A stretch of 64,000 nucleotides of DNA, taken from assembly GCF_002161065.1 (NCBI RefSeq), contig NZ_NFLV01000004.1:124001-188000 (forward strand). The letters run 5' to 3'. Under the pieces are notes generated by a model. That model ran no database searches. It was given only the letters and a program-made list of their open reading frames with translations, and had not been told where the DNA came from. This DNA comes from Eubacterium sp. An11. GTDB lineage: Bacteria > Bacillota > Clostridia > Lachnospirales > Lachnospiraceae. Shown piece by piece: positions 1-64,000 of this stretch. A program made the translations under genes and the position numbers. Each line of letters begins with the position of its first letter. Positions within the stretch are counted from its first letter, which is position 1.

Positions 1-50
1 TCATTATCATAAACCACAAAGATCCCTCTCTGTTCACACTTTTTGTAACG

Positions 51-82
51 ACAAAAAGGAGCATCCTTACGGATACTCCTTT
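51..82 (-). terminator. Intrinsic terminator of rpsU
   Basis: A 10-bp inverted repeat (AGGAGCATCC / GGATACTCCT, one imperfect pair) with a TTAC loop is followed, on the minus strand, by five T residues. It starts about 11 nt after the rpsU stop codon, so it is the end of the rpsU transcript. Confidence 0.85.
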
Positions 83-92
83 TACAGCACAA

Positions 93-269
93 TTATTTAT
101 ATTTTCTTTTTCTTGCAGCTTCGGATTTCTTTTTACGTCTAACACTTGGTTTTTCGTAATGCTCTCTCTTGCGAATCTCCTGCTGAATTCCTGCTTTAGC
201 ACAGCTCCTCTTAAATCTGCGAAGAGCGCTGTCTAAAGATTCGTTCTCTTTAACGATTATATTTGACAT
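93..269 (-). CDS. rpsU: 30S ribosomal protein S21
   Basis: A 58-aa basic protein beginning [20 protein letters not shown] and ending in the lysine/arginine-rich tail [15 protein letters not shown]. This is the full length and the characteristic sequence of bS21, a small-subunit protein near the mRNA exit/anti-SD region that acts in translation initiation. The ATG is preceded by a strong GGAGG (minus strand, about 285-290). It is monocistronic here: its own promoter lies at 343-370 and a terminator follows directly. In many Clostridia rpsU sits with yqeY/GatB-like genes; only non-coding sequence is visible between it and the window edge. Confidence 0.97.
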
Positions 270-342
270 TGTCTCACCTAACCTCCCTCCAGTTGCGTAT
301 TGTGCCTAATACAACTGTTTGGGTATTTTCGCACTGCTTTAT

Positions 343-370
343 ATTATACCATAACATCCGTTTTCGTCAA
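343..370 (-). promoter_or_regulatory. Sigma-A promoter of rpsU
   Basis: On the minus strand TTGACG (365-370) and a perfect TATAAT (343-348) are separated by 16 nt, about 75 nt upstream of the rpsU start codon. The 5' UTR of about 65 nt shows no obvious extra structure. Confidence 0.8.
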
Positions 371-451
371 TAACTTTTTGAAGAAAAACTAAATAAATCT
401 CTGTCAGCCGCGGATAATCCCACTTTTTCGACATGGCCGGCATCCCCTCTG

Positions 452-1075
452 TCATTCCAGGATCGTCTTCCAGGTGTCCGCGTGGTGATAAGCGTCAAAA
501 CACAGAGCGATCTGCTCCGCGTTGTTCTTCTCCTCCGCCAGAGGCGGCAGCTCATCCAGGCGAAAATATCCGCTGTCAATGGTCTCACTGTTGGCCTCAA
601 ACTGTCCTCCGGTCACTGAACACAGCACAAACACTTTGCAGATCTTGTGCACATAGACCGGCAGATTATGCTTATCTCTGTCCTGAATGGCGATGACCAG
701 ATCTGCGGTGACATCCAGCCCCGCTTCCTCCCTGGCCTCCTTGACCGTGTTCTCTCCGATGGACAGATCCACATCCACCCAGCCGCCCGGCAGAGACCAG
801 GTGCCGTTCTTCTCCTGTACTAAAAGTATCTTATCCTCTTTAAATATCGCTGCCCGGGTATCAAGCTTCGGCGTCTGGTAACCGCTCTCATCACAGAACA
901 GATCCTTTACCTTGTCCACGGGAATCTCCGTCTTATAGGAAATCATCTCCGCTGCGATCTCCCGGATCCTCGCATAGCGTTCCCTGTCAAAAACGCCTTC
1001 CCCGTACCACAATCCGGTCTGCGCGATACTCTGTAATTCCACTGCCCACTGCAGCCATTTTTCATTTTTATCCAT
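452..1075 (-). CDS. NUDIX hydrolase with N-terminal Nudix_hydro_N domain
   Basis: A 207-aa protein of the NUDIX superfamily, which cleaves nucleoside diphosphates linked to another moiety. Residues 1-65 resemble the helical N-terminal domain found before some bacterial NUDIX domains; the NUDIX fold follows from about residue 68. The NUDIX box is seen as GGWVDVDLSIGENTVKEAREE, with AREEAGL supplying the metal-binding glutamates; the conventional first glutamate of the box is replaced by leucine, as is common in this ADP-ribose/NDP-sugar-like subgroup. The substrate cannot be told from sequence. The gene has its own promoter (1147-1175) and a 22-bp tandem repeat in its 5' UTR. Confidence 0.88.
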   Translation of the reverse strand: MDKNEKWLQWAVELQSIAQTGLWYGEGVFDRERYARIREIAAEMISYKTEIPVDKVKDLFCDESGYQTPKLDTRAAIFKEDKILLVQEKNGTWSLPGGWVDVDLSIGENTVKEAREEAGLDVTADLVIAIQDRDKHNLPVYVHKICKVFVLCSVTGGQFEANSETIDSGYFRLDELPPLAEEKNNAEQIALCFDAYHHADTWKTILE

Positions 1076-1103
1076 GGTGTACCTTTCTTGTTCTTTGCCG
1101 GCA

Positions 1104-1146
1104 AAGTTCTGCCGTCTGCCCTTTGAAGTTCTACTGTCTGCCCTTT
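1104..1146. repeat. 22-bp-period tandem direct repeat in the NUDIX 5' UTR
   Basis: Two 21-bp units (1104-1124 and 1126-1146) of the form AAGTTCTnCnGTCTGCCCTTT differ at only two positions. They lie directly downstream of the -10 box of the NUDIX promoter, so they occupy the transcription start and early leader. They could be a regulator binding site or a simple replication-slippage duplication. Confidence 0.7.
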
Positions 1147-1175
1147 ATTGTAGAGAAAATTTACAGCCCTGTCAA
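1147..1175 (-). promoter_or_regulatory. Sigma-A promoter of the NUDIX gene
   Basis: Minus-strand TTGACA (1170-1175), 17-nt spacer, TACAAT (1147-1152). The start codon lies about 70 nt downstream. Confidence 0.8.
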
Positions 1176-1215
1176 CATTCCATCTGACGGTTTCAGCAAA
1201 TGTACACACGTTCAC

Positions 1216-1257
1216 GAAAAAACCCGCCGCTCTCCATCAAAGCAGCGGCGGGTTTTT
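1216..1257. terminator. Bidirectional intrinsic terminator
   Basis: Perfect 11-bp stem AACCCGCCGCT / AGCGGCGGGTT (1221-1231 and 1244-1254) with a run of A on the left and T on the right. It ends the methyltransferase transcript (minus strand) and insulates it from the NUDIX promoter immediately beyond. Confidence 0.9.
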
Positions 1258-1306
1258 ATACAACTCATTTCACACTATTTTATTTTTTAAGGAGAAGGAA
1301 GAACGC

Positions 1307-2323
1307 CTATCCGCGGTTTTTATTGAAATCCCGGCAGGCCTCAAAATACGCGTCAATGTTCTCTTTTGGAACCACCGGCGCCAGATCACATCCGGATGAC
1401 AGCACAAAATGCGGATATGGTTTCATATCTTCCAGCAGTTTCAGGGTCTGTTCCCGGATGGATTCCGGCGTGCCCATGAAAAACGCTGTGGACGGGTCGA
1501 TATTTCCAAATACCAGAATGTCCGGCGGAATCTGCGGAAGGATATCTCTCATATCCACAGAGTTTCCATAATGATGACCCTTACATCCGGTGCTGTACAT
1601 GGATTTCACAGAATCTTTTACCTGTCCGCAGTCATGCAAGATCAGGAAAAAGTAATCATCCTGGACTGCTTCCACCAGTTTTTTTACATATGTGGAGGAA
1701 AACTCATCCAGCTGGTCCGGAGACAGCAGTCCCGCTGTCGGTTCCGCCATAAATATTCCGTTGGCTCCTGCGGCCTTGTATTCTTTCGCCCGCGCGATCA
1801 GGAATTCCGTCGCTTTGTCCAGAAGAATCTTCATCGAATCCGGGTCCGTCATGGTCAGCATCAGCGCGTTGGATACCTCCATCAAATTGGCCGCCAGAGA
1901 GAACGGTCCCAGCATTCCTCCAAAAATCGGCCGGTCGGTGATCAGTTTCTGCGCTTCTTTCACCGCATCTGTAAAAACATCCACCCGGCCGCTGTGTACG
2001 TCAGGAACCTTCAGATTGCGGATATCTTCCGCCGTCTTTACCACATGTTTTACGATGGACGGCACCTGCTTGTCACTGAATTTTACTTTTCCACCAAAGG
2101 CTTCCGTATCCACCGTCAGATCCATTCCCGTGACCGCGGCGATGATGTCCGGATATTCTTCTGTCACCTTTTTCATGGTCTTCGCGATATTTTCCGGTGA
2201 GCTCACTGATTCCGTTACCGTAAAGCCCAGCTCCTGTACGCATGGGAAATATAATACCGGAAGATTTTTCACATCTTTTGACTCAATAATTTCTCTCGAC
2301 CATTTATCCATATTGATTCTCAT
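1307..2323 (-). CDS. Corrinoid-type methyltransferase of the uroporphyrinogen decarboxylase (MtaA/CmuA) family
   Basis: A 338-aa TIM-barrel protein. The zinc site typical of MtaA/MtbA-type methylcobamide methyltransferases is visible as HDCG (about residue 240) and a later cysteine in SSGCDL (about residue 310), i.e. the H-x-C-xn-C pattern, which separates this group from true HemE. It would move methyl groups to or from a corrinoid protein in anaerobic C1/demethylation metabolism; substrate unknown. Start: the ORF also has an ATG two codons upstream, but the AGGAGGA leaves proper spacing only to the ATG at 2323. Immediately upstream in the same direction lies the remnant of its reductive activator, so this gene has probably lost its native promoter. 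No corrinoid-binding protein is present in the window. Confidence 0.85.
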   Translation of the reverse strand: MRINMDKWSREIIESKDVKNLPVLYFPCVQELGFTVTESVSSPENIAKTMKKVTEEYPDIIAAVTGMDLTVDTEAFGGKVKFSDKQVPSIVKHVVKTAEDIRNLKVPDVHSGRVDVFTDAVKEAQKLITDRPIFGGMLGPFSLAANLMEVSNALMLTMTDPDSMKILLDKATEFLIARAKEYKAAGANGIFMAEPTAGLLSPDQLDEFSSTYVKKLVEAVQDDYFFLILHDCGQVKDSVKSMYSTGCKGHHYGNSVDMRDILPQIPPDILVFGNIDPSTAFFMGTPESIREQTLKLLEDMKPYPHFVLSSGCDLAPVVPKENIDAYFEACRDFNKNRG

Positions 2324-2383
2324 TGTCATTTCCTCCTGTTTTCTGTTTTATTTATACCAATGTTCACAAATTCATTGCAATGC

Positions 2384-3130
2384 TCAGAAATTCATTGCGA
2401 GCATATACTCTTCCTGAAAATCCATATTCACGGACAATTCCACGTGCTCCACCTGTTTTACCCAGACTTCCGCATTCCGGCGGCAGTCCCTGTTCAGGAG
2501 AGCCATGCATGCGCCGGTTCCCGCGGAATTTCCGATGGAGATGATCTTCTCCGGAGCCACAGACGGAAGCATCCTGATTTCCAGAGCACTGTTTTTATCA
2601 ATGTAATTGCCGAAGGCTCCGGCGATGAGCAGGCCATCCAGGGACGCCTCATCGATACCGGCGATTTTCATCAGCGTTTTCATCCCCGCCAGCATGGCTC
2701 CCTTGGTCAGCTGAATTTCCCGGACATCATTCTGGGTAAGGATGATTTCTTCATCCTCTTCTTTCCACACGGTAAATTCCATCCCTGTGTCAGTTTTTCT
2801 CAGACCGTCCGCCAGGGATTCCGGTATGCCAAGGGCCAGCGCCTCCTCCCGCTCAAGCATCCGTCCTTTATCATTGATCAGACCCGCCCGGCGCAGGGCC
2901 GCGATCAGATCTATGACGCCGGAACCGCAGATGCCCAGTGGTTTTTCCTGGTCGATCACCGAAATCTTCAGGTGCCCTTCCTCTATCCACACTTTCTCAA
3001 TGGCGCCGGGTGCAGCGCGCATTCCGCAGCGTATGCCGGCCCCCTCAAAAGCAGGTCCCGCAGCCGTGGAACACGCCAGCAGTTTTCCATCCCGGGCACA
3101 GACAACCTCCCCGTTGGTCCCGGTATCAAT
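2384..3130 (-). pseudogene. C-terminal fragment of a corrinoid-activating protein (RACo/RamA-like ASKHA ATPase)
   Basis: About 249 codons remain in frame. The fragment opens with IDTGTNGEVV followed by LLACSTAAGPAFEGAGIRCG, the highly conserved core of the C-terminal ASKHA (DUF4445) domain of reductive activators of corrinoid proteins, and continues with LGICGSGVIDL and LIAGAFGNYID. These proteins are normally about 600 aa with an N-terminal 2Fe-2S ferredoxin domain; everything before the IDTGTNG motif is missing and homology stops abruptly at about 3130, exactly where the divergent XRE reading frame begins. No start codon or RBS is found at the break; the first in-frame ATG is at 3022, inside the domain. 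It is therefore read as a truncated remnant. Its 3' end lies 60 bp before the methyltransferase start, consistent with a former operon. Confidence 0.85.
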
Positions 3131-3132
3131 TT

Positions 3133-3774
3133 TCCATCGGCGAACTGGCTGACCTGGTTCACAAGAGCAAGTCCACCCTTTCCAAATATGAGAACGGATT
3201 GATCACGATCGATATCCAGACCCTGGAAGATATCTGCTGCGCTCTCCATGTGGATATCCGGGAAATGTTTACCTACAAAAAACCGGAAGAACAATCCGCA
3301 CTCTTCGCGCACAACCGGATTTTTTCCAGAAATAAATTATATATCTATTATTATGACGGGAGAAAAAAGAGTATTGTCAAATCTTATATGACCATTCAGA
3401 ATAATAATTCACAAAATGTGGTGAGCTGCACTTTCTACATGGATATTCCCTCTTTTGAAGAATACGATCAGTGTGCGTTTTACTATATCGGAAAGATGGA
3501 TCCCTTTGATCTGGTCACCTACTGCACTTTGATCAATCAGGTCAATCCCATGGAACGACTTGGTATGTGTTTTTTGAATCCTTTTCATCACAATGTAAAA
3601 ACCTGGGGAATCATGTTCGGCATCAGCTACCGGCCCATCGCCCCTTTTGCCTTAAAATTCCTCCTGTCCACCGCTCCGCTGAACGAAAATGAACTTCTGG
3701 AAGAAAATCTCATGATCACCCAGGATGAAATCAAAATTATGAAACAGATGAATATGATGCTGTTAAATCAATAA
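3133..3774 (+). pseudogene. XRE-family regulator lacking its N-terminus
   Basis: From 3133 the plus strand reads SIGELADLVHKSKSTLSKYE, the recognition part of a Cro/C1-type HTH, followed by a roughly 160-aa C-terminal region of unknown function ending at 3774. The first helix and about 15 N-terminal residues that such regulators need are absent; the upstream in-frame sequence (the ORF is open back to an ATG at 2938) is merely the antisense of the activator fragment. No SD precedes a usable start. Its stop overlaps the end of sdaAA by 7 bp (convergent). Regulators of this type often sit divergent to corrinoid methyltransferase operons, so a single deletion removing both 5' ends and the shared promoter region explains the scar. 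Confidence 0.8.
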
Positions 3775-4652
3775 CCGTCCGGAGAACCTTCCTCCAGCAT
3801 CTCCCTGATATTTTTTCCTGTGGGCGTAACAGCCAGACCTCCTCTGGCCGTCTCCCTCAACTCTTCCGGAAGGGCTCTCCCCACCTGGCGCATGGCGTCA
3901 AAAACCTCATCTGCCGGAATCCGGCTTCTGATACCGGCAAGAACCATATCTGCCGATGTGAGGGCATTCACCGCTCCGATGACATTCCTCTTGATGCAGG
4001 GCACTTCCACCAGACCTGCCACCGGATCGCACACAAGCCCCAATAGTCCTTTCATAGCCAAAGCCGCTCCATGGGAAATCGCTTCTCCGTTTCCTCCCAT
4101 CAGATAAACGGCGGCTCCGGCCGCCATGGAAGAAGCTGCGCCAATCTCCGCCTGACACCCGCCGGCAGCTCCGGCCAGCGTCGCCTTCCTGGCGATCACC
4201 CCACCGATCCCTGCCGCCACAAACAGCGCCTCTACCATTTTTTCTTCCGGTATCTTTTTCTGTTCTTCCATGGTCAGAAGAACAGCGGAGAGGACTCCGC
4301 AGGAACCTGCCGTGGGAGCCGCCACGATTTTTCTCATGCAGGCGTTGGACTCGCCCATCTTCAGGGCCTTTTCCATGACACGGTTGATAAAATCTCCGCA
4401 GAGCAGTTCCCGGTTTTGCCGGGCCGCCGCCATTTTCTGTCCGTCTGCGCCGGCAAGACCGCTGTGGGAACGGAGAGAAGGATCATAGTCCGCATCGGCC
4501 TGCTTCATTTCCCGGTACATATTTCTCATCTGCTCAAACAACTTTTCCGGGGATATTTTCGTCTCCTCGCACTCCTCCCTGCGGATCAGTTCCCAGAAAG
4601 GAATCCCGGTTTCCTGTTCCAAATCTATAATCTCCTGTAATGACAGATACAT
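3768..4652 (-). CDS. sdaAA: L-serine dehydratase, iron-sulfur-dependent, alpha subunit
   Basis: A 294-aa protein matching the full length of the catalytic alpha subunit of two-subunit bacterial L-serine dehydratases, which deaminate L-serine to pyruvate and ammonia using an oxygen-labile 4Fe-4S cluster. Family signatures visible include APTAGSCGVLSAVL (about 135-148), IGGVIARKATLAGAAGGCQA and the conserved cysteine in DPVAGLVEVPCIKRN. It is the second gene of sdaAB-sdaAA, starting 1 nt after the sdaAB stop, so the two are translated together. The 3' end overlaps the convergent XRE remnant by 7 bp. Confidence 0.95.
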   Translation of the reverse strand: MYLSLQEIIDLEQETGIPFWELIRREECEETKISPEKLFEQMRNMYREMKQADADYDPSLRSHSGLAGADGQKMAAARQNRELLCGDFINRVMEKALKMGESNACMRKIVAAPTAGSCGVLSAVLLTMEEQKKIPEEKMVEALFVAAGIGGVIARKATLAGAAGGCQAEIGAASSMAAGAAVYLMGGNGEAISHGAALAMKGLLGLVCDPVAGLVEVPCIKRNVIGAVNALTSADMVLAGIRSRIPADEVFDAMRQVGRALPEELRETARGGLAVTPTGKNIREMLEEGSPDGY

Positions 4653-4653
4653 T

Positions 4654-5319
4654 TTATACCTCCCTTTCCAAACTAAGATATGTCACCTTCAGCACACCTT
4701 CCAGATGAGCCAGCCAGCGGATGGATTCCTCCGGAATCTCCTGATCACATTCCAGGATCATCACCGCATTTCCTCCCCGGTGCGCCCGGTAGAGCTGCAT
4801 TGTGGCAATATTGACAGACTTATGTGCCAGCATGGACGCCACCTCCGCCACATGTCCCGGCTGATCCAGATTGTGGACCACCAGGGTAGGATACTCCCCG
4901 GAAAAATCTGCCGGCAGTCCGTCGATCTCCGTAATCCGGATGGAACCGCCGCCCACGGACGCCGCCATCACCTCCAGCTCTCTGCCTCCGCCGTACAGCA
5001 GCATTTTCACTGTGTTCGGATGCACCTCTCCCAGATCTGCCGCCTGTATGGAAAAATCCAGTCCCGCCTCCCCGGCGTAACGAAAACTATCCGGGATCCG
5101 GATGTCATCCACGGGAAATCCCAGAAGCCCCGCCACCAGCGCTTTATCGGTGCCATGTCCTCTGCCGGTCGCATAGAAGGAGCCGTGGCAGTATATTTCC
5201 GCCCTCTCCAGAGGCGCCCCAAACAGTTTTCGTATGACATTTCCTATTTTTACCGCTCCCGCCGTGTGGGAGCTGGACGGCCCGACCATCACCGGACCGA
5301 TTATATCTGACAAATTCAC
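4654..5319 (-). CDS. sdaAB: L-serine dehydratase, iron-sulfur-dependent, beta subunit
   Basis: A 221-aa beta subunit with the N-terminal signature SDIIGPVMVGPSSSHTAGAV and a C-terminal ACT domain (from about residue 148, TLVVHNLDQPGHVAEVASML), which usually senses an amino acid. The start is a GTG at 5319, placed 7 nt after AAGGAGGC; an upstream in-frame ATG would overlap this SD and adds residues unlike the family. First gene of the sdaAB-sdaAA operon, transcribed from the promoter at 5392-5420 through a hairpin with a T tract (5341-5378), suggesting attenuation control. Confidence 0.95.
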   Translation of the reverse strand: MNLSDIIGPVMVGPSSSHTAGAVKIGNVIRKLFGAPLERAEIYCHGSFYATGRGHGTDKALVAGLLGFPVDDIRIPDSFRYAGEAGLDFSIQAADLGEVHPNTVKMLLYGGGRELEVMAASVGGGSIRITEIDGLPADFSGEYPTLVVHNLDQPGHVAEVASMLAHKSVNIATMQLYRAHRGGNAVMILECDQEIPEESIRWLAHLEGVLKVTYLSLEREV

Positions 5320-5340
5320 AGTAAACCGCCTCCTTAAAAC

Positions 5341-5378
5341 AAAAAAAGGCAATACAAAATACTTCTTTGTACTGCCTT
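5341..5378 (-). terminator. Leader terminator (candidate attenuator) upstream of sdaAB
   Basis: A 13-bp stem (AAGGCAATACAAA / TTTGTACTGCCTT, a single imperfect pair) with a 7-nt loop is followed on the minus strand by seven T residues, then directly by the sdaAB SD. It lies downstream of the only visible promoter, with the hairpin beginning about 7 nt after the predicted start. On the plus strand it has no T tract, so it acts on the sda transcript. Confidence 0.75.
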
Positions 5379-5391
5379 GTAATACGGTGTC

Positions 5392-5420
5392 ATCATAGCA
5401 GACGAAATTTTGTTTGTCAA
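5392..5420 (-). promoter_or_regulatory. Sigma-A promoter of sdaAB-sdaAA
   Basis: Minus-strand TTGACA (5415-5420), 17-nt spacer, TATGAT (5392-5397). Predicted start near 5385, so the untranslated leader is only about 65 nt and is almost wholly occupied by the terminator hairpin and the SD. The 150 bp beyond it (5421-5574) hold no other feature I can support. Confidence 0.85.
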
Positions 5421-5574
5421 ATAACAGTGTTCCCCTTTTCTTTCCGGATTTTCCTGTCAGGAAACTTTTTCTCTAAAATGCAGTCTGCCGCAGCCTTTCC
5501 AGTTAAAAATCATCTGAATGTTTCCTGAAAATATTTTTGATAAAAACACCAGAAAAAATTTTGATAAAAAGTTC

Positions 5575-5603
5575 TTGACATCTCCACTGTATGAATGTAT
5601 TAT
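5575..5603 (+). promoter_or_regulatory. Sigma-A promoter of the ytrA-like operon
   Basis: TTGACA (5575-5580), 17-nt spacer, TATTAT (5598-5603), about 50 nt before the regulator start codon. The -10 touches the palindromic operator at 5603-5624. Confidence 0.85.
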
Positions 5604-5624
5604 TGTACTAAGTTATTAATACAA
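5603..5624. promoter_or_regulatory. Palindromic operator, probably for the GntR/YtrA regulator
   Basis: Inverted repeat TTGTACTAA - GTTA - TTAATACAA with a single mismatch, covering the predicted transcription start. The position fits autorepression by the YtrA-type regulator encoded by the first gene of the operon; YtrA-family operators are of this type. Confidence 0.7.
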
Positions 5625-5656
5625 TAACGCACTCAATATTTTAAGGAGGTGAGCAC

Positions 5657-6028
5657 ATGCCTTGGAACCTTGATTCCAGCCGTCCGATCTACACACAGCT
5701 GGTGGAACGGATTCAGCTTGACATCCTGGCCGGACAGTATCAGCCCGGCGCCAGACTTCCGTCCGTGCGGGACCTGGCCTCAGAGGCTGGCGTGAATCCC
5801 AACACCATGCAGAAGGCGCTGGCAGAACTTGAACGAGAGAACCTTGTACACTCCGCCCGAACGAGCGGCAGATTTATCACAGAGGACACAGCTATGATCG
5901 AAAAGATGAGGGAAGAGCTGGCAACAGCTCAGATAAGAGAATTTTTTGAAAAGATGCAGCAGATGGGATTTGACAGCCAAAAGACCATTCAACTCATTGA
6001 GAAAATGATGAAAGAGGGGAAATCATGA
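5657..6028 (+). CDS. GntR-family transcriptional regulator, YtrA subfamily
   Basis: A 123-aa protein with an N-terminal winged helix (IYTQLVERIQLDILAGQYQP, ARLPSVRDLASEAGVNPNTM) and only a short helical C-terminal part, the architecture of the YtrA subfamily, which controls neighbouring ABC transporter genes. The start follows AAGGAGGTG with 6-nt spacing. It is the first gene of a three-gene operon and overlaps the ATPase gene by 4 bp. Inducer unknown; homologues often answer to cell-envelope antibiotics. Confidence 0.93.
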   Translation: MPWNLDSSRPIYTQLVERIQLDILAGQYQPGARLPSVRDLASEAGVNPNTMQKALAELERENLVHSARTSGRFITEDTAMIEKMREELATAQIREFFEKMQQMGFDSQKTIQLIEKMMKEGKS

Positions 6029-6723
6029 AAACGATTCTGGAATGTAAGAATTTAACCAAACGTTACGGCCGCACCCAGGCTCTTTCCGGCATCAATCTGT
6101 CGTTGAAAGCCGGACGGATCATCGGTCTGCTGGGGCCAAACGGCAGCGGCAAAACCACCATGATCAAACTGATCAACGGTCTTCTCACACCTACCGGGGG
6201 AGAAATCCTCATCGACGGCATGGCGCCGGGCGTGAAGACCAAGTCCATCGTCTCCTATCTTCCGGAGCGGACCTACCTGGATGAATCCATGCGGATCACC
6301 GAGGCCATTGACTATTTTGAAGACTTTTATAAGGATTTTGACCGAAAGAAGGCCATGAAAATGCTGGAAAAAGTAAATCTGAATCCGGCCCTCCGCATCA
6401 AAACCTTATCCAAGGGCAACAAAGAAAAAGTACAGCTCATCCTGGTCATGAGCCGCCGGGCAAAGCTCTACTGTCTCGACGAGCCCATCGCCGGCGTGGA
6501 CCCGGCTGCCAGAGATTACATTTTAAGTACTATTATCAATAATTACGAACCGGATGCCACCATCCTGATATCCACTCATCTCATCAGCGATGTGGAAAAC
6601 ATTCTTGACGAAGTGGTCTTCATCCAGAACGGCCATATCCGGATGCAGGAGGAAGTGGAAACCATCCGCGACAAAGAAGGAAAATCCGTCGACGACTTAT
6701 TCCGGGAGGTGTTCAAATGTTAG
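6025..6723 (+). CDS. ABC transporter ATP-binding protein (YtrB-like)
   Basis: A 232-aa ATPase with Walker A GPNGSGKTT (about residues 36-44), an unusual signature LSKGNKEKVQL in place of LSGGQ (typical of the YtrB/EcsA-like exporters), Walker B YCLDEPIAGVD and the switch histidine in ISTHLI. It energises the membrane protein encoded next. It overlaps the upstream regulator by 4 bp and the downstream permease by 7 bp, so the three are coupled. Role likely export or envelope stress; substrate unknown. Confidence 0.92.
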   Translation: MKTILECKNLTKRYGRTQALSGINLSLKAGRIIGLLGPNGSGKTTMIKLINGLLTPTGGEILIDGMAPGVKTKSIVSYLPERTYLDESMRITEAIDYFEDFYKDFDRKKAMKMLEKVNLNPALRIKTLSKGNKEKVQLILVMSRRAKLYCLDEPIAGVDPAARDYILSTIINNYEPDATILISTHLISDVENILDEVVFIQNGHIRMQEEVETIRDKEGKSVDDLFREVFKC

Positions 6724-7352
6724 GAAAATTATTCAAACACGAATGGATCGCCATATCAAAACTGCTGGTAGTCATCCACGGCTTCATCCTCATATTTGCC
6801 ATCCTGTCCCGCCTCTTCTTTGAAGTCAGCGGCGGCATTGAGGTGGTAATGGCAGCAGGATCCAATAATATCACGGGAATCATTGCAGCCATGATCATCT
6901 TTGTCCTGGTACTATTTATTTTCTGTGCCGCGATGTTTACCTCGGTATACATTGCCTACCGGTTCTACAAAAATGTATTCACTGATCAGGGATATCTCAC
7001 CAACACCCTGCCGGTGACACCGGCACAGATCATCATCTCAAAAGGACTGACCGCCCTTTTGTGGACCATCATTGACCTGGTAGTTCTTGGCGCTTCCCTG
7101 CTGATCCTGTTTGCCAACGGAGAATTTATGTCCGTACTGCTGCCGGCATTGGGACAGCTGTTCACATACCTTAACACGCTGCCGGCATTCTGCTGGATCT
7201 TGCTGATCATGATCCTGCTGTCTCCGTTTTTGATGATCATCCACATGTACTTCTGTGTGGCCGTGGGCAGCCTTGTCCCGAATCACAAGATTCTCGGAGC
7301 CATCGGCGTCTACATTATAAAAAATAACATTTTTTACCGATCAACAATATAA
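6717..7352 (+). CDS. ABC transporter membrane protein, probably C-terminally shortened
   Basis: A 211-aa hydrophobic protein with about five membrane segments (residues about 15-35, 55-80, 112-132, 138-155, 158-185), partner of the preceding ATPase. The C-terminus ends abruptly as GVYIIKNNIFYRSTI just before the operon terminator, while the region after HKILGAIGVY would be expected to form another membrane helix; family members are usually longer. I infer a 3' truncation or frameshift. The intact operon upstream suggests it may still be expressed. Confidence 0.75.
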   Translation: MLGKLFKHEWIAISKLLVVIHGFILIFAILSRLFFEVSGGIEVVMAAGSNNITGIIAAMIIFVLVLFIFCAAMFTSVYIAYRFYKNVFTDQGYLTNTLPVTPAQIIISKGLTALLWTIIDLVVLGASLLILFANGEFMSVLLPALGQLFTYLNTLPAFCWILLIMILLSPFLMIIHMYFCVAVGSLVPNHKILGAIGVYIIKNNIFYRSTI

Positions 7353-7400
7353 AAATCCCCGCAGAGTTTATAAGCATTGAAGCTTCTGCGGGGATTTTTT
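7351..7400. terminator. Bidirectional terminator between the ABC operon and alaS
   Basis: A 14-bp perfect stem AAAATCCCCGCAGA / TCTGCGGGGATTTT with T6 on the right and A5 on the left. It serves the plus-strand ABC operon and probably also alaS, whose stop is 90 bp away on the minus strand. The first bases abut the permease stop codon. Confidence 0.88.
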
Positions 7401-7490
7401 CTTATATTCCTTATTTACATTTATATTGACCTGTTGGCACCATCTGTTCCGGCCATCGTACTTATGCCGACTGTCCTTTAACGATGATTT

Positions 7491-10130
7491 TTACGCCAGC
7501 TGTCCTTTCGCCAGTTCCACGGCTTTTGCCAGGGCATCTTGAATGCCTGCCGGGTTCTTTCCGCCGGCCTGGGCCATGTTCGGGCGTCCGCCGCCGCCAC
7601 CGCCAACGAGGGCTGCGGCCTCTTTGATGATCTTGCCGGCATGAGCGCCTGCTTTTACCGCATCATCGGTGGCTGTGACAATAAGGTTCACTTTGCCGCC
7701 CATGTCGGAGGCAAGAACCACAACTCCGCTGCCGATTTTTTCTTTCAGGTCGTCGCCCAGAGTACGGAGGGCGTTCATGTCCACATCTTTTACGGATACC
7801 GGAAGAACCTTGAATGCGCCGGCCTCTTCCACCTGGTTCATGACATCTGCCACTTCACTCTTGGCAATCTGATCTTTTAATTTCTCATTTTCAGAGGAGA
7901 GAGCCTTTACTTCGTCAAGAAGGGCGTGAATCCGCTCTGTAAGTTTATGCGGGTCTGCCTTGGCAGCTTTTGCAGCCTCCAGAAGCATCTGCTCCTCATT
8001 CTGATAATATTTCAGTACGTTATTGCCGGTGATGGCTTCGATACGACGCACGCCGGCTGCCACACCAGTCTCGGAAATGATCTTAAAGGTCTTGATATCG
8101 CCGGTATTTGATACGTGAGTACCTGCACAGAACTCCTTGGAGAAGTCACCCATGCTGACCACACGAACCTTCTCACTGTATTTTTCACCGAAAAGCGCCA
8201 TAGCTCCGGTCTTCTTTGCCTCATCCACCGTCATGATCTGTGTCTCAACCGGAAGCTGTGCGGCAATTTCTTTATTGACGATTTCTTCCACCTGAGCAAT
8301 CTCTTCCGGTGTCATAGCCTGGAAGTGAGAGAAGTCAAAACGCAGACGGTCTTTGTCGTTGTAGGAACCGGCCTGTTCCACATGGCTTCCCAGAACCATA
8401 CGAAGGGCTTTCTGTAACAGATGCGTAGCGCTGTGGTTCTTTCTGGTATCATTTCTCTGTTCCGTGTTGATGGACAGAGTCACGGTATCGCCGGTCTTGA
8501 ACATACCCTTGGTCACACGGCCGATATGTCCAACTTTATCACCAAGCATCTTCACGGTATCTTCCACCACAAACTCTCCGTCCTTGCAGCGGATCACGCC
8601 GGTATCGGCATGCTGTCCGCCGCCGGTAGCATAAAATGGTGTCTCTTCCACGAAGATAGTTCCCACCTGTCCGTCGGTGAGGGCCTCGGTAATCTCTGTG
8701 TCGGTCGTCATGACTGTGATTTTGGAATCATACTCGTCATGGTCATATCCCACAAAGGCAGTAGTGATGGATGGGTCGATGGACTCGTAAACAGTCACGT
8801 CAGCACCCATGTAGTTGGTAGTCTTTCTGGCCTTTCTCGCCTTCACTCTCTGCTCTTCCATGCAGGCTTTAAAGCCTTCCTCGTCGATGGTGTATCCTTT
8901 CTCGCCGAGAATCTCTTTGGTCAGATCCAAAGGGAATCCGTAGGTATCATATAATTTAAACGCTTCCTCGCCGGAAAGCTCTGTCTTTCCACTCTCTTTT
9001 AATTCATTTTCCAGTTCATTTAAGATATTCAGTCCCTGATCGATGGTCTTGCTGAACTTGCTCTCTTCCTGAGTCAGCACGTTGAAGATGAACTCTTTCT
9101 TCTCTTCCAGTTCCGGATAACCGTCCTTGGAACCTTCGATCACTGTCTTACTGAGTTCTGCCAGGAACTGTCCGTCGATGCCGAGAATCTTTCCGTGGCG
9201 GGCTGCCCGGCGGATGATTCTTCGGAGCACATAACCGCGTCCTTCGTTGCTCGGCATGATTCCGTCGGAAATCATGAAAGTGGCAGAACGGATGTGGTCA
9301 GTGATCAGACGGATAGATATATCGTCCTCTTCGTTCTCCTGGTAAGTCTTTCCTGCCATCTCGCAGACCTTGTCCCGCAGAGAGCGGATCGTGTCCACGT
9401 CAAAGATGGAATCCACATCCTGCACAACCACTGCCAGACGCTCAAGGCCCATACCGGTATCAATATTCTTCTGCTCCAGCTGTGTATAGTTATTATGTCC
9501 GTCATTTTCAAACTGGGTAAATACGTTGTTCCACACTTCCATGTAACGGTCGCAGTCGCAGCCTACTGTACAGGTCTCTTTACCGCATCCGTATTTCTCG
9601 CCGCGGTCATAGTAAATCTCGGAACATGGACCACATGGACCTGCGCCGTGCTCCCAGAAGTTATCTTCTTTTCCAAACTTGTAAATGCGCTCCGGCGCGA
9701 TGCCGATCTCATCTCTCCAGATGGCAAACGCCTCGTCATCTTCCAGATATACAGACGGATACAGTCGATCCGGATCCAGTCCCACTACCTCAGTGAGGAA
9801 CTCCCAGGACCAGTGAATGGCCTCTCTCTTAAAGTAATCTCCGAAGGAGAAGTTACCGAGCATCTCAAAAAAGGTACCGTGGCGGGCTGTTTTACCTACG
9901 TTCTCAATATCACCGGTACGGATACATTTCTGGCAGGTGGCCACCCGTCTTCTCGGCGGGATCTCCTGTCCGGTAAAGTATGGCTTAAGCGGCGCCATAC
10001 CTGCGTTGATCAACAGCAGACTGTTATCGTTATGCGGAACCAGTGAGAAACTCTTCATCACCAGATGTCCCTTGCTCTCAAAATAGTCAAGAAACATTTT
10101 CCGCAGTTCATTTACTCCATACTTCTTCAA
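7491..10130 (-). CDS. alaS: Alanyl-tRNA synthetase
   Basis: An 879-aa class II synthetase that charges tRNA-Ala. Order: catalytic domain (residues 1 to about 250, with RRRVATCQKCIRTGDIENVG and FFEMLGNFSFGDYFKREAI), tRNA recognition domain, editing domain with HSATHLLQ and CAGTHVSNTG zinc-binding motifs (about 560-670), and the C-terminal C-Ala domain ending in a glycine run before RPNMAQAGG. Length is normal. Start is TTG, 7 nt after AGGAGGA; this gives the canonical MKKYGVNELRKMFLDYF N-terminus. Preceded in the same direction by a 42-aa membrane protein and a stable hairpin (10178-10221); no T-box sequence was recognised. Confidence 0.97.
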   Translation of the reverse strand: MKKYGVNELRKMFLDYFESKGHLVMKSFSLVPHNDNSLLLINAGMAPLKPYFTGQEIPPRRRVATCQKCIRTGDIENVGKTARHGTFFEMLGNFSFGDYFKREAIHWSWEFLTEVVGLDPDRLYPSVYLEDDEAFAIWRDEIGIAPERIYKFGKEDNFWEHGAGPCGPCSEIYYDRGEKYGCGKETCTVGCDCDRYMEVWNNVFTQFENDGHNNYTQLEQKNIDTGMGLERLAVVVQDVDSIFDVDTIRSLRDKVCEMAGKTYQENEEDDISIRLITDHIRSATFMISDGIMPSNEGRGYVLRRIIRRAARHGKILGIDGQFLAELSKTVIEGSKDGYPELEEKKEFIFNVLTQEESKFSKTIDQGLNILNELENELKESGKTELSGEEAFKLYDTYGFPLDLTKEILGEKGYTIDEEGFKACMEEQRVKARKARKTTNYMGADVTVYESIDPSITTAFVGYDHDEYDSKITVMTTDTEITEALTDGQVGTIFVEETPFYATGGGQHADTGVIRCKDGEFVVEDTVKMLGDKVGHIGRVTKGMFKTGDTVTLSINTEQRNDTRKNHSATHLLQKALRMVLGSHVEQAGSYNDKDRLRFDFSHFQAMTPEEIAQVEEIVNKEIAAQLPVETQIMTVDEAKKTGAMALFGEKYSEKVRVVSMGDFSKEFCAGTHVSNTGDIKTFKIISETGVAAGVRRIEAITGNNVLKYYQNEEQMLLEAAKAAKADPHKLTERIHALLDEVKALSSENEKLKDQIAKSEVADVMNQVEEAGAFKVLPVSVKDVDMNALRTLGDDLKEKIGSGVVVLASDMGGKVNLIVTATDDAVKAGAHAGKIIKEAAALVGGGGGGRPNMAQAGGKNPAGIQDALAKAVELAKGQLA

Positions 10131-10177
10131 TGTCTTATCCTCCTACTATTACGCTATATCCCTGCACGCAGGGTAAA

Positions 10178-10221
10178 GGGTGCTGAATGAAACAATACCT
10201 TCTTTGTTTCCTCCAGCACCC
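10178..10221 (-). promoter_or_regulatory. Nested hairpin between the small membrane protein gene and alaS
   Basis: Outer arms GGGTGCTG / CAGCACCC are perfect and an inner stem GAAACAA / TTGTTTC continues the helix. On the minus strand it is followed by only three T residues, so it is either a weak terminator of the small gene or an RNA-processing/attenuation element for alaS. A second short palindrome, CCCTGCGTGCAGGG, lies just after it (10160-10173). Confidence 0.5.
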
Positions 10222-10252
10222 GGAAATATCTTTTGGGACTGCCAGCCAGTTC

Positions 10253-10381
10253 TCAGCTCTCTGTCCGTCTCTTTTTTCTCTGCAGGAGCTTCTTCCCTGC
10301 AAAAATCCCAAGTCCGGCAATGGCAATATAATAAACCGCTGTCACCAAATATTGCATAAATGCCCCAAATACTGCCGACAT
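10253..10381 (-). CDS. 42-aa single-span membrane protein
   Basis: ATG at 10381, 4-5 nt after AAAGGGGG, gives MSAVFGAFMQYLVTAVYYIA, then IAGLGIFAGK and a basic tail (KKLLQRKKRRTES). Residues about 10-30 form one hydrophobic helix with the charged tail predicted inside. I recognise short proteins of this shape as recurring in Lachnospiraceae genomes but know no function. It lies 120 bp upstream of alaS in the same direction; a TATAAT-like -10 at 10488-10493 could drive both. Too short for ordinary ORF calling. Confidence 0.65.
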   Translation of the reverse strand: MSAVFGAFMQYLVTAVYYIAIAGLGIFAGKKLLQRKKRRTES

Positions 10382-10557
10382 ACCAAAGCCCCCTTTACAT
10401 TAATGCGCCCCCTGCCGCTGTATTTTAAAAAAACAAAACGGCAGCGCGGCGGTGTCTGCACCCCACTAGTATTCGCAGTTATAAATGATTATAGCACAAT
10501 CGGGGAAAATGTGTAAATATATTTTTGTGATTTCTGCCTCCCATGAAAATAAATAGT

Positions 10558-11316
10558 TTATTTCTTTTCCCTCTCCGGGCCGGGCTTCCTCGCCGCTACC
10601 AGAAGCATCATCGGCCGGCGCATCTCATCTTTCATGCCCGGGAGATCCATCATGTTCTCCGGCGGCTGCGGTTCAACCACATGCCGGAGGATAAATTCAT
10701 TCTGCAGCAGTGTCTCCAGATAGGTGGTGAGAGTCCGGTGATATTTCACCACATGTTCACCCAGAAAAATGGCGTCCCGCTTCCCTTCATAGTAATAATT
10801 GTCCACAGGAAAATGCAGAATATTTCCGTCAGCATCATAATACCAGTCCTGGGAGCCGTAAGCCGTAAACACCGGGTGTTCCACCGAGAACACCAAATCT
10901 CCGCCAGGCTTCAGCCACCGGCCGATGCGGGACGCCAGCCCCGAAAAGTCTTTTACATAGTGAAAGGCCAGGGAACTGATAACGCAGTCAAAGCTCTCCG
11001 CCGGAAAATCCAGGTCTTCCATGGCGGCGCACTGATACGTGATCCTGGGGTCGCTGTTTTTCTGCCGGGCCGTCTCCAGCATCCTGTGAGAAATGTCCGT
11101 TCCAAGAACAGAAACCGCGCCATGGTCGGCGGCATATTTGCAGTGCCAGCCATACCCGCAGCCCAGATCCAGCACTCTTTTCCCCTGAAAATCCGGGAGG
11201 ATCTGTCTCAGTGCGTACCACTCGCCAGCGCCGGAAAGTCCCTCCCTGGAGCGGGGCATCTCACTGTATTTTTTAAAAAATTGTTCGTCGTCGTATCTGT
11301 TTTCTTTCATAACCAT
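10558..11316 (-). CDS. Class I SAM-dependent methyltransferase
   Basis: A 252-aa Rossmann-fold methyltransferase. SAM-binding motif I is VLDLGCGYGWHCKYAADHGA (about residues 47-66), motif II the acidic TDIS, motif IV DCVISSLAFHYV; PGGDLVFSVEHP is typical of UbiE/COQ5-like small-molecule methyltransferases. Substrate unknown. The gene stands alone with a modest GAGGAAC before two in-frame ATGs (11316 and 11310). About 100 bp separates it from the ABC-F gene upstream, with no clear terminator. Confidence 0.88.
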   Translation of the reverse strand: MVMKENRYDDEQFFKKYSEMPRSREGLSGAGEWYALRQILPDFQGKRVLDLGCGYGWHCKYAADHGAVSVLGTDISHRMLETARQKNSDPRITYQCAAMEDLDFPAESFDCVISSLAFHYVKDFSGLASRIGRWLKPGGDLVFSVEHPVFTAYGSQDWYYDADGNILHFPVDNYYYEGKRDAIFLGEHVVKYHRTLTTYLETLLQNEFILRHVVEPQPPENMMDLPGMKDEMRRPMMLLVAARKPGPEREKK

Positions 11317-11421
11317 GTTCCTCTTTTATCTGTCGGTTTTGAATCATTACATTTGAGCGTCACTCTTAACTCTTCATTCCGAGAAACAATCTTCTGTTGC
11401 TTCCGGGGAAACTATCCTCAG

Positions 11422-12996
11422 TCACTTCACGGAAAAATCATCCTGCGTCACCCTGCGAAGCCCGTCTTCCGTCAGCTGGTAGATCGTCTCACACACTTCC
11501 CCGATATATTTCCTGTCATGGGAAATACTGATGATCGCGCCGCCAAAGTCCCGGAGCACCTGCCGGATCACCGGGTTGGACAGCGGAGAAAAGTTGCGGG
11601 TGGGCTCGTCGAGGATCAGTACATTTGCTCCGGAAAGATTCATTTTCAGAAGAAATATTTTTGCTTTCTGACCGCCGGACAGCTCCCGAATGGGATGTTC
11701 CATCTCATCGGCAGTGTACTTCATGGAGCCAAGCCAGGTGCGGATTTTGGTGATTTCCCCTTTATGGCCGCTCTTTGACAGGTAATCCACCGGCGTCTTG
11801 TCAAGGTCCAGCAGTTCCTCATAATTTTGCGGCATATAAGCGGCCTTTATATCCTGCCGAGGCAGAAGCTCTGCGGCGATACGCTTTAATAGGGTCGTCT
11901 TGCCGACGCCGTTTCTGCCGATCATGCAGACTTTTTCCGGGCCGCGGACAAGGAGATGGATATTCCGGGCCAGCACACGGGACGGGGCGCATTCTGTACC
12001 TTTCCCCGCCGTCAGGGCATCCAGATGAAAATCCAGCACCGTCTTTCCTGCCGGCAGACGGATATCCGGCGAAAATCGCAGCAGGATCGCCTCCTCTTCT
12101 TCCGGCCGTTCCGTCATCTGGCCTGCCGCCTTATCAAAACGTTTCTCCATGGATTTGACCGCTTTCATTTTCTTTTTCAGCAGCCGTCCGCCGTGGGGAT
12201 CCTGGCGGGAGATGACATTCTGCTCATGTTCCACCCGCTGCATGATCCGGTTCAGCTTCTCCCGGCGGATCCGCTCCTGCCGCCGCTCATCAAGCGCCAT
12301 CTGCATCTGGTTGTCCATGACATTTTCCCGGTGGGAAAGATATTCCCGGTACGACATCCGCGCCACGGTGTGGCGGCTCACGGTCTTTCTGCGAATCTGT
12401 TCCAGGTGGATCACCACGTTGGCTGTCCGCTCGATGAGAGTCTCATCATGGGAAATGTAGAGCACCGGCTGCCGTGCCTCTGAAATAAATCGTTCCATCC
12501 ACTCCAGCGTGTCTATGTCAATATCGTTGGACGGCTCGTCCAGCAAAAATGCATCGGGTTTTCCCAAAAGTATCCTTGCCATCTGCGCTTTGACCTTCTC
12601 GCCGCCGGACAAGGTGTACATTTTCTGCTCCCCGTAATAAAAATCTGCCGGCAGCCTCAGCTCCTTTGCCAGCCTGCCCAGTTCTCCCGGATCCTGCAGA
12701 AAAAATTCTTCTTTCTCACAGAAAAACTCGTAAATCGTCCGCCCCTTTTCTTCCTCGGGAAGCTCCTGGGGCAGATAACCGATTCTGACGCCGCCGGTGA
12801 TGCGCTCCCCCTCCGCTTCCACATAATCCTCCACCAGAGCCGGATTTACCAGCCATTTCAGGAGCGTGGACTTTCCGTTGCCCTCTTCCCCGATGACGAC
12901 CGCCTTATCGCCCGGGTTCAGCGCAAAACTGAAATCATCAAGAATCGTCCGAAGATCTTTTTTATGCATCAAATGCAGGTTCTTTACCTGTATCAT
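11422..12996 (-). CDS. ABC-F family ATPase, candidate ribosome-protection factor
   Basis: A 524-aa soluble protein with two ABC domains and no membrane segment. Domain 1: Walker A GEEGNGKST, signature LSGGEKVKAQMARILL, Walker B DAFLLDEPSNDID. Linker about 190-300 is highly charged, as expected for the P-site tRNA interaction motif. Domain 2: Walker A GRNGVGKTT, signature LSGGQKAKIFLL, Walker B VLILDEPTRNFSPL. ABC-F proteins act on the ribosome, and many confer resistance to macrolides, lincosamides, pleuromutilins or streptogramins. The 350-nt leader with uORFs and terminator is what inducible ARE-type ABC-F genes have, supporting an antibiotic-response role. Start ATG after GGAGGGA. Exact drug range cannot be inferred. 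Confidence 0.88.
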   Translation of the reverse strand: MIQVKNLHLMHKKDLRTILDDFSFALNPGDKAVVIGEEGNGKSTLLKWLVNPALVEDYVEAEGERITGGVRIGYLPQELPEEEKGRTIYEFFCEKEEFFLQDPGELGRLAKELRLPADFYYGEQKMYTLSGGEKVKAQMARILLGKPDAFLLDEPSNDIDIDTLEWMERFISEARQPVLYISHDETLIERTANVVIHLEQIRRKTVSRHTVARMSYREYLSHRENVMDNQMQMALDERRQERIRREKLNRIMQRVEHEQNVISRQDPHGGRLLKKKMKAVKSMEKRFDKAAGQMTERPEEEEAILLRFSPDIRLPAGKTVLDFHLDALTAGKGTECAPSRVLARNIHLLVRGPEKVCMIGRNGVGKTTLLKRIAAELLPRQDIKAAYMPQNYEELLDLDKTPVDYLSKSGHKGEITKIRTWLGSMKYTADEMEHPIRELSGGQKAKIFLLKMNLSGANVLILDEPTRNFSPLSNPVIRQVLRDFGGAIISISHDRKYIGEVCETIYQLTEDGLRRVTQDDFSVK

Positions 12997-13008
12997 GATA
13001 ATCCCTCC

Positions 13009-13227
13009 TCACTGTTTTCCCTCTACAGTGAGCGAACGTTGCTTTGCGCCGGTGTTCAGCCTGCCTGAAAGACTGTTTTTTCCGGAAATCCAGCGAAAGT
13101 TCAAAAAAAAGTTCCCGGGAAAGAAAAACGGCTGTCCGTTACCGGACAGCCGATGAATGCACCAAAAGAAACCTGATGCAAAAAACACAGGTTTCACGAA
13201 AATGCCATTCCTCTTATCCGGTATCAC
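13009..13227 (-). CDS. Leader ORF (72 codons) overlapping the ABC-F attenuator
   Basis: Start GTG at 13227, 8 nt after GAGGGG, giving MIPDKRNGIFVKPVFFASGF at the N-terminus. The frame stays open through hairpin 13168-13195 and the intrinsic terminator 13129-13152 and ends with TGA at 13009-13011, directly before the ABC-F Shine-Dalgarno. The N-terminal part is hydrophobic and phenylalanine-rich, resembling stalling leader peptides; the part after the terminator is compositionally unremarkable. I infer a regulatory peptide whose translation or drug-induced stalling affects terminator folding and possibly reinitiation at the ABC-F start, not an independent protein. Confidence 0.55.
   Translation of the reverse strand: MIPDKRNGIFVKPVFFASGFFWCIHRLSGNGQPFFFPGNFFLNFRWISGKNSLSGRLNTGAKQRSLTVEGKQ
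13124..13152 (-). terminator. Intrinsic terminator inside the ABC-F leader (attenuator)
   Basis: Perfect 10-bp stem CGGCTGTCCG / CGGACAGCCG with a 4-nt loop, followed on the minus strand by five T residues. It sits about 130 nt before the ABC-F start and inside the leader ORF, with no gene ending there, so it must attenuate ABC-F transcription. Confidence 0.85.
13168..13195 (-). promoter_or_regulatory. Second leader hairpin upstream of the attenuator
   Basis: 8-bp perfect arms GAAACCTG / CAGGTTTC with a 12-nt loop, followed by TTTT on the minus strand. It overlies the codons for KPVFFASGF of the leader ORF, where a stalled ribosome would disrupt it. Confidence 0.55.
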
Positions 13228-13284
13228 AAACAAATCCCCTCACTGTAAACGGGACTATTATCGTCTGTCTGTTACCAAATAAGA

Positions 13285-13320
13285 TTATCTGAACATTTCC
13301 TCACCTACACATGAAAACAT
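13285..13320 (-). CDS. First leader micro-ORF (11 codons)
   Basis: ATG at 13320 preceded by AGAAAGG; encodes MFSCVGEEMFR then TAA. It is the first ORF in the ABC-F leader, about 20 nt after the predicted transcription start. Its start codon lies in the perfect palindrome CACATGAAAACATGTG, which could hide it. Short leader peptides in this position are common for ribosome-targeting antibiotic resistance genes. Confidence 0.4.
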   Translation of the reverse strand: MFSCVGEEMFR

Positions 13321-13346
13321 GTGCCTTTCTTTTTATTTCGGTCATA

Positions 13347-13375
13347 ACTATAACACATCTTTGGAGAAGATGCAA
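13347..13375 (-). promoter_or_regulatory. Promoter of the ABC-F leader transcript
   Basis: Minus-strand TTGCAT (13370-13375), 17-nt spacer, TATAGT (13347-13352). The predicted transcript has a leader of about 340 nt before the ABC-F ATG; the 13.0-13.4 kb interval is fully occupied by this leader. Confidence 0.65.
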
Positions 13376-13392
13376 GCAAATAAAATGAATTA

Positions 13393-13821
13393 TTATTCTT
13401 CTAATCTTTTTATTATATCCAAAGTAAATTCACGCGTTAATTTTACTGCATTCGCAGCATCTGCGATTTCTTCCTCTCCCGCAATAAAACTATCATTCCC
13501 CGGATATCGTGTAGTAAAGTAAAAACCATCTATTATTTTCATTGCATTGGAAACTGAAGAAGGAATTTGAATCTGCATCTCATCTTTCATGTAACGCATA
13601 ATCTTTTTTAAGCTGTGCGCATGCAAAACAGCCTTTTTATTCATTTCTTCCTCCACGCTGCATGGCTGTGCGTATTCTGAAATAATGTGTTTTAAATACC
13701 GTTCACATATATTCTGCCCCAATGCAGCCATGGAAGTACCAAACACCTCATGATCAAAATTATACATAAAAAATTTATAATCATTTTCCGCAAAGTCTAA
13801 ATATGTGCTTCGTTTTTCCAA
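13393..13821 (-). CDS. HEPN-domain protein (partner of the MNT protein)
   Basis: A 142-aa all-helical protein of the HEPN superfamily, found paired with minimal nucleotidyltransferases. Visible: N-terminal YLDFAENDYKFFMYNFD, AALGQNICERYLKHII, and the C-terminal FYFTTRYPGND typical of the DNA_binding/HEPN (PF05168-like) group. The RX4HXY RNase motif of HepT toxins is not evident, so an RNase function is doubtful. The start overlaps the end of the MNT gene by 25 bp, so the pair is co-translated. Probably a toxin-antitoxin or stress module; which member is the toxin cannot be settled here. Confidence 0.8.
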   Translation of the reverse strand: MEKRSTYLDFAENDYKFFMYNFDHEVFGTSMAALGQNICERYLKHIISEYAQPCSVEEEMNKKAVLHAHSLKKIMRYMKDEMQIQIPSSVSNAMKIIDGFYFTTRYPGNDSFIAGEEEIADAANAVKLTREFTLDIIKRLEE

Positions 13822-14198
13822 ACATCAATCCCTTCCCTTCTGATGTCTTTATAATATAAATCCTCATTTTTTTCCCAATCATTACCTACTACAATATTCA
13901 AATCTATATCAGGTAAATCATCTTCCAGTGACGTAAGTTCCGATTTAAGCATATAAAGATAGGCTCTGTGTGTTTGTATTTCATCTGTATCTTTTAATAC
14001 CAGCAATAAATCTATATCACTGCTATAGGTCTGTTCTCCTCTTGCCGCACTTCCGTACAATATCAGTTTTTCAACAAATGGCGCTATCCTGGATTGTTTT
14101 ATGATTGAACAAGCTTTTTGTACAGAACGAATGCTGCGTTCCTTATTGAATTTTCGAACCTCTTTTGAAGATTTTGATGCAATAATCACATTCATCAT
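13797..14198 (-). CDS. Minimal nucleotidyltransferase (MNT), MntA-like
   Basis: A 133-aa protein with the polymerase-beta-type motif GSAARGEQTYSSDID (GSx10DxD), the active site of MNT proteins such as MntA, which modifies its HEPN partner by AMP transfer. The third acidic residue is probably the D of DIDLNIVV (about residue 104). Start is uncertain: two ATGs in tandem follow GGGG closely at 14198. First gene of the pair with the HEPN protein; base composition is more AT-rich than the flanking housekeeping genes, consistent with acquisition. Confidence 0.85.
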   Translation of the reverse strand: MMNVIIASKSSKEVRKFNKERSIRSVQKACSIIKQSRIAPFVEKLILYGSAARGEQTYSSDIDLLLVLKDTDEIQTHRAYLYMLKSELTSLEDDLPDIDLNIVVGNDWEKNEDLYYKDIRREGIDVWKNEAHI

Positions 14199-14363
14199 CC
14201 CCCATTGAAAATATTTTCTTACAGCACTTTGTCTCTAAAACACCTGCGCCGGGCGCAAGAGTTCAGCCGGGCAGAACTCTTTATTATTATATCGGATGAA
14301 AAATATATCTGCAAGAAAATCTTCAGACTGTTCTAATACTGACTACTCTAATACAATGCCGCT

Positions 14364-15583
14364 CTAATACAACGCCCGCGGATTTCTCTCTTCCGGCGCG
14401 AAGCCTGCGTCCCGCAGTGCCTGGATGATGCTCCGCTTGTGATCTTCGCCGAAGGCCTCCATGGTGATGATCAGTTCCACGGAGCTGTTTCGGTTGACGC
14501 TGATAAACTGGTTGTGCTCCAGTTTGATGACGTTGCCGTTGGCGTCGGCGATGACCTTGGATACTTTGTTGAGCTGTCCCGGCACATCCGGCAGACGCAC
14601 GGAAACCGTAAAGATTCTGGAACGCTGGATCAGGCCGTTTTGTACCACGGAGGACAGGGTGATGATATCCATGTTGCCGCCGCTTAAGATAGAAACCACT
14701 TTTTTATTCTCAGCCGGAAGATGCTTTAAGGCTGCCACTGTGAGCAGGCCGGAGTTCTCCACCAGTAATTTGTGGTTTTCCAGCACGTCCAGGAAGGCGA
14801 CGATCAGCTCATCGTCCTCAATGGTGATGATATCATCCAGGTTCTGCTGCAGGTATGGGAAAATGTTCTCTCCCGGTGTTTTTACGGCTGTACCGTCAGC
14901 GATAGTATCTACTTTATCAAGCGTTGTCACCTTTCCTTCCCGCAGGGATACCTGCAGGCAGTTAGCACCCGCCGGCTCCACGCCGATGACATGGATCTTC
15001 GGGTTGAGCATTTTTGCCAGGGTGGACACGCCGGTGGCAAGACCGCCGCCGCCCACCGGAACCAGGATGGTATCTACCGTCGGTAGTTCTTTTACGATCT
15101 CCATGGCAATGGAGCCCTGTCCGGTAGCCACATCCAGATCATCAAAAGGATGTACAAAGGTGTAGCCGTGTTCCGCCGCCAGTTCAAGCGCCTTATCACA
15201 GGCTTCGTCATAGACGTTGCCGTGAAGAATCACTTCTGCGCCAAGATTTTTAGTGCGGTTCACTTTCAGGAGCGGAGTGGAAACCGGCATTACGATGGTC
15301 GCCGGAACGCCAAACTTTCTCGCTGCATAGGCCACACCCTGGGCATGATTACCTGCTGATGCGGTAATGAGGCCTTTCTGTTTTTCTTCATCACTCATGG
15401 TGCTGATCTTATAGTAAGCGCCACGGATCTTGTAGGCGCCGGTAAGCTGAAGATTTTCCGGTTTTAAATAGACTTTATTGCCGGTTGTCTGCGAAAAAAA
15501 GTCGCTCTGGATGAGGTTGGTCGGCAAAACGACCTCCTGCACCCGTTCATAGGCTTCTTCAAATTTGTCAAGGGTTAACTGAT

Positions 15584-15587
<4 letters not shown>
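14364..15587 (-). CDS. ilvA: Threonine ammonia-lyase with C-terminal ACT domain
   Basis: A 407-aa PLP enzyme, converting L-threonine to 2-oxobutyrate and ammonia. The PLP lysine lies in TGAYKIRGA (about residue 53), the phosphate-binding loop is VGGGGLATG (about 178-186), SAGNHAQG is conserved, and an ACT-like domain covers about 328-402 (FTVSVRLPDVPGQLNKVSKV). The length and single ACT domain match the short TdcB/IlvA type of Firmicutes. Start ATG overlaps the ftsY stop by 4 bp, so it is the last gene of the plsX-rnc-smc-ftsY-ilvA operon; 150 bp of non-coding sequence follows. It may feed isoleucine synthesis or threonine fermentation. Confidence 0.95.
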
Positions 15588-16525
<938 letters not shown>

Positions 16526-16576
16526 GTTCTATTCCCCTTTTTATTGTTTCGGTTTCCCGGTGAGCACAGTCTTTCT

Positions 16577-19500
16577 CTATTCATCCAGCTGCTTGTCAAT
16601 GAGGTCCACAGAGATCAGCGTGGACACGCCTTTTTCCTGCATGGTAATGCCGTAAAGGGCTTCCGCCGCGCTCATGGTCCCCCGCCGGTGGGTGATGACA
16701 ATGAACTGAGTGTCGGCGGACAACTTTTTCAGATATCTGGAAAAACGTACGATATTGGCGTCATCCAAAGCCGCCTCAATCTCATCCAGAAGACAAAACG
16801 GCGACGGTTTCAATTTCTGAATGGCAAACAACAGGGCAATGGCCGTAAGCGCCCTCTCCCCGCCGGATAACAGCATGATATTCTGCAGTTTCTTTCCCGG
16901 CGGCTGCGCCACAATACGGATACCGCATTCCAGCATATTTTCATCGTCCATCAGTTCCAGATCGGCGGTGCCTCCCTCGAACAAATCCTGAAAGACTGTG
17001 GTAAACATCTGCCGTATCTCGGCAAACTTTTCCGTGAACTGTTCCCGCATGGCAGTGTTCAGCTCATCGATCATGGTCAGCAGCTTTGCTTCCGCCTCTT
17101 TGATATCGTCGTACTGTCCCCGCAGGAACTCATACCGCTCTCCCACTGTCTTGTACTCTTCGATGGCGCCCACATTGACATTTCCCAGTTTTTTAATCTG
17201 CTGGGAAATCTCTTTTTTCTCCTGACGGTACCGGGCCGCCACCTCGCCGCTGACATCCTGATGTTTTAATTCCATGGCGTAATTATAGGTAAGCTCATAC
17301 TGTTCCCACATATAATCCACACGGCTCTCCAGATCACTTTCCAGCTTCTCCTTCTGGGCCGCAAGACGGGCGTTTTCTTTTTCCAGAAGAAGCATACGAT
17401 CGTTCTGCTCTTCCAGTTCCCGGAAAATTACCGTGTGCTTTCCGGACACGGTTTTCTGTTCTTCCTTCAGGCTGTCCAGCTTTCCGGCAATTTCCTCCAG
17501 AGCCTTCATGTACTTCTCCGTTTGTCCGGAGATCTCCCGCCGTTTTTCTTCCGCTTCCCCGTTCTGCCGCTGCAGCTCTTTTTTCTGCTGCCTGTTTCCT
17601 TCTATGCTGCGGTCACAGCCAAAGATTTCCTCTTCCAGACGCCGGCAGTCAGACGCATAGAATTCCATCTGCTGCTTCGCCTGAGAGATACGAAGAATCA
17701 CCTGATTCTCTTTTCCTTCTATATCACGGATGGTTTCCTCCAGAGCGGCTATCTGCTTTTCCAGACGATCCATGACATCGTTATTTTTCTCATGAATCTT
17801 CTCATGACTCAGCTGGTTTTCCGCCAGCACTTCTTTCTGCGCCCGGATTTCCAGCAGCTGATTCTTCAGTGAAGCGTGCTCCTCTTTCAATGTCTCAATA
17901 TTCTCTTTTAACGCCTTCTCTTTTTCCAGAAGATCCGGAATCTGATGTCCCAGATCATGGAGGGCCATCTGCAGAGAAGTCACTTTTTCCTGCTTTTCTT
18001 CCAGACTGTTCTGATTGGCCTCCCGGTTTTTTCCAAGAGCGTTCAGTTTCTCTCTGATCTGCCTGCAGGATGCTTCCGCCTGCTGCATCTTCTCCCGGCT
18101 CTCTTCCATTTCTCTTTTTCTTCCCAGAAGATTGCCGGAATGCCGGTAAGCTCCACCGGTGATGGAACCGCCGGGATTCAGCAGCTCACCGCCGATGGTG
18201 ACTACCCGGAGACTGTAATTGTTTCTTCTTGATAACAGAAGCGCATTCTCAATGGTATCCACCACGATGGTCCGCCCCAGAAGGAACTGCACCAGCGGTT
18301 CAAAGCGGGCCTCCACGGTGACCAGGTCGCTGGCCAGACCGATGACCCCTTCCTCCTCCAGAATGGACGGATGAATACTGCTGTTTCTCCGCCGGATATT
18401 GGTCAGAGGCAGAAAAGTAGCCCGGCCAAACCGGTTCTGCTTTAAGAATGCGATCATCTTTTTGGCCACCTGGTCGTCTTCGGTGACCACATTCTGCAGG
18501 GCGCCTCCCAGGGCAATCTCGATGGCCGTCTCATACTTTTGGTCCAGCTTCATGATGTCCGCCACCACGCCGATAATGCCGGGATTATTTTTTTTCTGCT
18601 CCATGATATGTTTGATGGACTGATTATAGCCCTCATAGCGCTCCGTGATGCCGGCCAGTGTCTCATATCGGGAACGGGCCCGCAGAAAATCCTGATTCTC
18701 CTGTCCGAGAGCCGTATCAAGACGGCTCTCTTCCGCAGAGAGCATCCGGTCTTCTTCCTGGGCCTGCTCCAGCTCCTCCAGAGCCTCATCGTAACTTTGC
18801 TGGGTCTTTTTCAGCTCCTCTTCCAACCGGGTATTCTTCTCATTATACTCTTTTAAATCCGACTGCAGGGCAATGAGCCGGCTGTTATATTCCGCATTCC
18901 GGATCTGCAGCTGCTCTTCCATGGTGTCATACCGGCTCAGTTTCTCTTTGGTGTCCAGCTGGTCGTCCATCATGGAAAACAGCTCATCCTTCTGGATGGA
19001 CAGCTTCTCGGAAGCCAGCTTCTTTTCCTCGATGTACGTTTCTTTTTCCTTCGCAAGCCGTGACTTTTCCGTCTCAAGCTCCGCCAGCTCTTCCTCCCGG
19101 GAAGCCAGCTGTTCCTGCTGCTCTTTCTTTTTTGCAGTTTTTGTTTCTTTTTCCACCAGATTCTGGCTGATAATCTCCTCATAATGGGCGATCATACGCT
19201 CATTAGACTCAATCTTGTGCTGAAGAAGGAGATTCTGGCTGTCCAGCTCTTCCTTTCCGGAAGAAACGCGCTCCTTCTCCGCCCCGGTCTCCTCAATCTT
19301 TGCCAGAAGTGCCTCCGACTCCTGCTGGAGGGACGCATTTTTTTCTTTAATCTGGTCATGAATTTCTCTGGTCTTCTCCAGATCCTTTCCGACAATCTCC
19401 TGCCGGTTCTGATTCTCTTTTAACTCTTTTTGTGTGTTTTCGTAATCATAAAGAAAGAGATGGATATCCAAATCCTTCTCTCTGTCTCTTAATTTCAGAT

Positions 19501-20143
19501 ATTCCTTTGCCGTCCGGCTCTGCTCTTCCAGAGGACCGACCCTTTCTTCCAGCTCCCTGAGGACATCGGTCACTCTCTCCAGATTCTGGCGCTCCTGCTC
19601 CAGAGATTTCTCCGTCACGGAACGATTCTTTTTGTATTTTGCAATACCGGCAGCTTCATCAAAGAGCTCCCGGCTGTCCTCAATCTTTCCGCTCAGGATC
19701 TTTTCCACCTGACCCTGTCCAATGATGGAATAGCCTTCCTTTCCGATACCGGTATCATAAAAGATCTCCACGATATCTCTTCTCCGGCAGGCGGCTCCAT
19801 TGATGAGGTATTCGCTCTCACCGGAACGGTACACTCTTCTTGCCACCTTCACCTCATCATAATCGAGAGCGATTTTTCTGTCCCGGTTGTCAAAAAGGAT
19901 CGCCACATAAGCAAACCCCAGCGGCCGCCGGTTCTCCGTACCGGAAAATATGACGTCTTCCATCTTGGAGCCCCGCAGCTGCTTAGCGCTCTGTTCTCCC
20001 AGGACCCATCGTACCGCGTCGCCGATATTGCTCTTTCCGCTGCCATTCGGTCCCACAATCCCCGTGATCCCGTGGGGAAACTCAAACACAATCTTGTTGG
20101 CAAAGGACTTAAATCCATTAATCTCTATACTTTTTAAATACAT
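16577..20143 (-). CDS. smc: Chromosome segregation protein SMC
   Basis: An 1188-aa SMC ATPase of normal length. N-terminal Walker A GPNGSGKSNIGDAVRWVLG (about residue 32), two long coiled coils (about 170-500 and 660-1010) separated by a glycine-rich hinge (about 520-640, including GGELLNPGGSITGGA), and a C-terminal head with the signature LLSGGERALTA and Walker B FCLLDEIEAALDD. Works with ScpA/ScpB in chromosome condensation. Lies 25 bp after rnc and 51 bp before ftsY, the usual Firmicutes order. Confidence 0.98.
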   Translation of the reverse strand: MYLKSIEINGFKSFANKIVFEFPHGITGIVGPNGSGKSNIGDAVRWVLGEQSAKQLRGSKMEDVIFSGTENRRPLGFAYVAILFDNRDRKIALDYDEVKVARRVYRSGESEYLINGAACRRRDIVEIFYDTGIGKEGYSIIGQGQVEKILSGKIEDSRELFDEAAGIAKYKKNRSVTEKSLEQERQNLERVTDVLRELEERVGPLEEQSRTAKEYLKLRDREKDLDIHLFLYDYENTQKELKENQNRQEIVGKDLEKTREIHDQIKEKNASLQQESEALLAKIEETGAEKERVSSGKEELDSQNLLLQHKIESNERMIAHYEEIISQNLVEKETKTAKKKEQQEQLASREEELAELETEKSRLAKEKETYIEEKKLASEKLSIQKDELFSMMDDQLDTKEKLSRYDTMEEQLQIRNAEYNSRLIALQSDLKEYNEKNTRLEEELKKTQQSYDEALEELEQAQEEDRMLSAEESRLDTALGQENQDFLRARSRYETLAGITERYEGYNQSIKHIMEQKKNNPGIIGVVADIMKLDQKYETAIEIALGGALQNVVTEDDQVAKKMIAFLKQNRFGRATFLPLTNIRRRNSSIHPSILEEEGVIGLASDLVTVEARFEPLVQFLLGRTIVVDTIENALLLSRRNNYSLRVVTIGGELLNPGGSITGGAYRHSGNLLGRKREMEESREKMQQAEASCRQIREKLNALGKNREANQNSLEEKQEKVTSLQMALHDLGHQIPDLLEKEKALKENIETLKEEHASLKNQLLEIRAQKEVLAENQLSHEKIHEKNNDVMDRLEKQIAALEETIRDIEGKENQVILRISQAKQQMEFYASDCRRLEEEIFGCDRSIEGNRQQKKELQRQNGEAEEKRREISGQTEKYMKALEEIAGKLDSLKEEQKTVSGKHTVIFRELEEQNDRMLLLEKENARLAAQKEKLESDLESRVDYMWEQYELTYNYAMELKHQDVSGEVAARYRQEKKEISQQIKKLGNVNVGAIEEYKTVGERYEFLRGQYDDIKEAEAKLLTMIDELNTAMREQFTEKFAEIRQMFTTVFQDLFEGGTADLELMDDENMLECGIRIVAQPPGKKLQNIMLLSGGERALTAIALLFAIQKLKPSPFCLLDEIEAALDDANIVRFSRYLKKLSADTQFIVITHRRGTMSAAEALYGITMQEKGVSTLISVDLIDKQLDE

Positions 20144-20168
20144 TGATGCACCTGCCTGCTGCCATACT

Positions 20169-20867
20169 TTACTGCTTCTGCTGTTTCTTTAAAAGAAGGA
20201 TGGTCTGATAGGCCGCTACCTGCTCTGCCCCCTTCTTTGTCTTACCCACACCGGCTGCGTACACTTTATCTCCGATATGCGTCTCCACAGTGAACTCTTT
20301 ATTATGGTCAGGGCCGGTCTCCCGCACCAGCTTATAATAAAGCTGCCCGTTTCCTCCGGACTGCACCATCTCCTGCAGAATCGTCTTGGCATCATAAAAC
20401 AGTGACTTATCCTCCACATCCTTTAACAGGTGATCCCGGATAAACCGTCCCGCTTCCTCGATTCCTCCATCCAGATAAATGGCGCCGATAAGCGCCTCAA
20501 AAGCGTCGGAGAGGATGGAATCCCGCTCTCTCCCTCCGGTCAGATCTTCTCCCTTGCTTAAAAGGAGATAATTCCCCAGAGATACATCCCTGGCACAGAT
20601 GGCCAGGGTATATTCACAGACCAGGCTGGAACGCAGTTTGGTAAGCTTGCCTTCCGCATAGGAAGGATACTGCCGGAACAGATAATCAGATACCGTCACT
20701 TCCAGCACCGCATCTCCCAAAAACTCCAGACGCTCATTATTTTCTTTTTTTCTGCCTTTATGCTCATTGGCATAGGAGCTGTGCGTGACGGCCAGCAGCA
20801 GCTTATTCTTATCTGCAAATGTATAACCGATCTTCTGCTCCAGCTCTGCTAATTTTACAGGCTTCAT
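20169..20867 (-). CDS. rnc: Ribonuclease III
   Basis: A 232-aa double-strand-specific endonuclease processing rRNA precursors and structured mRNAs. The catalytic signature ERLEFLGDAVLEVTVSDYLF (about residues 44-63) and the second acidic cluster SDAFEALIGAIYLDGG (about 118-133) are intact; the C-terminal dsRNA-binding domain (about 160-228) ends in KGAEQVAAYQTILLL. Start after TAAGGAGG. It follows plsX by only 11 bp, so acpP, often found between them, is not here. Confidence 0.97.
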   Translation of the reverse strand: MKPVKLAELEQKIGYTFADKNKLLLAVTHSSYANEHKGRKKENNERLEFLGDAVLEVTVSDYLFRQYPSYAEGKLTKLRSSLVCEYTLAICARDVSLGNYLLLSKGEDLTGGRERDSILSDAFEALIGAIYLDGGIEEAGRFIRDHLLKDVEDKSLFYDAKTILQEMVQSGGNGQLYYKLVRETGPDHNKEFTVETHIGDKVYAAGVGKTKKGAEQVAAYQTILLLKKQQKQ

Positions 20868-20878
20868 TCTATGCCTCC

Positions 20879-21913
20879 TTATCTCGCACTCTCTCCGGCT
20901 TCTTCTTTTGCCGGGGCGAGATACTCCATAATTCTCTCGTTGATTCTTGCTTCCTTAAAGGAAACACACTGCAAAATGGCTGTTTTTGTCTCCTTGGCTG
21001 TGGAACTTCCGTGAATCTTTACCACAAGTCCCTTAAGTCCCAGCAGAGGCGCGCCGCCGTGCTCAGATGCATCGAAGGTCTTCAATGTCCTTTTCAGGGA
21101 CGGTTTCGCCAGAAGGCCGCCGATCTTACCCATCAGTGAAGACATCATACCTTTTTTCACCACGGAGATCATGGTCTTTGCCAGACCCTCTTCCAGCTTC
21201 AGGATGACATTTCCCACAAAGGCCTCTGTGACAATGACGTCCACATCTCCTTTCGGGATATCTCTTGCCTCAATGCTTCCCACAAAATTAATGCCCGGAC
21301 ATTCTTTTAACAACGGGTAGGTCTCTTTTACCAGGGCATTTCCCTTTGCCTCCTCAGCGCCGATATTTACAATGGCAACTTTCGGGTTCGGGATTCCCAC
21401 CACATGTTCCATATAGATGGAGCCCATCTGCGCAAACTGCACCAGATGTTCCGGACGGGCGTCCACATTGGCGCCGCAGTCAATGAGCAGGGAAATTCCC
21501 TTCTCCGTCGGCACGATCGGAGCCAGAGGCGCCCGCTTCACGCCTTTACATTTACCGACGATGACCTGTCCGCCCACAAGGATGGCTCCGGAACTTCCCG
21601 CAGAAACCACCGCATCACATTCACCGCTTTTTACGGCCTTTAATGCAACTACCAGAGAAGAATCCTTCTTTTTCTTTATGGCCGCTGCCGGGGATTCATC
21701 GCAGCTGATCTCCTCCGTGGTGTGGACAATCTTTATCTGTCCGGCATCATAGGTATATTTCTTAAGTTCCGCTTCAATTCTGTCTTTATCTCCGAATAAC
21801 TGAACCTGAATATCTTTTCTCTCATTGATCGCGTTCACCGCGCCTTTTACGATCTCTTCAGGCGCATTATCGCCGCCCATGGCGTCCAGCGCCACAACTG
21901 TACTGAAACTCAT
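20879..21913 (-). CDS. plsX: Phosphate acyltransferase PlsX
   Basis: A 344-aa enzyme making acyl-phosphate from acyl-ACP, the first step of phospholipid synthesis in Firmicutes. Characteristic ALDAMGGDNAPEEIVKGAV at the N-terminus, GSSGAILVGG and LLIDCGANVDARPEHL are visible. First gene of the operon that continues with rnc, smc, ftsY and ilvA; promoter at 21959-21987. It is separated from rpmF, its usual neighbour, by three unrelated genes. Confidence 0.97.
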   Translation of the reverse strand: MSFSTVVALDAMGGDNAPEEIVKGAVNAINERKDIQVQLFGDKDRIEAELKKYTYDAGQIKIVHTTEEISCDESPAAAIKKKKDSSLVVALKAVKSGECDAVVSAGSSGAILVGGQVIVGKCKGVKRAPLAPIVPTEKGISLLIDCGANVDARPEHLVQFAQMGSIYMEHVVGIPNPKVAIVNIGAEEAKGNALVKETYPLLKECPGINFVGSIEARDIPKGDVDVIVTEAFVGNVILKLEEGLAKTMISVVKKGMMSSLMGKIGGLLAKPSLKRTLKTFDASEHGGAPLLGLKGLVVKIHGSSTAKETKTAILQCVSFKEARINERIMEYLAPAKEEAGESAR

Positions 21914-21958
21914 AAGAACTCCTTTCTAAAACCATTTTCCTTTCGGAAACCTCAGGCC

Positions 21959-21987
21959 ATCATAGCATATTTTCCATTCTTTGTAAA
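21959..21987 (-). promoter_or_regulatory. Sigma-A promoter of the plsX operon
   Basis: Minus-strand TTTACA (21982-21987), 17-nt spacer, TATGAT (21959-21964), about 45 nt before the plsX ATG. No FapR-like palindrome was recognised. Confidence 0.75.
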
Positions 21988-22030
21988 TGTCCGCTTTTTC
22001 AGAGCACACCGGAATCACGGCCGCTGTCTC

Positions 22031-22918
22031 TCAATCTTTTCTCTCATCTCCCCAGAAAAACAGAGCCACGGTCCCGGGTCCCGTATGGCTTCCGATGGTC
22101 GCTCCGATAGGATAAATCTCCACGTCGCCGGAAAGCTTCGGAAATCGCTCCCTGACCAGCGACGCCACCGCCCTGGCGTCCGCCTCACAAAGAGAATGGC
22201 AGATATAACATTTCCCACTATACTCTGTCCCGTTTTCCGCATGGGCTTCCATCTTCTCCACAATCCGCTTTATGACTTTCTTCTTGGTGCGGATCTTCTC
22301 CCGGGGAATCAGCTGCCCCAGATGATTGACATTCATCAGCGGACAGATATTCAACATGGTCCCGATGAAACCGGAAGCCTTCGAGATACGGCCGCCCCGG
22401 ATAAAGAACGTGAGATCCGTGGAAAAGAACCAGTGATGCAGATGCAGCTTTCGACTTTCCACCCACTGATAAAGAGTATCTATATCCATACCGCCATCCC
22501 TCCGGTCCGCCAGTTCATCCATCAGCAGACCATATCCGCTGGAGGCCGCCAGAGAATCCACCACATATATTTTCCGTTCCGGATATTTCTCCCTCAGATC
22601 TTCCGCGGCAATACGGGCGGAATTCAATGTGCCGGAAATACCGCTGGACAGTGTCACATGGAGGATATCTTTTCCTTCCTTTAAAAAACGTTCAAAATGG
22701 TCAGCGTATTCTCCGATACTCACCTGTGAAGTCTTCGTATCCTCCCCGGCAGACATTCTGCGGTACAATTCTTCCGGCGGCATGGATACTCCCATATCGT
22801 CCTGATACTCAGTTCCTCCCACCTCAAAATGAAAGCACAGATAATAAATCTCCCTCTGTTCGAAGTGTTTTCCGGACAGATCCGCCGCGGAACAGCAGCT
22901 TAAAATATAAGGCTTCAT
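22031..22918 (-). CDS. DegV family fatty-acid-binding protein
   Basis: A 295-aa protein of the DegV fold. Typical features: TKTSQVSIGEYADHFERFL (about 61-79), the ligand-contacting LSSGISGTLNSARIA, VDSLAASSGYGLL, and the C-terminal PIGATIGSHTGPGTVALFF. DegV proteins bind long-chain fatty acids in a buried pocket and in some Firmicutes act as FakB partners of the fatty-acid kinase FakA; a FakA-like gene is present at 35.4-37.0 kb, so a functional link is plausible. Divergent from the amidotransferase gene with back-to-back promoters. Start after GAGGAGGG. Confidence 0.92.
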   Translation of the reverse strand: MKPYILSCCSAADLSGKHFEQREIYYLCFHFEVGGTEYQDDMGVSMPPEELYRRMSAGEDTKTSQVSIGEYADHFERFLKEGKDILHVTLSSGISGTLNSARIAAEDLREKYPERKIYVVDSLAASSGYGLLMDELADRRDGGMDIDTLYQWVESRKLHLHHWFFSTDLTFFIRGGRISKASGFIGTMLNICPLMNVNHLGQLIPREKIRTKKKVIKRIVEKMEAHAENGTEYSGKCYICHSLCEADARAVASLVRERFPKLSGDVEIYPIGATIGSHTGPGTVALFFWGDERKD

Positions 22919-22967
22919 GGCACCCTCCTCTTATCTTTCTGATATTTATTAGACTATTTTTGTAAAA

Positions 22968-22996
22968 ATTATAACACAGGGGATTTTCACAGGCAA
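22968..22996 (-). promoter_or_regulatory. Promoter of the degV-family gene
   Basis: Minus-strand TTGCCT (22991-22996), 17-nt spacer, TATAAT (22968-22973). Its -35 is only 2 bp from the -35 of the divergent promoter at 22999-23027, so polymerases at the two promoters would compete. Confidence 0.75.
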
Positions 22997-22998
22997 CA

Positions 22999-23027
22999 TT
23001 GCAGTTGCCATTCTGATATGCTATAAT
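22999..23027 (+). promoter_or_regulatory. Promoter of the glutamine amidotransferase gene
   Basis: TTGCAG (22999-23004), 17-nt spacer, TATAAT (23022-23027). It shows that the in-frame ATG at 23028 lies before the transcription start and is not used. Confidence 0.75.
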
Positions 23028-23093
23028 ATGCCCCGGGCAATGAAGTTCTTTGGAATTTCACTGCCTTTTTATTTTTTCAGGAGGATAAAAATC

Positions 23094-23804
23094 ATGACAA
23101 AACCTGCGATTGGCGTTCTGCCATTATATGATGAAGATAAAGAAAGTTACTGGATGCTTCCCGGATACCTGGACGGTCTGCTGGAGGCCGGCGCATTACC
23201 GGTCATGCTGCCCCTGACCGACGACCAGGACATCCTGGAGCAGATCATCCGTCAGTATGACGGATTTCTCTTTACCGGAGGACACGACATTTCCCCGGCG
23301 ATATATGGAGAAGTTCCGCTCTCCTGCTGCGGCCTGCTCTGCCCACAGCGGGATCTCATGGAACAAAAACTGTTTTCACTGGCTTACGCTCAGGACAAAC
23401 CGGTCTTTGGTATCTGCCGCGGCATCCAGTTCATTAACGCTGCTCTTGGGGGAACATTATTCCAGGACCTGCCGTCCCAGCATCCGTCTCCGGTGGAACA
23501 TCACCAGACGCCCCCTTATGACCGACCGGTCCATCAGGTAAAAATATTGGAAGACACCCCTCTTTTTCATTTGTTAAAAAAGCCTGCCCTGGCTGTAAAC
23601 AGTTATCATCATCAGGCCATCCGGAAATTATCTCCGCAGCTTAAAGCCATGGCTGTGTCTGAGGACGGACTGACCGAAGCCGTATACGCACCGGACAAAA
23701 CCTTTGTCTGGGCAATACAGTGGCATCCGGAATTTTCCTACAAAAAAGAGGAGGACAGCAGAAAACTTTTTAAAAATTTTGTACAGGCTGCTGCCCTCCG
23801 GTGA
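23094..23804 (+). CDS. Class I glutamine amidotransferase-like hydrolase (PuuD family)
   Basis: A 236-aa protein of the gamma-glutamyl-gamma-aminobutyrate hydrolase family, which cleaves gamma-glutamyl amide bonds. Nucleophile cysteine in VFGICRGIQFINAALGG (about residue 110), catalytic HxE in IQWHPEFSY near the C-terminus, FTGGHDISPAIYGE early in the fold. No other polyamine (Puu) genes are nearby, so the substrate is open. The start at 23094 follows CAGGAGGA with 6-8 nt spacing. Confidence 0.9.
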   Translation: MTKPAIGVLPLYDEDKESYWMLPGYLDGLLEAGALPVMLPLTDDQDILEQIIRQYDGFLFTGGHDISPAIYGEVPLSCCGLLCPQRDLMEQKLFSLAYAQDKPVFGICRGIQFINAALGGTLFQDLPSQHPSPVEHHQTPPYDRPVHQVKILEDTPLFHLLKKPALAVNSYHHQAIRKLSPQLKAMAVSEDGLTEAVYAPDKTFVWAIQWHPEFSYKKEEDSRKLFKNFVQAAALR

Positions 23805-23826
23805 TCACGTCGGATTCACGATATTT

Positions 23827-24444
23827 TTATTCTTCATAATATACTTTACTTTCAAAATCCATGGCAAATGTTCCATTTTCACAGTGGAACTTTGCCACCG
23901 CGCAGTTCTGCTGGAAAGTAGTCTTTTTAAACGCTTCCAGAGGTCTGTGATTCAGCTGTTGAATGAAACTTCTGATCACATTGACATGGGCGGTCACCAA
24001 AACACAGGACTTATGTCCTTCTAGCGGAAGGAGGATCTCTTCCACAAAAGACCAGATTCTTTTGTTGACATCCCGAAAGCTTTCTCCGCCTTTTGCTCCC
24101 CGGTAATGGACCGGGTCATTGAAATATCTTTGTTTTCGGGTAAAAGCCGGGTTCGCAAGAATCCGGTTGATATGTCTTCCTTCATCCGCGCCAAAACTGA
24201 TTTCTTTCAGCCGGTCGTCCCGGATGATCGGAATATTTCTCTCCCCTCGTACAATCTGCGCAGTCTCGTAAGCTCTCTCCAGCGGACTGGAATAAATGAT
24301 ATCAAAGGGGAGGTCCTTCATCCCTTCCGCGGTCAGTCTGGCCTGCTCCAGTCCTTTTTCGGAAAGCCTCGTGTTTTTCTGCCCCTGAATACGCCCGCGG
24401 GTATTCCATTTTGTCTCACCGTGCCGTAAAAAATAAATGTCCAT
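23827..24444 (-). CDS. Histidine phosphatase (phosphoglycerate mutase-like) family protein
   Basis: A 205-aa protein starting MDIYFLRHGETKWNTRGRIQ, with the phospho-accepting histidine in LRHGE and a second catalytic histidine in VTAHVNVIR (about residue 155). The family comprises cofactor-dependent phosphoglycerate mutases, CobC/alpha-ribazole phosphatases and broad phosphatases; the sequence does not tell which. The chosen ATG at 24444 follows GCAGGAGGTT by 6 nt; an in-frame upstream start would add 29 residues unlike the family. Convergent with the amidotransferase gene, 22 bp away. Confidence 0.88.
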   Translation of the reverse strand: MDIYFLRHGETKWNTRGRIQGQKNTRLSEKGLEQARLTAEGMKDLPFDIIYSSPLERAYETAQIVRGERNIPIIRDDRLKEISFGADEGRHINRILANPAFTRKQRYFNDPVHYRGAKGGESFRDVNKRIWSFVEEILLPLEGHKSCVLVTAHVNVIRSFIQQLNHRPLEAFKKTTFQQNCAVAKFHCENGTFAMDFESKVYYEE

Positions 24445-24529
24445 GCTGTCAACCTCCTGCCGGGAACATCTTTTTTCTGTCATTCGTTTATCTTTTACCG
24501 TATTCCTGCCTTTTCCGACGTCCGCCTGC

Positions 24530-24567
24530 AAAAAAAACCAGAGCCTCTTTGCAAAAGCCCTGGTTTT
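24530..24567. terminator. Bidirectional terminator downstream of rpmF
   Basis: Arms AAAACCAG / CTGGTTTT plus inner GC pairs, with A8 on the left (T8 for the minus strand). It begins about 18 bp past the rpmF stop and ends the yceD-rpmF transcript. Confidence 0.85.
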
Positions 24568-24584
24568 AAGCTGCCTTCTTATAA

Positions 24585-24764
24585 TTAGTTAGCAGAAATA
24601 ATCTCTTTTTTGTTATAGCTGCCGCATGCTTTACATACTCTGTGTGGCATTGTTAATGCTCCACATTTGCTGCATTTTACCAATGTAGGCGCAGACATTT
24701 TCCAGTTTGCTCTACGGCGGTCTCTTCTTCCTTTGGAAGATTTATTCTTTGGACAAATTGACAT
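24585..24764 (-). CDS. rpmF: 50S ribosomal protein L32
   Basis: A 59-aa protein MSICPKNKSSKGRRDRRRAN with a C-terminal zinc ribbon (CSKCG ... CKAC), i.e. the zinc-binding C+ form of bL32. The ATG at 24764 lies 6 nt after AGAGGAGG; a GTG two codons upstream is too near the SD. Follows yceD by about 57 bp, a conserved pairing; the usual downstream plsX is displaced. Confidence 0.97.
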   Translation of the reverse strand: MSICPKNKSSKGRRDRRRANWKMSAPTLVKCSKCGALTMPHRVCKACGSYNKKEIISAN

Positions 24765-24821
24765 GGTCACACCTCCTCTTGTACAAAATCGTTACAGACG
24801 CAGGAACCTATACCTTTTTAC

Positions 24822-25340
24822 TTACTGATTAAAGCTTCGAAAGATATCCTGGATCGCTGCCATGCGGGGATCGGCCACATGCCGGTCACAATCACATGTG
24901 CCATGGTTGAGATTCATACCACAGACACTGCACAATCCTTTGCAATCTTCTTTACACAGGACCTTTGTAGGGAGTGCAACCACAATCTCATCAGAGATAA
25001 GCTTGTCTACATCCAGTATACATCCGTCCATGAAAGTGATTTCATCTACGTCTTCCGCGCCATCTGCTTCCTTATCAGGATTCCAGCGGTAGTCAATCCG
25101 AATAGGAAAGGCTGTATCCACCTCATCCAGACACCGGTCACAGGGTATCAGAAGATGAATCTCTGTCTCTCCAGTGACATGAAGCTTGTCCGCCTCTTTG
25201 GACACTGTCAGGACAAAGGGCTCCTTCCGGCTGACCGGATAACTGCCCTGCTTCAGCTCCAGAGCCTCAAAAGACGGCTCCACTCTGAACTCTCTGACCA
25301 CAGATGGATTGGCCAAGATTTCCGATATATTAATTGTCAT
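24822..25340 (-). CDS. YceD family protein (DUF177), 23S rRNA accumulation
   Basis: A 172-aa protein with the YceD hallmark CDRCLDEVDTAFPI (about residue 68) and C-terminal cysteines (LCKEDCKGLCSVCGMNLNHG). YceD/DUF177 proteins are encoded next to rpmF and are needed for normal 23S rRNA accumulation or 50S assembly in organisms studied. First gene of the yceD-rpmF unit, with its promoter at 25375-25403. Confidence 0.93.
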   Translation of the reverse strand: MTINISEILANPSVVREFRVEPSFEALELKQGSYPVSRKEPFVLTVSKEADKLHVTGETEIHLLIPCDRCLDEVDTAFPIRIDYRWNPDKEADGAEDVDEITFMDGCILDVDKLISDEIVVALPTKVLCKEDCKGLCSVCGMNLNHGTCDCDRHVADPRMAAIQDIFRSFNQ

Positions 25341-25374
25341 AATATCAGCAACCTTTCGTACTCATACTCTTGGT

Positions 25375-25403
25375 ATTATACACAGGTGGTTTTTCTTTGT
25401 CAA
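25375..25403 (-). promoter_or_regulatory. Sigma-A promoter of yceD-rpmF
   Basis: Minus-strand TTGACA (25398-25403), 17-nt spacer and perfect TATAAT (25375-25380), about 35 nt before the yceD start codon. The next 150 bp (25404-25552) show nothing else I can support. Confidence 0.88.
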
Positions 25404-25552
25404 GTAATTTTTCTTGATTCAAATGTTTTTATTTTGTGCCGTCCTGTGCTATCCTGGCATAAAATCAAGCTCTTCCTATTTATATAGGATTCGTCTTGTG
25501 CTGTCTTATGTTGTCTTTGTTCTGGAATTTGTCCCAAGATTGTCACAGAAAC

Positions 25553-25654
25553 TCAGGATATTCTTATATTTTGGATCGCTTCCTCTCGCTTTTTCTTTTG
25601 CTCCTCTGTCAAATGGGTGTAGGTATCTAACGTTACCGAAGTTGAATGTGGACA
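25553..25654 (-). pseudogene. C-terminal remnant of a tyrosine-type site-specific integrase
   Basis: The minus strand encodes CPHSTSVTLDTYTHLTEEQK followed by KKREEAIQNIRIS and a stop at 25553. TLDTYTH holds the catalytic tyrosine of phage/ICE-type tyrosine recombinases, and the rest is their usual extreme C-terminus; the glycine normally before HS is replaced. Upstream the frame loses similarity and hits a stop within about 15 codons. Only about 34 residues of a roughly 400-aa protein remain, so this is a scar of a lost mobile element. Confidence 0.75.
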
Positions 25655-25721
25655 AAAATTATTAATCAAATTGATAAACAACTCTTCTCCTTAATATCGA
25701 TTCAAAATCTCAACATATTTC

Positions 25722-25750
25722 TTGCACTTTTCTCGCTTCTATGCTATATT
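25722..25750 (+). promoter_or_regulatory. Promoter of the antisense RNA
   Basis: TTGCAC (25722-25727), 17-nt spacer, TATATT (25745-25750) on the plus strand, directed toward the small toxin-like gene on the opposite strand. Confidence 0.7.
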
Positions 25751-25756
25751 GAGGAT

Positions 25757-25863
25757 AGAAAAAGGGAAGCCACAGAAGCGGCCTACCCTCAATAGCAACT
25801 AAATTTAACGCTTTGTAGCGTCAGCCGTCAGCTATTCCCAGTAGTTGGCGGCTATTTTCGTTT
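25757..25863 (+). ncRNA. Candidate antisense antitoxin RNA
   Basis: About 105 nt from the predicted start to the hairpin AGCCGTCAGCTA / TAGTTGGCGGCT (25823-25834 and 25842-25853, two G-U pairs) followed by ATTTTCGTTT. It carries no convincing ORF. It converges on the toxin-like gene, covers its stop codon, and would be fully complementary to the 3' untranslated part of that mRNA. This is the standard layout of a type I antitoxin; expression is inferred only. Confidence 0.6.
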
Positions 25864-25953
25864 ATCCTTGAGAATCTCGTAAACAAGACCAACAAGGGAG
25901 ACAATGAATATTAGAAGCTGAATCAGATCAGCATATGTAACATACATTGGCAT
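25852..25953 (-). CDS. 33-aa membrane peptide, putative holin-like type I toxin
   Basis: ATG at 25953 after GAAAGGAGGG gives MPMYVTYADLIQLLIFIVSL, then VGLVYEIL and a charged tail KDKRK. One hydrophobic helix (about residues 8-28) with a basic C-terminus is the form of small membrane toxins annotated as holin-like. The SD is predicted to be masked by upstream CCCTCC in the mRNA, the gene has its own promoter (26038-26066) and a convergent antisense RNA, all features of type I toxin-antitoxin loci. The toxic activity is inferred. Confidence 0.7.
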   Translation of the reverse strand: MPMYVTYADLIQLLIFIVSLVGLVYEILKDKRK

Positions 25954-25955
25954 CG

Positions 25956-25990
25956 CCCTCCTTTCTTTCGTCTGGAGGGTACGCCCCTCC
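25956..25990 (-). promoter_or_regulatory. Alternating SD / anti-SD segments in the toxin leader
   Basis: In the mRNA sense the leader reads GGAGGG (25985-25990), CCCTCC (25974-25979), then the SD GGAGGG (25956-25961). The middle block can pair with either neighbour, so the SD can be free or masked. The first pairing forms first during transcription and would expose the SD; refolding would hide it. Confidence 0.65.
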
Positions 25991-26037
25991 GAAAAAAGAG
26001 GGTAAGCCGCCCGGCTCTGTGGTTTCCCCGTGGCTAT

Positions 26038-26066
26038 ATTCTACCATGCCGCTGCCAATTCTTCAA
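26038..26066 (-). promoter_or_regulatory. Promoter of the toxin-like gene
   Basis: Minus-strand TTGAAG (26061-26066), 17-nt spacer, TAGAAT (26038-26043). The leader before the start codon is about 80 nt. From here to 26164 the sequence is AT-rich with nothing else recognised. Confidence 0.65.
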
Positions 26067-26164
26067 TATTAATATTGTTTTTTAATAGATAAAATACTAA
26101 AAGAATTTATTCATCGCTTCATCATGTAAAATAATCAAATCATTTTTAAAATACATAGAGCATA

Positions 26165-26545
26165 TCATTTTTTCTCATTTAATAACTGTTTCACCCGCTC
26201 TATCGGAAATCTGTCTTCTATATCCACTATCTCAAATACATTCGCTGGCAATTCTTTTTCGCCTATGAATGCAAGATATTCACTGACAGCCCGGCGGTCT
26301 ATGGCAATTTTGCCATGTCCGTCCCAATGACGGTTACTCTCTGTTTTTTTCAAACCAGAGATCCAGTATTCATCTCCGTTTTCAATATCTACATAATTGG
26401 AACAGCTTCCGATTGATCTTTGAAAGGCGTGATCATTAAAATAAATGGTTTTTTTGCTTTTTGAAGTTTTTACATATCCGATCCATGCCGGTCCATCATC
26501 GGAATAACCTGTTTTAAGTTCTATATACATCAAATCATGTATCAT
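26165..26545 (-). CDS. Hypothetical protein, 126 aa
   Basis: Starts MIHDLMYIELKTGYSDDGPA after AGGAGGG with 8-nt spacing; an upstream in-frame ATG (26611) would overlap the preceding gene and lacks an SD. No membrane segment or signal peptide. The middle (GYVKTSKSKKTIYFNDHAF, EYWISGLKKTESNRHWDGHG) looks like a compact beta-rich cytoplasmic domain. I recognise similar small proteins scattered in Firmicutes, sometimes carrying misleading metabolic names, but cannot assign a function. It belongs to a run of AT-richer accessory genes beside the integrase scar. Confidence 0.8.
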   Translation of the reverse strand: MIHDLMYIELKTGYSDDGPAWIGYVKTSKSKKTIYFNDHAFQRSIGSCSNYVDIENGDEYWISGLKKTESNRHWDGHGKIAIDRRAVSEYLAFIGEKELPANVFEIVDIEDRFPIERVKQLLNEKK

Positions 26546-26595
26546 AGCATTATCCCTCCTGTATGTTCTCATATATATTTTCCATAGGTTATAAA

Positions 26596-27255
26596 TTATG
26601 AAATCCACCAATCTCCATCAGCCGACTGATTTAAGCATCCAAGTTCTTCCGAAATCGTATTGCCTGCAAAATCTTTTATGATAATTCGATTGTAATATTT
26701 ATACTGATCCGTTGCACGACCAGCTGCAACATCCCATCCTTCTTCTACCCATTCTTCTATATAAACTTTTCCGTCCTCTATTAAAATAACGGACTGCTGT
26801 TCTTTTAGCGGGAATGAAATTTTATCCGGATAGTAACACCGAAAACCATCCTCTGCTTCCTGACTGATAATGTACAGAGGATTTCCAATAATTATTAAAT
26901 TATATAAATTTACGTCTTCCATATTTAACTGGACAACCTTTTCCAGAATTTTCTCTGGCATATACCTGTACAAAGTCACTTTTTTACTGTCGTAATCACC
27001 CTGTAAAAAATATAGAAATTTCTCCACATATACAGGCGCACCATAGACAGTATTTCTTTTCTTATCAAAAGGTTTATATACATTTCCGGTATGAAAATCA
27101 TAGAACAACAATTCAGAGCCCCGGTATCCTCCCTGCTCTGCCCACATGATCAAATCATATAAATCCTCATTATCAGATTGGGAATATCCAAATCTGTCCT
27201 GTCCATATATTTTTTCTATGTATCTGCCCTCAATTTTATCGAACCTTTTTATCAC
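26596..27255 (-). CDS. Hypothetical protein, 219 aa
   Basis: Not recognised. Rich in aromatic and acidic residues, with repeated short beta-strand-like segments (LLFYDFHTGNVYKPFDKKR, APVYVEKFLYFLQGDYDSKK, PLYIISQEAEDGFRCYYPDK) that suggest a beta-propeller-like or WG/Kelch-like repeat fold. No signal peptide or membrane helix. Start is ATG with a poor SD. It ends about 50 bp before the start of the next gene in the same direction, so the two are probably co-transcribed. Function unknown. Confidence 0.7.
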   Translation of the reverse strand: MIKRFDKIEGRYIEKIYGQDRFGYSQSDNEDLYDLIMWAEQGGYRGSELLFYDFHTGNVYKPFDKKRNTVYGAPVYVEKFLYFLQGDYDSKKVTLYRYMPEKILEKVVQLNMEDVNLYNLIIIGNPLYIISQEAEDGFRCYYPDKISFPLKEQQSVILIEDGKVYIEEWVEEGWDVAAGRATDQYKYYNRIIIKDFAGNTISEELGCLNQSADGDWWIS

Positions 27256-27267
27256 TTTATGCTTTCC

Positions 27268-27642
27268 TCAAACTTTCTTGTAAAATGACAGATATCTGGT
27301 ACCCTGGAATGACAGTTCGCCCTCGTCTCCTTCAGCAAACATTCCATACTCTGAACCAGGCACAGACATCTCTATCCTGTCGCCACTTTCCACCTGAAAA
27401 GTAACATAGTATGTAGTATGAACCGTTGTATGATATCCATGCGCACCTGATACATCGCCTGCATTCGGGTGATTGTGATGCGTGGTATTCTGGCGTTTTG
27501 CGACAATCTTTGCCGGTACGGTTAAACGCGGAGAGTTATTATTGTCATGCCAGGTCTGAATCCCTTTTGCAAAAGTAAATATAATCATCGCAATAATCAG
27601 TATGAACATCACAGGAAATATTATTTCCATTAAATCAAACAT
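27268..27642 (-). CDS. DUF2500 family membrane-anchored protein
   Basis: A 124-aa protein starting MFDLMEIIFPVMFILIIAMI after CAGGAGGGAGG. One N-terminal membrane helix (about 7-29) precedes a small beta domain with KIVAKRQNTTHHNHPN, TTYYVTFQVESGDRIEMSV and a C-terminal EGELSFQGTRYLSFYK, the pattern of DUF2500 (YhhM-like) proteins. The histidine/asparagine-rich loop is typical. Function unknown; most of the protein would lie outside the membrane on one face. Confidence 0.85.
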   Translation of the reverse strand: MFDLMEIIFPVMFILIIAMIIFTFAKGIQTWHDNNNSPRLTVPAKIVAKRQNTTHHNHPNAGDVSGAHGYHTTVHTTYYVTFQVESGDRIEMSVPGSEYGMFAEGDEGELSFQGTRYLSFYKKV

Positions 27643-27681
27643 GATTGCCTCCCTCCTGAAAAAAATCCTATTATAAAATTT

Positions 27682-27717
27682 CTCCGGATTTGTCACAGCT
27701 TTGTCACAAACCCGGAG
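27682..27717 (-). terminator. Inverted repeat downstream of trpB, possible terminator
   Basis: Arms CTCCGGaTTTGT / ACAAAcCCGGAG, 11 pairs around one mismatch, followed on the minus strand by AAATTTTAT. The T tract is weak. It lies 80 bp beyond the trpB stop and 40 bp before the DUF2500 start. It may end the trpB transcript or form part of the DUF2500 promoter region, where a TATAAT occurs at about 27670. Confidence 0.45.
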
Positions 27718-27796
27718 ATTGAGTTTCCAAAAAAGGCTTATTTATTTTTCAAAGAATAAACGTTAATTAATATTTCCGATATTCCCGAAAATATTT

Positions 27797-29176
27797 CTAC
27801 TGAATTCCCGGAATCTTCGGGATACCCGCGAATCCTGCCGCCAGTTCTTCGTCTGTCGGAATGTAGTCACTCATCTCGCCATCGTTGAATCTCTGGTAGG
27901 CCACCATATCGAAATATCCGGTTCCGGTCAGGCCAAAGAGAATGGTTTTCTCTTCGCCAGTTTCCTTACACTTCAGCGCCTCATCAATGGCAACCTTGAT
28001 GGCATGGCTGCTCTCTGGTGCCGGGAGGATTCCCTCGATGCGGGCAAACTGTTCTGCCGCCGCGAAAACTTCTGTCTGTTCTACAGCGCGGGCTTCCATG
28101 AGACCCTGGTCGTAAAGCTCGGACAGAGTGGAGCTCATGCCGTGGAAACGAAGTCCTCCGGCATGGTTGGCAGATGGGATAAATCCGCTTCCCAGTGTGT
28201 ACATTTTGGCCAGCGGGCAGATCATACCGGTATCGCAGAAGTCATACAGGTATTTTCCCCGTGTGAAGCTCGGACAGGAAGCCGGTTCCACTGCGATAAA
28301 CTGATACTCAGCTTCTCCGCGGAGCTGTTCGCCCATGAACGGAGAAATCAGACCGCCCAGGTTGGAACCGCCGCCGGCGCAGCCGATGATCATATCCGGC
28401 TTGATGCCATATTTATCCATGGCTGTCTTGGTTTCAAGACCGATGATAGACTGATGCAGAAGCACCTGATTCAGTACGCTGCCCAGCACATAACGATATC
28501 CCTCGTTGGTGGTTGCCACCTCAACAGCCTCGGAGATAGCACAGCCAAGGCTTCCGGTTGTCCCCGGATGGGCTTCCAGTATCCTCTTACCAACCTCTGT
28601 CGTGGTGGACGGAGACGGAGTCACGCTGGCTCCATAAGTACGCATAACCTCTCTGCGGAATGGTTTCTGTTCATAAGATACTTTTACCATATAAACCTTG
28701 CAGTCCAGATCAAGATAAGCGCACGCCATGGAAAGAGCTGTTCCCCACTGTCCGGCGCCAGTCTCCGTTGTCACTCCTTTTAATCCCTGTTTCTTTGCGT
28801 AGTAAGCCTGGGCAATGGCGGAATTAAGTTTGTGACTTCCGCTTGTATTGTTTCCTTCAAATTTATAATAAATCTTAGCCGGTGTATCCAGTTTCTTTTC
28901 CAGACAGTATGCCCTAACAAGCGGAGCCGGACGATACATTTTATAAAAATCCTGAATCTCCTGCGGAATGTCGATATATGGTGTGGTATCATCCAATTCC
29001 TGCTGTATCAGCTCTTCACAGAATACAGGTTCCAGCTCTTCAGCCGTCATCGGTTTGCCGGTCGCTGGATTTAACAGGGGAGCCGGTTTCTTTTTCATGT
29101 CCGCACGGACATTATACCACTGTTTCGGCATCTCGTTTTCTTCCAGATAAATCTTGTATGGAATCTCTCTGCTCAT
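27797..29176 (-). CDS. TrpB2-type tryptophan synthase beta chain-like protein
   Basis: A 459-aa PLP enzyme of the TrpB2 (YP-type, COG1350) group, longer than ordinary TrpB. PLP lysine in NNTSGSHKLNSAIAQAYYAK, GAGQWGTALSMACAYL, the phosphate loop CAGGGSNLGGL and C-terminal LFGLTGTGYFD are all present. TrpB2 proteins join indole and serine to make tryptophan, often without a TrpA partner; no trp genes flank this one, so indole salvage is a reasonable inference. Start ATG at 29176 follows AGGAGAAACC; upstream in-frame ATG adds a lysine-rich stretch unlike the family. Confidence 0.93.
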   Translation of the reverse strand: MSREIPYKIYLEENEMPKQWYNVRADMKKKPAPLLNPATGKPMTAEELEPVFCEELIQQELDDTTPYIDIPQEIQDFYKMYRPAPLVRAYCLEKKLDTPAKIYYKFEGNNTSGSHKLNSAIAQAYYAKKQGLKGVTTETGAGQWGTALSMACAYLDLDCKVYMVKVSYEQKPFRREVMRTYGASVTPSPSTTTEVGKRILEAHPGTTGSLGCAISEAVEVATTNEGYRYVLGSVLNQVLLHQSIIGLETKTAMDKYGIKPDMIIGCAGGGSNLGGLISPFMGEQLRGEAEYQFIAVEPASCPSFTRGKYLYDFCDTGMICPLAKMYTLGSGFIPSANHAGGLRFHGMSSTLSELYDQGLMEARAVEQTEVFAAAEQFARIEGILPAPESSHAIKVAIDEALKCKETGEEKTILFGLTGTGYFDMVAYQRFNDGEMSDYIPTDEELAAGFAGIPKIPGIQ

Positions 29177-29289
29177 AGGTTTCTCCTTTTCTTTTTTATT
29201 CCTTTTATAAATATAAACAGGAAAGTTTATTAATTTCATCTATTGATGTAATCAGATATAAAATCATTAAAACTTTATATACCGGTATC

Positions 29290-29318
29290 AGTTTACCGCA
29301 TTAAAGTGTTCCCGTCAA
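29290..29318 (-). promoter_or_regulatory. Promoter of the trpB2 gene
   Basis: Minus-strand TTGACG (29313-29318), 17-nt spacer, TAAACT (29290-29295). The leader of about 105 nt contains no recognised T-box or trp attenuator. Confidence 0.6.
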
Positions 29319-29384
29319 GGTAATCTTCTCATATTCCCTGCTCCGGCTGCATATACATACACAAAGCTGCCACAGGAAGACGCC

Positions 29385-30455
29385 ATGAAAACATCTTTTC
29401 TTCTTAAAATCTGCCAGATTGCATGTATCATATCTTTCTTTTTTCTTCTGACCCATTCTTCTCTTGTCCTTGATTATGCGAAATCCGGCCTGTCTTCCTG
29501 GGCATTTTCCGTCCTGCCGGTTTTGCTGCCGTTTATTATCCTGTCCAAACTGTGGATATATTATGATGTACCCCAGCTGTTTTTTCACACTGCAAGACGA
29601 ATGCTTCCCGGACACAGCCGGGCGGCTCTCTGCCTTACTGTTCTTCTCCTCGGGCTGTCCTCCGGGTTTCCCATCGGGGCTATTTTTGTCCGGCACTTCT
29701 ATGAAGACGGCTTTCTCGCAAAGCGGGAAGCCGAAGAACTGCTTCCCCTCTGCTCTTTTGTAAGCCCTATGTTTCTCATGGGCTATGTCCGGCCTCTCAC
29801 CGGATACAAAACCTTATACTGGTGGCTCTTTGCCCTCAGCCTGTATCTGCCGCTGTTTTTATATTTTGGAAAATTTTTATTTGCCCACAGAAAGCATACA
29901 GCTCTGAGATCATTTTCTGCCAAAATCAGACCTTCTTTTGACAGAAAGCTGGCATCTGCCCGGAATAACGATGAAGTCACAGCGAACAAACAATTCTTTA
30001 TTTCCAAAACAGAAAGCGGAAAAAGAAAAACGGAAGCCGGGAAAATGACAATAAAAAAAGCGAAAACAATGCAGAAATCCACGCTGCGGGATGTCTGGCT
30101 GTCTTCGCTTGAAATCATATTTACCATCGGCATCTATATGATGCTCTTTTCCATCCTCTTCGGAATCACTCTTCACGAGCCTCTGCTGCGGGGCACTGTG
30201 ACAGAAGTTCTTCTTTCTAATCTGGAAATCACCACCGGCATCGCATGGCTGTCCCGGATGTCCGCCTTCTCCGGCGCTGTCCGAGGCGCTTTGATGGCTG
30301 CTGTGGTGTCTGTGGGCGGGCTGTGCACCACAGCACAGGTCTACAGCGCCACCTTCGGCTGTTCTTTTTCCATGGGGCGTTACCTCAGGATCAAGAGCAT
30401 CTGCGCGCTGATGAGCGCCGTACTCGTTCTCCTGCTCTGGCAGATTGTCTGCTGA
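29385..30455 (+). CDS. ylbJ: YlbJ-like sporulation integral membrane protein
   Basis: A 356-aa polytopic membrane protein with about eight helices. FSVLPVLLPFIILSKL near residue 42 and LSSGFPIGAIFVRHFYEDG (about 88-106) mark the nucleoside-recognition/gate domain family to which YlbJ belongs; YlbJ is under sporulation sigma control in Bacillus and needed for spore cortex formation. A long basic loop (about 170-235) splits the two halves. Lies close to rsmD and coaD as in Bacillus, but on the opposite strand. Start after AGGAAG. Confidence 0.82.
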   Translation: MKTSFLLKICQIACIISFFFLLTHSSLVLDYAKSGLSSWAFSVLPVLLPFIILSKLWIYYDVPQLFFHTARRMLPGHSRAALCLTVLLLGLSSGFPIGAIFVRHFYEDGFLAKREAEELLPLCSFVSPMFLMGYVRPLTGYKTLYWWLFALSLYLPLFLYFGKFLFAHRKHTALRSFSAKIRPSFDRKLASARNNDEVTANKQFFISKTESGKRKTEAGKMTIKKAKTMQKSTLRDVWLSSLEIIFTIGIYMMLFSILFGITLHEPLLRGTVTEVLLSNLEITTGIAWLSRMSAFSGAVRGALMAAVVSVGGLCTTAQVYSATFGCSFSMGRYLRIKSICALMSAVLVLLLWQIVC

Positions 30456-30541
30456 AAACTGTGCCGCGGGATCCCGGGACACCGCTTCTCCACAACACAA
30501 CAGCCACCGCCGGTTTTGGCAGGCTGTCCGGCAGGGCGGAC

Positions 30542-31156
30542 CTACTCGGTCTGACCTCCGCTGTTTTCTTTCTTTTCAAAATCCTCCTTGCTCCGGGCAC
30601 TTCTCGCTCCGTTGCCCAGCTGGAGATCTATCTCGTGTTTGTCTTCCTGAATCTGCCTGTGCTCATCTCTTAACTTGGTGATCACCGAATCAAAATACTG
30701 TTTCTCCTGGTCAATGATGCTGTTGTACATATATTCCAGTCCGCTTAACATATTCTGCGTATATTGAAGGGCGCCGGTCTGCAGGGTCCGGGAGGTCTCT
30801 CTGGCGCGGCCGATAATATCATCAGCCTCGTTCTGCGCATTTTTGACAAGTTCTTCTGCCCGCATGTTGGCGAGAGCCACGATCTCGTTGTCATCAATCA
30901 TGACGCCAGCCTCCTTGGCGGCATCCTGTACGATTCTCTCCGCCTTGGCTTTGGCATCGGCAATGATGGATTCCCTCGTCTCAATGATCTGCCGGCTCTC
31001 CGCCAGCTCTCTTGGAAGCTGTGTCCGCAGTTCATCCATCATGGCAAGCAGTTCTTCCCTGTTTACCTTGATCATGCTGCCTCCGCTTAAAACGCCAGTT
31101 GTCTTACAGGTATCAATATACACTTCGATTTCTTCAATTAACTGGTCTACATTCAT
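30542..31156 (-). CDS. Coiled-coil protein encoded downstream of coaD
   Basis: A 204-aa strongly helical, charged protein. The segment from about residue 60 to 190 (ESIIADAKAKAERIVQDAAK, LVKNAQNEADDIIGRARETS) is coiled coil, similar to the stalk of ATP synthase b/E subunits and DivIVA/Wag31-like proteins. No catalytic motif. It follows coaD by 33 bp, so it is the last gene of rsmD-coaD. Comparable proteins occur at this position in other Clostridia, but I know of no tested function. Confidence 0.82.
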   Translation of the reverse strand: MNVDQLIEEIEVYIDTCKTTGVLSGGSMIKVNREELLAMMDELRTQLPRELAESRQIIETRESIIADAKAKAERIVQDAAKEAGVMIDDNEIVALANMRAEELVKNAQNEADDIIGRARETSRTLQTGALQYTQNMLSGLEYMYNSIIDQEKQYFDSVITKLRDEHRQIQEDKHEIDLQLGNGARSARSKEDFEKKENSGGQTE

Positions 31157-31189
31157 CTTTCATTCCTCCTGAATCCCTTCCCGGTACAA

Positions 31190-31732
31190 TCAGTCTGCGC
31201 CGCTGCCTTCCTGGCATCCGGAAGCCGGATCACCGCTGATCTCTGTTTGTCTGTGTTCATCTATCTTCTCATATACCTTTTGTCGCACGTAGTCCGGAAC
31301 AAATGGCGTGATATCTCCGTCAAACATTGCCAGCTCTCTGACGGTGCTGGAGCTTAAAAAAGAATACTTTGCGCTGGTGGCAAAAAACATCGTCTCCACG
31401 TCAGGATGCAGCTGCTTATTGGTCTGCGCCATCATCAGCTCATACTCAAAATCGGAGACTGCCCGGATTCCGCGGACAATCACGTCGGCATGCACCTGCT
31501 TCGTAAATTCAATCAATAATCCGTGGAAAGACACGACTTCCACATTGGGATAATCCTTCACCACTTCCCGGATCATATCCACTCTCTCCTCAAAATTAAA
31601 GAGCGGCGTCTTTGTCTGATTCTTGAGCACTCCGACGATCACCTTGTCAAACACTTCTGCTGCCCGGCGGATGATATCAAGATGTCCGTAAGTGATCGGG
31701 TCAAAACTTCCCGGATAAACTGCTGTTGCCAT
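31190..31732 (-). CDS. coaD: Phosphopantetheine adenylyltransferase
   Basis: A 180-aa nucleotidyltransferase of the HxGH type, converting 4'-phosphopantetheine and ATP to dephospho-CoA. The N-terminal [19 protein letters not shown] holds the T/HxGH motif; the second motif appears as [20 protein letters not shown]. The last 20 residues extend beyond the usual 160-aa length without known motif. Middle gene of rsmD-coaD-coiled-coil. Confidence 0.97.
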
Positions 31733-31768
31733 ATTTTTCTTACCTTTCTCTTATGATGATATACAGAA

Positions 31769-32320
31769 CTATTTTCCGATGAAAATGTGCTGATTCGTCT
31801 TGTATTTTTTCTGTTTGATCATGTGAAATTCCGTCTTGTCCAGATAAGAAAAATCTGTCTCCAGATCCGCTTCCACAATAATTCTCGTCTCAGCGTCACA
31901 CAGAGACGACTTCTCAAGGAAAAGCAGCACTTCTTTCTCGAGAAGCTTCCCATAAGGAGGGTCCATAAAAATGAACGAAAATGCCCGGCCTTCTCTGTCA
32001 AGGCGCTTCAGTGCGTACATAACATTTTCTTCCATCAAAACAGCCCGTTCCGCCAGATGGGTATGTGCCAGATTCTCCCGGATACAGGCGGCAGCCCTGC
32101 GGTTATTCTCCACAAAAACGGCTTCCTCAGCCCCCCGGCTCAGCGCTTCAATGCCGATGGCTCCGCTTCCGCTGAACAGATCCAGGAAACGGCTGCCCTC
32201 CACATCATAGGACAGCATGTTAAACAGCGTCTCCTTGATGCGGTCCGTCGTCGGCCTGGTATTCATTCCTTCTATCGTTTTTAATTTCAAATGTCTTGCC
32301 GTGCCGGCTATTACTCTCAT
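31769..32320 (-). CDS. rsmD: 16S rRNA (guanine966-N2)-methyltransferase
   Basis: A 183-aa SAM enzyme. RVIAGTARHLKLKTIEG N-terminus, FLDLFSGSGAIGIEALSRGA (SAM motif I, about residues 44-63) and the catalytic MDPPYGK are diagnostic of RsmD. First gene of the operon with coaD; promoter at 32387-32414. Confidence 0.95.
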   Translation of the reverse strand: MRVIAGTARHLKLKTIEGMNTRPTTDRIKETLFNMLSYDVEGSRFLDLFSGSGAIGIEALSRGAEEAVFVENNRRAAACIRENLAHTHLAERAVLMEENVMYALKRLDREGRAFSFIFMDPPYGKLLEKEVLLFLEKSSLCDAETRIIVEADLETDFSYLDKTEFHMIKQKKYKTNQHIFIGK

Positions 32321-32386
32321 CGGTTCCTACTTCCTATCGGTTTTTTCTGTTTTTATAATTGTGCCAATTGTTTAATCATTACCTTT

Positions 32387-32414
32387 ATTTTATAATATCC
32401 TTCTCTTTTGTCAA
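32387..32414 (-). promoter_or_regulatory. Promoter of rsmD-coaD
   Basis: Minus-strand TTGACA (32409-32414), 16-nt spacer, TAAAAT (32387-32392), about 65 nt before the rsmD start. Confidence 0.7.
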
Positions 32415-32442
32415 GGAAAACAGGCGCTAAACCGCGTCTTTT

Positions 32443-33165
32443 CTAAAGAACAAGCTTTCTCCGGATCTTCCGGATCTCCTTTTTCCTGAGCCCCGCTTCC
32501 AGAAGATAATTCCTGAAACTGCCATACTCTGTGATCACATGATCATAAGCCGCCTCAATCCATTCCGGCTTTGAGTATTCCAGCTCTTCGAGGCCGTCAT
32601 GAATCCGCAGCTCCACATGATCTTTCAAATATGTATGGGATACCTGATAATTGGCAATGATGTCTTCCTTTGACACGCCGCAGATACCAAGAAGCAGCAT
32701 GGCCAGAATGCCTGTGCGGTCCTTTCCCGCCTGACAGTGAAACAACACACAGCCTTCCTCATGGGCCAGGATAAAACGAAACAGCTGGACCACCATATCT
32801 TTGTATTCCACCAGATTGATATAAAACACTTCCGGTTTAAATCCCTCTTCCTTCACCGCGCGCATGTCAAGAACGGTGTCCGTGATAAACGGAAGATTAA
32901 TGTAGGTCACCTCCGGATGTTCCCGGAAAGGATTCGGATAAATGAGCGTTTCTTCTCTTCCCCTCAGGTCAATGACCGCCCGCAGCCCGTAATTCAGAAG
33001 AAAATTCTTATCTTCTTCTGTGATATCGGTCAGATTATCCGTCCTCAGAAACTGATGATACTTTGTGACAGAGCCTTTTCTCGCGGCGTAACCGCCCAGC
33101 TCTCTCACATTATATGCCTTCTCCATAGGCAGCCTGTTATAATTCAAAAGTGCATTTCTCTTCAT
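32443..33165 (-). CDS. Tyrosine/serine protein phosphatase family protein
   Basis: A 240-aa protein with the PTP loop HCQAGKDRTGILAMLLLG (CX5R, about residues 146-163), and NVRELGGYAARKGSVTKYHQ near the N-terminus as in the Y_phosphatase3/LipA-like family. Such proteins dephosphorylate proteins or phosphoinositide-like substrates. No signal peptide. Start placed at 33165, 7 nt after GAGGAGAC; an in-frame ATG at 33213 lacks an SD. Function in this organism unknown. Confidence 0.88.
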   Translation of the reverse strand: MKRNALLNYNRLPMEKAYNVRELGGYAARKGSVTKYHQFLRTDNLTDITEEDKNFLLNYGLRAVIDLRGREETLIYPNPFREHPEVTYINLPFITDTVLDMRAVKEEGFKPEVFYINLVEYKDMVVQLFRFILAHEEGCVLFHCQAGKDRTGILAMLLLGICGVSKEDIIANYQVSHTYLKDHVELRIHDGLEELEYSKPEWIEAAYDHVITEYGSFRNYLLEAGLRKKEIRKIRRKLVL

Positions 33166-33256
33166 ATCTGCTGTCTCCTCTTGTATTTTCTCTTCCGGCA
33201 GACTGCCGTACATACCGGCAGACGCCGCTGCTTCTCTCTGCTGTCTCCGGATATAT

Positions 33257-35278
33257 TTATAAATTTCTTGCGTAATTTAACGCTTCATCCAAAGAGTACT
33301 GATGCAGTTTTCTAAAATTATACCCCTCCGCTTTCAAAAAGTCGACGGCTTCCGCAGCGGTTTTCAAAATATCCGCGTTCTCATAAATATCTCCCAGAGC
33401 AAAATTCATGGTGCCGCTCTGCCGGGTACCGAAAAATTCTCCCGGCCCCCGCAGCTTCAGATCCTCGTTGGCAATGTAAAAACCATCATTGGATTTTCCC
33501 ACCACCGAGAGACGTTCCAGGGCTTCCTGCTGCTCTGAACCGGATATAAAAATGCAGTAAGACTGTTCTTTGCCACGGCCCACACGTCCCCGCAGCTGAT
33601 GAAGCTGAGAAAGACCGAACCGCTCCGCATTTTCTATGAGCATCACAGTGGCGTTGGGCACGTCTATTCCCACTTCCACCACAGTGGTGGAAACGAGAAC
33701 CTGTATCTTTCCGCTGGCAAACTGCTCCATGATCTCATTTTTTTCAGCCGGACTCATTTTTCCGTTGAGCGCCTCCACACGGATGGACGGCGGCAGCGCC
33801 TGGGCGAGCATTCCCGCATAGGAAGTGACATTTTCCACGTCCAGGGTCTCGCTTTCCTCGATCATCGGACAGATGACATAAGCCTGCCTGCCCAATGCCA
33901 CCTGTTTTTGAATAAAATTCCACGCCGCCGGACGGGCAGTCTGTTTCACCACGCAGTTCTTGATGGGCAGCCTTGACGCCGGCAGTTCATTCATCACGCT
34001 GATATCCAGATCCCGGTACAAGATCATGGCGAGGGTTCTGGGAATCGGCGTCGCGCTCATGACCAGCACATGGGGTTCCATCCCCTTGTGCATCAGAGCA
34101 TCTCTCTGTTTGACACCAAACCGGTGCTGTTCGTCTGTCACCGCCAGCGCCAGATTCTTAAAAACCACATCTTCCTGGATGATAGCGTGAGTTCCGATGA
34201 CAATATCAACCTCGCCGCTCTCACAAAGTCTCTTGACGGCTTTTTTCTCCGACGCTTTCTGAGAGCCGGTCAGAAGTCCGATCCGTACACCCCTTGGCGC
34301 AAGCATGTTCCGGAAGGACTCATAATGCTGCAGCGCCAGCACCTCCGTCGGCGCCATGAGTGCCCCCTGGTATCCGTTTTTTACCACAGCGTAGAGAGCC
34401 GTCATAGCCACAATGGTCTTTCCTGAACCCACGTCTCCCTGGACCAGACGGTTCATGGCACTGGTTCCCGCCATATCTTTGCGGATATCCTCCAGAGTCT
34501 CCTTCTGCGCTCCGGTCAGCGCATACGGCAGCGAATCCACGAAATTCCGGACCTCCTCTCCCATGGTGATGACATAATGATTCAAGGTCTTATGTTCCTT
34601 TTCCTGCAAAAGCTCCAGGGCGCTGAAAAACCGGAAGAACTCGTCAAAAATGATCCGTCGCCGGGCTTCCGTCAGCGGTTTCGTCCCCGATGGAAAATGA
34701 ATCTCCCTGAGAGCGGTATCTTCTTCCGCCAGTCCGTAATACTTCCGGACATTTTCCGGAAGAAATTCTTCCGCCCGGTACATATCAAAAGCGGCAGTCT
34801 GCGCTTTTCGCAGAGTCTTATTGGACAATCCTGCGGTCAGGGGATATACCGGCTGGAACGTCTCCATCATCTCCCGGTATTTTTCCCTGGAACAGTACTC
34901 CGGATGTTCCAGCATCACCCGGCCGTTTTTATAAACCGGCGTTCCTGTAAAAACATATCTCTGTCCCTGTTTCAGAGTTCTGTGCAGATACGGCATATTA
35001 AACCACCGCAGAAAAATCTGTCCGCTTTCATCGGCGGCCAGGCAGGTACAGATCTTCAGCCTTCCCGCCGACTTCAGATGGACCGGCGAAGCGATCTCGC
35101 AAAAAATAGAACACCTCACTCCGGTTTTTACCTCACTGACAGAAACCGGCTCCGGGTAGGCCATATAACATCTCGGATAATGATGCACCAGATCCTCCAC
35201 CGTCTCAATATGAAGCCGTTTCAGAAGTTTTTCTGTCTTTTCTCCGATTCCTTTTATGTCTCGTACTGAAACTCCCAT
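33257..35278 (-). CDS. recG: ATP-dependent DNA helicase RecG
   Basis: A 673-aa branch-migration helicase for stalled forks and recombination. Wedge/OB domain in about 60-200, Walker A QGDVGSGKTIVAM (about 280), the DEQH box AVTDEQHRFGVKQRD, motif III VMSATPIPRTLAM, and motif VI QLRGRVGRGKEQSYC. Start at 35278 follows TGAGGAGAA and gives MGVSVRDIKGIGEKTEKLL as expected; an upstream in-frame ATG (35323) lacks family support. Lies 73 bp after the fakA-like gene, as in Bacillus (yloV-sdaA-recG region). Confidence 0.97.
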   Translation of the reverse strand: MGVSVRDIKGIGEKTEKLLKRLHIETVEDLVHHYPRCYMAYPEPVSVSEVKTGVRCSIFCEIASPVHLKSAGRLKICTCLAADESGQIFLRWFNMPYLHRTLKQGQRYVFTGTPVYKNGRVMLEHPEYCSREKYREMMETFQPVYPLTAGLSNKTLRKAQTAAFDMYRAEEFLPENVRKYYGLAEEDTALREIHFPSGTKPLTEARRRIIFDEFFRFFSALELLQEKEHKTLNHYVITMGEEVRNFVDSLPYALTGAQKETLEDIRKDMAGTSAMNRLVQGDVGSGKTIVAMTALYAVVKNGYQGALMAPTEVLALQHYESFRNMLAPRGVRIGLLTGSQKASEKKAVKRLCESGEVDIVIGTHAIIQEDVVFKNLALAVTDEQHRFGVKQRDALMHKGMEPHVLVMSATPIPRTLAMILYRDLDISVMNELPASRLPIKNCVVKQTARPAAWNFIQKQVALGRQAYVICPMIEESETLDVENVTSYAGMLAQALPPSIRVEALNGKMSPAEKNEIMEQFASGKIQVLVSTTVVEVGIDVPNATVMLIENAERFGLSQLHQLRGRVGRGKEQSYCIFISGSEQQEALERLSVVGKSNDGFYIANEDLKLRGPGEFFGTRQSGTMNFALGDIYENADILKTAAEAVDFLKAEGYNFRKLHQYSLDEALNYARNL

Positions 35279-35351
35279 TGTATTCTCCTCACAAAGTAAA
35301 AGGGAAAGCCGGCCTATGTCCAAGCTTTCCCCGCAGTTCGTATCCGTTTAT

Positions 35352-37043
35352 TTATTCCACAGATACCATGTAATAATAAATCGGCTGTCCGCCAAAGTTT
35401 GTCTCAATCTCCACATCCGGGAACATCTCTTCCACCTTCGCCGCAAGCTCCGCCGCCTGCTCCTGTGTGACGCTGTCGCCATAGTACAGAGAAATCAGTT
35501 CCGAATCCCCATCCACCATATGAGACAGAAGATCCAGGGTCGTCTGTGCCACATCCGTACCCACAGCCTGGATGCCGTCATCATCAATTCCCATGATATC
35601 TCCGTTCCGGATCGTCTTTCCGTTAATGGACGTATCACGGACTGCATAGGTCACCTGTCCGCTCAGAATATTCTGATAACATTCCGTCATACCTTCTTTG
35701 TTCTCTTCCACATCCATCTCCGGCATGTATCCCACCATGGCGGAAATGCCCTGCGGAATCGTCTTTGTCGGCAGAACGATGATATTTTTATCTCCGGTCA
35801 GCTTCGCTGCCTGCTCTGCCGCCAGGATGATATTTTTATTATTTGGAAGAATAAAGATATTCTCCGCATTAACCTGCTCAATGGCTTCCAGCATGTCTTC
35901 CGTGCTCGGATTCATGGTCTGTCCGCCCTCGATCAGATAATCCACGCCGAGATCTTTAAAAATCTCGCTGAGTCCGTCTCCGATGGAAACGGCGATGAAT
36001 CCTATCTTCTTCGGTGGTTCCTTGGTCTGCTGTGCGGCCAGAGCCTCCTCTTCTCTCTGACGGGCGGCTACCTTCTCCGCATCCTTTATGAGTTTTTCCT
36101 CATGCTCCAGACGCATGTTGTCCACCTTCATATTAGAAAGAGGGCCATAGGTGAGCGCTTTCTCAAAGGCCTGTCCCGGATGATTGGTGTGCACGTGTAC
36201 CTTGCAGATATCATCATCAGCCACCAGCACCAGGGAATCTCCAATGCTCAGAAAATATTCTTTCAGTTCTTTTTCTTCTTCCGCAGAAAGCGGCTGGTTC
36301 AGCATGATGATAAACTCTGTACAGTAACCAAACTTAATATCCGCCGGCGGCACGTACTCTCCGCCTTTGGCCGGCGCTGACGGTTCAGAAACCGCGCGGC
36401 CCTCCGGAATCACGACATCTGTCACCTTTCCGGTCAGCGCATCGAGAACTCCCTGCAGAACTTCCATCAGTCCCTGACCACCGGAATCCACTACGCCGGC
36501 TTCTTTCAGGACCGGAAGCATTTCCGGCGTCCTGGCCAGCACTTCATACCCGTAGGAAATAATTTCCTCACAATAAGGAATCAACTCCAAATCCGTCTCT
36601 GACAGCTCAGACGCCTTCTCCGCCATACCTCTCGCCACCGTCAGGATGGTTCCTTCTTTCGGCTTCATAACCGCCTTGTAGGCCGTCTCCACAGCCCGGT
36701 TAAAACCGGCGGCAATCTCTTCTTTTCCGAGGCTGTCCGCCTTGGAAACCGATTTGGTAAATCCGCGGAACAACTGAGAAAGAATCACGCCGGAGTTACC
36801 TCTGGCACCCCGCAGAGAACCTCCGCTGATCGCTTTGCAGAGGGTGGATATGGTCGGCTGTGACAGCTTCTCCACCTCTCTGGCTGCTGACAGAATCGTC
36901 AGAGACATATTGGTGCCCGTATCCCCGTCCGGAACCGGAAACACATTTAACTCATTAATATATTCCTTCTGCTCGTTAATGCGGTTTGCACCGGCTAAAA
37001 ATAATTTCTGAAATGCTTTTGCATCTATGGTCTGTGTACCCAC
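35352..37043 (-). CDS. DAK2-domain protein, fatty-acid kinase FakA/YloV-like
   Basis: A 563-aa protein: N-terminal DhaL-type kinase domain (about 8-205; VFPVPDGDTGTNMSLTI, GARGNSGVILSQLFRG, DSGGQGLMEVLQG), then a middle domain of about 250-330 with CKVHVHTNHPGQAFEKAL, then a DegV-like C-terminal half (about 340-563). This is the FakA/YloV layout; FakA phosphorylates fatty acids held by a DegV-fold FakB protein. A DegV protein is encoded at 22.0 kb. Start is GTG after AAGGAGGAG. Downstream of the asp23 gene by 58 bp. Confidence 0.93.
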   Translation of the reverse strand: MGTQTIDAKAFQKLFLAGANRINEQKEYINELNVFPVPDGDTGTNMSLTILSAAREVEKLSQPTISTLCKAISGGSLRGARGNSGVILSQLFRGFTKSVSKADSLGKEEIAAGFNRAVETAYKAVMKPKEGTILTVARGMAEKASELSETDLELIPYCEEIISYGYEVLARTPEMLPVLKEAGVVDSGGQGLMEVLQGVLDALTGKVTDVVIPEGRAVSEPSAPAKGGEYVPPADIKFGYCTEFIIMLNQPLSAEEEKELKEYFLSIGDSLVLVADDDICKVHVHTNHPGQAFEKALTYGPLSNMKVDNMRLEHEEKLIKDAEKVAARQREEEALAAQQTKEPPKKIGFIAVSIGDGLSEIFKDLGVDYLIEGGQTMNPSTEDMLEAIEQVNAENIFILPNNKNIILAAEQAAKLTGDKNIIVLPTKTIPQGISAMVGYMPEMDVEENKEGMTECYQNILSGQVTYAVRDTSINGKTIRNGDIMGIDDDGIQAVGTDVAQTTLDLLSHMVDGDSELISLYYGDSVTQEQAAELAAKVEEMFPDVEIETNFGGQPIYYYMVSVE

Positions 37044-37101
37044 AACAGCTCCTCCTTAAACACATCGATAGTCAAATATAGATTCGTCCGTCTCTCTATT
37101 C

Positions 37102-37458
37102 TCAGTCGACAATGCGGACGCCCTCCACATATATATTGATCTTCTCCACAGTCATATCCGTGAACTTCTCTACTCTGTATTTCACACTCTGAATCAGATT
37201 CTCCGTCACCGTCGCGATGGAAACACCGTAGACCACAATGATATGAAAATCAATAGAAATCTTGTTATCCTGCAGCTTCACCTTGACGCCCTTGGTGAGA
37301 TTATCTCTTTTCAGAAGCCTTACCAGACCATCCTTCATGTTGACGGAGGCCATACCCACGATGCCAAAACATTCCAGTGCGTTCATACCGGCATACTTTG
37401 CGATAACTTCTTCATCTATTACAACCTGACCTAAATCTGTCTGCATCTGACCTTTCAT
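37102..37458 (-). CDS. Asp23/Gls24 family envelope stress protein (YloU-like)
   Basis: A 118-aa protein with the Asp23 pattern GQVVIDEEVIAKYAGMNALE and a C-terminal VKYRVEKFTDMTVEKINIYV. Position directly before the fakA-like gene matches yloU-yloV in Bacillus. Start ATG at 37458 lies after GGAGG; the ATG five codons earlier overlaps that SD. The role may be membrane-associated envelope homeostasis. Confidence 0.93.
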   Translation of the reverse strand: MKGQMQTDLGQVVIDEEVIAKYAGMNALECFGIVGMASVNMKDGLVRLLKRDNLTKGVKVKLQDNKISIDFHIIVVYGVSIATVTENLIQSVKYRVEKFTDMTVEKINIYVEGVRIVD

Positions 37459-37645
37459 AGAAAATACCTCCATTTTTTTGCGCGAAGGCGCATCTTTGGA
37501 TATAGTATACCCTCTTTCTCAAAAAAAAGAAACTGTAAAATACATTCTGTTCTCATGAAAAACATGAAAAAAATACGGATATGACAGCACATCCGGCGGC
37601 AGCTCTGCATATTCTGTATAGAAGAAAACCATGTGGGGAGATGCC

Positions 37646-37789
37646 ATGAAAAAAGTATGTGGATTCGGTCTGCTCTGTTTCTCCCTGGGATTATTTTTAA
37701 GCTGTTTTCTTTCCGGTTTTGCCATAAAATTCATTCTTCTTCTCTCCGGCGCCGTCATCGGATATCTGCTGTTTCACGATCATTTCTAG
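37646..37789 (+). CDS. 47-aa double-span membrane protein
   Basis: ATG at 37646 after GGGGAG encodes MKKVCGFGLLCFSLGLFLSC and a second hydrophobic stretch (FLSGFAIKFILLLSGAVIGY) before LLFHDHF. It is transcribed opposite to its neighbours (asp23 operon and rpmB), between their divergent starts and the rpmB terminator. I recall similar short cysteine-containing hydrophobic proteins in Clostridia but no function. No strong promoter was identified, so confidence is moderate. Confidence 0.55.
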   Translation: MKKVCGFGLLCFSLGLFLSCFLSGFAIKFILLLSGAVIGYLLFHDHF

Positions 37790-37867
37790 CGACATCTTCC
37801 TGTCCGCCGCAGTGCGATCCTCGCAGAACGTTCTTTATTTCATAGGAATGCAGTTTCCTGTGAAATG

Positions 37868-37969
37868 AAAAAAGAGGCCGCCGCAAAAGCCACTTACTGT
37901 ACGGAATATCGTATATTCCTGTAAAAATACACGATATTCTGTACAGACAGCATGCTTTGCAGCAGCCTC
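37868..37969 (-). terminator. Long-stem terminator of rpmB (repeat copy A)
   Basis: An imperfect 96-nt palindrome with outer arms GAGGCCGCCGCAAAAGC / GCTTTGCAGCAGCCTC and an inner stem around GAATATCGT / ACGATATTC, followed on the minus strand by T6. It starts about 70 bp past the rpmB stop. Shares ends, length and interior motifs with the elements at 39874 and 60905. Confidence 0.75.
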
Positions 37970-38039
37970 ATAATCTCACATCCGTATACTTGCAATATGC
38001 AATATGTCAAGCATTCTTCATATAACGGTAAAGGAGAAA

Positions 38040-38225
38040 CTAAGCACGTTCTACTTTGCCGGATCTTAAACAGGAAGTACAAACGTACATCTTCTTTGCA
38101 GCTCCGTTTACTTTCACTTTTACAGACTTGATGTTGGATTTCCACATTTTGTTAGATCTTCTATGAGAATGACTCACTTTGATACCGAAATGAGCACCTT
38201 TGTCACAAATAGCGCATCTAGCCAT
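38040..38225 (-). CDS. rpmB: 50S ribosomal protein L28
   Basis: A 61-aa protein MARCAICDKGAHFGIKVSHS with SHRRSNKMWKSNIKSVKVKV and a C-terminal CTSCLRSGKVERA; the cysteine pairs make it the zinc-binding form of bL28. Start after AGGAGGTG. Monocistronic, with a terminator of the long-stem family downstream. In Bacillus rpmB also lies close to yloU. Confidence 0.97.
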   Translation of the reverse strand: MARCAICDKGAHFGIKVSHSHRRSNKMWKSNIKSVKVKVNGAAKKMYVCTSCLRSGKVERA

Positions 38226-38297
38226 GATAGCACCTCCTTGCGTATATACTTAAGCCTGACAGACTTACAACGAGTCTATACTATCAGAAACGGGCTC

Positions 38298-38333
38298 AAA
38301 AAGCAAGAGAAATTTTAAAAAATTTCTCCTGCT
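38298..38333 (-). terminator. Terminator of eno
   Basis: 15-bp arms AGCAAGAGAAATTTT / AAAATTTCTCCTGCT with one mismatch and a 2-nt centre, followed on the minus strand by T5; about 50 bp past the eno stop. Confidence 0.8.
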
Positions 38334-38381
38334 CTTTTCTCCGGCTTCACACACCAGACTTTTTCATGCTTTCTGAATCTG

Positions 38382-39761
<1,380 letters not shown>

Positions 39762-39768
39762 TCACAAA

Positions 39769-39784
39769 GTTAGTATATACTAAC
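39769..39784. promoter_or_regulatory. Perfect 16-bp palindrome at the eno transcription start
   Basis: GTTAGTATATACTAAC is fully symmetrical and lies about 3-18 nt downstream of the predicted start for eno, where a bound repressor would block transcription. The regulator is unknown; no regulator gene lies next to eno. Confidence 0.65.
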
Positions 39785-39793
39785 CATCATTAG

Positions 39794-39821
39794 AGTATCA
39801 CAACACCAGACCGGAAGTCAA
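39794..39821 (-). promoter_or_regulatory. Promoter of eno
   Basis: Minus-strand TTGACT (39816-39821), 16-nt spacer, GATACT (39794-39799). The 5' UTR is about 110 nt and contains the palindrome 39769-39784. Confidence 0.6.
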
Positions 39822-39868
39822 GCATAAAATGCAGAGTGACAAGAATTGGAAGTAACTTCTTTACAAAT

Positions 39869-39973
39869 AAAAAGGCTGCCGCAAAGCACCCGCTTTTGTA
39901 CCAGACAGAACCTGCCCGCTTTTACATCCGCGGAATATTTCTTTCGTACAAAATAGTTCTTTTACAGCAACCC
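39869..39973 (-). terminator. Long-stem terminator of ytfJ (repeat copy C)
   Basis: Imperfect palindrome of about 99 nt starting GGCTGCCGCAAAGC and ending TTTTACAGCAACCC, with inner TTTTGTAC / GTACAAAA arms; on the minus strand it is followed by TTTTTATTTG. About 65 bp past the ytfJ stop. Related to copies A and B. Confidence 0.65.
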
Positions 39974-40038
39974 TCATCCTCTCAATGTCTCATTGAAAAG
40001 ATCGCTTCTTCAATATTTTTACAGTTTTGATCCTTTGT

Positions 40039-40458
40039 TCAGATATCTTCTCTCACAGAATCGCCCTTTGCTTTTTCATCCACTGCTTCCTTGACGATCG
40101 GATCTTCCTCTTTTCCGTCGCCTTTGATCAGGGAGGAAACCTTGTTTACCGCTTCCGGAACCATATCAAGCACTTTTGTGATGGCATCCTGATTACGCAC
40201 ATTGACAAGTTTGGTCTGTCCATTCTGTATCACGAGAATGGCGCTGGGAGACATCTTGCCGCCGATACCGCCGGCGCCGTTATTGGAATGCTCTTTGCTG
40301 AATGCGCCCGCTCCCATGCCGAAGGACACATCGACCAGAGGCAGAATGATGGTATCTCCGATCACCTGCGGCTCACCGACCACAGTTTTCGTGGAAATCA
40401 CATGATCAAGCCCCTGAAATAATGAATGCACTGTCTGCTCAAAATTGTTGTTTGCCAT
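40039..40458 (-). CDS. ytfJ: GerW family sporulation protein (YtfJ)
   Basis: A 139-aa protein with the GerW/YtfJ signature: VISTKTVVGEPQVIGDTIIL, PLVDVSFGMGAGAF and the glycine-rich GAGGIGGKMSPSAILV. YtfJ is a forespore protein needed for normal germination in Bacillus. Followed by a long-stem terminator and preceded by a DUF2953 gene, as commonly found in spore formers. Start after AAGGAGGAAA. Confidence 0.93.
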   Translation of the reverse strand: MANNNFEQTVHSLFQGLDHVISTKTVVGEPQVIGDTIILPLVDVSFGMGAGAFSKEHSNNGAGGIGGKMSPSAILVIQNGQTKLVNVRNQDAITKVLDMVPEAVNKVSSLIKGDGKEEDPIVKEAVDEKAKGDSVREDI

Positions 40459-40497
40459 AATTTCCTCCTTGTTCTGTTATCCTGTATGATTGTATGG

Positions 40498-41412
40498 TTA
40501 AAGCATCTTCTTAATAAGGTTCCGCACATCCCGGTTCATCAGTGCGGTGATCCCTATATATAGGAAAAATCCGGGATGAATCCTTCCCCTTCCGCGGCAG
40601 TCCGCCGCAAAACACTGTCTCTGAAAATTCGGTTCCAGCGAAAAACTCTTCTGATACTTCGGATAAAAAAGTGCTGCCACTCCTGTGACCATGCCCGTCA
40701 CTGCCGGATCATCAAAACCAAAACGGATATATCCCCGCAGCTTTCGCGGCAGGACATGCTTCAGTATCTTTATTATAGTGGTCTTTGCGAAATCCAGCAA
40801 TTGTTTTCCGTTATATTCTTTCCATGCGGCCTTCAGAGTCTCTATTTTTTTCCTGAGAAAAGCAATCCGGCCTTCCCGGCGCTTTTTCTTCGGTTTCACA
40901 GAGGCCTTCCGCTTCTTTCCGGCGTCTTTATGCTCCATGTCCGTCTTTTTCTCATCAGGCTTTTTCGTCACAACATCTGTTTCTTTTGTCTCCTGTACCA
41001 AAACCTCTCCTGCCGGTTCTGCTTTGCTTTCCGGGCGGTTTTCCGTTTCTGAACCCGTTTCCGGCTGATTCTTTTCTTTCTGCTTTTGTTTTTCTTTTTG
41101 TCGCTTCTTCTTTTTTTGTTTTCGTTCTTTCTTTTTCCGCTTTCTCTCCAGAAATTCTTCCTGATTGCCAAAAATCTGATGTCCGAAGATCCTCACCCGG
41201 TAATCGAACATTTTATCTATGTAACTGGCTTTCAGGTAAAAGATACAGAAAAGCCATGTTACTTTGATCTGCCCTCCGGGAGGTGTGTCCTCATCCATAC
41301 GAAACCGGAAGGAATACCGGATTGGCGCCGCCAGAACGAGAACGATCAGACCAACCGCCAAAGCCAGAAGAATTCCTATGATCTTCAGCAGAACAAGCAA
41401 TACATATAACAA
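40498..41412 (-). CDS. DUF2953 family membrane-anchored protein
   Basis: A 304-aa protein starting from TTG (after GGGAGGA) with one N-terminal membrane helix (about 2-30, LYVLLVLLKIIGILLALAVG), a beta-rich segment, then a lysine/glutamate-rich low-complexity stretch (about 90-185) and a C-terminal hydrophobic domain with GYIRFGFDDPAVTGMVTGVA, the conserved DUF2953 core. The family is usually encoded next to ytfJ; a sporulation role is inferred. The charged insert is longer than I would expect. Confidence 0.85.
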   Translation of the reverse strand: MLYVLLVLLKIIGILLALAVGLIVLVLAAPIRYSFRFRMDEDTPPGGQIKVTWLFCIFYLKASYIDKMFDYRVRIFGHQIFGNQEEFLERKRKKKERKQKKKKRQKEKQKQKEKNQPETGSETENRPESKAEPAGEVLVQETKETDVVTKKPDEKKTDMEHKDAGKKRKASVKPKKKRREGRIAFLRKKIETLKAAWKEYNGKQLLDFAKTTIIKILKHVLPRKLRGYIRFGFDDPAVTGMVTGVAALFYPKYQKSFSLEPNFQRQCFAADCRGRGRIHPGFFLYIGITALMNRDVRNLIKKML

Positions 41413-41430
41413 ATTCTTCCTCCCATGCTT

Positions 41431-41748
41431 TTATATCGTTTCCAGATACTGTTTCATATTTAAAATATCACCTTTATTATACCCTTCCTGCACAAGATTT
41501 AAAACAATCTTTCCTGCCTCTTCTCTGGAACCTGCCAGCCCCAGAATCTTCAGATCACTTTCCAGATAGGCGGCATGTCTCATTTCCAGTCCGCTTAAAA
41601 TATACATCAGATTATCATTTTCCATTGCCGTGGTGACGGCATACCACACCGGATATCCGCAGGGTTCTTTCTTGCGGATGGACTTGAGAATGTCATCGGC
41701 CCGCCAGGCGATGTTCTCACCGATTATAATATTTTCCGAGATCGTCAC
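41431..41748 (-). CDS. Hypothetical protein, 105 aa
   Basis: GTG start after AGGGGAGGA gives MTISENIIIGENIAWRADDI. Soluble, mainly helical, with an aromatic segment CGYPVWYAVTTAMENDNLMY; no motif recognised. It lies 18 bp before the DUF2953 gene in the same direction and probably shares its transcript with DUF2953 and ytfJ. Function unknown. Confidence 0.78.
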   Translation of the reverse strand: MTISENIIIGENIAWRADDILKSIRKKEPCGYPVWYAVTTAMENDNLMYILSGLEMRHAAYLESDLKILGLAGSREEAGKIVLNLVQEGYNKGDILNMKQYLETI

Positions 41749-41892
41749 GGATATCCTCCCCTTTTATTCTTTCTGTCATCGCTCCTCTTCGTGGGAAACG
41801 CTTTCTGTGCTGCAATATCCCGGCCCGGGATCCGCCCGGATGCCAGACCTCTCTTTTATTTAAACTTTCTTTCCTGTCAGACTCCTTTTGTG

Positions 41893-43320
41893 TCAGGATT
41901 CTCCCATGCGGAAGACCCGTATCATGTTGGTGGTGTAAGGATTACTCTCCTTCGCGGCAATGCCGGCGGTCATAATGCACACATCGCCGTCCCCGACAAA
42001 AGACTTCCGGCCGGTTTTCTCCACGGCGGAGAGAATCAGATCATCGGTGGTGGTGATTTCCCGAATCTTCACCGGATACACGCCCCAGTATAACTCCATC
42101 CGTCGCAGCACCCAGTCATTGGGCGTCACGCCGGCGATCACACAGGGCGGACGGAACTTGGAAAGATATCTGGCTGTTGTCCCGGTCATGGTCGCCGCGA
42201 TAATACAGGAAGCGTCCAGCTCCTCGGCCGCCTGCACAGACATGTGGGCGATGGTGCTTGATATGGTCACCCGGGACTTGATGTCCCTCTGCTGCTCCAG
42301 CAAAGGCCCCTGGAGATGCTGTTCCGTCTCCTCGGCAATCTTCGCCATCATATTCACCGACTCCACCGGGAACTTTCCCGCTGCAGACTCGCCGGAGAGC
42401 ATCACCGCATCGGTGCCGTCATAGATGGCGTTGGCCACATCGGCCGCCTCCGCCCGGGTCGGACGGGGATTACGCATCATGGAATCCAGCATCTGCGTGG
42501 CTGTGATCACCGGCTTCATCTTAAAGTTACATTTCTCAATAATCTTCTTCTGGAGGTACGGAACCTCCTCCGCCGGGATCTCCACTCCCAGGTCGCCCCG
42601 GGCGATCATGATCCCATCGGCGGCGTCTATGATCTCATCGATATTCTCGATGCCCTCTTCATTCTCGATCTTTGCGATGATGAAGATATTTTTCCCGGCA
42701 CTGTCACAGATGGCACGGATGCGCTCGATGGCCTCCCGGCTTCTGACAAAGGAAGCCGCAATGAAATCAATGCCTTCCTCAAGACCAAAACGGATATCTT
42801 CCTCGTCTCTCTCTGTGATGGCCGGCAGATTTACCTTCACCCCGGGTACATTGACTCCTTTGTTGGATTTCAGTTCTCCACCGTTTAACACCCGGCACAA
42901 AAGATCCTCCGCTCCGATCTCCACCACCTGCAGACGGAGAATACCATCATCAATAAGAAGCAGTGTTCCCTCCCGGACTTCTCCGGGCAGCGGACGATAA
43001 CTGACAGAAAAACACTCTGCCGTCCCCACTCTCTCATCGGTGGTAACCCGCACCAGAGAGTTCTCCGCCAAAGTGACGGAACCATTCTCCATCTTGCCGG
43101 TTCTGATCTCCGGGCCTTTGGTATCCAGAAGGATCCCCACCGGAACGCCCAGCTTCTCTCCCGCCTGCCTTACCATGGCAATCCTTCTGTGATGATCTTC
43201 TTTTGTCCCATGAGAAAAATTCAGCCTGGCAATATCCATTCCAGACTGAATCATTGTCATCAATACCGGCTCCACATCCGTTGCCGGCCCCAGCGTGCAG
43301 ATGATCTTCGTCTTCTTCAT
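41893..43320 (-). CDS. pyk: Pyruvate kinase
   Basis: A 475-aa enzyme converting phosphoenolpyruvate and ADP to pyruvate and ATP. KTKIICTLGPATDVEPVL, the active-site IIAKIENEEGIENIDEII, GIMIARGDLGVEIPAEEV and MLDSMMRNPRPTRAEAADV are conserved. Length fits the form without the extra C-terminal PEP-utiliser domain. Start after GGAAAGGAG; a rhomboid-like gene ends 50 bp upstream in the same direction. Confidence 0.97.
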   Translation of the reverse strand: MKKTKIICTLGPATDVEPVLMTMIQSGMDIARLNFSHGTKEDHHRRIAMVRQAGEKLGVPVGILLDTKGPEIRTGKMENGSVTLAENSLVRVTTDERVGTAECFSVSYRPLPGEVREGTLLLIDDGILRLQVVEIGAEDLLCRVLNGGELKSNKGVNVPGVKVNLPAITERDEEDIRFGLEEGIDFIAASFVRSREAIERIRAICDSAGKNIFIIAKIENEEGIENIDEIIDAADGIMIARGDLGVEIPAEEVPYLQKKIIEKCNFKMKPVITATQMLDSMMRNPRPTRAEAADVANAIYDGTDAVMLSGESAAGKFPVESVNMMAKIAEETEQHLQGPLLEQQRDIKSRVTISSTIAHMSVQAAEELDASCIIAATMTGTTARYLSKFRPPCVIAGVTPNDWVLRRMELYWGVYPVKIREITTTDDLILSAVEKTGRKSFVGDGDVCIMTAGIAAKESNPYTTNMIRVFRMGES

Positions 43321-43369
43321 AACATGCTCCTTTCCAAAAAAGGCGGAACAAAAAGACGGAAACCACCAG

Positions 43370-44185
43370 CTATTTCACATGGGTGTGTGTGAACAGGTGC
43401 TCGTTACAGTATTCATAATTACCGTTGCACTTCGAGCAGTAACGGAACTCCAGATTCGGGTCGTCAAGCTCTGTCCGGTGGCAGACCGCACACTGATGTC
43501 TGGCGCCACCGGCGTTTTTGTTCACCTGTCTCTTATATTTGATCTTCCGGTGTACTTCCTTTGGAGAAACTCTCCGGTAATTTCTCGTGGAGAAATAGAA
43601 CAGAAGGAAGTTCAGAAGGCTGACTACAATGGCGATCCGTGTGCCGATTCCTCCCTGGATGAAGGAAAACGCCAGTAAAACGACGTCGAGAATCGCCAGC
43701 CATTTGACCTTAAGCGGAAGAATTCCGTAAAGATACACCCGCATCTCCGGGAAAATCGCCGCGTAGGCGAGAAACATGGACAGGTTCACATAATACGTGT
43801 CCATAAAGATCAGCGGGCTGCGGGTGACCGCGTAAACAAGAAACGCTGACGCAATGGTTCCCAGCACACCGATCAAAACGTACATATTAAACTTGAAAGC
43901 TCCCCAGACCTGCACCAGCGACTGGCCGATGGAGTAATAGAACAACAGCACAAACACAAGAAAAATAATATTTGTGTTCGGCGCCGCCGCCAGAAAAGTG
44001 ACGATCCTCCAGATCTGCCCGTGCAGGATCAGATATGGGTTCAGGCTCAGATACGTATAATATATGGTGCCCTGAGACAACACATCAAGAACCGCTCCCA
44101 CTGCATAAAGCATGACAATATACAACGGCAAATTGGTTATGGCGTATTTTCCAAATTTTTGTTCCAGCCGATATAACCAGTTCAA
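43370..44185 (-). CDS. Rhomboid-fold membrane protein without catalytic residues, C-terminal zinc ribbon
   Basis: A 271-aa protein with about six membrane helices (residues 15-200), resembling the rhomboid family (LSLNPYLILHGQIWRIVTFL, IFPEMRVYLYGILPLKVKWL), but lacking the GxSG serine and the last-helix histidine, so it is not a protease. The C-terminal 50 residues hold a CxxC...CxxC zinc-ribbon-like module (CAVC, YCSKC, YCNEH) predicted in the cytoplasm. TTG start after GAGGAGG. It is possibly a derlin/iRhom-like scaffold; function unknown. Confidence 0.75.
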   Translation of the reverse strand: MNWLYRLEQKFGKYAITNLPLYIVMLYAVGAVLDVLSQGTIYYTYLSLNPYLILHGQIWRIVTFLAAAPNTNIIFLVFVLLFYYSIGQSLVQVWGAFKFNMYVLIGVLGTIASAFLVYAVTRSPLIFMDTYYVNLSMFLAYAAIFPEMRVYLYGILPLKVKWLAILDVVLLAFSFIQGGIGTRIAIVVSLLNFLLFYFSTRNYRRVSPKEVHRKIKYKRQVNKNAGGARHQCAVCHRTELDDPNLEFRYCSKCNGNYEYCNEHLFTHTHVK

Positions 44186-44242
44186 TAGTAATTCCTCCTC
44201 TATTATGCTCTGCTGTTATGATTTTATTCTTAATAGATAATA

Positions 44243-44284
44243 AGTGTACTGGCACATGTCCGCAAAGCCATGTGCCAGTACACT
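44243..44284 (-). terminator. Perfect 16-bp hairpin overlapping the corA stop codon
   Basis: AGTGTACTGGCACATG / CATGTGCCAGTACACT with a 10-nt loop. It begins inside the corA stop codon and is followed on the minus strand by TTATTATCTATT, a weak T tract. It is the probable corA terminator; it could also protect the 3' end of the mRNA. Confidence 0.7.
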
Positions 44285-45221
44285 AACGGAAGCTCTTTGT
44301 TCTTCCAATAATAATACCTGCAACCAGGGTCAATACCAGTGACAGCCCACAGATGATCCAGAATCCCATTGGATGAGAGGAAAACGGAATCCCTCCCACA
44401 TTCATGCCGAAGGCACTGGTGATAATGGTCGGTATGGTCAGCACGATGGTAATGACGGATAAAAACTTCATGACAATGTTCAGATTGTTGGAAATCACAG
44501 AAGCAAAGGCATCCATCATTCCCGTCATGATGTCGCTGTAAATCTTCGCCATCTCAATGGCCTGCTTGTTCTCAATGATAACGTCTTCCAGAAGCTCCTC
44601 ATCATCCTCATATCGTGGGATGGAGGTATTGCGCATCAGCTTCTCCAGCACCATCTCATTGCCCCGCAGGGAAGTAGAAAGATAAATCAGGCTCTTCTCC
44701 AGTTCCAGCATCTCGATAATCTCCTGATTTCTCTGGGAAATGTGAAGACGTTTCTCCACCTCATCGCTCTTCTTATCGATGATACGCAAAAACTGCAGAA
44801 ACATGGCCGCATTGCGGTACAGCATCTGATACAGAAACCGGGTTCTCTTCTGCGTCTTGAAATTCCGCATCCGTCCGTCCATAAACACAGCCAGAATCGG
44901 CGTGTCCACCAGGCAGACCGTAATGATGTTCTCCTCTGTGATGTAAATACCGAACGGAATCGTATAGAAATACTCTTTTCCCTGTCTCTCCTCGGTGGTC
45001 GGAATATCGAGAATAATCAATGTGTAGTTCTCTTCCACTTCGATACGCGAGCGCTCTTCTTCATCGAGAGGTCCCTTTAGATCATCCAGATCGATCAGAA
45101 ACTGTTCTGATATGCTGATCAGTTCCTCCTGGGTCGGATTCGTCATCGCAACCCAGCTTCCTTCCTCTGCCGCAGGAATTTTCTGGACCTTCCCCTCCAC
45201 TGTCTTAAATATTCTTATCAT
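44283..45221 (-). CDS. corA: CorA family magnesium/divalent cation transporter
   Basis: A 312-aa CorA-type channel. Large cytoplasmic N-terminal funnel (about 1-245), two C-terminal membrane helices and the periplasmic-loop signature GMNVGG (about residue 280) between them. Arginine/lysine-ending C-terminus. Homo-pentameric Mg2+ (or Co2+/Ni2+) uptake is the family role. Own promoter and terminator. Confidence 0.95.
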   Translation of the reverse strand: MIRIFKTVEGKVQKIPAAEEGSWVAMTNPTQEELISISEQFLIDLDDLKGPLDEEERSRIEVEENYTLIILDIPTTEERQGKEYFYTIPFGIYITEENIITVCLVDTPILAVFMDGRMRNFKTQKRTRFLYQMLYRNAAMFLQFLRIIDKKSDEVEKRLHISQRNQEIIEMLELEKSLIYLSTSLRGNEMVLEKLMRNTSIPRYEDDEELLEDVIIENKQAIEMAKIYSDIMTGMMDAFASVISNNLNIVMKFLSVITIVLTIPTIITSAFGMNVGGIPFSSHPMGFWIICGLSLVLTLVAGIIIGRTKSFR

Positions 45222-45313
45222 GAGATTTCCCTCTTTCAGCGTTTGTCTGTTTTACGGCAATACAACAGGAGGCGCCCGTCTGAACTCCTCACATCATGGA
45301 AACCGCTGGTATC

Positions 45314-45342
45314 ATTATAAAGAATAAGCTATCCTTTGTCAA
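45314..45342 (-). promoter_or_regulatory. Strong sigma-A promoter of corA
   Basis: Minus-strand TTGACA (45337-45342), 17-nt spacer, TATAAT (45314-45319), both perfect. The leader of about 85 nt shows no recognisable M-box. Confidence 0.9.
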
Positions 45343-45430
45343 ACCCAACCCAAAGTTTTTTCCTGTCTTTCTCAATTCCTTTACTTTGGGAGTTTTTAAG
45401 GAATTTTCCGGATATTTTCTTCTATATATA

Positions 45431-45476
45431 AAAAAGAAGGAACCGGTTCCTCCATAACGATGGTTCCGATTCCTTC
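45431..45476 (-). terminator. Terminator of the rubrerythrin gene
   Basis: 15-nt arms (GAAGGAACCGGTTCC / GGTTCCGATTCCTTC, 12 paired) followed on the minus strand by TTCTTTTTTATATA, about 90 bp past the stop codon. Confidence 0.75.
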
Positions 45477-45566
45477 TATATTATATACGTGATATACTGT
45501 CATCTCTTCCGCGTCCCCGACGATGGGTGGCGCGAAGATACATTTCTCTCTGAAAATGTACCGGGA

Positions 45567-46235
45567 TTAGTAATTCTCTTTTCTTACTTCGAAGAAGCTC
45601 TGGGAATATTTACATACCGGGCAAACTTCCGGAGCTTTCTTTCCGATTACAAGGTGTCCGCAGATACGGCATTCCCACATGGTCTCTTCTGCCTTCTCAA
45701 ATACCTTCTGCATCTCAACATTGTTAAGAAGAGCAAGATAACGCTCCTCATGAGCTTTCTCGATGGCTCCTACTTTACGGAAACGTTCTGCCAGATCGTG
45801 GAATCCTTCCTCGTCTGCTTCTTTAGCCATACGATCATACATATCTGTCCACTCGTAGTTCTCACCTTCTGCAGCTGCTTTTAAGTTCTCTGCAGTAGTT
45901 CCGATATTGCCGAGCTCCTCAAACCATACACGGGCATGTTCCTGCTCGTTGCGGGCTGTTTTTAAGAAAATCTCTGCCAGCTGGTCATATCCTTCGCGGC
46001 TTGCTACGTTGGCGAAATATGTGTATTTATTTCTTGCCTGGCTCTCACCGGCAAATGCTTCCATCAGGTTCTTCTCTGTCTTAGTTCCAGCATATGGATT
46101 CTTGGATTCTGCCGGAGCTTCCTCCTCAATCTTTTCAAAAACAGAAGCTGGCTGTTTACATAACGGACAGACAAAATCTTCCGGCAGCTCACCTTCATAA
46201 ATATAACCACATACTGTACAACGATATTTTACCAT
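45567..46235 (-). CDS. Rubrerythrin with rubredoxin-like domains at both ends
   Basis: A 222-aa peroxide-scavenging protein. N-terminal rubredoxin-like domain ([10 protein letters not shown] ... CPLC, residues 5-40), a central diiron four-helix bundle ([44 protein letters not shown]) and a C-terminal rubredoxin domain ([10 protein letters not shown] ... CPVC, about 186-210). The extra N-terminal domain gives the reverse-rubrerythrin/fused type found in Clostridia. Reduces hydrogen peroxide with electrons from NADH oxidoreductases. A palindrome resembling a Fur/PerR box covers the start site. Confidence 0.95.
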
Positions 46236-46281
46236 AGTGTATTCCTCCCTGTTTTCTTTCCACTTCATTCACGATCCGCTT

Positions 46282-46306
46282 AACAATAATGAGAATCGTT
46301 ACTGTT
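46282..46306. promoter_or_regulatory. Candidate PerR/Fur-type operator of rubrerythrin
   Basis: Inverted repeat AACAATAA ... TTACTGTT (one mismatch) around GAGAATCG, overlapping the transcription start just downstream of the -10. The interior AATGAGAATCGTT resembles the 7-1-7 Fur-family site. Peroxide-responsive repression fits the gene product; the assignment is by similarity only. Confidence 0.55.
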
Positions 46307-46334
46307 ATTCTACCACAGGAATTTTACTTGTCAA
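46307..46334 (-). promoter_or_regulatory. Promoter of the rubrerythrin gene
   Basis: Minus-strand TTGACA (46329-46334), 16-nt spacer, TAGAAT (46307-46312). Confidence 0.82.
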
Positions 46335-46436
46335 GTAATTTTTCCTGGTATTTTTTAGAACGGTTTTCCTGTGTGATCTTTTCGGGGAGTCCGAAAGTAT
46401 ATCCCTATTTACGGCACGGCAAAACGCTGCCATATT

Positions 46437-46814
46437 TTACGCCTTTATTTTATCGGCCGGAACCAGTAAAATGGTTCCCGGACGCAGGGTGAGATTGGAA
46501 AGCACCTTATTGACCCTCGCCAGTTCTTCAAAGGACATGGACAGGGTTTTCAGGATATCGCTGACAGTTTCCTTCTGTTTTACCACATACGGGCGAAATC
46601 CCATCTGTCCCGATGACGGAGACGCCGGAATACAGATTTCATCTCCCGGCTGCAGATTATATATATCAACAAAGGGATTCAAGTCCAGAAGAACCCGGAC
46701 CCTCGTGTGATGTTTCTGCGCGATTCCATACAGGGTATCCCCCGGCTCCACCACATGCACCGGACCGGAGCAGTTCGTTTTATTACACATACTCAGATAA
46801 ATTTTTTTATTCAA
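46437..46814 (-). CDS. Protein with two LysM domains
   Basis: LysM 1: VHVVEPGDTLYGIAQKHHTR with LQPGDEICIP; LysM 2: YVVKQKETVSDILKTLSMSF with LRPGTILLVP. LysM modules bind peptidoglycan or spore polymers. No signal peptide or membrane segment, so a spore/cytoplasmic location is possible. Two starts compete: ATG at 46829 has no SD, while the TTG at 46814 lies 7 nt after GGAGGG, so the latter is chosen. Divergent from the activase-like gene. Confidence 0.82.
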   Translation of the reverse strand: MNKKIYLSMCNKTNCSGPVHVVEPGDTLYGIAQKHHTRVRVLLDLNPFVDIYNLQPGDEICIPASPSSGQMGFRPYVVKQKETVSDILKTLSMSFEELARVNKVLSNLTLRPGTILLVPADKIKA

Positions 46815-46895
46815 GGCTGTTCCCTCCATCTTTCTCTACAATTACAGTATGATGCGGGGCTGATGTTTGTCACAGCGTATTTTTTTCGAATTGTG

Positions 46896-46924
46896 TTGTA
46901 TTTTAAAAAAACTTCGTTTATAAT
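46896..46924 (+). promoter_or_regulatory. Promoter of the 1420-aa activase-like gene
   Basis: TTGTAT (46896-46901), 17-nt spacer, TATAAT (46919-46924). The leader is about 145 nt and GC-rich in its middle (46976-47040); no known riboswitch was recognised. Confidence 0.75.
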
Positions 46925-47075
46925 AGTTGGGACTTTCGATAAAAGTCAAAACTCAGACACATTTTGTTTGATCTGCCGCAGTCCCGCCGTTGACCGGCCG
47001 GGAACTTCCCTGAAAAACGGCATAAGAAGCCGCGGCAGGACATAGATTTCGATTTAAAGGAGTTGACAAGGATTA

Positions 47076-50000
47076 ATGGACTATTCATTAGGAATTGATA
47101 TTGGCTCTACCACTGTAAAAGTCGCTGTCATCGACAGCGGGCATAAAGTTCTCTTTTCTGATTATCAGAGACATTATGCGAATATAAAAGAGACATTGCA
47201 GGAACTTCTCACCAAGGCCAGAGCACAGGTCGGCAACGCCACCGTCCATCCAACGGTAACCGGCTCCGGCGGTATGGCAATTTCTGAATATTTACATATT
47301 CCTTTCTGCCAGGAAGTTGTCTGCGTGTCCAACGCACTGCAGGATTACGAGCCAAAAACTGACGTCGCCATCGAGCTGGGCGGCGAGGACGCCAAAATCA
47401 TATATTTCACCAACGGCATCGAACAGCGGATGAACGGCGTATGTGCCGGAGGAACCGGCTCTTTCATCGACCAGATGGCCAGCCTTCTGCAGACAGACGC
47501 CTCCGGACTGAACGAATACGCCAAAGGATATGACACGATTTATCCTATTGCCGCCCGCTGCGGCGTTTTTGCCAAGACAGATATCCAGCCTCTGATCAAT
47601 GAAGGCGCCACCAAAGAGAATCTGGCTGCCTCCATTTTCCAGGCGGTTGTGAACCAGACCATCAGCGGTCTTGCCTGCGGCAAACCTATCAAGGGACACG
47701 TGGCCTTTCTGGGCGGACCGCTGCATTTCATGCCGGAACTGAAAAAGGCATTTATCCGTACACTGCATCTGGATGATGAGCATATCATCGACCCGCCGCA
47801 CTCCCATCTGTTTGCGGCTGTGGGTGCGGCCCTGAACGCCAAACAGTACTGCTCTATGGACTTTGACGAGCTTTTGAGTTATTTCGAATCAGAAATGCAC
47901 CTGGCTGTCGAGGTAGAACGTCTGGAGCCTCTGTTCAAGGATGAGGCTGAGTACGACGCCTTCATCAAAGAACACAACCGTTTCAATGTCAAAAAAGGCG
48001 ATCTGTCCACCTATAAGGGCAAATGCTATCTGGGCATTGACGCCGGCTCCACCACCACGAAACTGGCTCTGGTGGGCGAGGACGGCTCCCTTCTGTGGCG
48101 GTTCTATGACAACAACAACGGAAGTCCCTTAAAGACCTCCATCCGCGCCATGAAGGAATTAAAAGAACTTCTTCCTAAGACAGCGAAGATTTCCGGCTCC
48201 TGTTCCACCGGTTACGGCGAGGCCCTCATCAAGGCGGCTTTCCAGCTGGATCACGGCGAAGTGGAAACTATGGCCCATTATTATGCCGCCGCATTCTTTG
48301 AGCCGGATGTGGATTGTATCCTCGATATCGGCGGCCAGGATATGAAATGTATCAAGATCAAGAACAATGCGGTGGACAATGTCATGTTAAACGAGGCCTG
48401 CTCCTCCGGCTGCGGTTCTTTCATCGAGACTTTTGCAAAGTCTCTGGATTATTCCGTGGAAGACTTCGCCAAGGTGGCGCTGTTTGCCAAATCTCCGATC
48501 GATCTGGGTTCCCGCTGTACTGTGTTCATGAATTCCAAGGTAAAGCAGGCTCAGAAAGAGGGAGCCAGCGTGGGCGATATTTCCGCCGGCCTTGCTTATT
48601 CCGTCATCAAAAATGCGATCTTAAAAGTTATCAAACTGACAGATCCGAAACAGCTGGGCAACAAAATTGTCGTGCAGGGCGGTACCTTTTACAATGACGC
48701 GGTACTCCGTACTTTCGAGCGGATCTCCGGCTGTCATGCCATCCGTCCGGATATCGCCGGCATCATGGGCGCGTTCGGAGCCGCTTTGATCGCCAGAGAC
48801 CGGGAAGAAGAGACAGGACCGACAAATATGCTCTCCATCGATGAGATTCTGAAGCTCAATTACGATACGACCATGAGCCGCTGTCCGCACTGTAACAACC
48901 ATTGTCTTCTGACCATCAATGAGTTTGGCAACGGCCGCAAATTCATCTCCGGAAACCGCTGCGAGCGCGGTCTGGGACTGGAACGCAATCACGAGCATGT
49001 GCCGAACCTTTACGATTATAAATACAAACGGATTTTCGGATATAAATCCTTAAAAGAAGAAGAAGCGCCGCGGGGCGTTATCGGTATTCCGCGGGTACTG
49101 AACATTTACGAGAACTACCCGTTCTGGCATACCTTCTTCACCCACCTGGGATTCCGGGTGATTCTCTCACCGAAGTCTTCCCGGAAGATTTACGAGCTGG
49201 GCATCGAATCCATCCCAAGCGAATCCGAATGTTACCCGGCGAAGATTTCCCACGGCCATGTGATGTGGCTTCTGCAGAAAGGGATCAAGACCATCTGGTA
49301 TCCCTGCATCCCTTATGAGGAGAACCAGACGCCGGACGCCAATAACCATTATAACTGCCCGATCGTCACTTCCTACGCGGAAAACATCAAAAACAACATG
49401 GAAGAACTTCGGGACCCGGATGTCCTCTTCCTGAATCCTTTCCTGGCCCTGGATAACGCGGACGCCCTGAAGGTTCGTCTCATGGAAGAGCTGAGCCAGC
49501 ATTACGATGTGACCAAAGAAGAGATCTCTGACGCGGTGGACGCCGCATACAAAGAATCCGCACAGGTCCGCCAGGACATCCAGACGAAAGGAGAGGAGAC
49601 CCTCGCCTATCTGGCTGAAACCGGAAAGATGGGTATCGTCCTCTGCGGACGTCCGTATCACATTGATCCGGAGATCAACCACGGCATTCCGGAACTCATC
49701 AATTCTTACGGCATCGCCGTATTAAGCGAGGATTCCATCTGCCATCTGGGTCATGTGGAACGGCCGCTCATCGTATCGGACCAGTGGATGTACCACTCCC
49801 GTCTGTACGAGGCCGCCAACTACGCCAAGAAAAACAAACAGCTGGAAGTCATTCAGCTGAACTCCTTCGGCTGCGGTCTGGACGCCGTCACCACCGATGC
49901 GGTCAACGACATTCTCTCCAACTCCGGAAGAATCTACACCGTATTGAAGATTGACGAGGTCAACAATCTGGGCGCCGCCCGGATCCGTATCCGTTCCCTG

Positions 50001-51338
50001 ATCGCCGCTGTGCGGATCCGGAACAAACGGCACATCGAGCCGAAGATCGTGCCGGCAAACATTGAAAAAGTAGAATTTACCAAGGAGATGCGCAAGGATT
50101 ACACCATTCTCGTACCGCAGATGTCGCCGATCCACTTTAACCTGCTGGCGCCGGTCTTCCGGACCTGCGGATACAATGTGGATGTGCTGCCGCAGATGGG
50201 CAAAAAAGCTGTGGACGCCGGTCTTAAGTACGTAAATAACGACGCCTGCTACCCTTCTCTGATCGTCGTGGGACAGATCATGACGGCGCTGACTTCCGGC
50301 AAATACGACCTGAACAAGACCGCCGTGATCATCTCCCAGACAGGAGGCGGCTGCCGTGCCACCAACTACATCGGATTTATCCGGAGAGCGCTGGCTAAAA
50401 ACGGTTACGGTCACATCCCGGTCATCAGTATCAGCGTGCAGGGCATTGAGAAGAATGAAGGTTTCAAGATCACACCTCCTCTCCTGATCCGCATGCTTCA
50501 GGCGGTTATCTACGGCGACCTGTTCATGCGCGTGCTGTACCGGGTACGTCCGTATGAAAAGGTGAAAGGTTCCGCCAACCATCTCCATGAGGTATGGGAG
50601 AAACGTTGTATCAAATCTCTGGAGAAAGCCCATTATGGCGAATTCAAGAGAAATGTAAGACAGATCATCCGCGATTTCGACACCCTGCCGATCACCGATG
50701 AACGGAAACCGAGAGTCGGCATCGTGGGCGAGATCCTGGTGAAGTTCCTTCCGGATGCCAACAACCATCTGGTGGATCTGCTGGAATCCGAGGGTGCTGA
50801 AGCTGTCATGCCGGACCTGCTGGATTTCATGTTCTACAGTTTATATAACGCGAACTTTAAATCCGAGTATCTGGGTAAATCTTCCTGGACAGCGAAACTG
50901 TGCAACATCGGTATCCAGGCCATCGAACTGTACCGGGGATTCCTGCGGAAAGAGCTTGAAAAGAGCAGCCGTTTTGATCCGCCGCCGCACATCAAAGACC
51001 TGGCAAGATACGCTTCCCCGATCGTATCTCTGGGTAATCAGACCGGCGAAGGCTGGTTCCTCACCGGCGAGATGATCGAGCTGATCGAGGGCGGCGCGCC
51101 GAATATCGTCTGCACCCAGCCGTTTGCCTGCCTGCCAAACCACGTGGTCGGCAAGGGCGTTATCAAAGAACTCCGGAGAAAGTATCCGCAGTCCAACATC
51201 GTCGCCATCGACTATGACCCGGGTGCCAGCGAGGTCAATCAGGTAAACCGTATCAAGCTGATGCTTGCCACCGCCCAGAAGAATCTGGAGAAAGAACTGG
51301 AAAAAGAAAACGCAGCTAAAAAACAGGCCGCCAATTAA
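47076..51338 (+). CDS. Giant 2-hydroxyacyl-CoA dehydratase activase-related protein
   Basis: A 1420-aa cytoplasmic protein. Domain 1 (about 1-265) is a BadF/BcrA-type ASKHA ATPase ([29 protein letters not shown]); domain 2 (about 315-590) is a second copy ([30 protein letters not shown]). A cysteine cluster follows ([16 protein letters not shown] ... NRCERG, about 603-635), then a DUF2229/HgdB-like C-terminal half (about 665-1400) with [30 protein letters not shown] and [20 protein letters not shown]. The family (COG1924/COG3580/COG3581 fusion) is widespread in Clostridia but untested; by analogy with HgdC-HgdB it might couple ATP hydrolysis to low-potential electron transfer. No dehydratase subunits are nearby. 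Standalone gene with its own promoter and terminator. Confidence 0.92.
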
Positions 51339-51359
51339 CCGGCTGCCTGTCCTAAGCAA

Positions 51360-51402
51360 AAGAAGGCCGCTGCCAAAGATACGTTTTGGCAGCGGCCTTC
51401 TT
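51360..51402. terminator. Bidirectional terminator
   Basis: Perfect 18-bp arms AAGAAGGCCGCTGCCAAA / TTTGGCAGCGGCCTTCTT between the convergent activase-like and ribulokinase genes, with modest T runs both ways. Confidence 0.88.
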
Positions 51403-51409
51403 ATTATCC

Positions 51410-53074
51410 CTATTTTCTTTCTTCGCGGATCTTATTGAGACGTTTCATCACATCATTCTCTCCGGTTCCGAAATATTTATGCAGAGTCTTATACTCCTCA
51501 TACAGTTTATCATAAACTTCTGTATTATCCGGATTCGGCGTGTAAACTTTTTCTTCCACCTGACCGATCTTCTGCGCGATCTCGCTGGCGTTTCTGTAAC
51601 CGGTCACCTGCTCGGAAGCAGCCGCCGCTCCCAGGATCGCCGCGCCAAGGGCACTGGCCTGGGTGGTGGCGGAAATCCGGATATTCTTCCTGCAGATATC
51701 CGCATACACCTGCACCAGCATATGATTCTTCACCGGAATACCGCCGCTCAACACGATGGAATTGACCGGAACGCCGGCGTCCTCAAAAGATTCAATGATC
51801 ATACGGGTTCCGTAAGCGGTGGCCTCGATCAATGCCAGGTAGATTTCCTCCGGTTTGGTCAGAAGATTCATGCCCATGATCAGTCCGTTTAAGTTAAAGT
51901 CCATGAGCGGGGAACGAACGCCGTTGAACCAGTCCAGAGCCAGCAGACCACTCTGCCCCGCTTTATAATCTTTGAGCTTATCGGTCAGAAGCTGATGTAC
52001 GGAGATGCCCCTCTCCCTGGCCTCCTGCGCATAACTTTCCGGCACGCAGTTATCCACAAACCATGCAAAGTGGTCTCCCACACAGCACTGTCCGGCTTCA
52101 TATCCGAAGTAGCCCGGCATGATGCCGTCTTTCACCAGACCGCCAACACCGGCGATACCTGCTTCCGTCTCGGAGAGCATCATATGACAGGAAGAAGTTC
52201 CCACAATGATCATCATCTCTCCCGGCTGTCCGATCCCGCAGCCCGGCAGGGAAGAATGGGCGTCAATGATTCCGGTTCCCACCGGCGTACCCGCCAACAG
52301 ACCCAGCTGTTTTGCCATGGAATCACAGAGGTATCCCGCTGTCTCTCCGATGGATTTGATCGGCGCATCCATCTTCTCCTCGATGAAATGTTCCATTCTT
52401 GGATCCAGCGCTTTAAAAAAGTCATTGGACGGATATCCCGTGTCGTGACGGTAAAACGCCTTGTATCCTGCGCCGCAGGCACTTCTTGTCTCCTCGTCGG
52501 TCATCTCCCAGATGATCCAGTCCAGGGCCTCCATCATCCGGTCCGCCTCCTCATACACCTTCGGCGCATGACGGAGGGTCTCCAGTACCTTCGGGATCAT
52601 CCACTCGCTGGATACTTTTCCGCCGTAGAGAGGAAGCCATTTCTCTCCTCTTTCTTTTGCGATCCGGTCAATGATCTGCGCCTCTTCTTCCGCGCCGTGG
52701 TGTTTCCAGAGCTTCACGTAAGCATGGGGTTCATCCTTAAACTCCTCCAGATGACATAACGGTGTCTTGTCCGCCTTCACCGGCAGAACCGTTGAGGAAG
52801 TAAAATCCACGCCGATACCGATCACCTCTTCCGGAAAGGCCTTTTTCTGAGCCATGACATTTCTTATAGTGATGATCAGACCTTCCAGATAATCCTGCGG
52901 GTCCTGGAGCGCCCAGCCCGGTGCCAGCTTTTTCCCTGAAGGAATATGTTCCTCCATCACTCCGTGGGGATATTCATAGATGCTGGTCGCCACCTCTTCT
53001 CCTGTGTGAATGTCCACCATCAGCGCCCGCACAGACAGGGTTCCATAATCCACTCCAATCGCATATTTACTCAT
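51410..53074 (-). CDS. araB: Ribulokinase
   Basis: A 554-aa FGGY carbohydrate kinase. IGVDYGTLSVRALMVDIHTG at the N-terminus (AraB type, with the TLSVR pattern), GVDFTSSTVLPV, the FGGY-family signature region around VSSEWMIPKVLETL and the C-terminal SGGIPVKNHMLVQVYADI. Phosphorylates L-ribulose to L-ribulose 5-phosphate. No araA or araD is present; instead it follows a glycerol-1-phosphate dehydrogenase-like gene by about 75 bp. Start after GAAAGGAGAA. Confidence 0.94.
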   Translation of the reverse strand: MSKYAIGVDYGTLSVRALMVDIHTGEEVATSIYEYPHGVMEEHIPSGKKLAPGWALQDPQDYLEGLIITIRNVMAQKKAFPEEVIGIGVDFTSSTVLPVKADKTPLCHLEEFKDEPHAYVKLWKHHGAEEEAQIIDRIAKERGEKWLPLYGGKVSSEWMIPKVLETLRHAPKVYEEADRMMEALDWIIWEMTDEETRSACGAGYKAFYRHDTGYPSNDFFKALDPRMEHFIEEKMDAPIKSIGETAGYLCDSMAKQLGLLAGTPVGTGIIDAHSSLPGCGIGQPGEMMIIVGTSSCHMMLSETEAGIAGVGGLVKDGIMPGYFGYEAGQCCVGDHFAWFVDNCVPESYAQEARERGISVHQLLTDKLKDYKAGQSGLLALDWFNGVRSPLMDFNLNGLIMGMNLLTKPEEIYLALIEATAYGTRMIIESFEDAGVPVNSIVLSGGIPVKNHMLVQVYADICRKNIRISATTQASALGAAILGAAAASEQVTGYRNASEIAQKIGQVEEKVYTPNPDNTEVYDKLYEEYKTLHKYFGTGENDVMKRLNKIREERK

Positions 53075-53147
53075 TTTCCTTCTCCTTTCGTTACACTTCG
53101 TTTTATTTTACCATTTCAGACTTCATGCCGTCCATGTTTTCTTTTGT

Positions 53148-54497
53148 CTACTTCTCAGCAAAATATTCCGTTACCTTCTGCGCATATTCTTCCAGCAGCC
53201 CCAGATCCCAGAGCACTTGCAAAATCGTAAACCGGTTGCGCACTTCTTTGGCCAGGATCACCGCATCCCGCACCAGTTCCGGAGAGATACCGATCTGCGC
53301 CGGGTTCACCGGTTCGCCGAGGGAAGCCATCATCTCCTTCATCTTGCTGCCGGACGGAATCTCTTTCTCTATGAGCTTCTGAATCTCCGGCCATTTCTCC
53401 TCCATGACGGCCAGACGTCTGTTCCGGTTTTCGACGCTGTTTTTGTGGCACTCCTCCTCCAGCTCCAGGATGCCGGGAGCCGCGTCCTTATAACAGTCGC
53501 AGACCTTCTTCTTCCATGCCGCATAATCCGGCTGCCGCTTTGCTGCCGCGGCAAAATCCGGCTGTTCTTCTTTTAACATCTCGTACATTTTTATGACGGC
53601 CAGCATACCGACACCTACTTTGATGCCGTGAAGCACCGGCTTCTTATCTTCCATCTGAAACTGCATTTCCCAGTAGTGCGACAGATGGTGCTCGCTGCCG
53701 GAAGCCGGACGGGAATTACCGGTAAAGCTCATGGCTACGCCGGATAACACCAGGGCTTCCATCAAATGTTTCACTGCTTCTTTGTCTCTTCTGCGGATGC
53801 CGTCGCTTTCTTCCACCACGATTCCTATGGATTCTTTGACCATATTGTCAATGGTCTCACAGTAATATTCGCCCTCGATGAGATGAGCCATCTTCCAGTC
53901 CACCAGACAGGTATATTTTCCTAAAATATCACCCAGCCCCGCAACGATCATCTCCATGGGCGCCGCCGCCAGAATCTCCGGATCTCCCATGACAGCCTCC
54001 GGCACATGGGCCTGATAGGTGGTCTTCACATGATTATGTATCAGAGCCGCTCCCACAGACACAAACCCATCCATGGACGGCGCGGTGGCCAGAATCATAT
54101 ACGGAAGCCCCAGCTGAGAGCTTACAAACTTACACAAGTCATTGAGGGTGCCGGAACCCACCGCCAGAAGCAGGTCCGTTCCTTTCTCATACGCCTCCAT
54201 CATCTTGCCCACCGCCTGCTCATCAGGTACCAGCTCTTTCTCCGGAAAGACCAGAACATAATGAGAGATACCGGCGTCCGTAAGCTCCTGCTCTGCCGCC
54301 CTGCCGGCAGCTTCCCAGGTATTGACATCACAGACTACAAAAACGTTCTGATAGCCAAGCTCCTCAATGGTCTGCGGAAGACGCTGTAACGCTCCCGCCT
54401 CAATGTCTATTTTTTTCAGATCCGTGCTGTGCGTACGTCCACAGGCACAGTGCATTTCCTGCCCAAGATATTGTGAAAGATTACTGCTCGCTGTCAT
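53148..54497 (-). CDS. sn-Glycerol-1-phosphate dehydrogenase family protein (EgsA/AraM)
   Basis: A 449-aa iron-containing-alcohol-dehydrogenase-fold enzyme. NAD-binding segment LLLAVGSGTLNDLCKFVSSQ (about 115-134), LGLPYMILATAPSMDGFVSV, metal-binding SGSEHHLSHYWEMQ. Members reduce dihydroxyacetone phosphate to glycerol-1-phosphate, and in Firmicutes are often encoded with araB as araM. Start: ATG at 54497, 7 nt after AGGAGG (an ATG codon before it is too close). Transcribed with araB from the promoter at 54549-54576. Confidence 0.9.
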   Translation of the reverse strand: MTASSNLSQYLGQEMHCACGRTHSTDLKKIDIEAGALQRLPQTIEELGYQNVFVVCDVNTWEAAGRAAEQELTDAGISHYVLVFPEKELVPDEQAVGKMMEAYEKGTDLLLAVGSGTLNDLCKFVSSQLGLPYMILATAPSMDGFVSVGAALIHNHVKTTYQAHVPEAVMGDPEILAAAPMEMIVAGLGDILGKYTCLVDWKMAHLIEGEYYCETIDNMVKESIGIVVEESDGIRRRDKEAVKHLMEALVLSGVAMSFTGNSRPASGSEHHLSHYWEMQFQMEDKKPVLHGIKVGVGMLAVIKMYEMLKEEQPDFAAAAKRQPDYAAWKKKVCDCYKDAAPGILELEEECHKNSVENRNRRLAVMEEKWPEIQKLIEKEIPSGSKMKEMMASLGEPVNPAQIGISPELVRDAVILAKEVRNRFTILQVLWDLGLLEEYAQKVTEYFAEK

Positions 54498-54548
54498 CAT
54501 GACTCCTCCTTTTTGCTTCTGCAATTTCCAGTTCTTTCTTTTTTCACT

Positions 54549-54576
54549 ATTGTACCCGAAAAAATCCGCCCGTCAA
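54549..54576 (-). promoter_or_regulatory. Promoter of egsA-araB
   Basis: Minus-strand TTGACG (54571-54576), 16-nt spacer, TACAAT (54549-54554). Operator-like palindromes begin 16 bp upstream of the -35. Confidence 0.75.
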
Positions 54577-54591
54577 TATGCCCTGAAGGGC

Positions 54592-54606
54592 TTGATTATT
54601 AATCAA
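54592..54606. promoter_or_regulatory. Palindromic operator 1
   Basis: TTGATTA-T-TAATCAA, a perfect 7-1-7 palindrome just upstream of the egsA -35 box. The same motif recurs at 54677-54691. Confidence 0.72.
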
Positions 54607-54616
54607 ATCTGTAATA

Positions 54617-54642
54617 AAATTAATCAAAAATCTGATTAATTT
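54617..54642. promoter_or_regulatory. Palindromic operator 2
   Basis: Perfect 10-bp arms AAATTAATCA / TGATTAATTT around AAAATC. It contains the same TGATTA half-site as operators 1 and 3 with a different spacing. Confidence 0.65.
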
Positions 54643-54653
54643 TTCCCGAAAAA

Positions 54654-54677
54654 AAAGACGGCCTTTTTGCCGTCTTT
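54654..54677. terminator. Bidirectional hairpin terminator inside the egsA/lacI divergent region
   Basis: Perfect stem AAAGACGGC / GCCGTCTTT with a T-rich 6-nt loop, A8 on one side and TTTT on the other. Neither gene ends here, so it either ends an upstream leader transcript or insulates the two promoters. Its right arm touches operator 3. Confidence 0.7.
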
Positions 54678-54691
54678 TGATTACTAATCAA
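54677..54691. promoter_or_regulatory. Palindromic operator 3
   Basis: TTGATTA-C-TAATCAA, perfect 7-1-7, same motif as operator 1. Two further TGATTA half-sites occur at 54718 and 54736 in direct orientation. Confidence 0.72.
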
Positions 54692-54876
54692 AGGAAACCG
54701 ATGCATTTTTGTTCCTCTGATTAATTTTTCAGATTTGATTACCAGATCCCTCCAAATAACCTTTTGCACCCGGAAACCTTTTCCCCGCTGTATCCATAAA
54801 AGTGGCGGTTCCCGCCGTCATCTGCTATACTATTCATAATCAGTCGAAAAATATCAGTAAAGGAGAACTTTTACTC

Positions 54877-56073
54877 ATGTCAGATAAAAAGAAACCGACC
54901 ACCAGAGACATTGCCAAAGCCTGCTTTGTGTCCCAGTCCGCTGTGTCCATGATCTTAAGCGGCCGCACCGATATGCATTTCTCCAGAGAAACCATTGCCC
55001 TTGTTCAGGAAACCGCCGCAAAAATGGGATATGTGTACAAACCGAGAAAGCGGCGGGAGAAAACAGATATGCGCTCTACCATCATGGTGATGTGCCCTTC
55101 TCTCTCCACACAGTACTACACCACTCTGATTCAGGCTATCACCCAGGCGGCCCAGGCCATGGGCCTGTACGTTTTGGTCGCCTACACCAACCGGCTGGAA
55201 GACAAGGAATCTTATTACCTCCACATGGCGGAGGATAATGAATATTACGGAATCATCTACACGTTCGCCCCAAAAGCCGTGGCGTTTTTGAACCGGCTTT
55301 ACCGGAAGATTCCCATTGTGATGATCAATGACTACAATCCGGAATTAAAGCTTGAGCTGCTGGAGCTGGACAGCAAAAAGTCCGGACATCTGCTGGCCAG
55401 ACATCTGCTGGAACTCGGGCACCGGGAGATTGCCTACGTGACCACCCCGCTTACCCCGGCGGAAGTGCCAAGGCTGCGGAGACTGCAGGGAATCAAAGAA
55501 GAATATCAACGGCAGAGCTTGTCCCCTTCTCTCGTACATGTTCTGGAAGCCAGAACCGAGAAAGAGCCAAGCTCTGCCGTGGGCAATAAACATTATGAAA
55601 CCGGATATCATCTGATTCTGGATTATTTTCGCAAGACCAGCCGGGAAGAAGCAGGCACAGCTTCCGCCGGGACCCCGGCCACATTTTCCGGGACCAAAGA
55701 TCATTCCGGCGCCCGCTGCGTTCCCGGCAGCATCACCGCCTTTGTAGGCACCAACGACTTCGTCGCCATCGGAATCATCGACGCCCTGAAAAAGCTGGGA
55801 TATTCGGTACCCGGCGATTACTCCGTCTGCGGGTTTGACAACACGCTGGTCTCCTCCTTCTCCGGCATCTCCCTGACCACTATCGACCACTGTATTGACG
55901 AAAAAGGCGCCCAGGCGGTGGAAATGCTCTCCAATCAGAAGAAACGGATGAAAGATGGCCCGCAGAAAAATACGCCGCTCATGCGTCTGGAATATGAACC
56001 GCAGCTGGTCGTACGCCACTCCACCGGCAAGCCGCGAAAACATTTACAGCCGCATTGGAATTCCCTTGTCTGA
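54877..56073 (+). CDS. LacI family transcriptional regulator
   Basis: A 398-aa repressor-type protein. N-terminal [23 protein letters not shown] with the hinge helix following ([20 protein letters not shown]); periplasmic-binding-like effector domain from about residue 63. A poorly conserved alanine/glycine/threonine-rich insertion (about 258-290) interrupts the effector domain before [20 protein letters not shown]. Start ATG at 54877 follows AAAGGAGAA. A TATACT -10 lies at 54826-54831 with a poor -35. Divergent from egsA-araB, which it probably controls along with itself. The 3' end overlaps hisF by 30 bp on the opposite strand. Confidence 0.92.
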
Positions 56074-56805
56074 GAGATAACGTTTCAAATCCATGATCTC
56101 CAGCTCTTTGAAATGAAACAGAGACGCCGCCAGAGCCGCGTCAGCCTTTCCTTCCGTAAAGGCCTCATAGAAATGTTCTTTGGTTCCCGCGCCGCCGGAG
56201 GCGATGACCGGGATATTGACATTTTCGGAGATGATGCGGGTCAGCTCCAGGTCGTAACCAGCTTTGGTGCCGTCACAGTCCATGCTGGTGAGCAGAATCT
56301 CACCGGCGCCCAGTTTCTCCGCCCGCATGGCCCATTCCACGGCGTCCATCTTCATATCAACTCTTCCACCGTTCTTGAAAATGTTCCAGCCGCTGCCGTC
56401 TTCCCGCCGTTTGGCGTCGATGGCGACCACCACGCACTGACTGCCGAACTTGTCCGCCGCCTCGCTGATCAGCTCCGGCCGCATGATGGCGGAAGAGTTC
56501 ACCGATACCTTGTCCGCGCCCTCCCGGAGGATGGCGCGGAAGTCTTCCACCGTGCGAATGCCGCCGCCCACCGTAAACGGAATGAATACCTTCTCCGCCA
56601 CCCGGCGCACCATGTCCACCACAGTATGTCTCGCGTCAGAAGAAGCCGTGATATCAAGGAAAACCACCTCATCTGCTCCGGCCTTATCATAAGCCGCCGC
56701 AATCTCCACCGGGTCACCGGCGTCCCGGAGATTGACAAAATTCACACCTTTGACCACCCGTCCCTCATGTACATCAAGACAGGGAATAATTCTCTTTGTA
56801 AACAT
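56044..56805 (-). CDS. hisF: Imidazole glycerol phosphate synthase subunit HisF
   Basis: A 253-aa TIM-barrel cyclase of histidine synthesis. [49 protein letters not shown] and [20 protein letters not shown] are all intact, including both catalytic aspartates. Start at the second of two adjacent ATGs (56805), better spaced from AGGAGG. Follows hisH by 9 bp. No other his genes are in the window. Its end overlaps the convergent lacI gene by 30 bp. Confidence 0.97.
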
Positions 56806-56814
56806 CATATCCTC

Positions 56815-57429
56815 CTATCTGTTCTCTAAATGAATAAAATTATCCAGTATCTTCAGTCCGACCTCGCTGCTCTTTTCCGGATGAAACTGGCAGGCAAAAA
56901 TATTATCGTGTTCCACGGAAGCATGGATCTTGGTGGAATAAAATGTGGTGGCCGCCACATCTTCCTCACGTTTCGCGGACAGATAGTAGGAATGGACAAA
57001 ATACACATAAGGATGTCCCTCTATCCCCTGAAATAAAGAGGCGCCCTCCCGGATATCCAGAGAATTCCATCCCATATGCGGAATCTTGAGCCCTTCCTTG
57101 TCCGGAATCCGGCGGATGCTGCCCGGAAGAAGTCCGAGTCCCTTCACGCCAGGCGTCTCGTCGCTGTCCTCAAACAAAAGCTGCAGTCCCAGGCAGATGC
57201 CAAGAAACGGCGTGCCCTGGCTCACCACCTCTTTAATAACCTCTTCCAGTCCGTAGCTCCGGAGCTTTCCCATGGCATCCCCGAAAGCGCCGACGCCCGG
57301 CAGAATAACTCTGTCCGCCGACAGGATCACATTTTTATCTCTGGTTACTTTCACATCCTGACCCAGATACAAAAGCGCTTTTTCCACACTTTTTATATTC
57401 CCTGCGTCATAATCAATCACTGCTACCAT
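56815..57429 (-). CDS. hisH: Imidazole glycerol phosphate synthase subunit HisH
   Basis: A 204-aa glutaminase subunit supplying ammonia to HisF. VIDYDAGNIKSVEKAL, the nucleophile cysteine in FLGICLGLQLLFE (about residue 80) and the C-terminal QFHPEKSS (His-Glu of the triad). Start after GAAAGGA. Upstream 270 bp is AT-rich with only the promoter of the divergent DUF6465 gene recognised. Confidence 0.97.
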   Translation of the reverse strand: MVAVIDYDAGNIKSVEKALLYLGQDVKVTRDKNVILSADRVILPGVGAFGDAMGKLRSYGLEEVIKEVVSQGTPFLGICLGLQLLFEDSDETPGVKGLGLLPGSIRRIPDKEGLKIPHMGWNSLDIREGASLFQGIEGHPYVYFVHSYYLSAKREEDVAATTFYSTKIHASVEHDNIFACQFHPEKSSEVGLKILDNFIHLENR

Positions 57430-57615
57430 ATATGTATCCTTTCTGTTGTTTCAAGCTCATTTACACTTGTTGATTTTGCAGGATTTCTCCCTGTTTCCAC
57501 TATCAAAAATTCATGCTGCGCCCTGAATTTCACTTATTTATTCTAGTGGATTTTCATAAATTATGCAATATTAATGTATCGGAAGCTTACAAAAAAACGA
57601 ATCCTAAATTATTTA

Positions 57616-57644
57616 TTGATTTTTTCACAAGATTGTAATATTAT
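57616..57644 (+). promoter_or_regulatory. Promoter of the DUF6465 gene
   Basis: TTGATT (57616-57621), 17-nt spacer, TATTAT (57639-57644), about 57 nt before the start codon, in an AT-rich segment. Confidence 0.65.
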
Positions 57645-57700
57645 AGTGATAACAATAATATAATTTTTTAATTATTGTAGTATGAAAGGGGAATTTCAAG

Positions 57701-57913
57701 ATGAAATCAACACTCAATGTACAGTTTGGTGGTAACACTGTTGAAAGTAAAGAAATCATCGCTGCAGCAAAAAAGATCTGGGTCGATGAAGGCAATCAGA
57801 ACAGAAAAGTAAAAGACTTATTAAAACTCGATCTCTATGTGAAACCTGAAGAAAACGCAGTTTACTACGTATTTAACGACGATGAGAGCGGAAGCTTTCC
57901 TCTTTACGAATAA
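57701..57913 (+). CDS. DUF6465 family small protein
   Basis: A 70-aa protein starting MKSTLNVQFGGNTVESKEII after AAAGGGG and ending LYVKPEENAVYYVFNDDESG plus SFPLYE. This is the full length of a small family (DUF6465-like) conserved in Lachnospiraceae; the fold is predicted as beta-alpha-beta, and function is unknown. Own promoter and strong terminator, so it is a monocistronic unit, perhaps well expressed. Confidence 0.85.
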   Translation: MKSTLNVQFGGNTVESKEIIAAAKKIWVDEGNQNRKVKDLLKLDLYVKPEENAVYYVFNDDESGSFPLYE

Positions 57914-57936
57914 TAAAAATACAGTGATACAACGGT

Positions 57937-57981
57937 AAATGCCCTTCGCGGAATCTCGAATCCACGAAGGGCATTTTTTTA
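57937..57981. terminator. Terminator of the DUF6465 gene
   Basis: 12-bp perfect arms AAATGCCCTTCG / CGAAGGGCATTT followed by T7. The final bases touch the stop codon of the convergent histidine kinase gene and may also end that transcript. Confidence 0.88.
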
Positions 57982-59541
57982 ATTTCCACAGTCCAGATCA
58001 AAGTAGAAATCCACACCGTTTTCCTCATTGGTCACACCGAACTGTTTTCCGTGGGCGTTCATGGTCGCCGCCACGATGGACAGGCCGATACCGCTTCCGC
58101 CGTACTCTCTCGTCCTTGCTTTATCCACCTTATAAAACTTGATCCAGAGCTTTTCCAGATCTTTTTCCGGAATCTGATTGCCATCGTTGTAGACATGGAT
58201 ACGAAGATCCTTATCTTTTCTCTCAAACCAGATACGAATGACACCATCCTGAAATACATGATTGAGCGCATTGGACAGATAATTACTGAAAACTTCCTCG
58301 ATCATAAATTCATCCGCCCAGACGTATACCGGCCCCTTCTCCTCGAACACCACTCTGTTGTTCTTCTTCATAAAAAGAATCTGCGTGGAAGCCAGCTTAT
58401 TCTGAATCATCTGACAGATATCAAACCGCTGCATATTCAACTGCTGATTGCCAAACTCAATCTGATTGAGCGTCAGGAGTTTTTTGACCATGGTATTCAT
58501 CTTCTGCGCTTCATCGGCAATGACCTCACAGTAGAAATCCTTGCTCTCCTCATCATCAGTGATATTCTCCTTCAGACCTTCCGCATATCCCTGGATCAGA
58601 GCGATCGGCGTCTTAAGCTCATGGCTCACATGGGAGAGAAACTCCTTTCTCATCTCATCAATCTGCTCTTTTTTCTCAATATCTTTCTGCAGCTCCAGAT
58701 TGGCGGCCTTCAGATCTGCAATGGTCGATTCCAGCTTCTCCGACATCTGGTTCATGGAATCTCCGAGAATCTGCAGTTCATCACCGGTATCCACATGTAC
58801 CTTGGCATCAAAATCCAGATGTGTCATCTTATTGGCCACCACCGCCATATCTTTGATCGGCCTGGTAAACTGCGTGGATACGATGAAAATGATAATACTT
58901 CCAATCAGGATACCGGAAAAACCGGTGTAAGCCAGGAAACGGCTGCTGATGTCCGCACTGGCCTGAATGCCCTCCAGGGAAACCCTCATGGCAATCAGAT
59001 AATTATCATCGGTGAATCCGAAAAGATAAATTCCTTTTTGTCCGCTGGGATCTGTGAGCTGCGTCACAAAATATCCTTTCTGTATGAGGGTGACAAAATT
59101 ATCCTCTTCCTCATTCTGCCACGGAAGGAGATGTCTCCTCTTTGAATACTCGTCAAAGATTCCTTCCTCTCTTCCCAGGATAACCTGACTCCGGATCTGG
59201 TCCAGGTATCCCAGAATCTCCTCATAGGTCTTGCTTCCGTCCGCCATATTACTGAAGATGACTACCTGAGTAAAATAAAAATCGCTGGATTGGGCGATCA
59301 TCATCTTGATATTGGTGCTGTTGGAAATCTGCTCCATCTCCTCGTTGATCGTTTCCTGGGCAGAAGTATCATGCAGCACCTTTTTTACATCCTGAAAGGT
59401 CTTTACGATATTGTCTTTCTCTGAAGAAATATAATACTTGTCCGCAAAGGCATGATTTAAAAACCAGGTGAAAACGATGACAAAGCCGACAATCAAAATC
59501 AGAATGGATGTCAGCTTGAATCGTATTGAGTAGTATTTCAT
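57979..59541 (-). CDS. Sensor histidine kinase
   Basis: A 520-aa membrane kinase: membrane helix 1 (about 10-31), extracellular sensor region (about 33-195), helix 2 (about 200-222), HAMP (about 223-275), HisKA with the phospho-accepting histidine in LSHVSHELKTPIALIQGYAE (about 305), and HATPase with N-box and GGSGIGLSIVAATM. Cognate of the response regulator 9 bp upstream. The pair resembles VanR/VanS and PhoP/PhoR-like envelope sensors, and a VanZ-like gene lies next to it. Start after AAGGTGA. Confidence 0.93.
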   Translation of the reverse strand: MKYYSIRFKLTSILILIVGFVIVFTWFLNHAFADKYYISSEKDNIVKTFQDVKKVLHDTSAQETINEEMEQISNSTNIKMMIAQSSDFYFTQVVIFSNMADGSKTYEEILGYLDQIRSQVILGREEGIFDEYSKRRHLLPWQNEEEDNFVTLIQKGYFVTQLTDPSGQKGIYLFGFTDDNYLIAMRVSLEGIQASADISSRFLAYTGFSGILIGSIIIFIVSTQFTRPIKDMAVVANKMTHLDFDAKVHVDTGDELQILGDSMNQMSEKLESTIADLKAANLELQKDIEKKEQIDEMRKEFLSHVSHELKTPIALIQGYAEGLKENITDDEESKDFYCEVIADEAQKMNTMVKKLLTLNQIEFGNQQLNMQRFDICQMIQNKLASTQILFMKKNNRVVFEEKGPVYVWADEFMIEEVFSNYLSNALNHVFQDGVIRIWFERKDKDLRIHVYNDGNQIPEKDLEKLWIKFYKVDKARTREYGGSGIGLSIVAATMNAHGKQFGVTNEENGVDFYFDLDCGN

Positions 59542-59550
59542 AAAATCACC

Positions 59551-60228
59551 TTAATCCACTTCAAATTTGTAACCCATGCCCCAGATGGTCTTAATGTACT
59601 CTCCCTTGTCTCCCAGCTTGCTCCGAAGCTTCTTCACATGGGTGTCGATGGTTCTGGCGTCGCCAAAATAATCGTAGTTCCAGACGTTATTTAAAATCTT
59701 CTCTCTGGAGAGAGCCACACCCTGATTCATGACAAAATAGGTGAGGAGCTCAAATTCCTTAAAACTCAGGGAAATCGGTTTTCCATCGATCTTCACTTCA
59801 TGGGCGGCGATATCAAGCTCAATGCCGCCGGCTTCCAGCACCTCGCCGGCCGCCAGAGAATTGCTTCTTCTGAGGATTGCCTCCACCCGGGCCACCAGAA
59901 TCTTCGGGCTGAACGGTTTTGCGATGTACTCGTCCACACCCAGGTCAAAACCGTTGAGCTCGTCGCTCTCCTCGCCTTTGGCCGTCAGCATGATGATCGG
60001 CACCTGGGAATACTGGCGGATCTCTTTGACCACCTCAAAGCCGTCGATCTTCGGCATCATCACGTCACAGATGACCAGGCTGATGCTCTTGTCCTCAAAA
60101 AATATATCCAGCGCTTCCTCTCCGTCGGCGGCCTCGATCACTTCATACCCTTTCTTTTTTAAGAAATCGCCGACCAGCTTGCGCATCCTGCTCTCGTCAT
60201 CCACCACAAGAATCTTTAATTTTTCCAT
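59551..60228 (-). CDS. OmpR/PhoB-type response regulator
   Basis: A 225-aa regulator. Receiver domain 1-115 with ILVVDDESRMRKLV, phospho-acceptor in VICDVMMPKIDGFE (about residue 53), and conserved T/K (MLTAKGE, IAKPFSP); C-terminal winged helix with DYFGDARTIDTHVKKLRSKL. Start at 60228 follows GGAGGA; an in-frame upstream ATG (60246) lacks an SD. First gene of the pair with the histidine kinase. Confidence 0.94.
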   Translation of the reverse strand: MEKLKILVVDDESRMRKLVGDFLKKKGYEVIEAADGEEALDIFFEDKSISLVICDVMMPKIDGFEVVKEIRQYSQVPIIMLTAKGEESDELNGFDLGVDEYIAKPFSPKILVARVEAILRRSNSLAAGEVLEAGGIELDIAAHEVKIDGKPISLSFKEFELLTYFVMNQGVALSREKILNNVWNYDYFGDARTIDTHVKKLRSKLGDKGEYIKTIWGMGYKFEVD

Positions 60229-60275
60229 ATATATCCTCCATCCCACAGCATGTTATATTTTTAATATTCAGCAAC

Positions 60276-60330
60276 AGCTCAGCCATCTCAGAACCACAGC
60301 AGACACAGTCTGCCGGCGCATGGCTGAACT
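60276..60330. repeat. Nested inverted repeat between the VanZ-like gene and the two-component operon
   Basis: Outer arms AGCTCAGCCAT / ATGGCTGAACT (10 of 11 paired) enclose GCAGAC-ACA-GTCTGC. No T tract follows on the minus strand. It could be a weak terminator for the VanZ-like gene or an operator for the regulator gene. Confidence 0.5.
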
Positions 60331-60387
60331 CTTACAGATATAATAGTCATGTTCTATGAAAATAATGTGAAAATATGACCAAAAATC

Positions 60388-60789
60388 TTATCTTTTTGTC
60401 ATCCGTTTCACCACTCTCCAGATTGCCAGGACGATTTCCCGGATCACTGCGAAGACCACAAACATGAGAAGGAATCCCACGAGACCGAAAATGACGTCAT
60501 CCAGATCCATCGTTCCGCTGCCCGAATACCACTGTCCGATCTCGATGGCAAAAGTCAGCACCAAGATCAGGGTAAATACGTAAATAAACACGATGACCAG
60601 CACATGATTCCGGCTTAATATCTTAAAAAGCGGATAGATAGCCAGCACCAGAATCATACCGATAATACCGATAACCAGAAAATGCAGCTGTTTATCAGTA
60701 AAGTTTTTCTCATAGGCATCATTGAGCGACAAAATGTAGCTGTGTGATTTTGCAATGAGAATCATCAGGCTTTCCAAAATTGATTCCAT
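60388..60789 (-). CDS. VanZ-like membrane protein
   Basis: A 133-aa protein with three membrane helices and the VanZ-family motif AIEIGQWYSGSGTMDLDDVI (about residues 84-103), preceded by FTDKQLHFLVIGIIG. VanZ-type proteins give low-level teicoplanin or lipoglycopeptide resistance in some hosts; most chromosomal copies are uncharacterised. Neighbouring two-component system and peptidoglycan hydrolase suggest an envelope context. Confidence 0.85.
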   Translation of the reverse strand: MESILESLMILIAKSHSYILSLNDAYEKNFTDKQLHFLVIGIIGMILVLAIYPLFKILSRNHVLVIVFIYVFTLILVLTFAIEIGQWYSGSGTMDLDDVIFGLVGFLLMFVVFAVIREIVLAIWRVVKRMTKR

Positions 60790-60904
60790 ATTTCCTCCTT
60801 TTTGTGTCTGCAGCGCACCCGCCCGGCTCCGGACCCACCGGAATTCTCATCATCTGCGGGTCTGCTTTTGAGACAGAATATATTTCATCCGGAAACAAAA
60901 GAAA

Positions 60905-61001
60905 GGGGCCGCCGCAAAACATCCCGTCATACCGGATATCCCGTATCTTATAAAACAGACACGCCATATCTGGTACCGACAGTATATCTTGCCGCAGCCC
61001 C
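60905..61001 (-). terminator. Long-stem terminator of the glucosaminidase gene (repeat copy B)
   Basis: Imperfect 97-nt palindrome GGGGCCGCCGCAAAAC ... CTTGCCGCAGCCCC with inner GATATCC/GGTAC elements; followed on the minus strand by TTTCTTTTG. About 70 bp past the glucosaminidase stop. Same family as copies A and C. Confidence 0.65.
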
Positions 61002-61070
61002 TTCAGTATAATATAGTTTGAAGTCTCCGTCAAACAGACGGTTTTTTCATTTCTTACGAGGAAACAGGCA

Positions 61071-62108
61071 TTATTTATCCCATTTCGTCAGATTATATGT
61101 ACGAATCACTCCGGACAGCTGGCTGACATAAGATCCGGAAGTGGCGTACCCGCCCTTTTTGATAATCTGCAGCTGTTTTTTGTAGCTGCTTGTTTTTGTA
61201 AGACCCGCATAACGTTTCCGGCTGCCATTTTTGGCATTCAGAAGATACGCGGAATGATCTTCAATGGAATCTTCAATGCAGGAATATTTCCGGAACTTCG
61301 CTGTGATACTGTACCGTCCGCCGGAACCGTACTCGTAGGTGCGCTTTTTATAAAAATTCACACCATCCCAGGCGGAACCGCTCCAGGTATTGCCGGACAG
61401 ATTCATTTTCATGCCAAACAGATTGTTTCCGTTCTTCGCCAGAGTGGACTGTCCCCAGCCGCTTTCCAGAATTGCCTGAGCCATGGTAACCGAAGCGAGA
61501 ATCCCCGTTCTTTTGTAATTCTCCCTGGCAACCGGTCCGATCTCGTTGATAAAAGAAGATTTAGAAACATTTTTCGCTTTGGTGGCCGTCTGAGAAATGC
61601 CCGGACGGACCTGCAGCGTCACCGTTCTTGCCGAATCGCTGTAGGAATATTTCAGGCCGAAGAAAGAAGCCGCCTGATTCACCGGCACAAGCAGATCGTT
61701 GACGCCGCTGCTCCTGAATGTCACAAAATACGGGGACACTTTCAGCTTCATCTTGGTTCCGTTTACCTTGGCGTACTTTTTGTTGGCATAAAAAATGACC
61801 TTTCTCGCTCCGTAGCGAAGGGTCACCTTACTGCCGTTGGCACTATAAGAAGCGCGGATACCATTCTCTGAGAACAACGTCCTGCACGGTACATAGATGG
61901 TAGATCCGATTTTGACTGACGGCGCCTTCTGTGCGCTGGAAGCCACGGACACCTCCTCGCCGCTATAACGGACATTGATAATGGTTCCTTTCAGACTGAC
62001 GGCGCTGCCGTTCTTGATGACCGGAATTTTTGCCGCTTCCGCCGGCATGGCCTTCCACGCCATTCCCAGAAACAGCACCGCCAGTGCTATGATTAATTTT
62101 TTCTTCAC
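61071..62108 (-). CDS. Secreted glucosaminidase with copper-amine-oxidase-like N-terminal domain
   Basis: A 345-aa exported protein. GTG start at 62108 after AGAGGAG; signal peptide KKKLIIALAVLFLGMAWKAM with AEA cleavage near residue 25. Residues about 30-180 resemble the Cu_amine_oxidN1-type module (IYVPCRTLFSENGIRASYSA, VTLRYGARKVIFYANKKYAK) used for wall attachment. Residues about 190-345 form a LytG/FlgJ-like N-acetylglucosaminidase domain with catalytic glutamate in AQAILESGWGQSTLAKNGNN and a conserved YKKQLQIIKKGGYAT. Likely remodels peptidoglycan, possibly at division or sporulation. Confidence 0.9.
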   Translation of the reverse strand: MKKKLIIALAVLFLGMAWKAMPAEAAKIPVIKNGSAVSLKGTIINVRYSGEEVSVASSAQKAPSVKIGSTIYVPCRTLFSENGIRASYSANGSKVTLRYGARKVIFYANKKYAKVNGTKMKLKVSPYFVTFRSSGVNDLLVPVNQAASFFGLKYSYSDSARTVTLQVRPGISQTATKAKNVSKSSFINEIGPVARENYKRTGILASVTMAQAILESGWGQSTLAKNGNNLFGMKMNLSGNTWSGSAWDGVNFYKKRTYEYGSGGRYSITAKFRKYSCIEDSIEDHSAYLLNAKNGSRKRYAGLTKTSSYKKQLQIIKKGGYATSGSYVSQLSGVIRTYNLTKWDK

Positions 62109-62263
62109 AGTATTTCTCCTCTCGACAAAATTTGTCTTATCTTTTGACACATTTTCATTTTTTAAACACATTTCCTGGGAAATATGTTACAAAAGTATTA
62201 TATATAGGAAATATGTCCGTAATAAGTTTTTTTCAAATTTTGCCGAAAGGAATCTGTGATTTC

Positions 62264-63547
62264 TTAAATCTGATCCAGTGCCTGTGCCAGATCCGCGATC
62301 AGATCATCCGCATCCTCAATACCGCAGGAATAACGGATCAGATCCGGTTTTACACCGCAGGCTTCCAGCTCCTCGTCATTCATCTGACGATGGGTGGCGC
62401 TGGCCGGATGGAGACAGCAGGTTCTCGCATCTGCCACATGAGTCTCGATGGCTCCCAGTTTCAGGTGCTTCATGAAATTCTCGGCCGCTTTTCTTCCGCC
62501 TTTCACGCCGAAACTTACCACGCCGCAGGAACCGTTCGGCAGATATTTCTGCGCCAGTTCGTGATATTTATCTCCTTCCAGACCGCAGTAATTGACATAC
62601 GTTACTTTCTCATGATTCTTTAAGAACTGTGCCACCGCCATGGCGTTCTCACAGTGACGTTTCACTCTGACATGAAGGCTTTCCAGTCCGAGATTCAGGA
62701 TAAAGGCATTCTGCGGAGACTGAATGGAACCAAAATCTCTCATGAGCTGGGCCGTCGCCTTGGTGATATAGGCCCCCTCCAGACCAAATCTCTCTGTGTA
62801 GATCACACCGTGGTAGCTCTCATCCGGCGTACACAGTCCCGGATACTTGTCCGGATACTTCGTCCAGTCAAACTTGCCGCTGTCCACGATACAGCCGCCC
62901 ACGCCGGCTCCGTGTCCATCCATATATTTGGTGGTGGAATGAGTGACGATGTCCGCACCCCACTCAAATGGACGGCAGTTGATCGGTGTTGCAAAAGTAT
63001 TATCCACGATCAATGGCACTCCATGGGCATGGGCTGCCTTGGCAAACTTTTCAATGTCAAGCACTGTCAGCGCCGGGTTGGCAATGGTCTCTCCGAAAAC
63101 TGCCTTGGTATTCGGACGGAAAGCTGCGTTCAGCTCTTCTTCCGTGCAGTCCGGATCCACAAAGGTAAATTCAATGCCCATCCGCTTCATGGTCACAGCA
63201 AACAGGTTATAGGTTCCGCCGTAAATGGATGCGGAAGAAACCACATGGTCGCCGCAGGAAGCGATGTTAAATACAGCATAAAAAGATGCCGCCTGTCCGG
63301 ATGATGTCAGCATGGCTGCTGTACCGCCCTCCAGCTCGCAGATCTTTTTTGCCACGTAATCATTGGTCGGATTCTGCAGTCTTGTGTAGAAATAGCCTTC
63401 TGCCTCCAGGTCAAAGAGCTTGCCCATATCCTCGCTGGTGGCATATTTATATGTGGTACTCTGTATGATCGGAATCTGGCGAGGCTCTCCGTTGCCCGGC
63501 GTATAGCCTCCCTGTACACATTTGGTATTTAATGAATATTCTTTCAT
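62264..63547 (-). CDS. O-acetylhomoserine sulfhydrylase-type PLP enzyme
   Basis: A 427-aa Cys/Met-metabolism PLP enzyme. The PLP lysine is in THSTTKYMDGHGAGVGG (about residue 205), YTRLQNPTNDYVAKKICELE and VDNTFATPI are conserved; the length and C-terminal RTCCLHPASATHRQM fit O-acetylhomoserine aminocarboxypropyltransferase (MetY), which makes homocysteine from O-acetylhomoserine and sulfide. Methionine gamma-lyase is possible but the length and insert favour MetY. Start ATG at 63547 after AAGGAGGAAAA; upstream in-frame starts overlap this SD or lack one. Confidence 0.9.
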   Translation of the reverse strand: MKEYSLNTKCVQGGYTPGNGEPRQIPIIQSTTYKYATSEDMGKLFDLEAEGYFYTRLQNPTNDYVAKKICELEGGTAAMLTSSGQAASFYAVFNIASCGDHVVSSASIYGGTYNLFAVTMKRMGIEFTFVDPDCTEEELNAAFRPNTKAVFGETIANPALTVLDIEKFAKAAHAHGVPLIVDNTFATPINCRPFEWGADIVTHSTTKYMDGHGAGVGGCIVDSGKFDWTKYPDKYPGLCTPDESYHGVIYTERFGLEGAYITKATAQLMRDFGSIQSPQNAFILNLGLESLHVRVKRHCENAMAVAQFLKNHEKVTYVNYCGLEGDKYHELAQKYLPNGSCGVVSFGVKGGRKAAENFMKHLKLGAIETHVADARTCCLHPASATHRQMNDEELEACGVKPDLIRYSCGIEDADDLIADLAQALDQI

Positions 63548-63613
63548 GGTTTTCCTCCTTCGAAATATCGTCATCGGCAGATGCTTCCTGTCCTGCCGCT
63601 GCAAAATATACTA

Positions 63614-64000
63614 TCATGTTCCCGGTAAAAAATCCAGCTTCGACAGCGGAATCTGACTTTCTTCTTCAAAATACATGTAAAAATCTGCCGGACACCAGGG
63701 CATTTTGTAAATTCTCTCGAATACCGGATAAAAAATGCAATCATGGTAAACGGTGAGCTGTTCCTCAAGAAAACGATCATGCTCCAAATGCTCCTCATCG
63801 CCGAATCTTGTAAACGCAAAGGAATATTTCTTTTTCATCTGTTCCGCCCGGCTCTCATCCATCCGTTTCAGCACCTTATAATAATTATACAGAAGAAACA
63901 GTTTGGATACAGGTACAAACCGTTTCCCGTGCTTCGTCATCAGAAGCTTCGGCGCACGGCCGTCATACTGAAAATTTTGCTCTCCGATCGTCTCCAGCTG
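63614..64000 (-). CDS. Hypothetical protein, 5' part outside the window
   Basis: The frame is open from the right edge to a stop at 63614, so at least 129 residues are present and the N-terminus is missing (an internal ATG at 63940 has no SD and the frame continues upstream as QLETIGEQNFQYDGRAPKLL). It is soluble and rich in aromatic and charged residues (FARFGDEEHLEH-like and FMYFEEE-like patches). Not recognised. Confidence 0.6.
   Translation of the reverse strand, partial: QLETIGEQNFQYDGRAPKLLMTKHGKRFVPVSKLFLLYNYYKVLKRMDESRAEQMKKKYSFAFTRFGDEEHLEHDRFLEEQLTVYHDCIFYPVFERIYKMPWCPADFYMYFEEESQIPLSKLDFLPGT

What the first reader, a model, noticed from the sequence alone, without database searches (positions are those of the whole stretch)
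12997..13375. ABC-F attenuator leader with an ORF that crosses the terminator and ends at the ABC-F ribosome binding site
One promoter, an 11-codon micro-ORF, a second leader ORF (GTG, good SD), a hairpin over its phenylalanine-rich codons, a perfect 10-bp intrinsic terminator within the ORF, and a stop codon immediately before the ABC-F SD. This combines ribosome-stalling attenuation with possible translational coupling. Drug-inducible leaders are known for ARE ABC-F genes, but a leader ORF spanning the terminator and ending at the SD is an unusual arrangement and suggests sensing of ribosome stalling by translation through the terminator.
Basis: partly seen in the sequence, partly recalled or inferred. 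Interest (0 to 1): 0.78.

Follow-up and report, generated by a model that had tools for sequence, protein, structure and literature searches.

The report
Drug-sensing RNA switch before ABC-F gene

Summary
The features described are all in the sequence (minus strand). Such a uORF, M-x-(x)-R/K-stop, occurs in 43 of 79 upstream regions of related ABC-F genes (shuffles: mean 0.4, maximum 2). A covariance model from 21 leaders of other genera finds the window's leader at E=5.8e-10, from the first hairpin to the terminator, with strong covariation. Helix, terminator and a predicted antiterminator give the layout shown experimentally for Bacillus VmlR. So this is most likely a VmlR/CplR-type ribosome-sensing transcription attenuator, of an RNA family with no Rfam match, found in 45 of 397 sampled genomes of its family, before at least two kinds of ABC-F gene (a third in another survey). 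The GTG ORF across the terminator has 72 codons here and 46 in the two nearest relatives, no sign of coding selection (of 4 variable codons 3 are nonsynonymous), and no counterpart at that place in the other leaders read; it is probably incidental. No expression data: drug induction is inferred.

The parts
13347..13375 (-). promoter-like site TTGCAT-17-TATAGT with TGT before the -10
   Evidence: read; -10 and start of -35 kept in L015/L016; not listed by the consensus scan
13307..13324 (-).
   Evidence: helix 1 of the model: 3 of 4 pairs change on both sides in A5; fold
13285..13306 (-). uORF with its SD: AGGTGA (13306-13301), ATG TTC AGA TAA = MFR* (13296-13285)
   Evidence: conserved M-x-(x)-R/K-stop with GGTG at near-fixed spacing
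13212..13284 (-). anti-antiterminator (AAT): UCUUAUUUGGUA (13284-13273) with UACCGGAUAAGA (13223-13212)
   Evidence: CM alignment; helix 6 and helix 9 covary (73.8% and 76.8% of cells paired)
13121..13152 (-). intrinsic terminator CGGCUGUCCG GUAA CGGACAGCCG + U tract
   Evidence: helix 8 and helix 11 covary
13140..13223 (-). predicted antiterminator (AT): UACCGGA (13223-13217) with UCCGGUA (13146-13140) of the terminator 5' arm and loop
   Evidence: covariation in the seed alignment inconclusive
13236..13246 (-). ACAGUGAGGGG, near-copy of the ABC-F SD region (ACAGUGAGGAGGG) and SD of the GTG ORF; can pair with CUCACUGU of SL4
   Evidence: sequence; pairing predicted in the induced fold of the window only, not of L015/L016
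13008..13032 (-). SL4-like hairpin CUCACUGU/ACAGUGAG abutting the ABC-F SD
   Evidence: kept in L015 and L016
13009..13227 (-). GTG ORF of 72 codons through the terminator, probably not a gene
13034..13109 (-). extra stretch between terminator and SL4 (the leader is 78-79 nt longer here than in L015/L016 from uORF to ABC-F); limits approximate; single copy in the genome
11422..12996 (-). ABC-F protein, 524 aa, ribosomal-protection-like but below the cut-off of every NCBIfam family shown

Best explanation
The region is a ribosome-mediated transcription attenuator of the VmlR/CplR kind. In drug-free cells a ribosome quickly reads the three-codon uORF MFR*, the AAT helix directly behind the stop codon forms, the AT cannot form, and RNA polymerase stops at the terminator, whose hairpin begins 132 nt after the uORF. 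When a drug that traps ribosomes within the first codons (lincosamide, pleuromutilin and streptogramin A are the likeliest) holds a ribosome on the uORF, the ribosome covers the 5' arm of the AAT; the freed arm UACCGGA pairs with the terminator's 5' arm, polymerase reads through, and ABC-F is made. A hairpin at the ABC-F SD may add a second, translational check. Supported by sequence comparison: uORF, AAT, SL2-like hairpin, terminator. Supported by pairing energies only: AT. Inferred from relatives and from VmlR/CplR: stalling, the drugs, read-through, the protein's function.
For: uORF: a GGTG-N4-7-start-1 to 4 codons-stop motif with R/K last in 43 of 79 upstream regions (only exact duplicates removed, the window included) against a mean of 0.4 (maximum 2) in 50 shuffle rounds; any last residue 49 of 79 against 4.1 (maximum 9). 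Covariance model R1 from 21 leaders, none of the window's genus: 27 pairs change on both sides, shuffled mean 15.0, 0 of 500 shuffles reach it; slid controls 7-16. On 46 further leaders (the window among them; one, L115, 99.5% like a seed row): covariation 0.587 against 0.245 shuffled and at most 0.115 slid, with the caveat that these rows were aligned to the model. Window leader: 54 bits, E=5.8e-10, full length, 13326-13120 minus, and no other place in its genome below E 0.037. Own-partner pairing is stronger than swapped-partner pairing for AAT (-14.9 against -10.3) and AT (-14.0 against -9.4 kcal/mol), 0 of 5000 permutations as low for either (45 of 56 leaders used). Blocking the uORF footprint raises upstream pairing of the terminator 5' arm from 0.48 to 0.74 on average, in 40 of 45; in the window from 0.06 to 0.68. 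The same mechanism is shown experimentally for vmlR (uORF MIN) and, with MR[I/M], cplR (passages of PMC9226507 and PMC10201436). The same leader stands before Lsa-like and Vga/Msr-like ABC-F genes: L118, L121, L139, L144 (590-617 bits to the Lsa family, cut-off 750) and L159, all five over the ribosomal-protection equivalog cut-off.
Against: No expression, Term-seq or drug data for this organism. With the complete terminator present, the predicted equilibrium keeps the terminator in 42 of 45 leaders even with the uORF blocked, so switching would have to be kinetic. A footprint shifted by +30 nt works nearly as well as the real one (mean 0.72; -30 and +45 do not: 0.50, 0.54). AT covariation within the seed alignment is not above shuffles; those columns hardly vary. 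Own AT pairing was no better than the control mean in 4 of 45 leaders and own AAT pairing in 2. The window's ABC-F falls below every NCBIfam cut-off shown, so that it is a resistance protein is inferred. The SD release predicted for the window is not predicted for L015 or L016. 28 of 84 upstream regions gave no uORF by pattern.
Confidence: 0.85

Rival explanations
1. The GTG ORF is a real second leader peptide: ribosomes read it through the terminator sequence, melt the terminator and reinitiate at the ABC-F SD.
For: Frame open for 72 codons with a GTG, a plausible SD and a stop on the ABC-F SD; in L015/L016 the same start and stop are kept in frame in spite of indels. Shuffles reach 70 codons in only 3.4% of cases.
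Against: Seen in one genus only; length 72 against 46 codons; frame differs after the terminator; in the shared first 33 codons 4 codons vary, 3 nonsynonymously (pairwise: 2 nonsynonymous + 1 synonymous, 2 + 1, 2 + 0). ORFs of 40 codons or more that stop within 35 nt of the ABC-F start exist in 7 of the other 53 leaders at various places, so such frames are not rare. Its SD region is a near-copy of the ABC-F SD region, and its hairpins are conserved RNA elements.
Confidence: 0.08
2. The uORF senses supply of Arg-tRNA (AGA codon just before the stop), an amino-acid attenuator, not drugs.
For: Of 49 regions with the strict motif, 37 end in Arg and 6 in Lys, 35 with codon AGA (where a region had several matches an R/K one was preferred).
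Against: Downstream genes are mostly ABC-F, not arginine genes; in the seed leaders AGAUAA is also the foot of the AAT helix, so the codon may be held by pairing (helix 2); a single codon is a poor starvation sensor (general knowledge).
Confidence: 0.05
3. A protein-binding or metabolite-binding attenuator that happens to contain a micro-ORF.
For: Weak sub-threshold PyrR-site match (19.4 bits, gathering 54, E 4.9); elaborate conserved structure.
Against: No Rfam match over threshold on the leader in window 12800-13600 or in 13 relative loci; the uORF with its SD is among the best conserved elements.
Confidence: 0.04

Closest known systems
Bacillus subtilis vmlR leader (uORF MIN; PMC9226507, passages read)
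   Same: three-codon uORF, AAT (SL-1), SL-2 hairpin, terminator SL-3, SD-sequestering SL-4, AT that competes with AAT and terminator, ABC-F downstream
   Different: uORF consensus here M-x-(x)-R/K; a separate P0 hairpin before the SD; terminator to ABC-F distance 132 nt here. R1 found no match outside the class in 398 genomes drawn from the phylum; the vmlR leader itself was not compared
Clostridioides difficile cplR leader (uORF MRI, consensus MR[I/M]; PMC10201436, passages read)
   Same: three-codon uORF in a 5' hairpin, terminator, ABC-F, transcriptional plus translational attenuation
   Different: in cplR the terminator stem itself holds the ABC-F SD; here terminator and SD hairpin are separate
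Listeria lmo0919 and lsaA (uORF MAGN) leaders (named in PMC10201436 passages; the rest recalled)
   Same: short uORF and attenuation before a PLSA-resistance ABC-F
   Different: other uORF sequences; not compared at sequence level here
Lsa-like and Vga/Msr-like ABC-F genes behind the same leader (L118, L121, L139, L144; L159)
   Same: same leader model, uORFs such as MIIR* and MRIR*
   Different: ABC-F proteins only 22-24% identical to the window's

Membership tests
VmlR/CplR-type ribosome-mediated transcription attenuator | minimal uORF with SD, conserved among relatives | tested here: met
VmlR/CplR-type ribosome-mediated transcription attenuator | AAT helix at the uORF, supported by covariation | tested here: met
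VmlR/CplR-type ribosome-mediated transcription attenuator | intrinsic terminator between uORF and ABC-F | tested here: met
VmlR/CplR-type ribosome-mediated transcription attenuator | AT pairing AAT 3' arm with terminator 5' arm | tested here: inconclusive
   partner-swap test positive, covariation in the seed not above shuffles
VmlR/CplR-type ribosome-mediated transcription attenuator | antibiotic-induced stalling on the uORF and read-through | not testable with these tools
   needs Term-seq, toeprint, reporter
leader family R1 (defined here) | match to a model built without this genus | tested here: met
   54 bits, E=5.8e-10
Rfam families (release 15) | score over the gathering threshold | tested here: not met
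   window 12800-13600 and 13 relative loci, where only a tRNA far from the leader matched
named antibiotic-resistance ABC-F families (NCBIfam) | score over the family cut-off | tested here: not met
   window ABC-F: best NF000355 265.9 bits, cut-off 380; named families far below theirs (best 25 shown)
translated leader gene (GTG ORF) | conserved frame and excess of synonymous change | tested here: not met
   only three sequences and four variable codons

The most novel reading that the evidence does not exclude
The leader is a portable, horizontally moving ribosome-state sensor of Lachnospiraceae: one RNA module with an M-x-(x)-Arg/Lys-stop mini-gene that has been recruited to at least three ABC-F lineages (the window's type, Lsa-like, Vga/Msr-like) and now and then to other genes (a DJ-1-like gene, a kinase-like gene before an ABC-F, a glycosylase and ABC-2 exporter cluster), and in which the basic last residue before the stop, not only early drug block, sets what the ribosome senses.
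Probability: 0.3. Interest if true: 0.65.

Novelty: new member of a known kind. Interest (0 to 1): 0.45.

Why it matters
It predicts inducible, normally silent resistance in a good part of gut Lachnospiraceae through one RNA switch that Rfam does not list, and gives a model that can find further genes under the same control. It also warns that long open frames in attenuator leaders can arise from RNA mimicry (SD copies, hairpin arms) without being genes.

Tried and rejected
Rejected: the GTG ORF as a leader gene; the 11-codon ORF (only in the window, L015 and L016 of 56 leaders); a known Rfam RNA; the extra stretch between terminator and SL4 as a repeat (single copy in the genome). ORFs of 40 codons or more that begin after the uORF and stop within 35 nt of the ABC-F start occur in 10 of 56 leaders: the window, L015, L016 and seven others (L030, L042, L048, L062, L070, L071, L094) at other places (one search shows only the two longest frames per leader).

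Led nowhere or weak: RNAalifold on the 34-leader MAFFT alignment found only the terminator, probably because the AAT arms were misaligned; AT covariation in the seed; three weak R1 places elsewhere in the genome (E 0.037, 1.2, 3.9) have no ABC-F behind them. An attempt to get a Pfam name for the L141 gene by coordinates failed; its name comes from NCBIfam.

28 of 84 upstream regions gave no uORF by pattern (two have under 35 nt upstream); the pattern asked for a last residue among R, K, N, Q, I, V in its main part, so last-residue counts are given from the unfiltered motif. 'Non-redundant' means that three exact duplicates were removed (82 to 79); near-identical leaders such as the window, L015 and L016 remain. 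In some searches I used 45 of 56 leaders (6 redundant and 5 with doubtful terminators left out; the terminators of L030, L033 and L069 were set by hand). In one search, 49 of 87 sources have an R1 match at E up to 0.001, 21 of them seed rows; L010/L015 and L011/L016 are the same loci from two collections (equal contig lengths). The genome surveys overlap in some genomes, and at that size used stricter filters that lose weak matches.

Literature: the searches listed no paper that by title or abstract start deals with this leader in Lachnospiraceae; I saw listings, and passages of PMC9226507, PMC10201436 and PMC10219788 only. Supplements could not be read.

Full report
What is there. The ABC-F gene (11422-12996, minus strand, 524 aa) has two ABC domain matches and is ribosomal-protection-like, best NCBIfam match NF000355 at 265.9 bits against a cut-off of 380; the best match among solved structures is a chain labelled ExpZ, 8buu, and the VmlR2 paper gives 8BUU as its own model. 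Upstream lie a promoter-like site, a small hairpin (P0), an AGGTGA Shine-Dalgarno sequence and ATG TTC AGA TAA, then a 12-bp helix with arms 13284-13273 and 13223-13212, a second hairpin (13195-13168), the 10-bp terminator (13152-13129), and a hairpin at the ABC-F SD.

Relatives. A search of 61 genomes gave 6 with a close ABC-F, the window's own included; two others of the same genus are 88% identical. In these two the ilvA-type gene is followed directly by the leader, and the leader is 78-79 nt shorter from uORF to ABC-F. More distant relatives carry MFN*, MYN* and MMN*. A collection scan gave 80 loci (best 80 of 498) and IMG/VR three. In 79 upstream regions of at least 450 nt (exact duplicates removed, the window included), a GGTG-start-1 to 4 codons-stop motif occurs in 49, in 43 with Arg or Lys last; dinucleotide shuffles give 4.1 and 0.4 on average. 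Of the 49, 37 end in Arg and 6 in Lys, 35 with codon AGA. Frequent peptides are MINR, MFR, MIIR, MRK, MYNR, MYRR.

RNA family. RNAalifold on 21 leaders, none from the window's genus, gave P0, AAT with an inner hairpin, an SL-2-like hairpin and the terminator. The pairs covary: 27 change on both sides against 15.0 shuffled, slid controls 7-16. The covariance model R1 finds the window leader over its full length at 54 bits, E=5.8e-10; the next place in the 3.9-Mb genome has E 0.037. On 46 leaders outside the seed (one nearly equal to a seed row) pairs form in 88.6% of cells against 68.2% shuffled and at most 45.3% slid, though these rows were fitted to the model. Rfam shows no match over threshold on the leader in the window stretch or in 13 relative loci.

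Switch. In partner-swap tests on 45 of 56 leaders both AAT and AT pair better with their own partner than with those of other leaders (0 of 5000 permutations as low for either; own below control mean in 43 and 41 of 45, rows). Blocking the uORF ribosome footprint in RNA cut off before the terminator's 3' arm raises pairing of the terminator's 5' arm with upstream RNA from 0.48 to 0.74 on average, with an increase in 40 of 45; in the window from 0.06 to 0.68. Controls: -30 nt 0.50, +45 nt 0.54, but +30 nt 0.72, so the test shows that covering the AAT 5' region suffices, not that only the uORF footprint does. With the whole terminator in place it stays the favoured fold in 42 of 45, so the switch must act during transcription. 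AT covariation in the seed is not above shuffles. The layout is that of vmlR: a three-codon uORF in the AAT, a pause hairpin, a terminator, an SD-sequestering hairpin, with uORF translation shown to be needed for induction (passages); cplR, VmlR2 and LsaA have uORFs MR[I/M], MK[L/Q] and MAGN.

The GTG ORF. It has 72 codons in the window and 46 from the same GTG in L015 and L016; the frame runs alike for 33 codons, then differs, and returns to the same stop. In the shared 33 codons four codons vary, three nonsynonymously; this is few data, but it gives no sign of coding selection. A frame of 70 codons or more up to that TGA occurs in 3.4% of shuffles. Seven of the other 53 leaders have some ORF of 40 codons or more that stops near the ABC-F start, at various places, so such frames arise readily. 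The features that made it look like a gene have other reasons: its hairpin and terminator are conserved RNA elements; its SD (ACAGUGAGGGG, 13246-13236) is a near-copy of the ABC-F SD region (ACAGUGAGGAGGG), and in the window's predicted induced fold it pairs with the strand that otherwise holds the latter, raising the unpaired fraction of the ABC-F SD from 0.20 to 0.63; the TGA is part of that same repeated sequence. This SD release is not predicted in L015 and L016 (0.34 to 0.34 and 0.36 to 0.34), so I hold it only as a possibility.

Spread and downstream genes. R1 finds the leader in 45 of 397 genomes of the family (43 of 334 genera; the window's included), in 11 of 391 drawn from the class (2 outside the family) and 4 of 398 from the phylum (1 outside the family, none outside the class); the three samples overlap. 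Of the 47 places of the family survey one is the window; of the other 46, 23 have the window's type of ABC-F next (51-64% identity; in L119 only a 183-aa piece), 18 an ABC-F-like protein at 21-24% identity, 3 run into a contig end or an IS-type transposase, and 2 have other genes, one of them behind a weak leader match. Four of the 18 were typed (L118, L121, L139, L144): all are Lsa-like at 590-617 bits, below that family's cut-off of 750 but over the ribosomal-protection equivalog cut-off. L159 from the class survey is of a third kind, over the same equivalog cut-off and nearest to Vga and Msr. L141 has a DJ-1/PfpI-like gene 17 nt behind an 84-bit leader match.

Verdict. The leader is a new member of a known kind (VmlR/CplR-type attenuators), in a sequence family without an Rfam match and, as far as the listings show, not described for Lachnospiraceae. 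The claim of translation through the terminator is not supported.

Noticed in passing
window 13393-14198, minus strand: A HEPN-domain ORF (13393-13821, PF05168 22.8 bits, cut-off 22) and an MNT-like nucleotidyltransferase (13797-14198, below the MntA cut-off) lie between the ilvA-type gene and the leader; in the two nearest relatives that gene is followed directly by the leader, so the pair, like a type VII toxin-antitoxin module, looks inserted here.
   Followed up: partly
L051, L052, L053 (about 2138-4645): Leader plus ABC-F are 99.6-99.8% identical over 2.5 kb or more between Eubacterium ramulus, Blautia schinkii and Butyribacter intestini records, pointing to recent transfer between genera.
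   Followed up: partly
L100-L102 (IMG/VR contigs): Three contigs filed as viral carry leader and ABC-F (59% identical), uORF MIIR*.
   Followed up: no
L141 1768-1580 minus: An 84-bit copy of the leader, uORF MIF*, stands 17 nt before a DJ-1/PfpI-like gene (below the family cut-offs) instead of an ABC-F.
   Followed up: partly
L164 288-502 and 2756-2973: Two leader copies 2.5 kb apart in one genome; the second precedes a uracil-DNA-glycosylase-superfamily gene (PF03167), two ABC-2 permeases (PF06182) and an ABC ATPase.
   Followed up: partly
L018 1341-1587: In Acetatifactor muris the leader (39 bits) precedes a P-loop, kinase-like gene (NF005250 127 bits, cut-off 270; 'kinase-like' is my reading), and the ABC-F follows it.
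   Followed up: partly
L165 87-278: Leader (113.5 bits) near a contig end with an IS-type transposase-like ORF on the other strand right behind it; the label is by eye.
   Followed up: no
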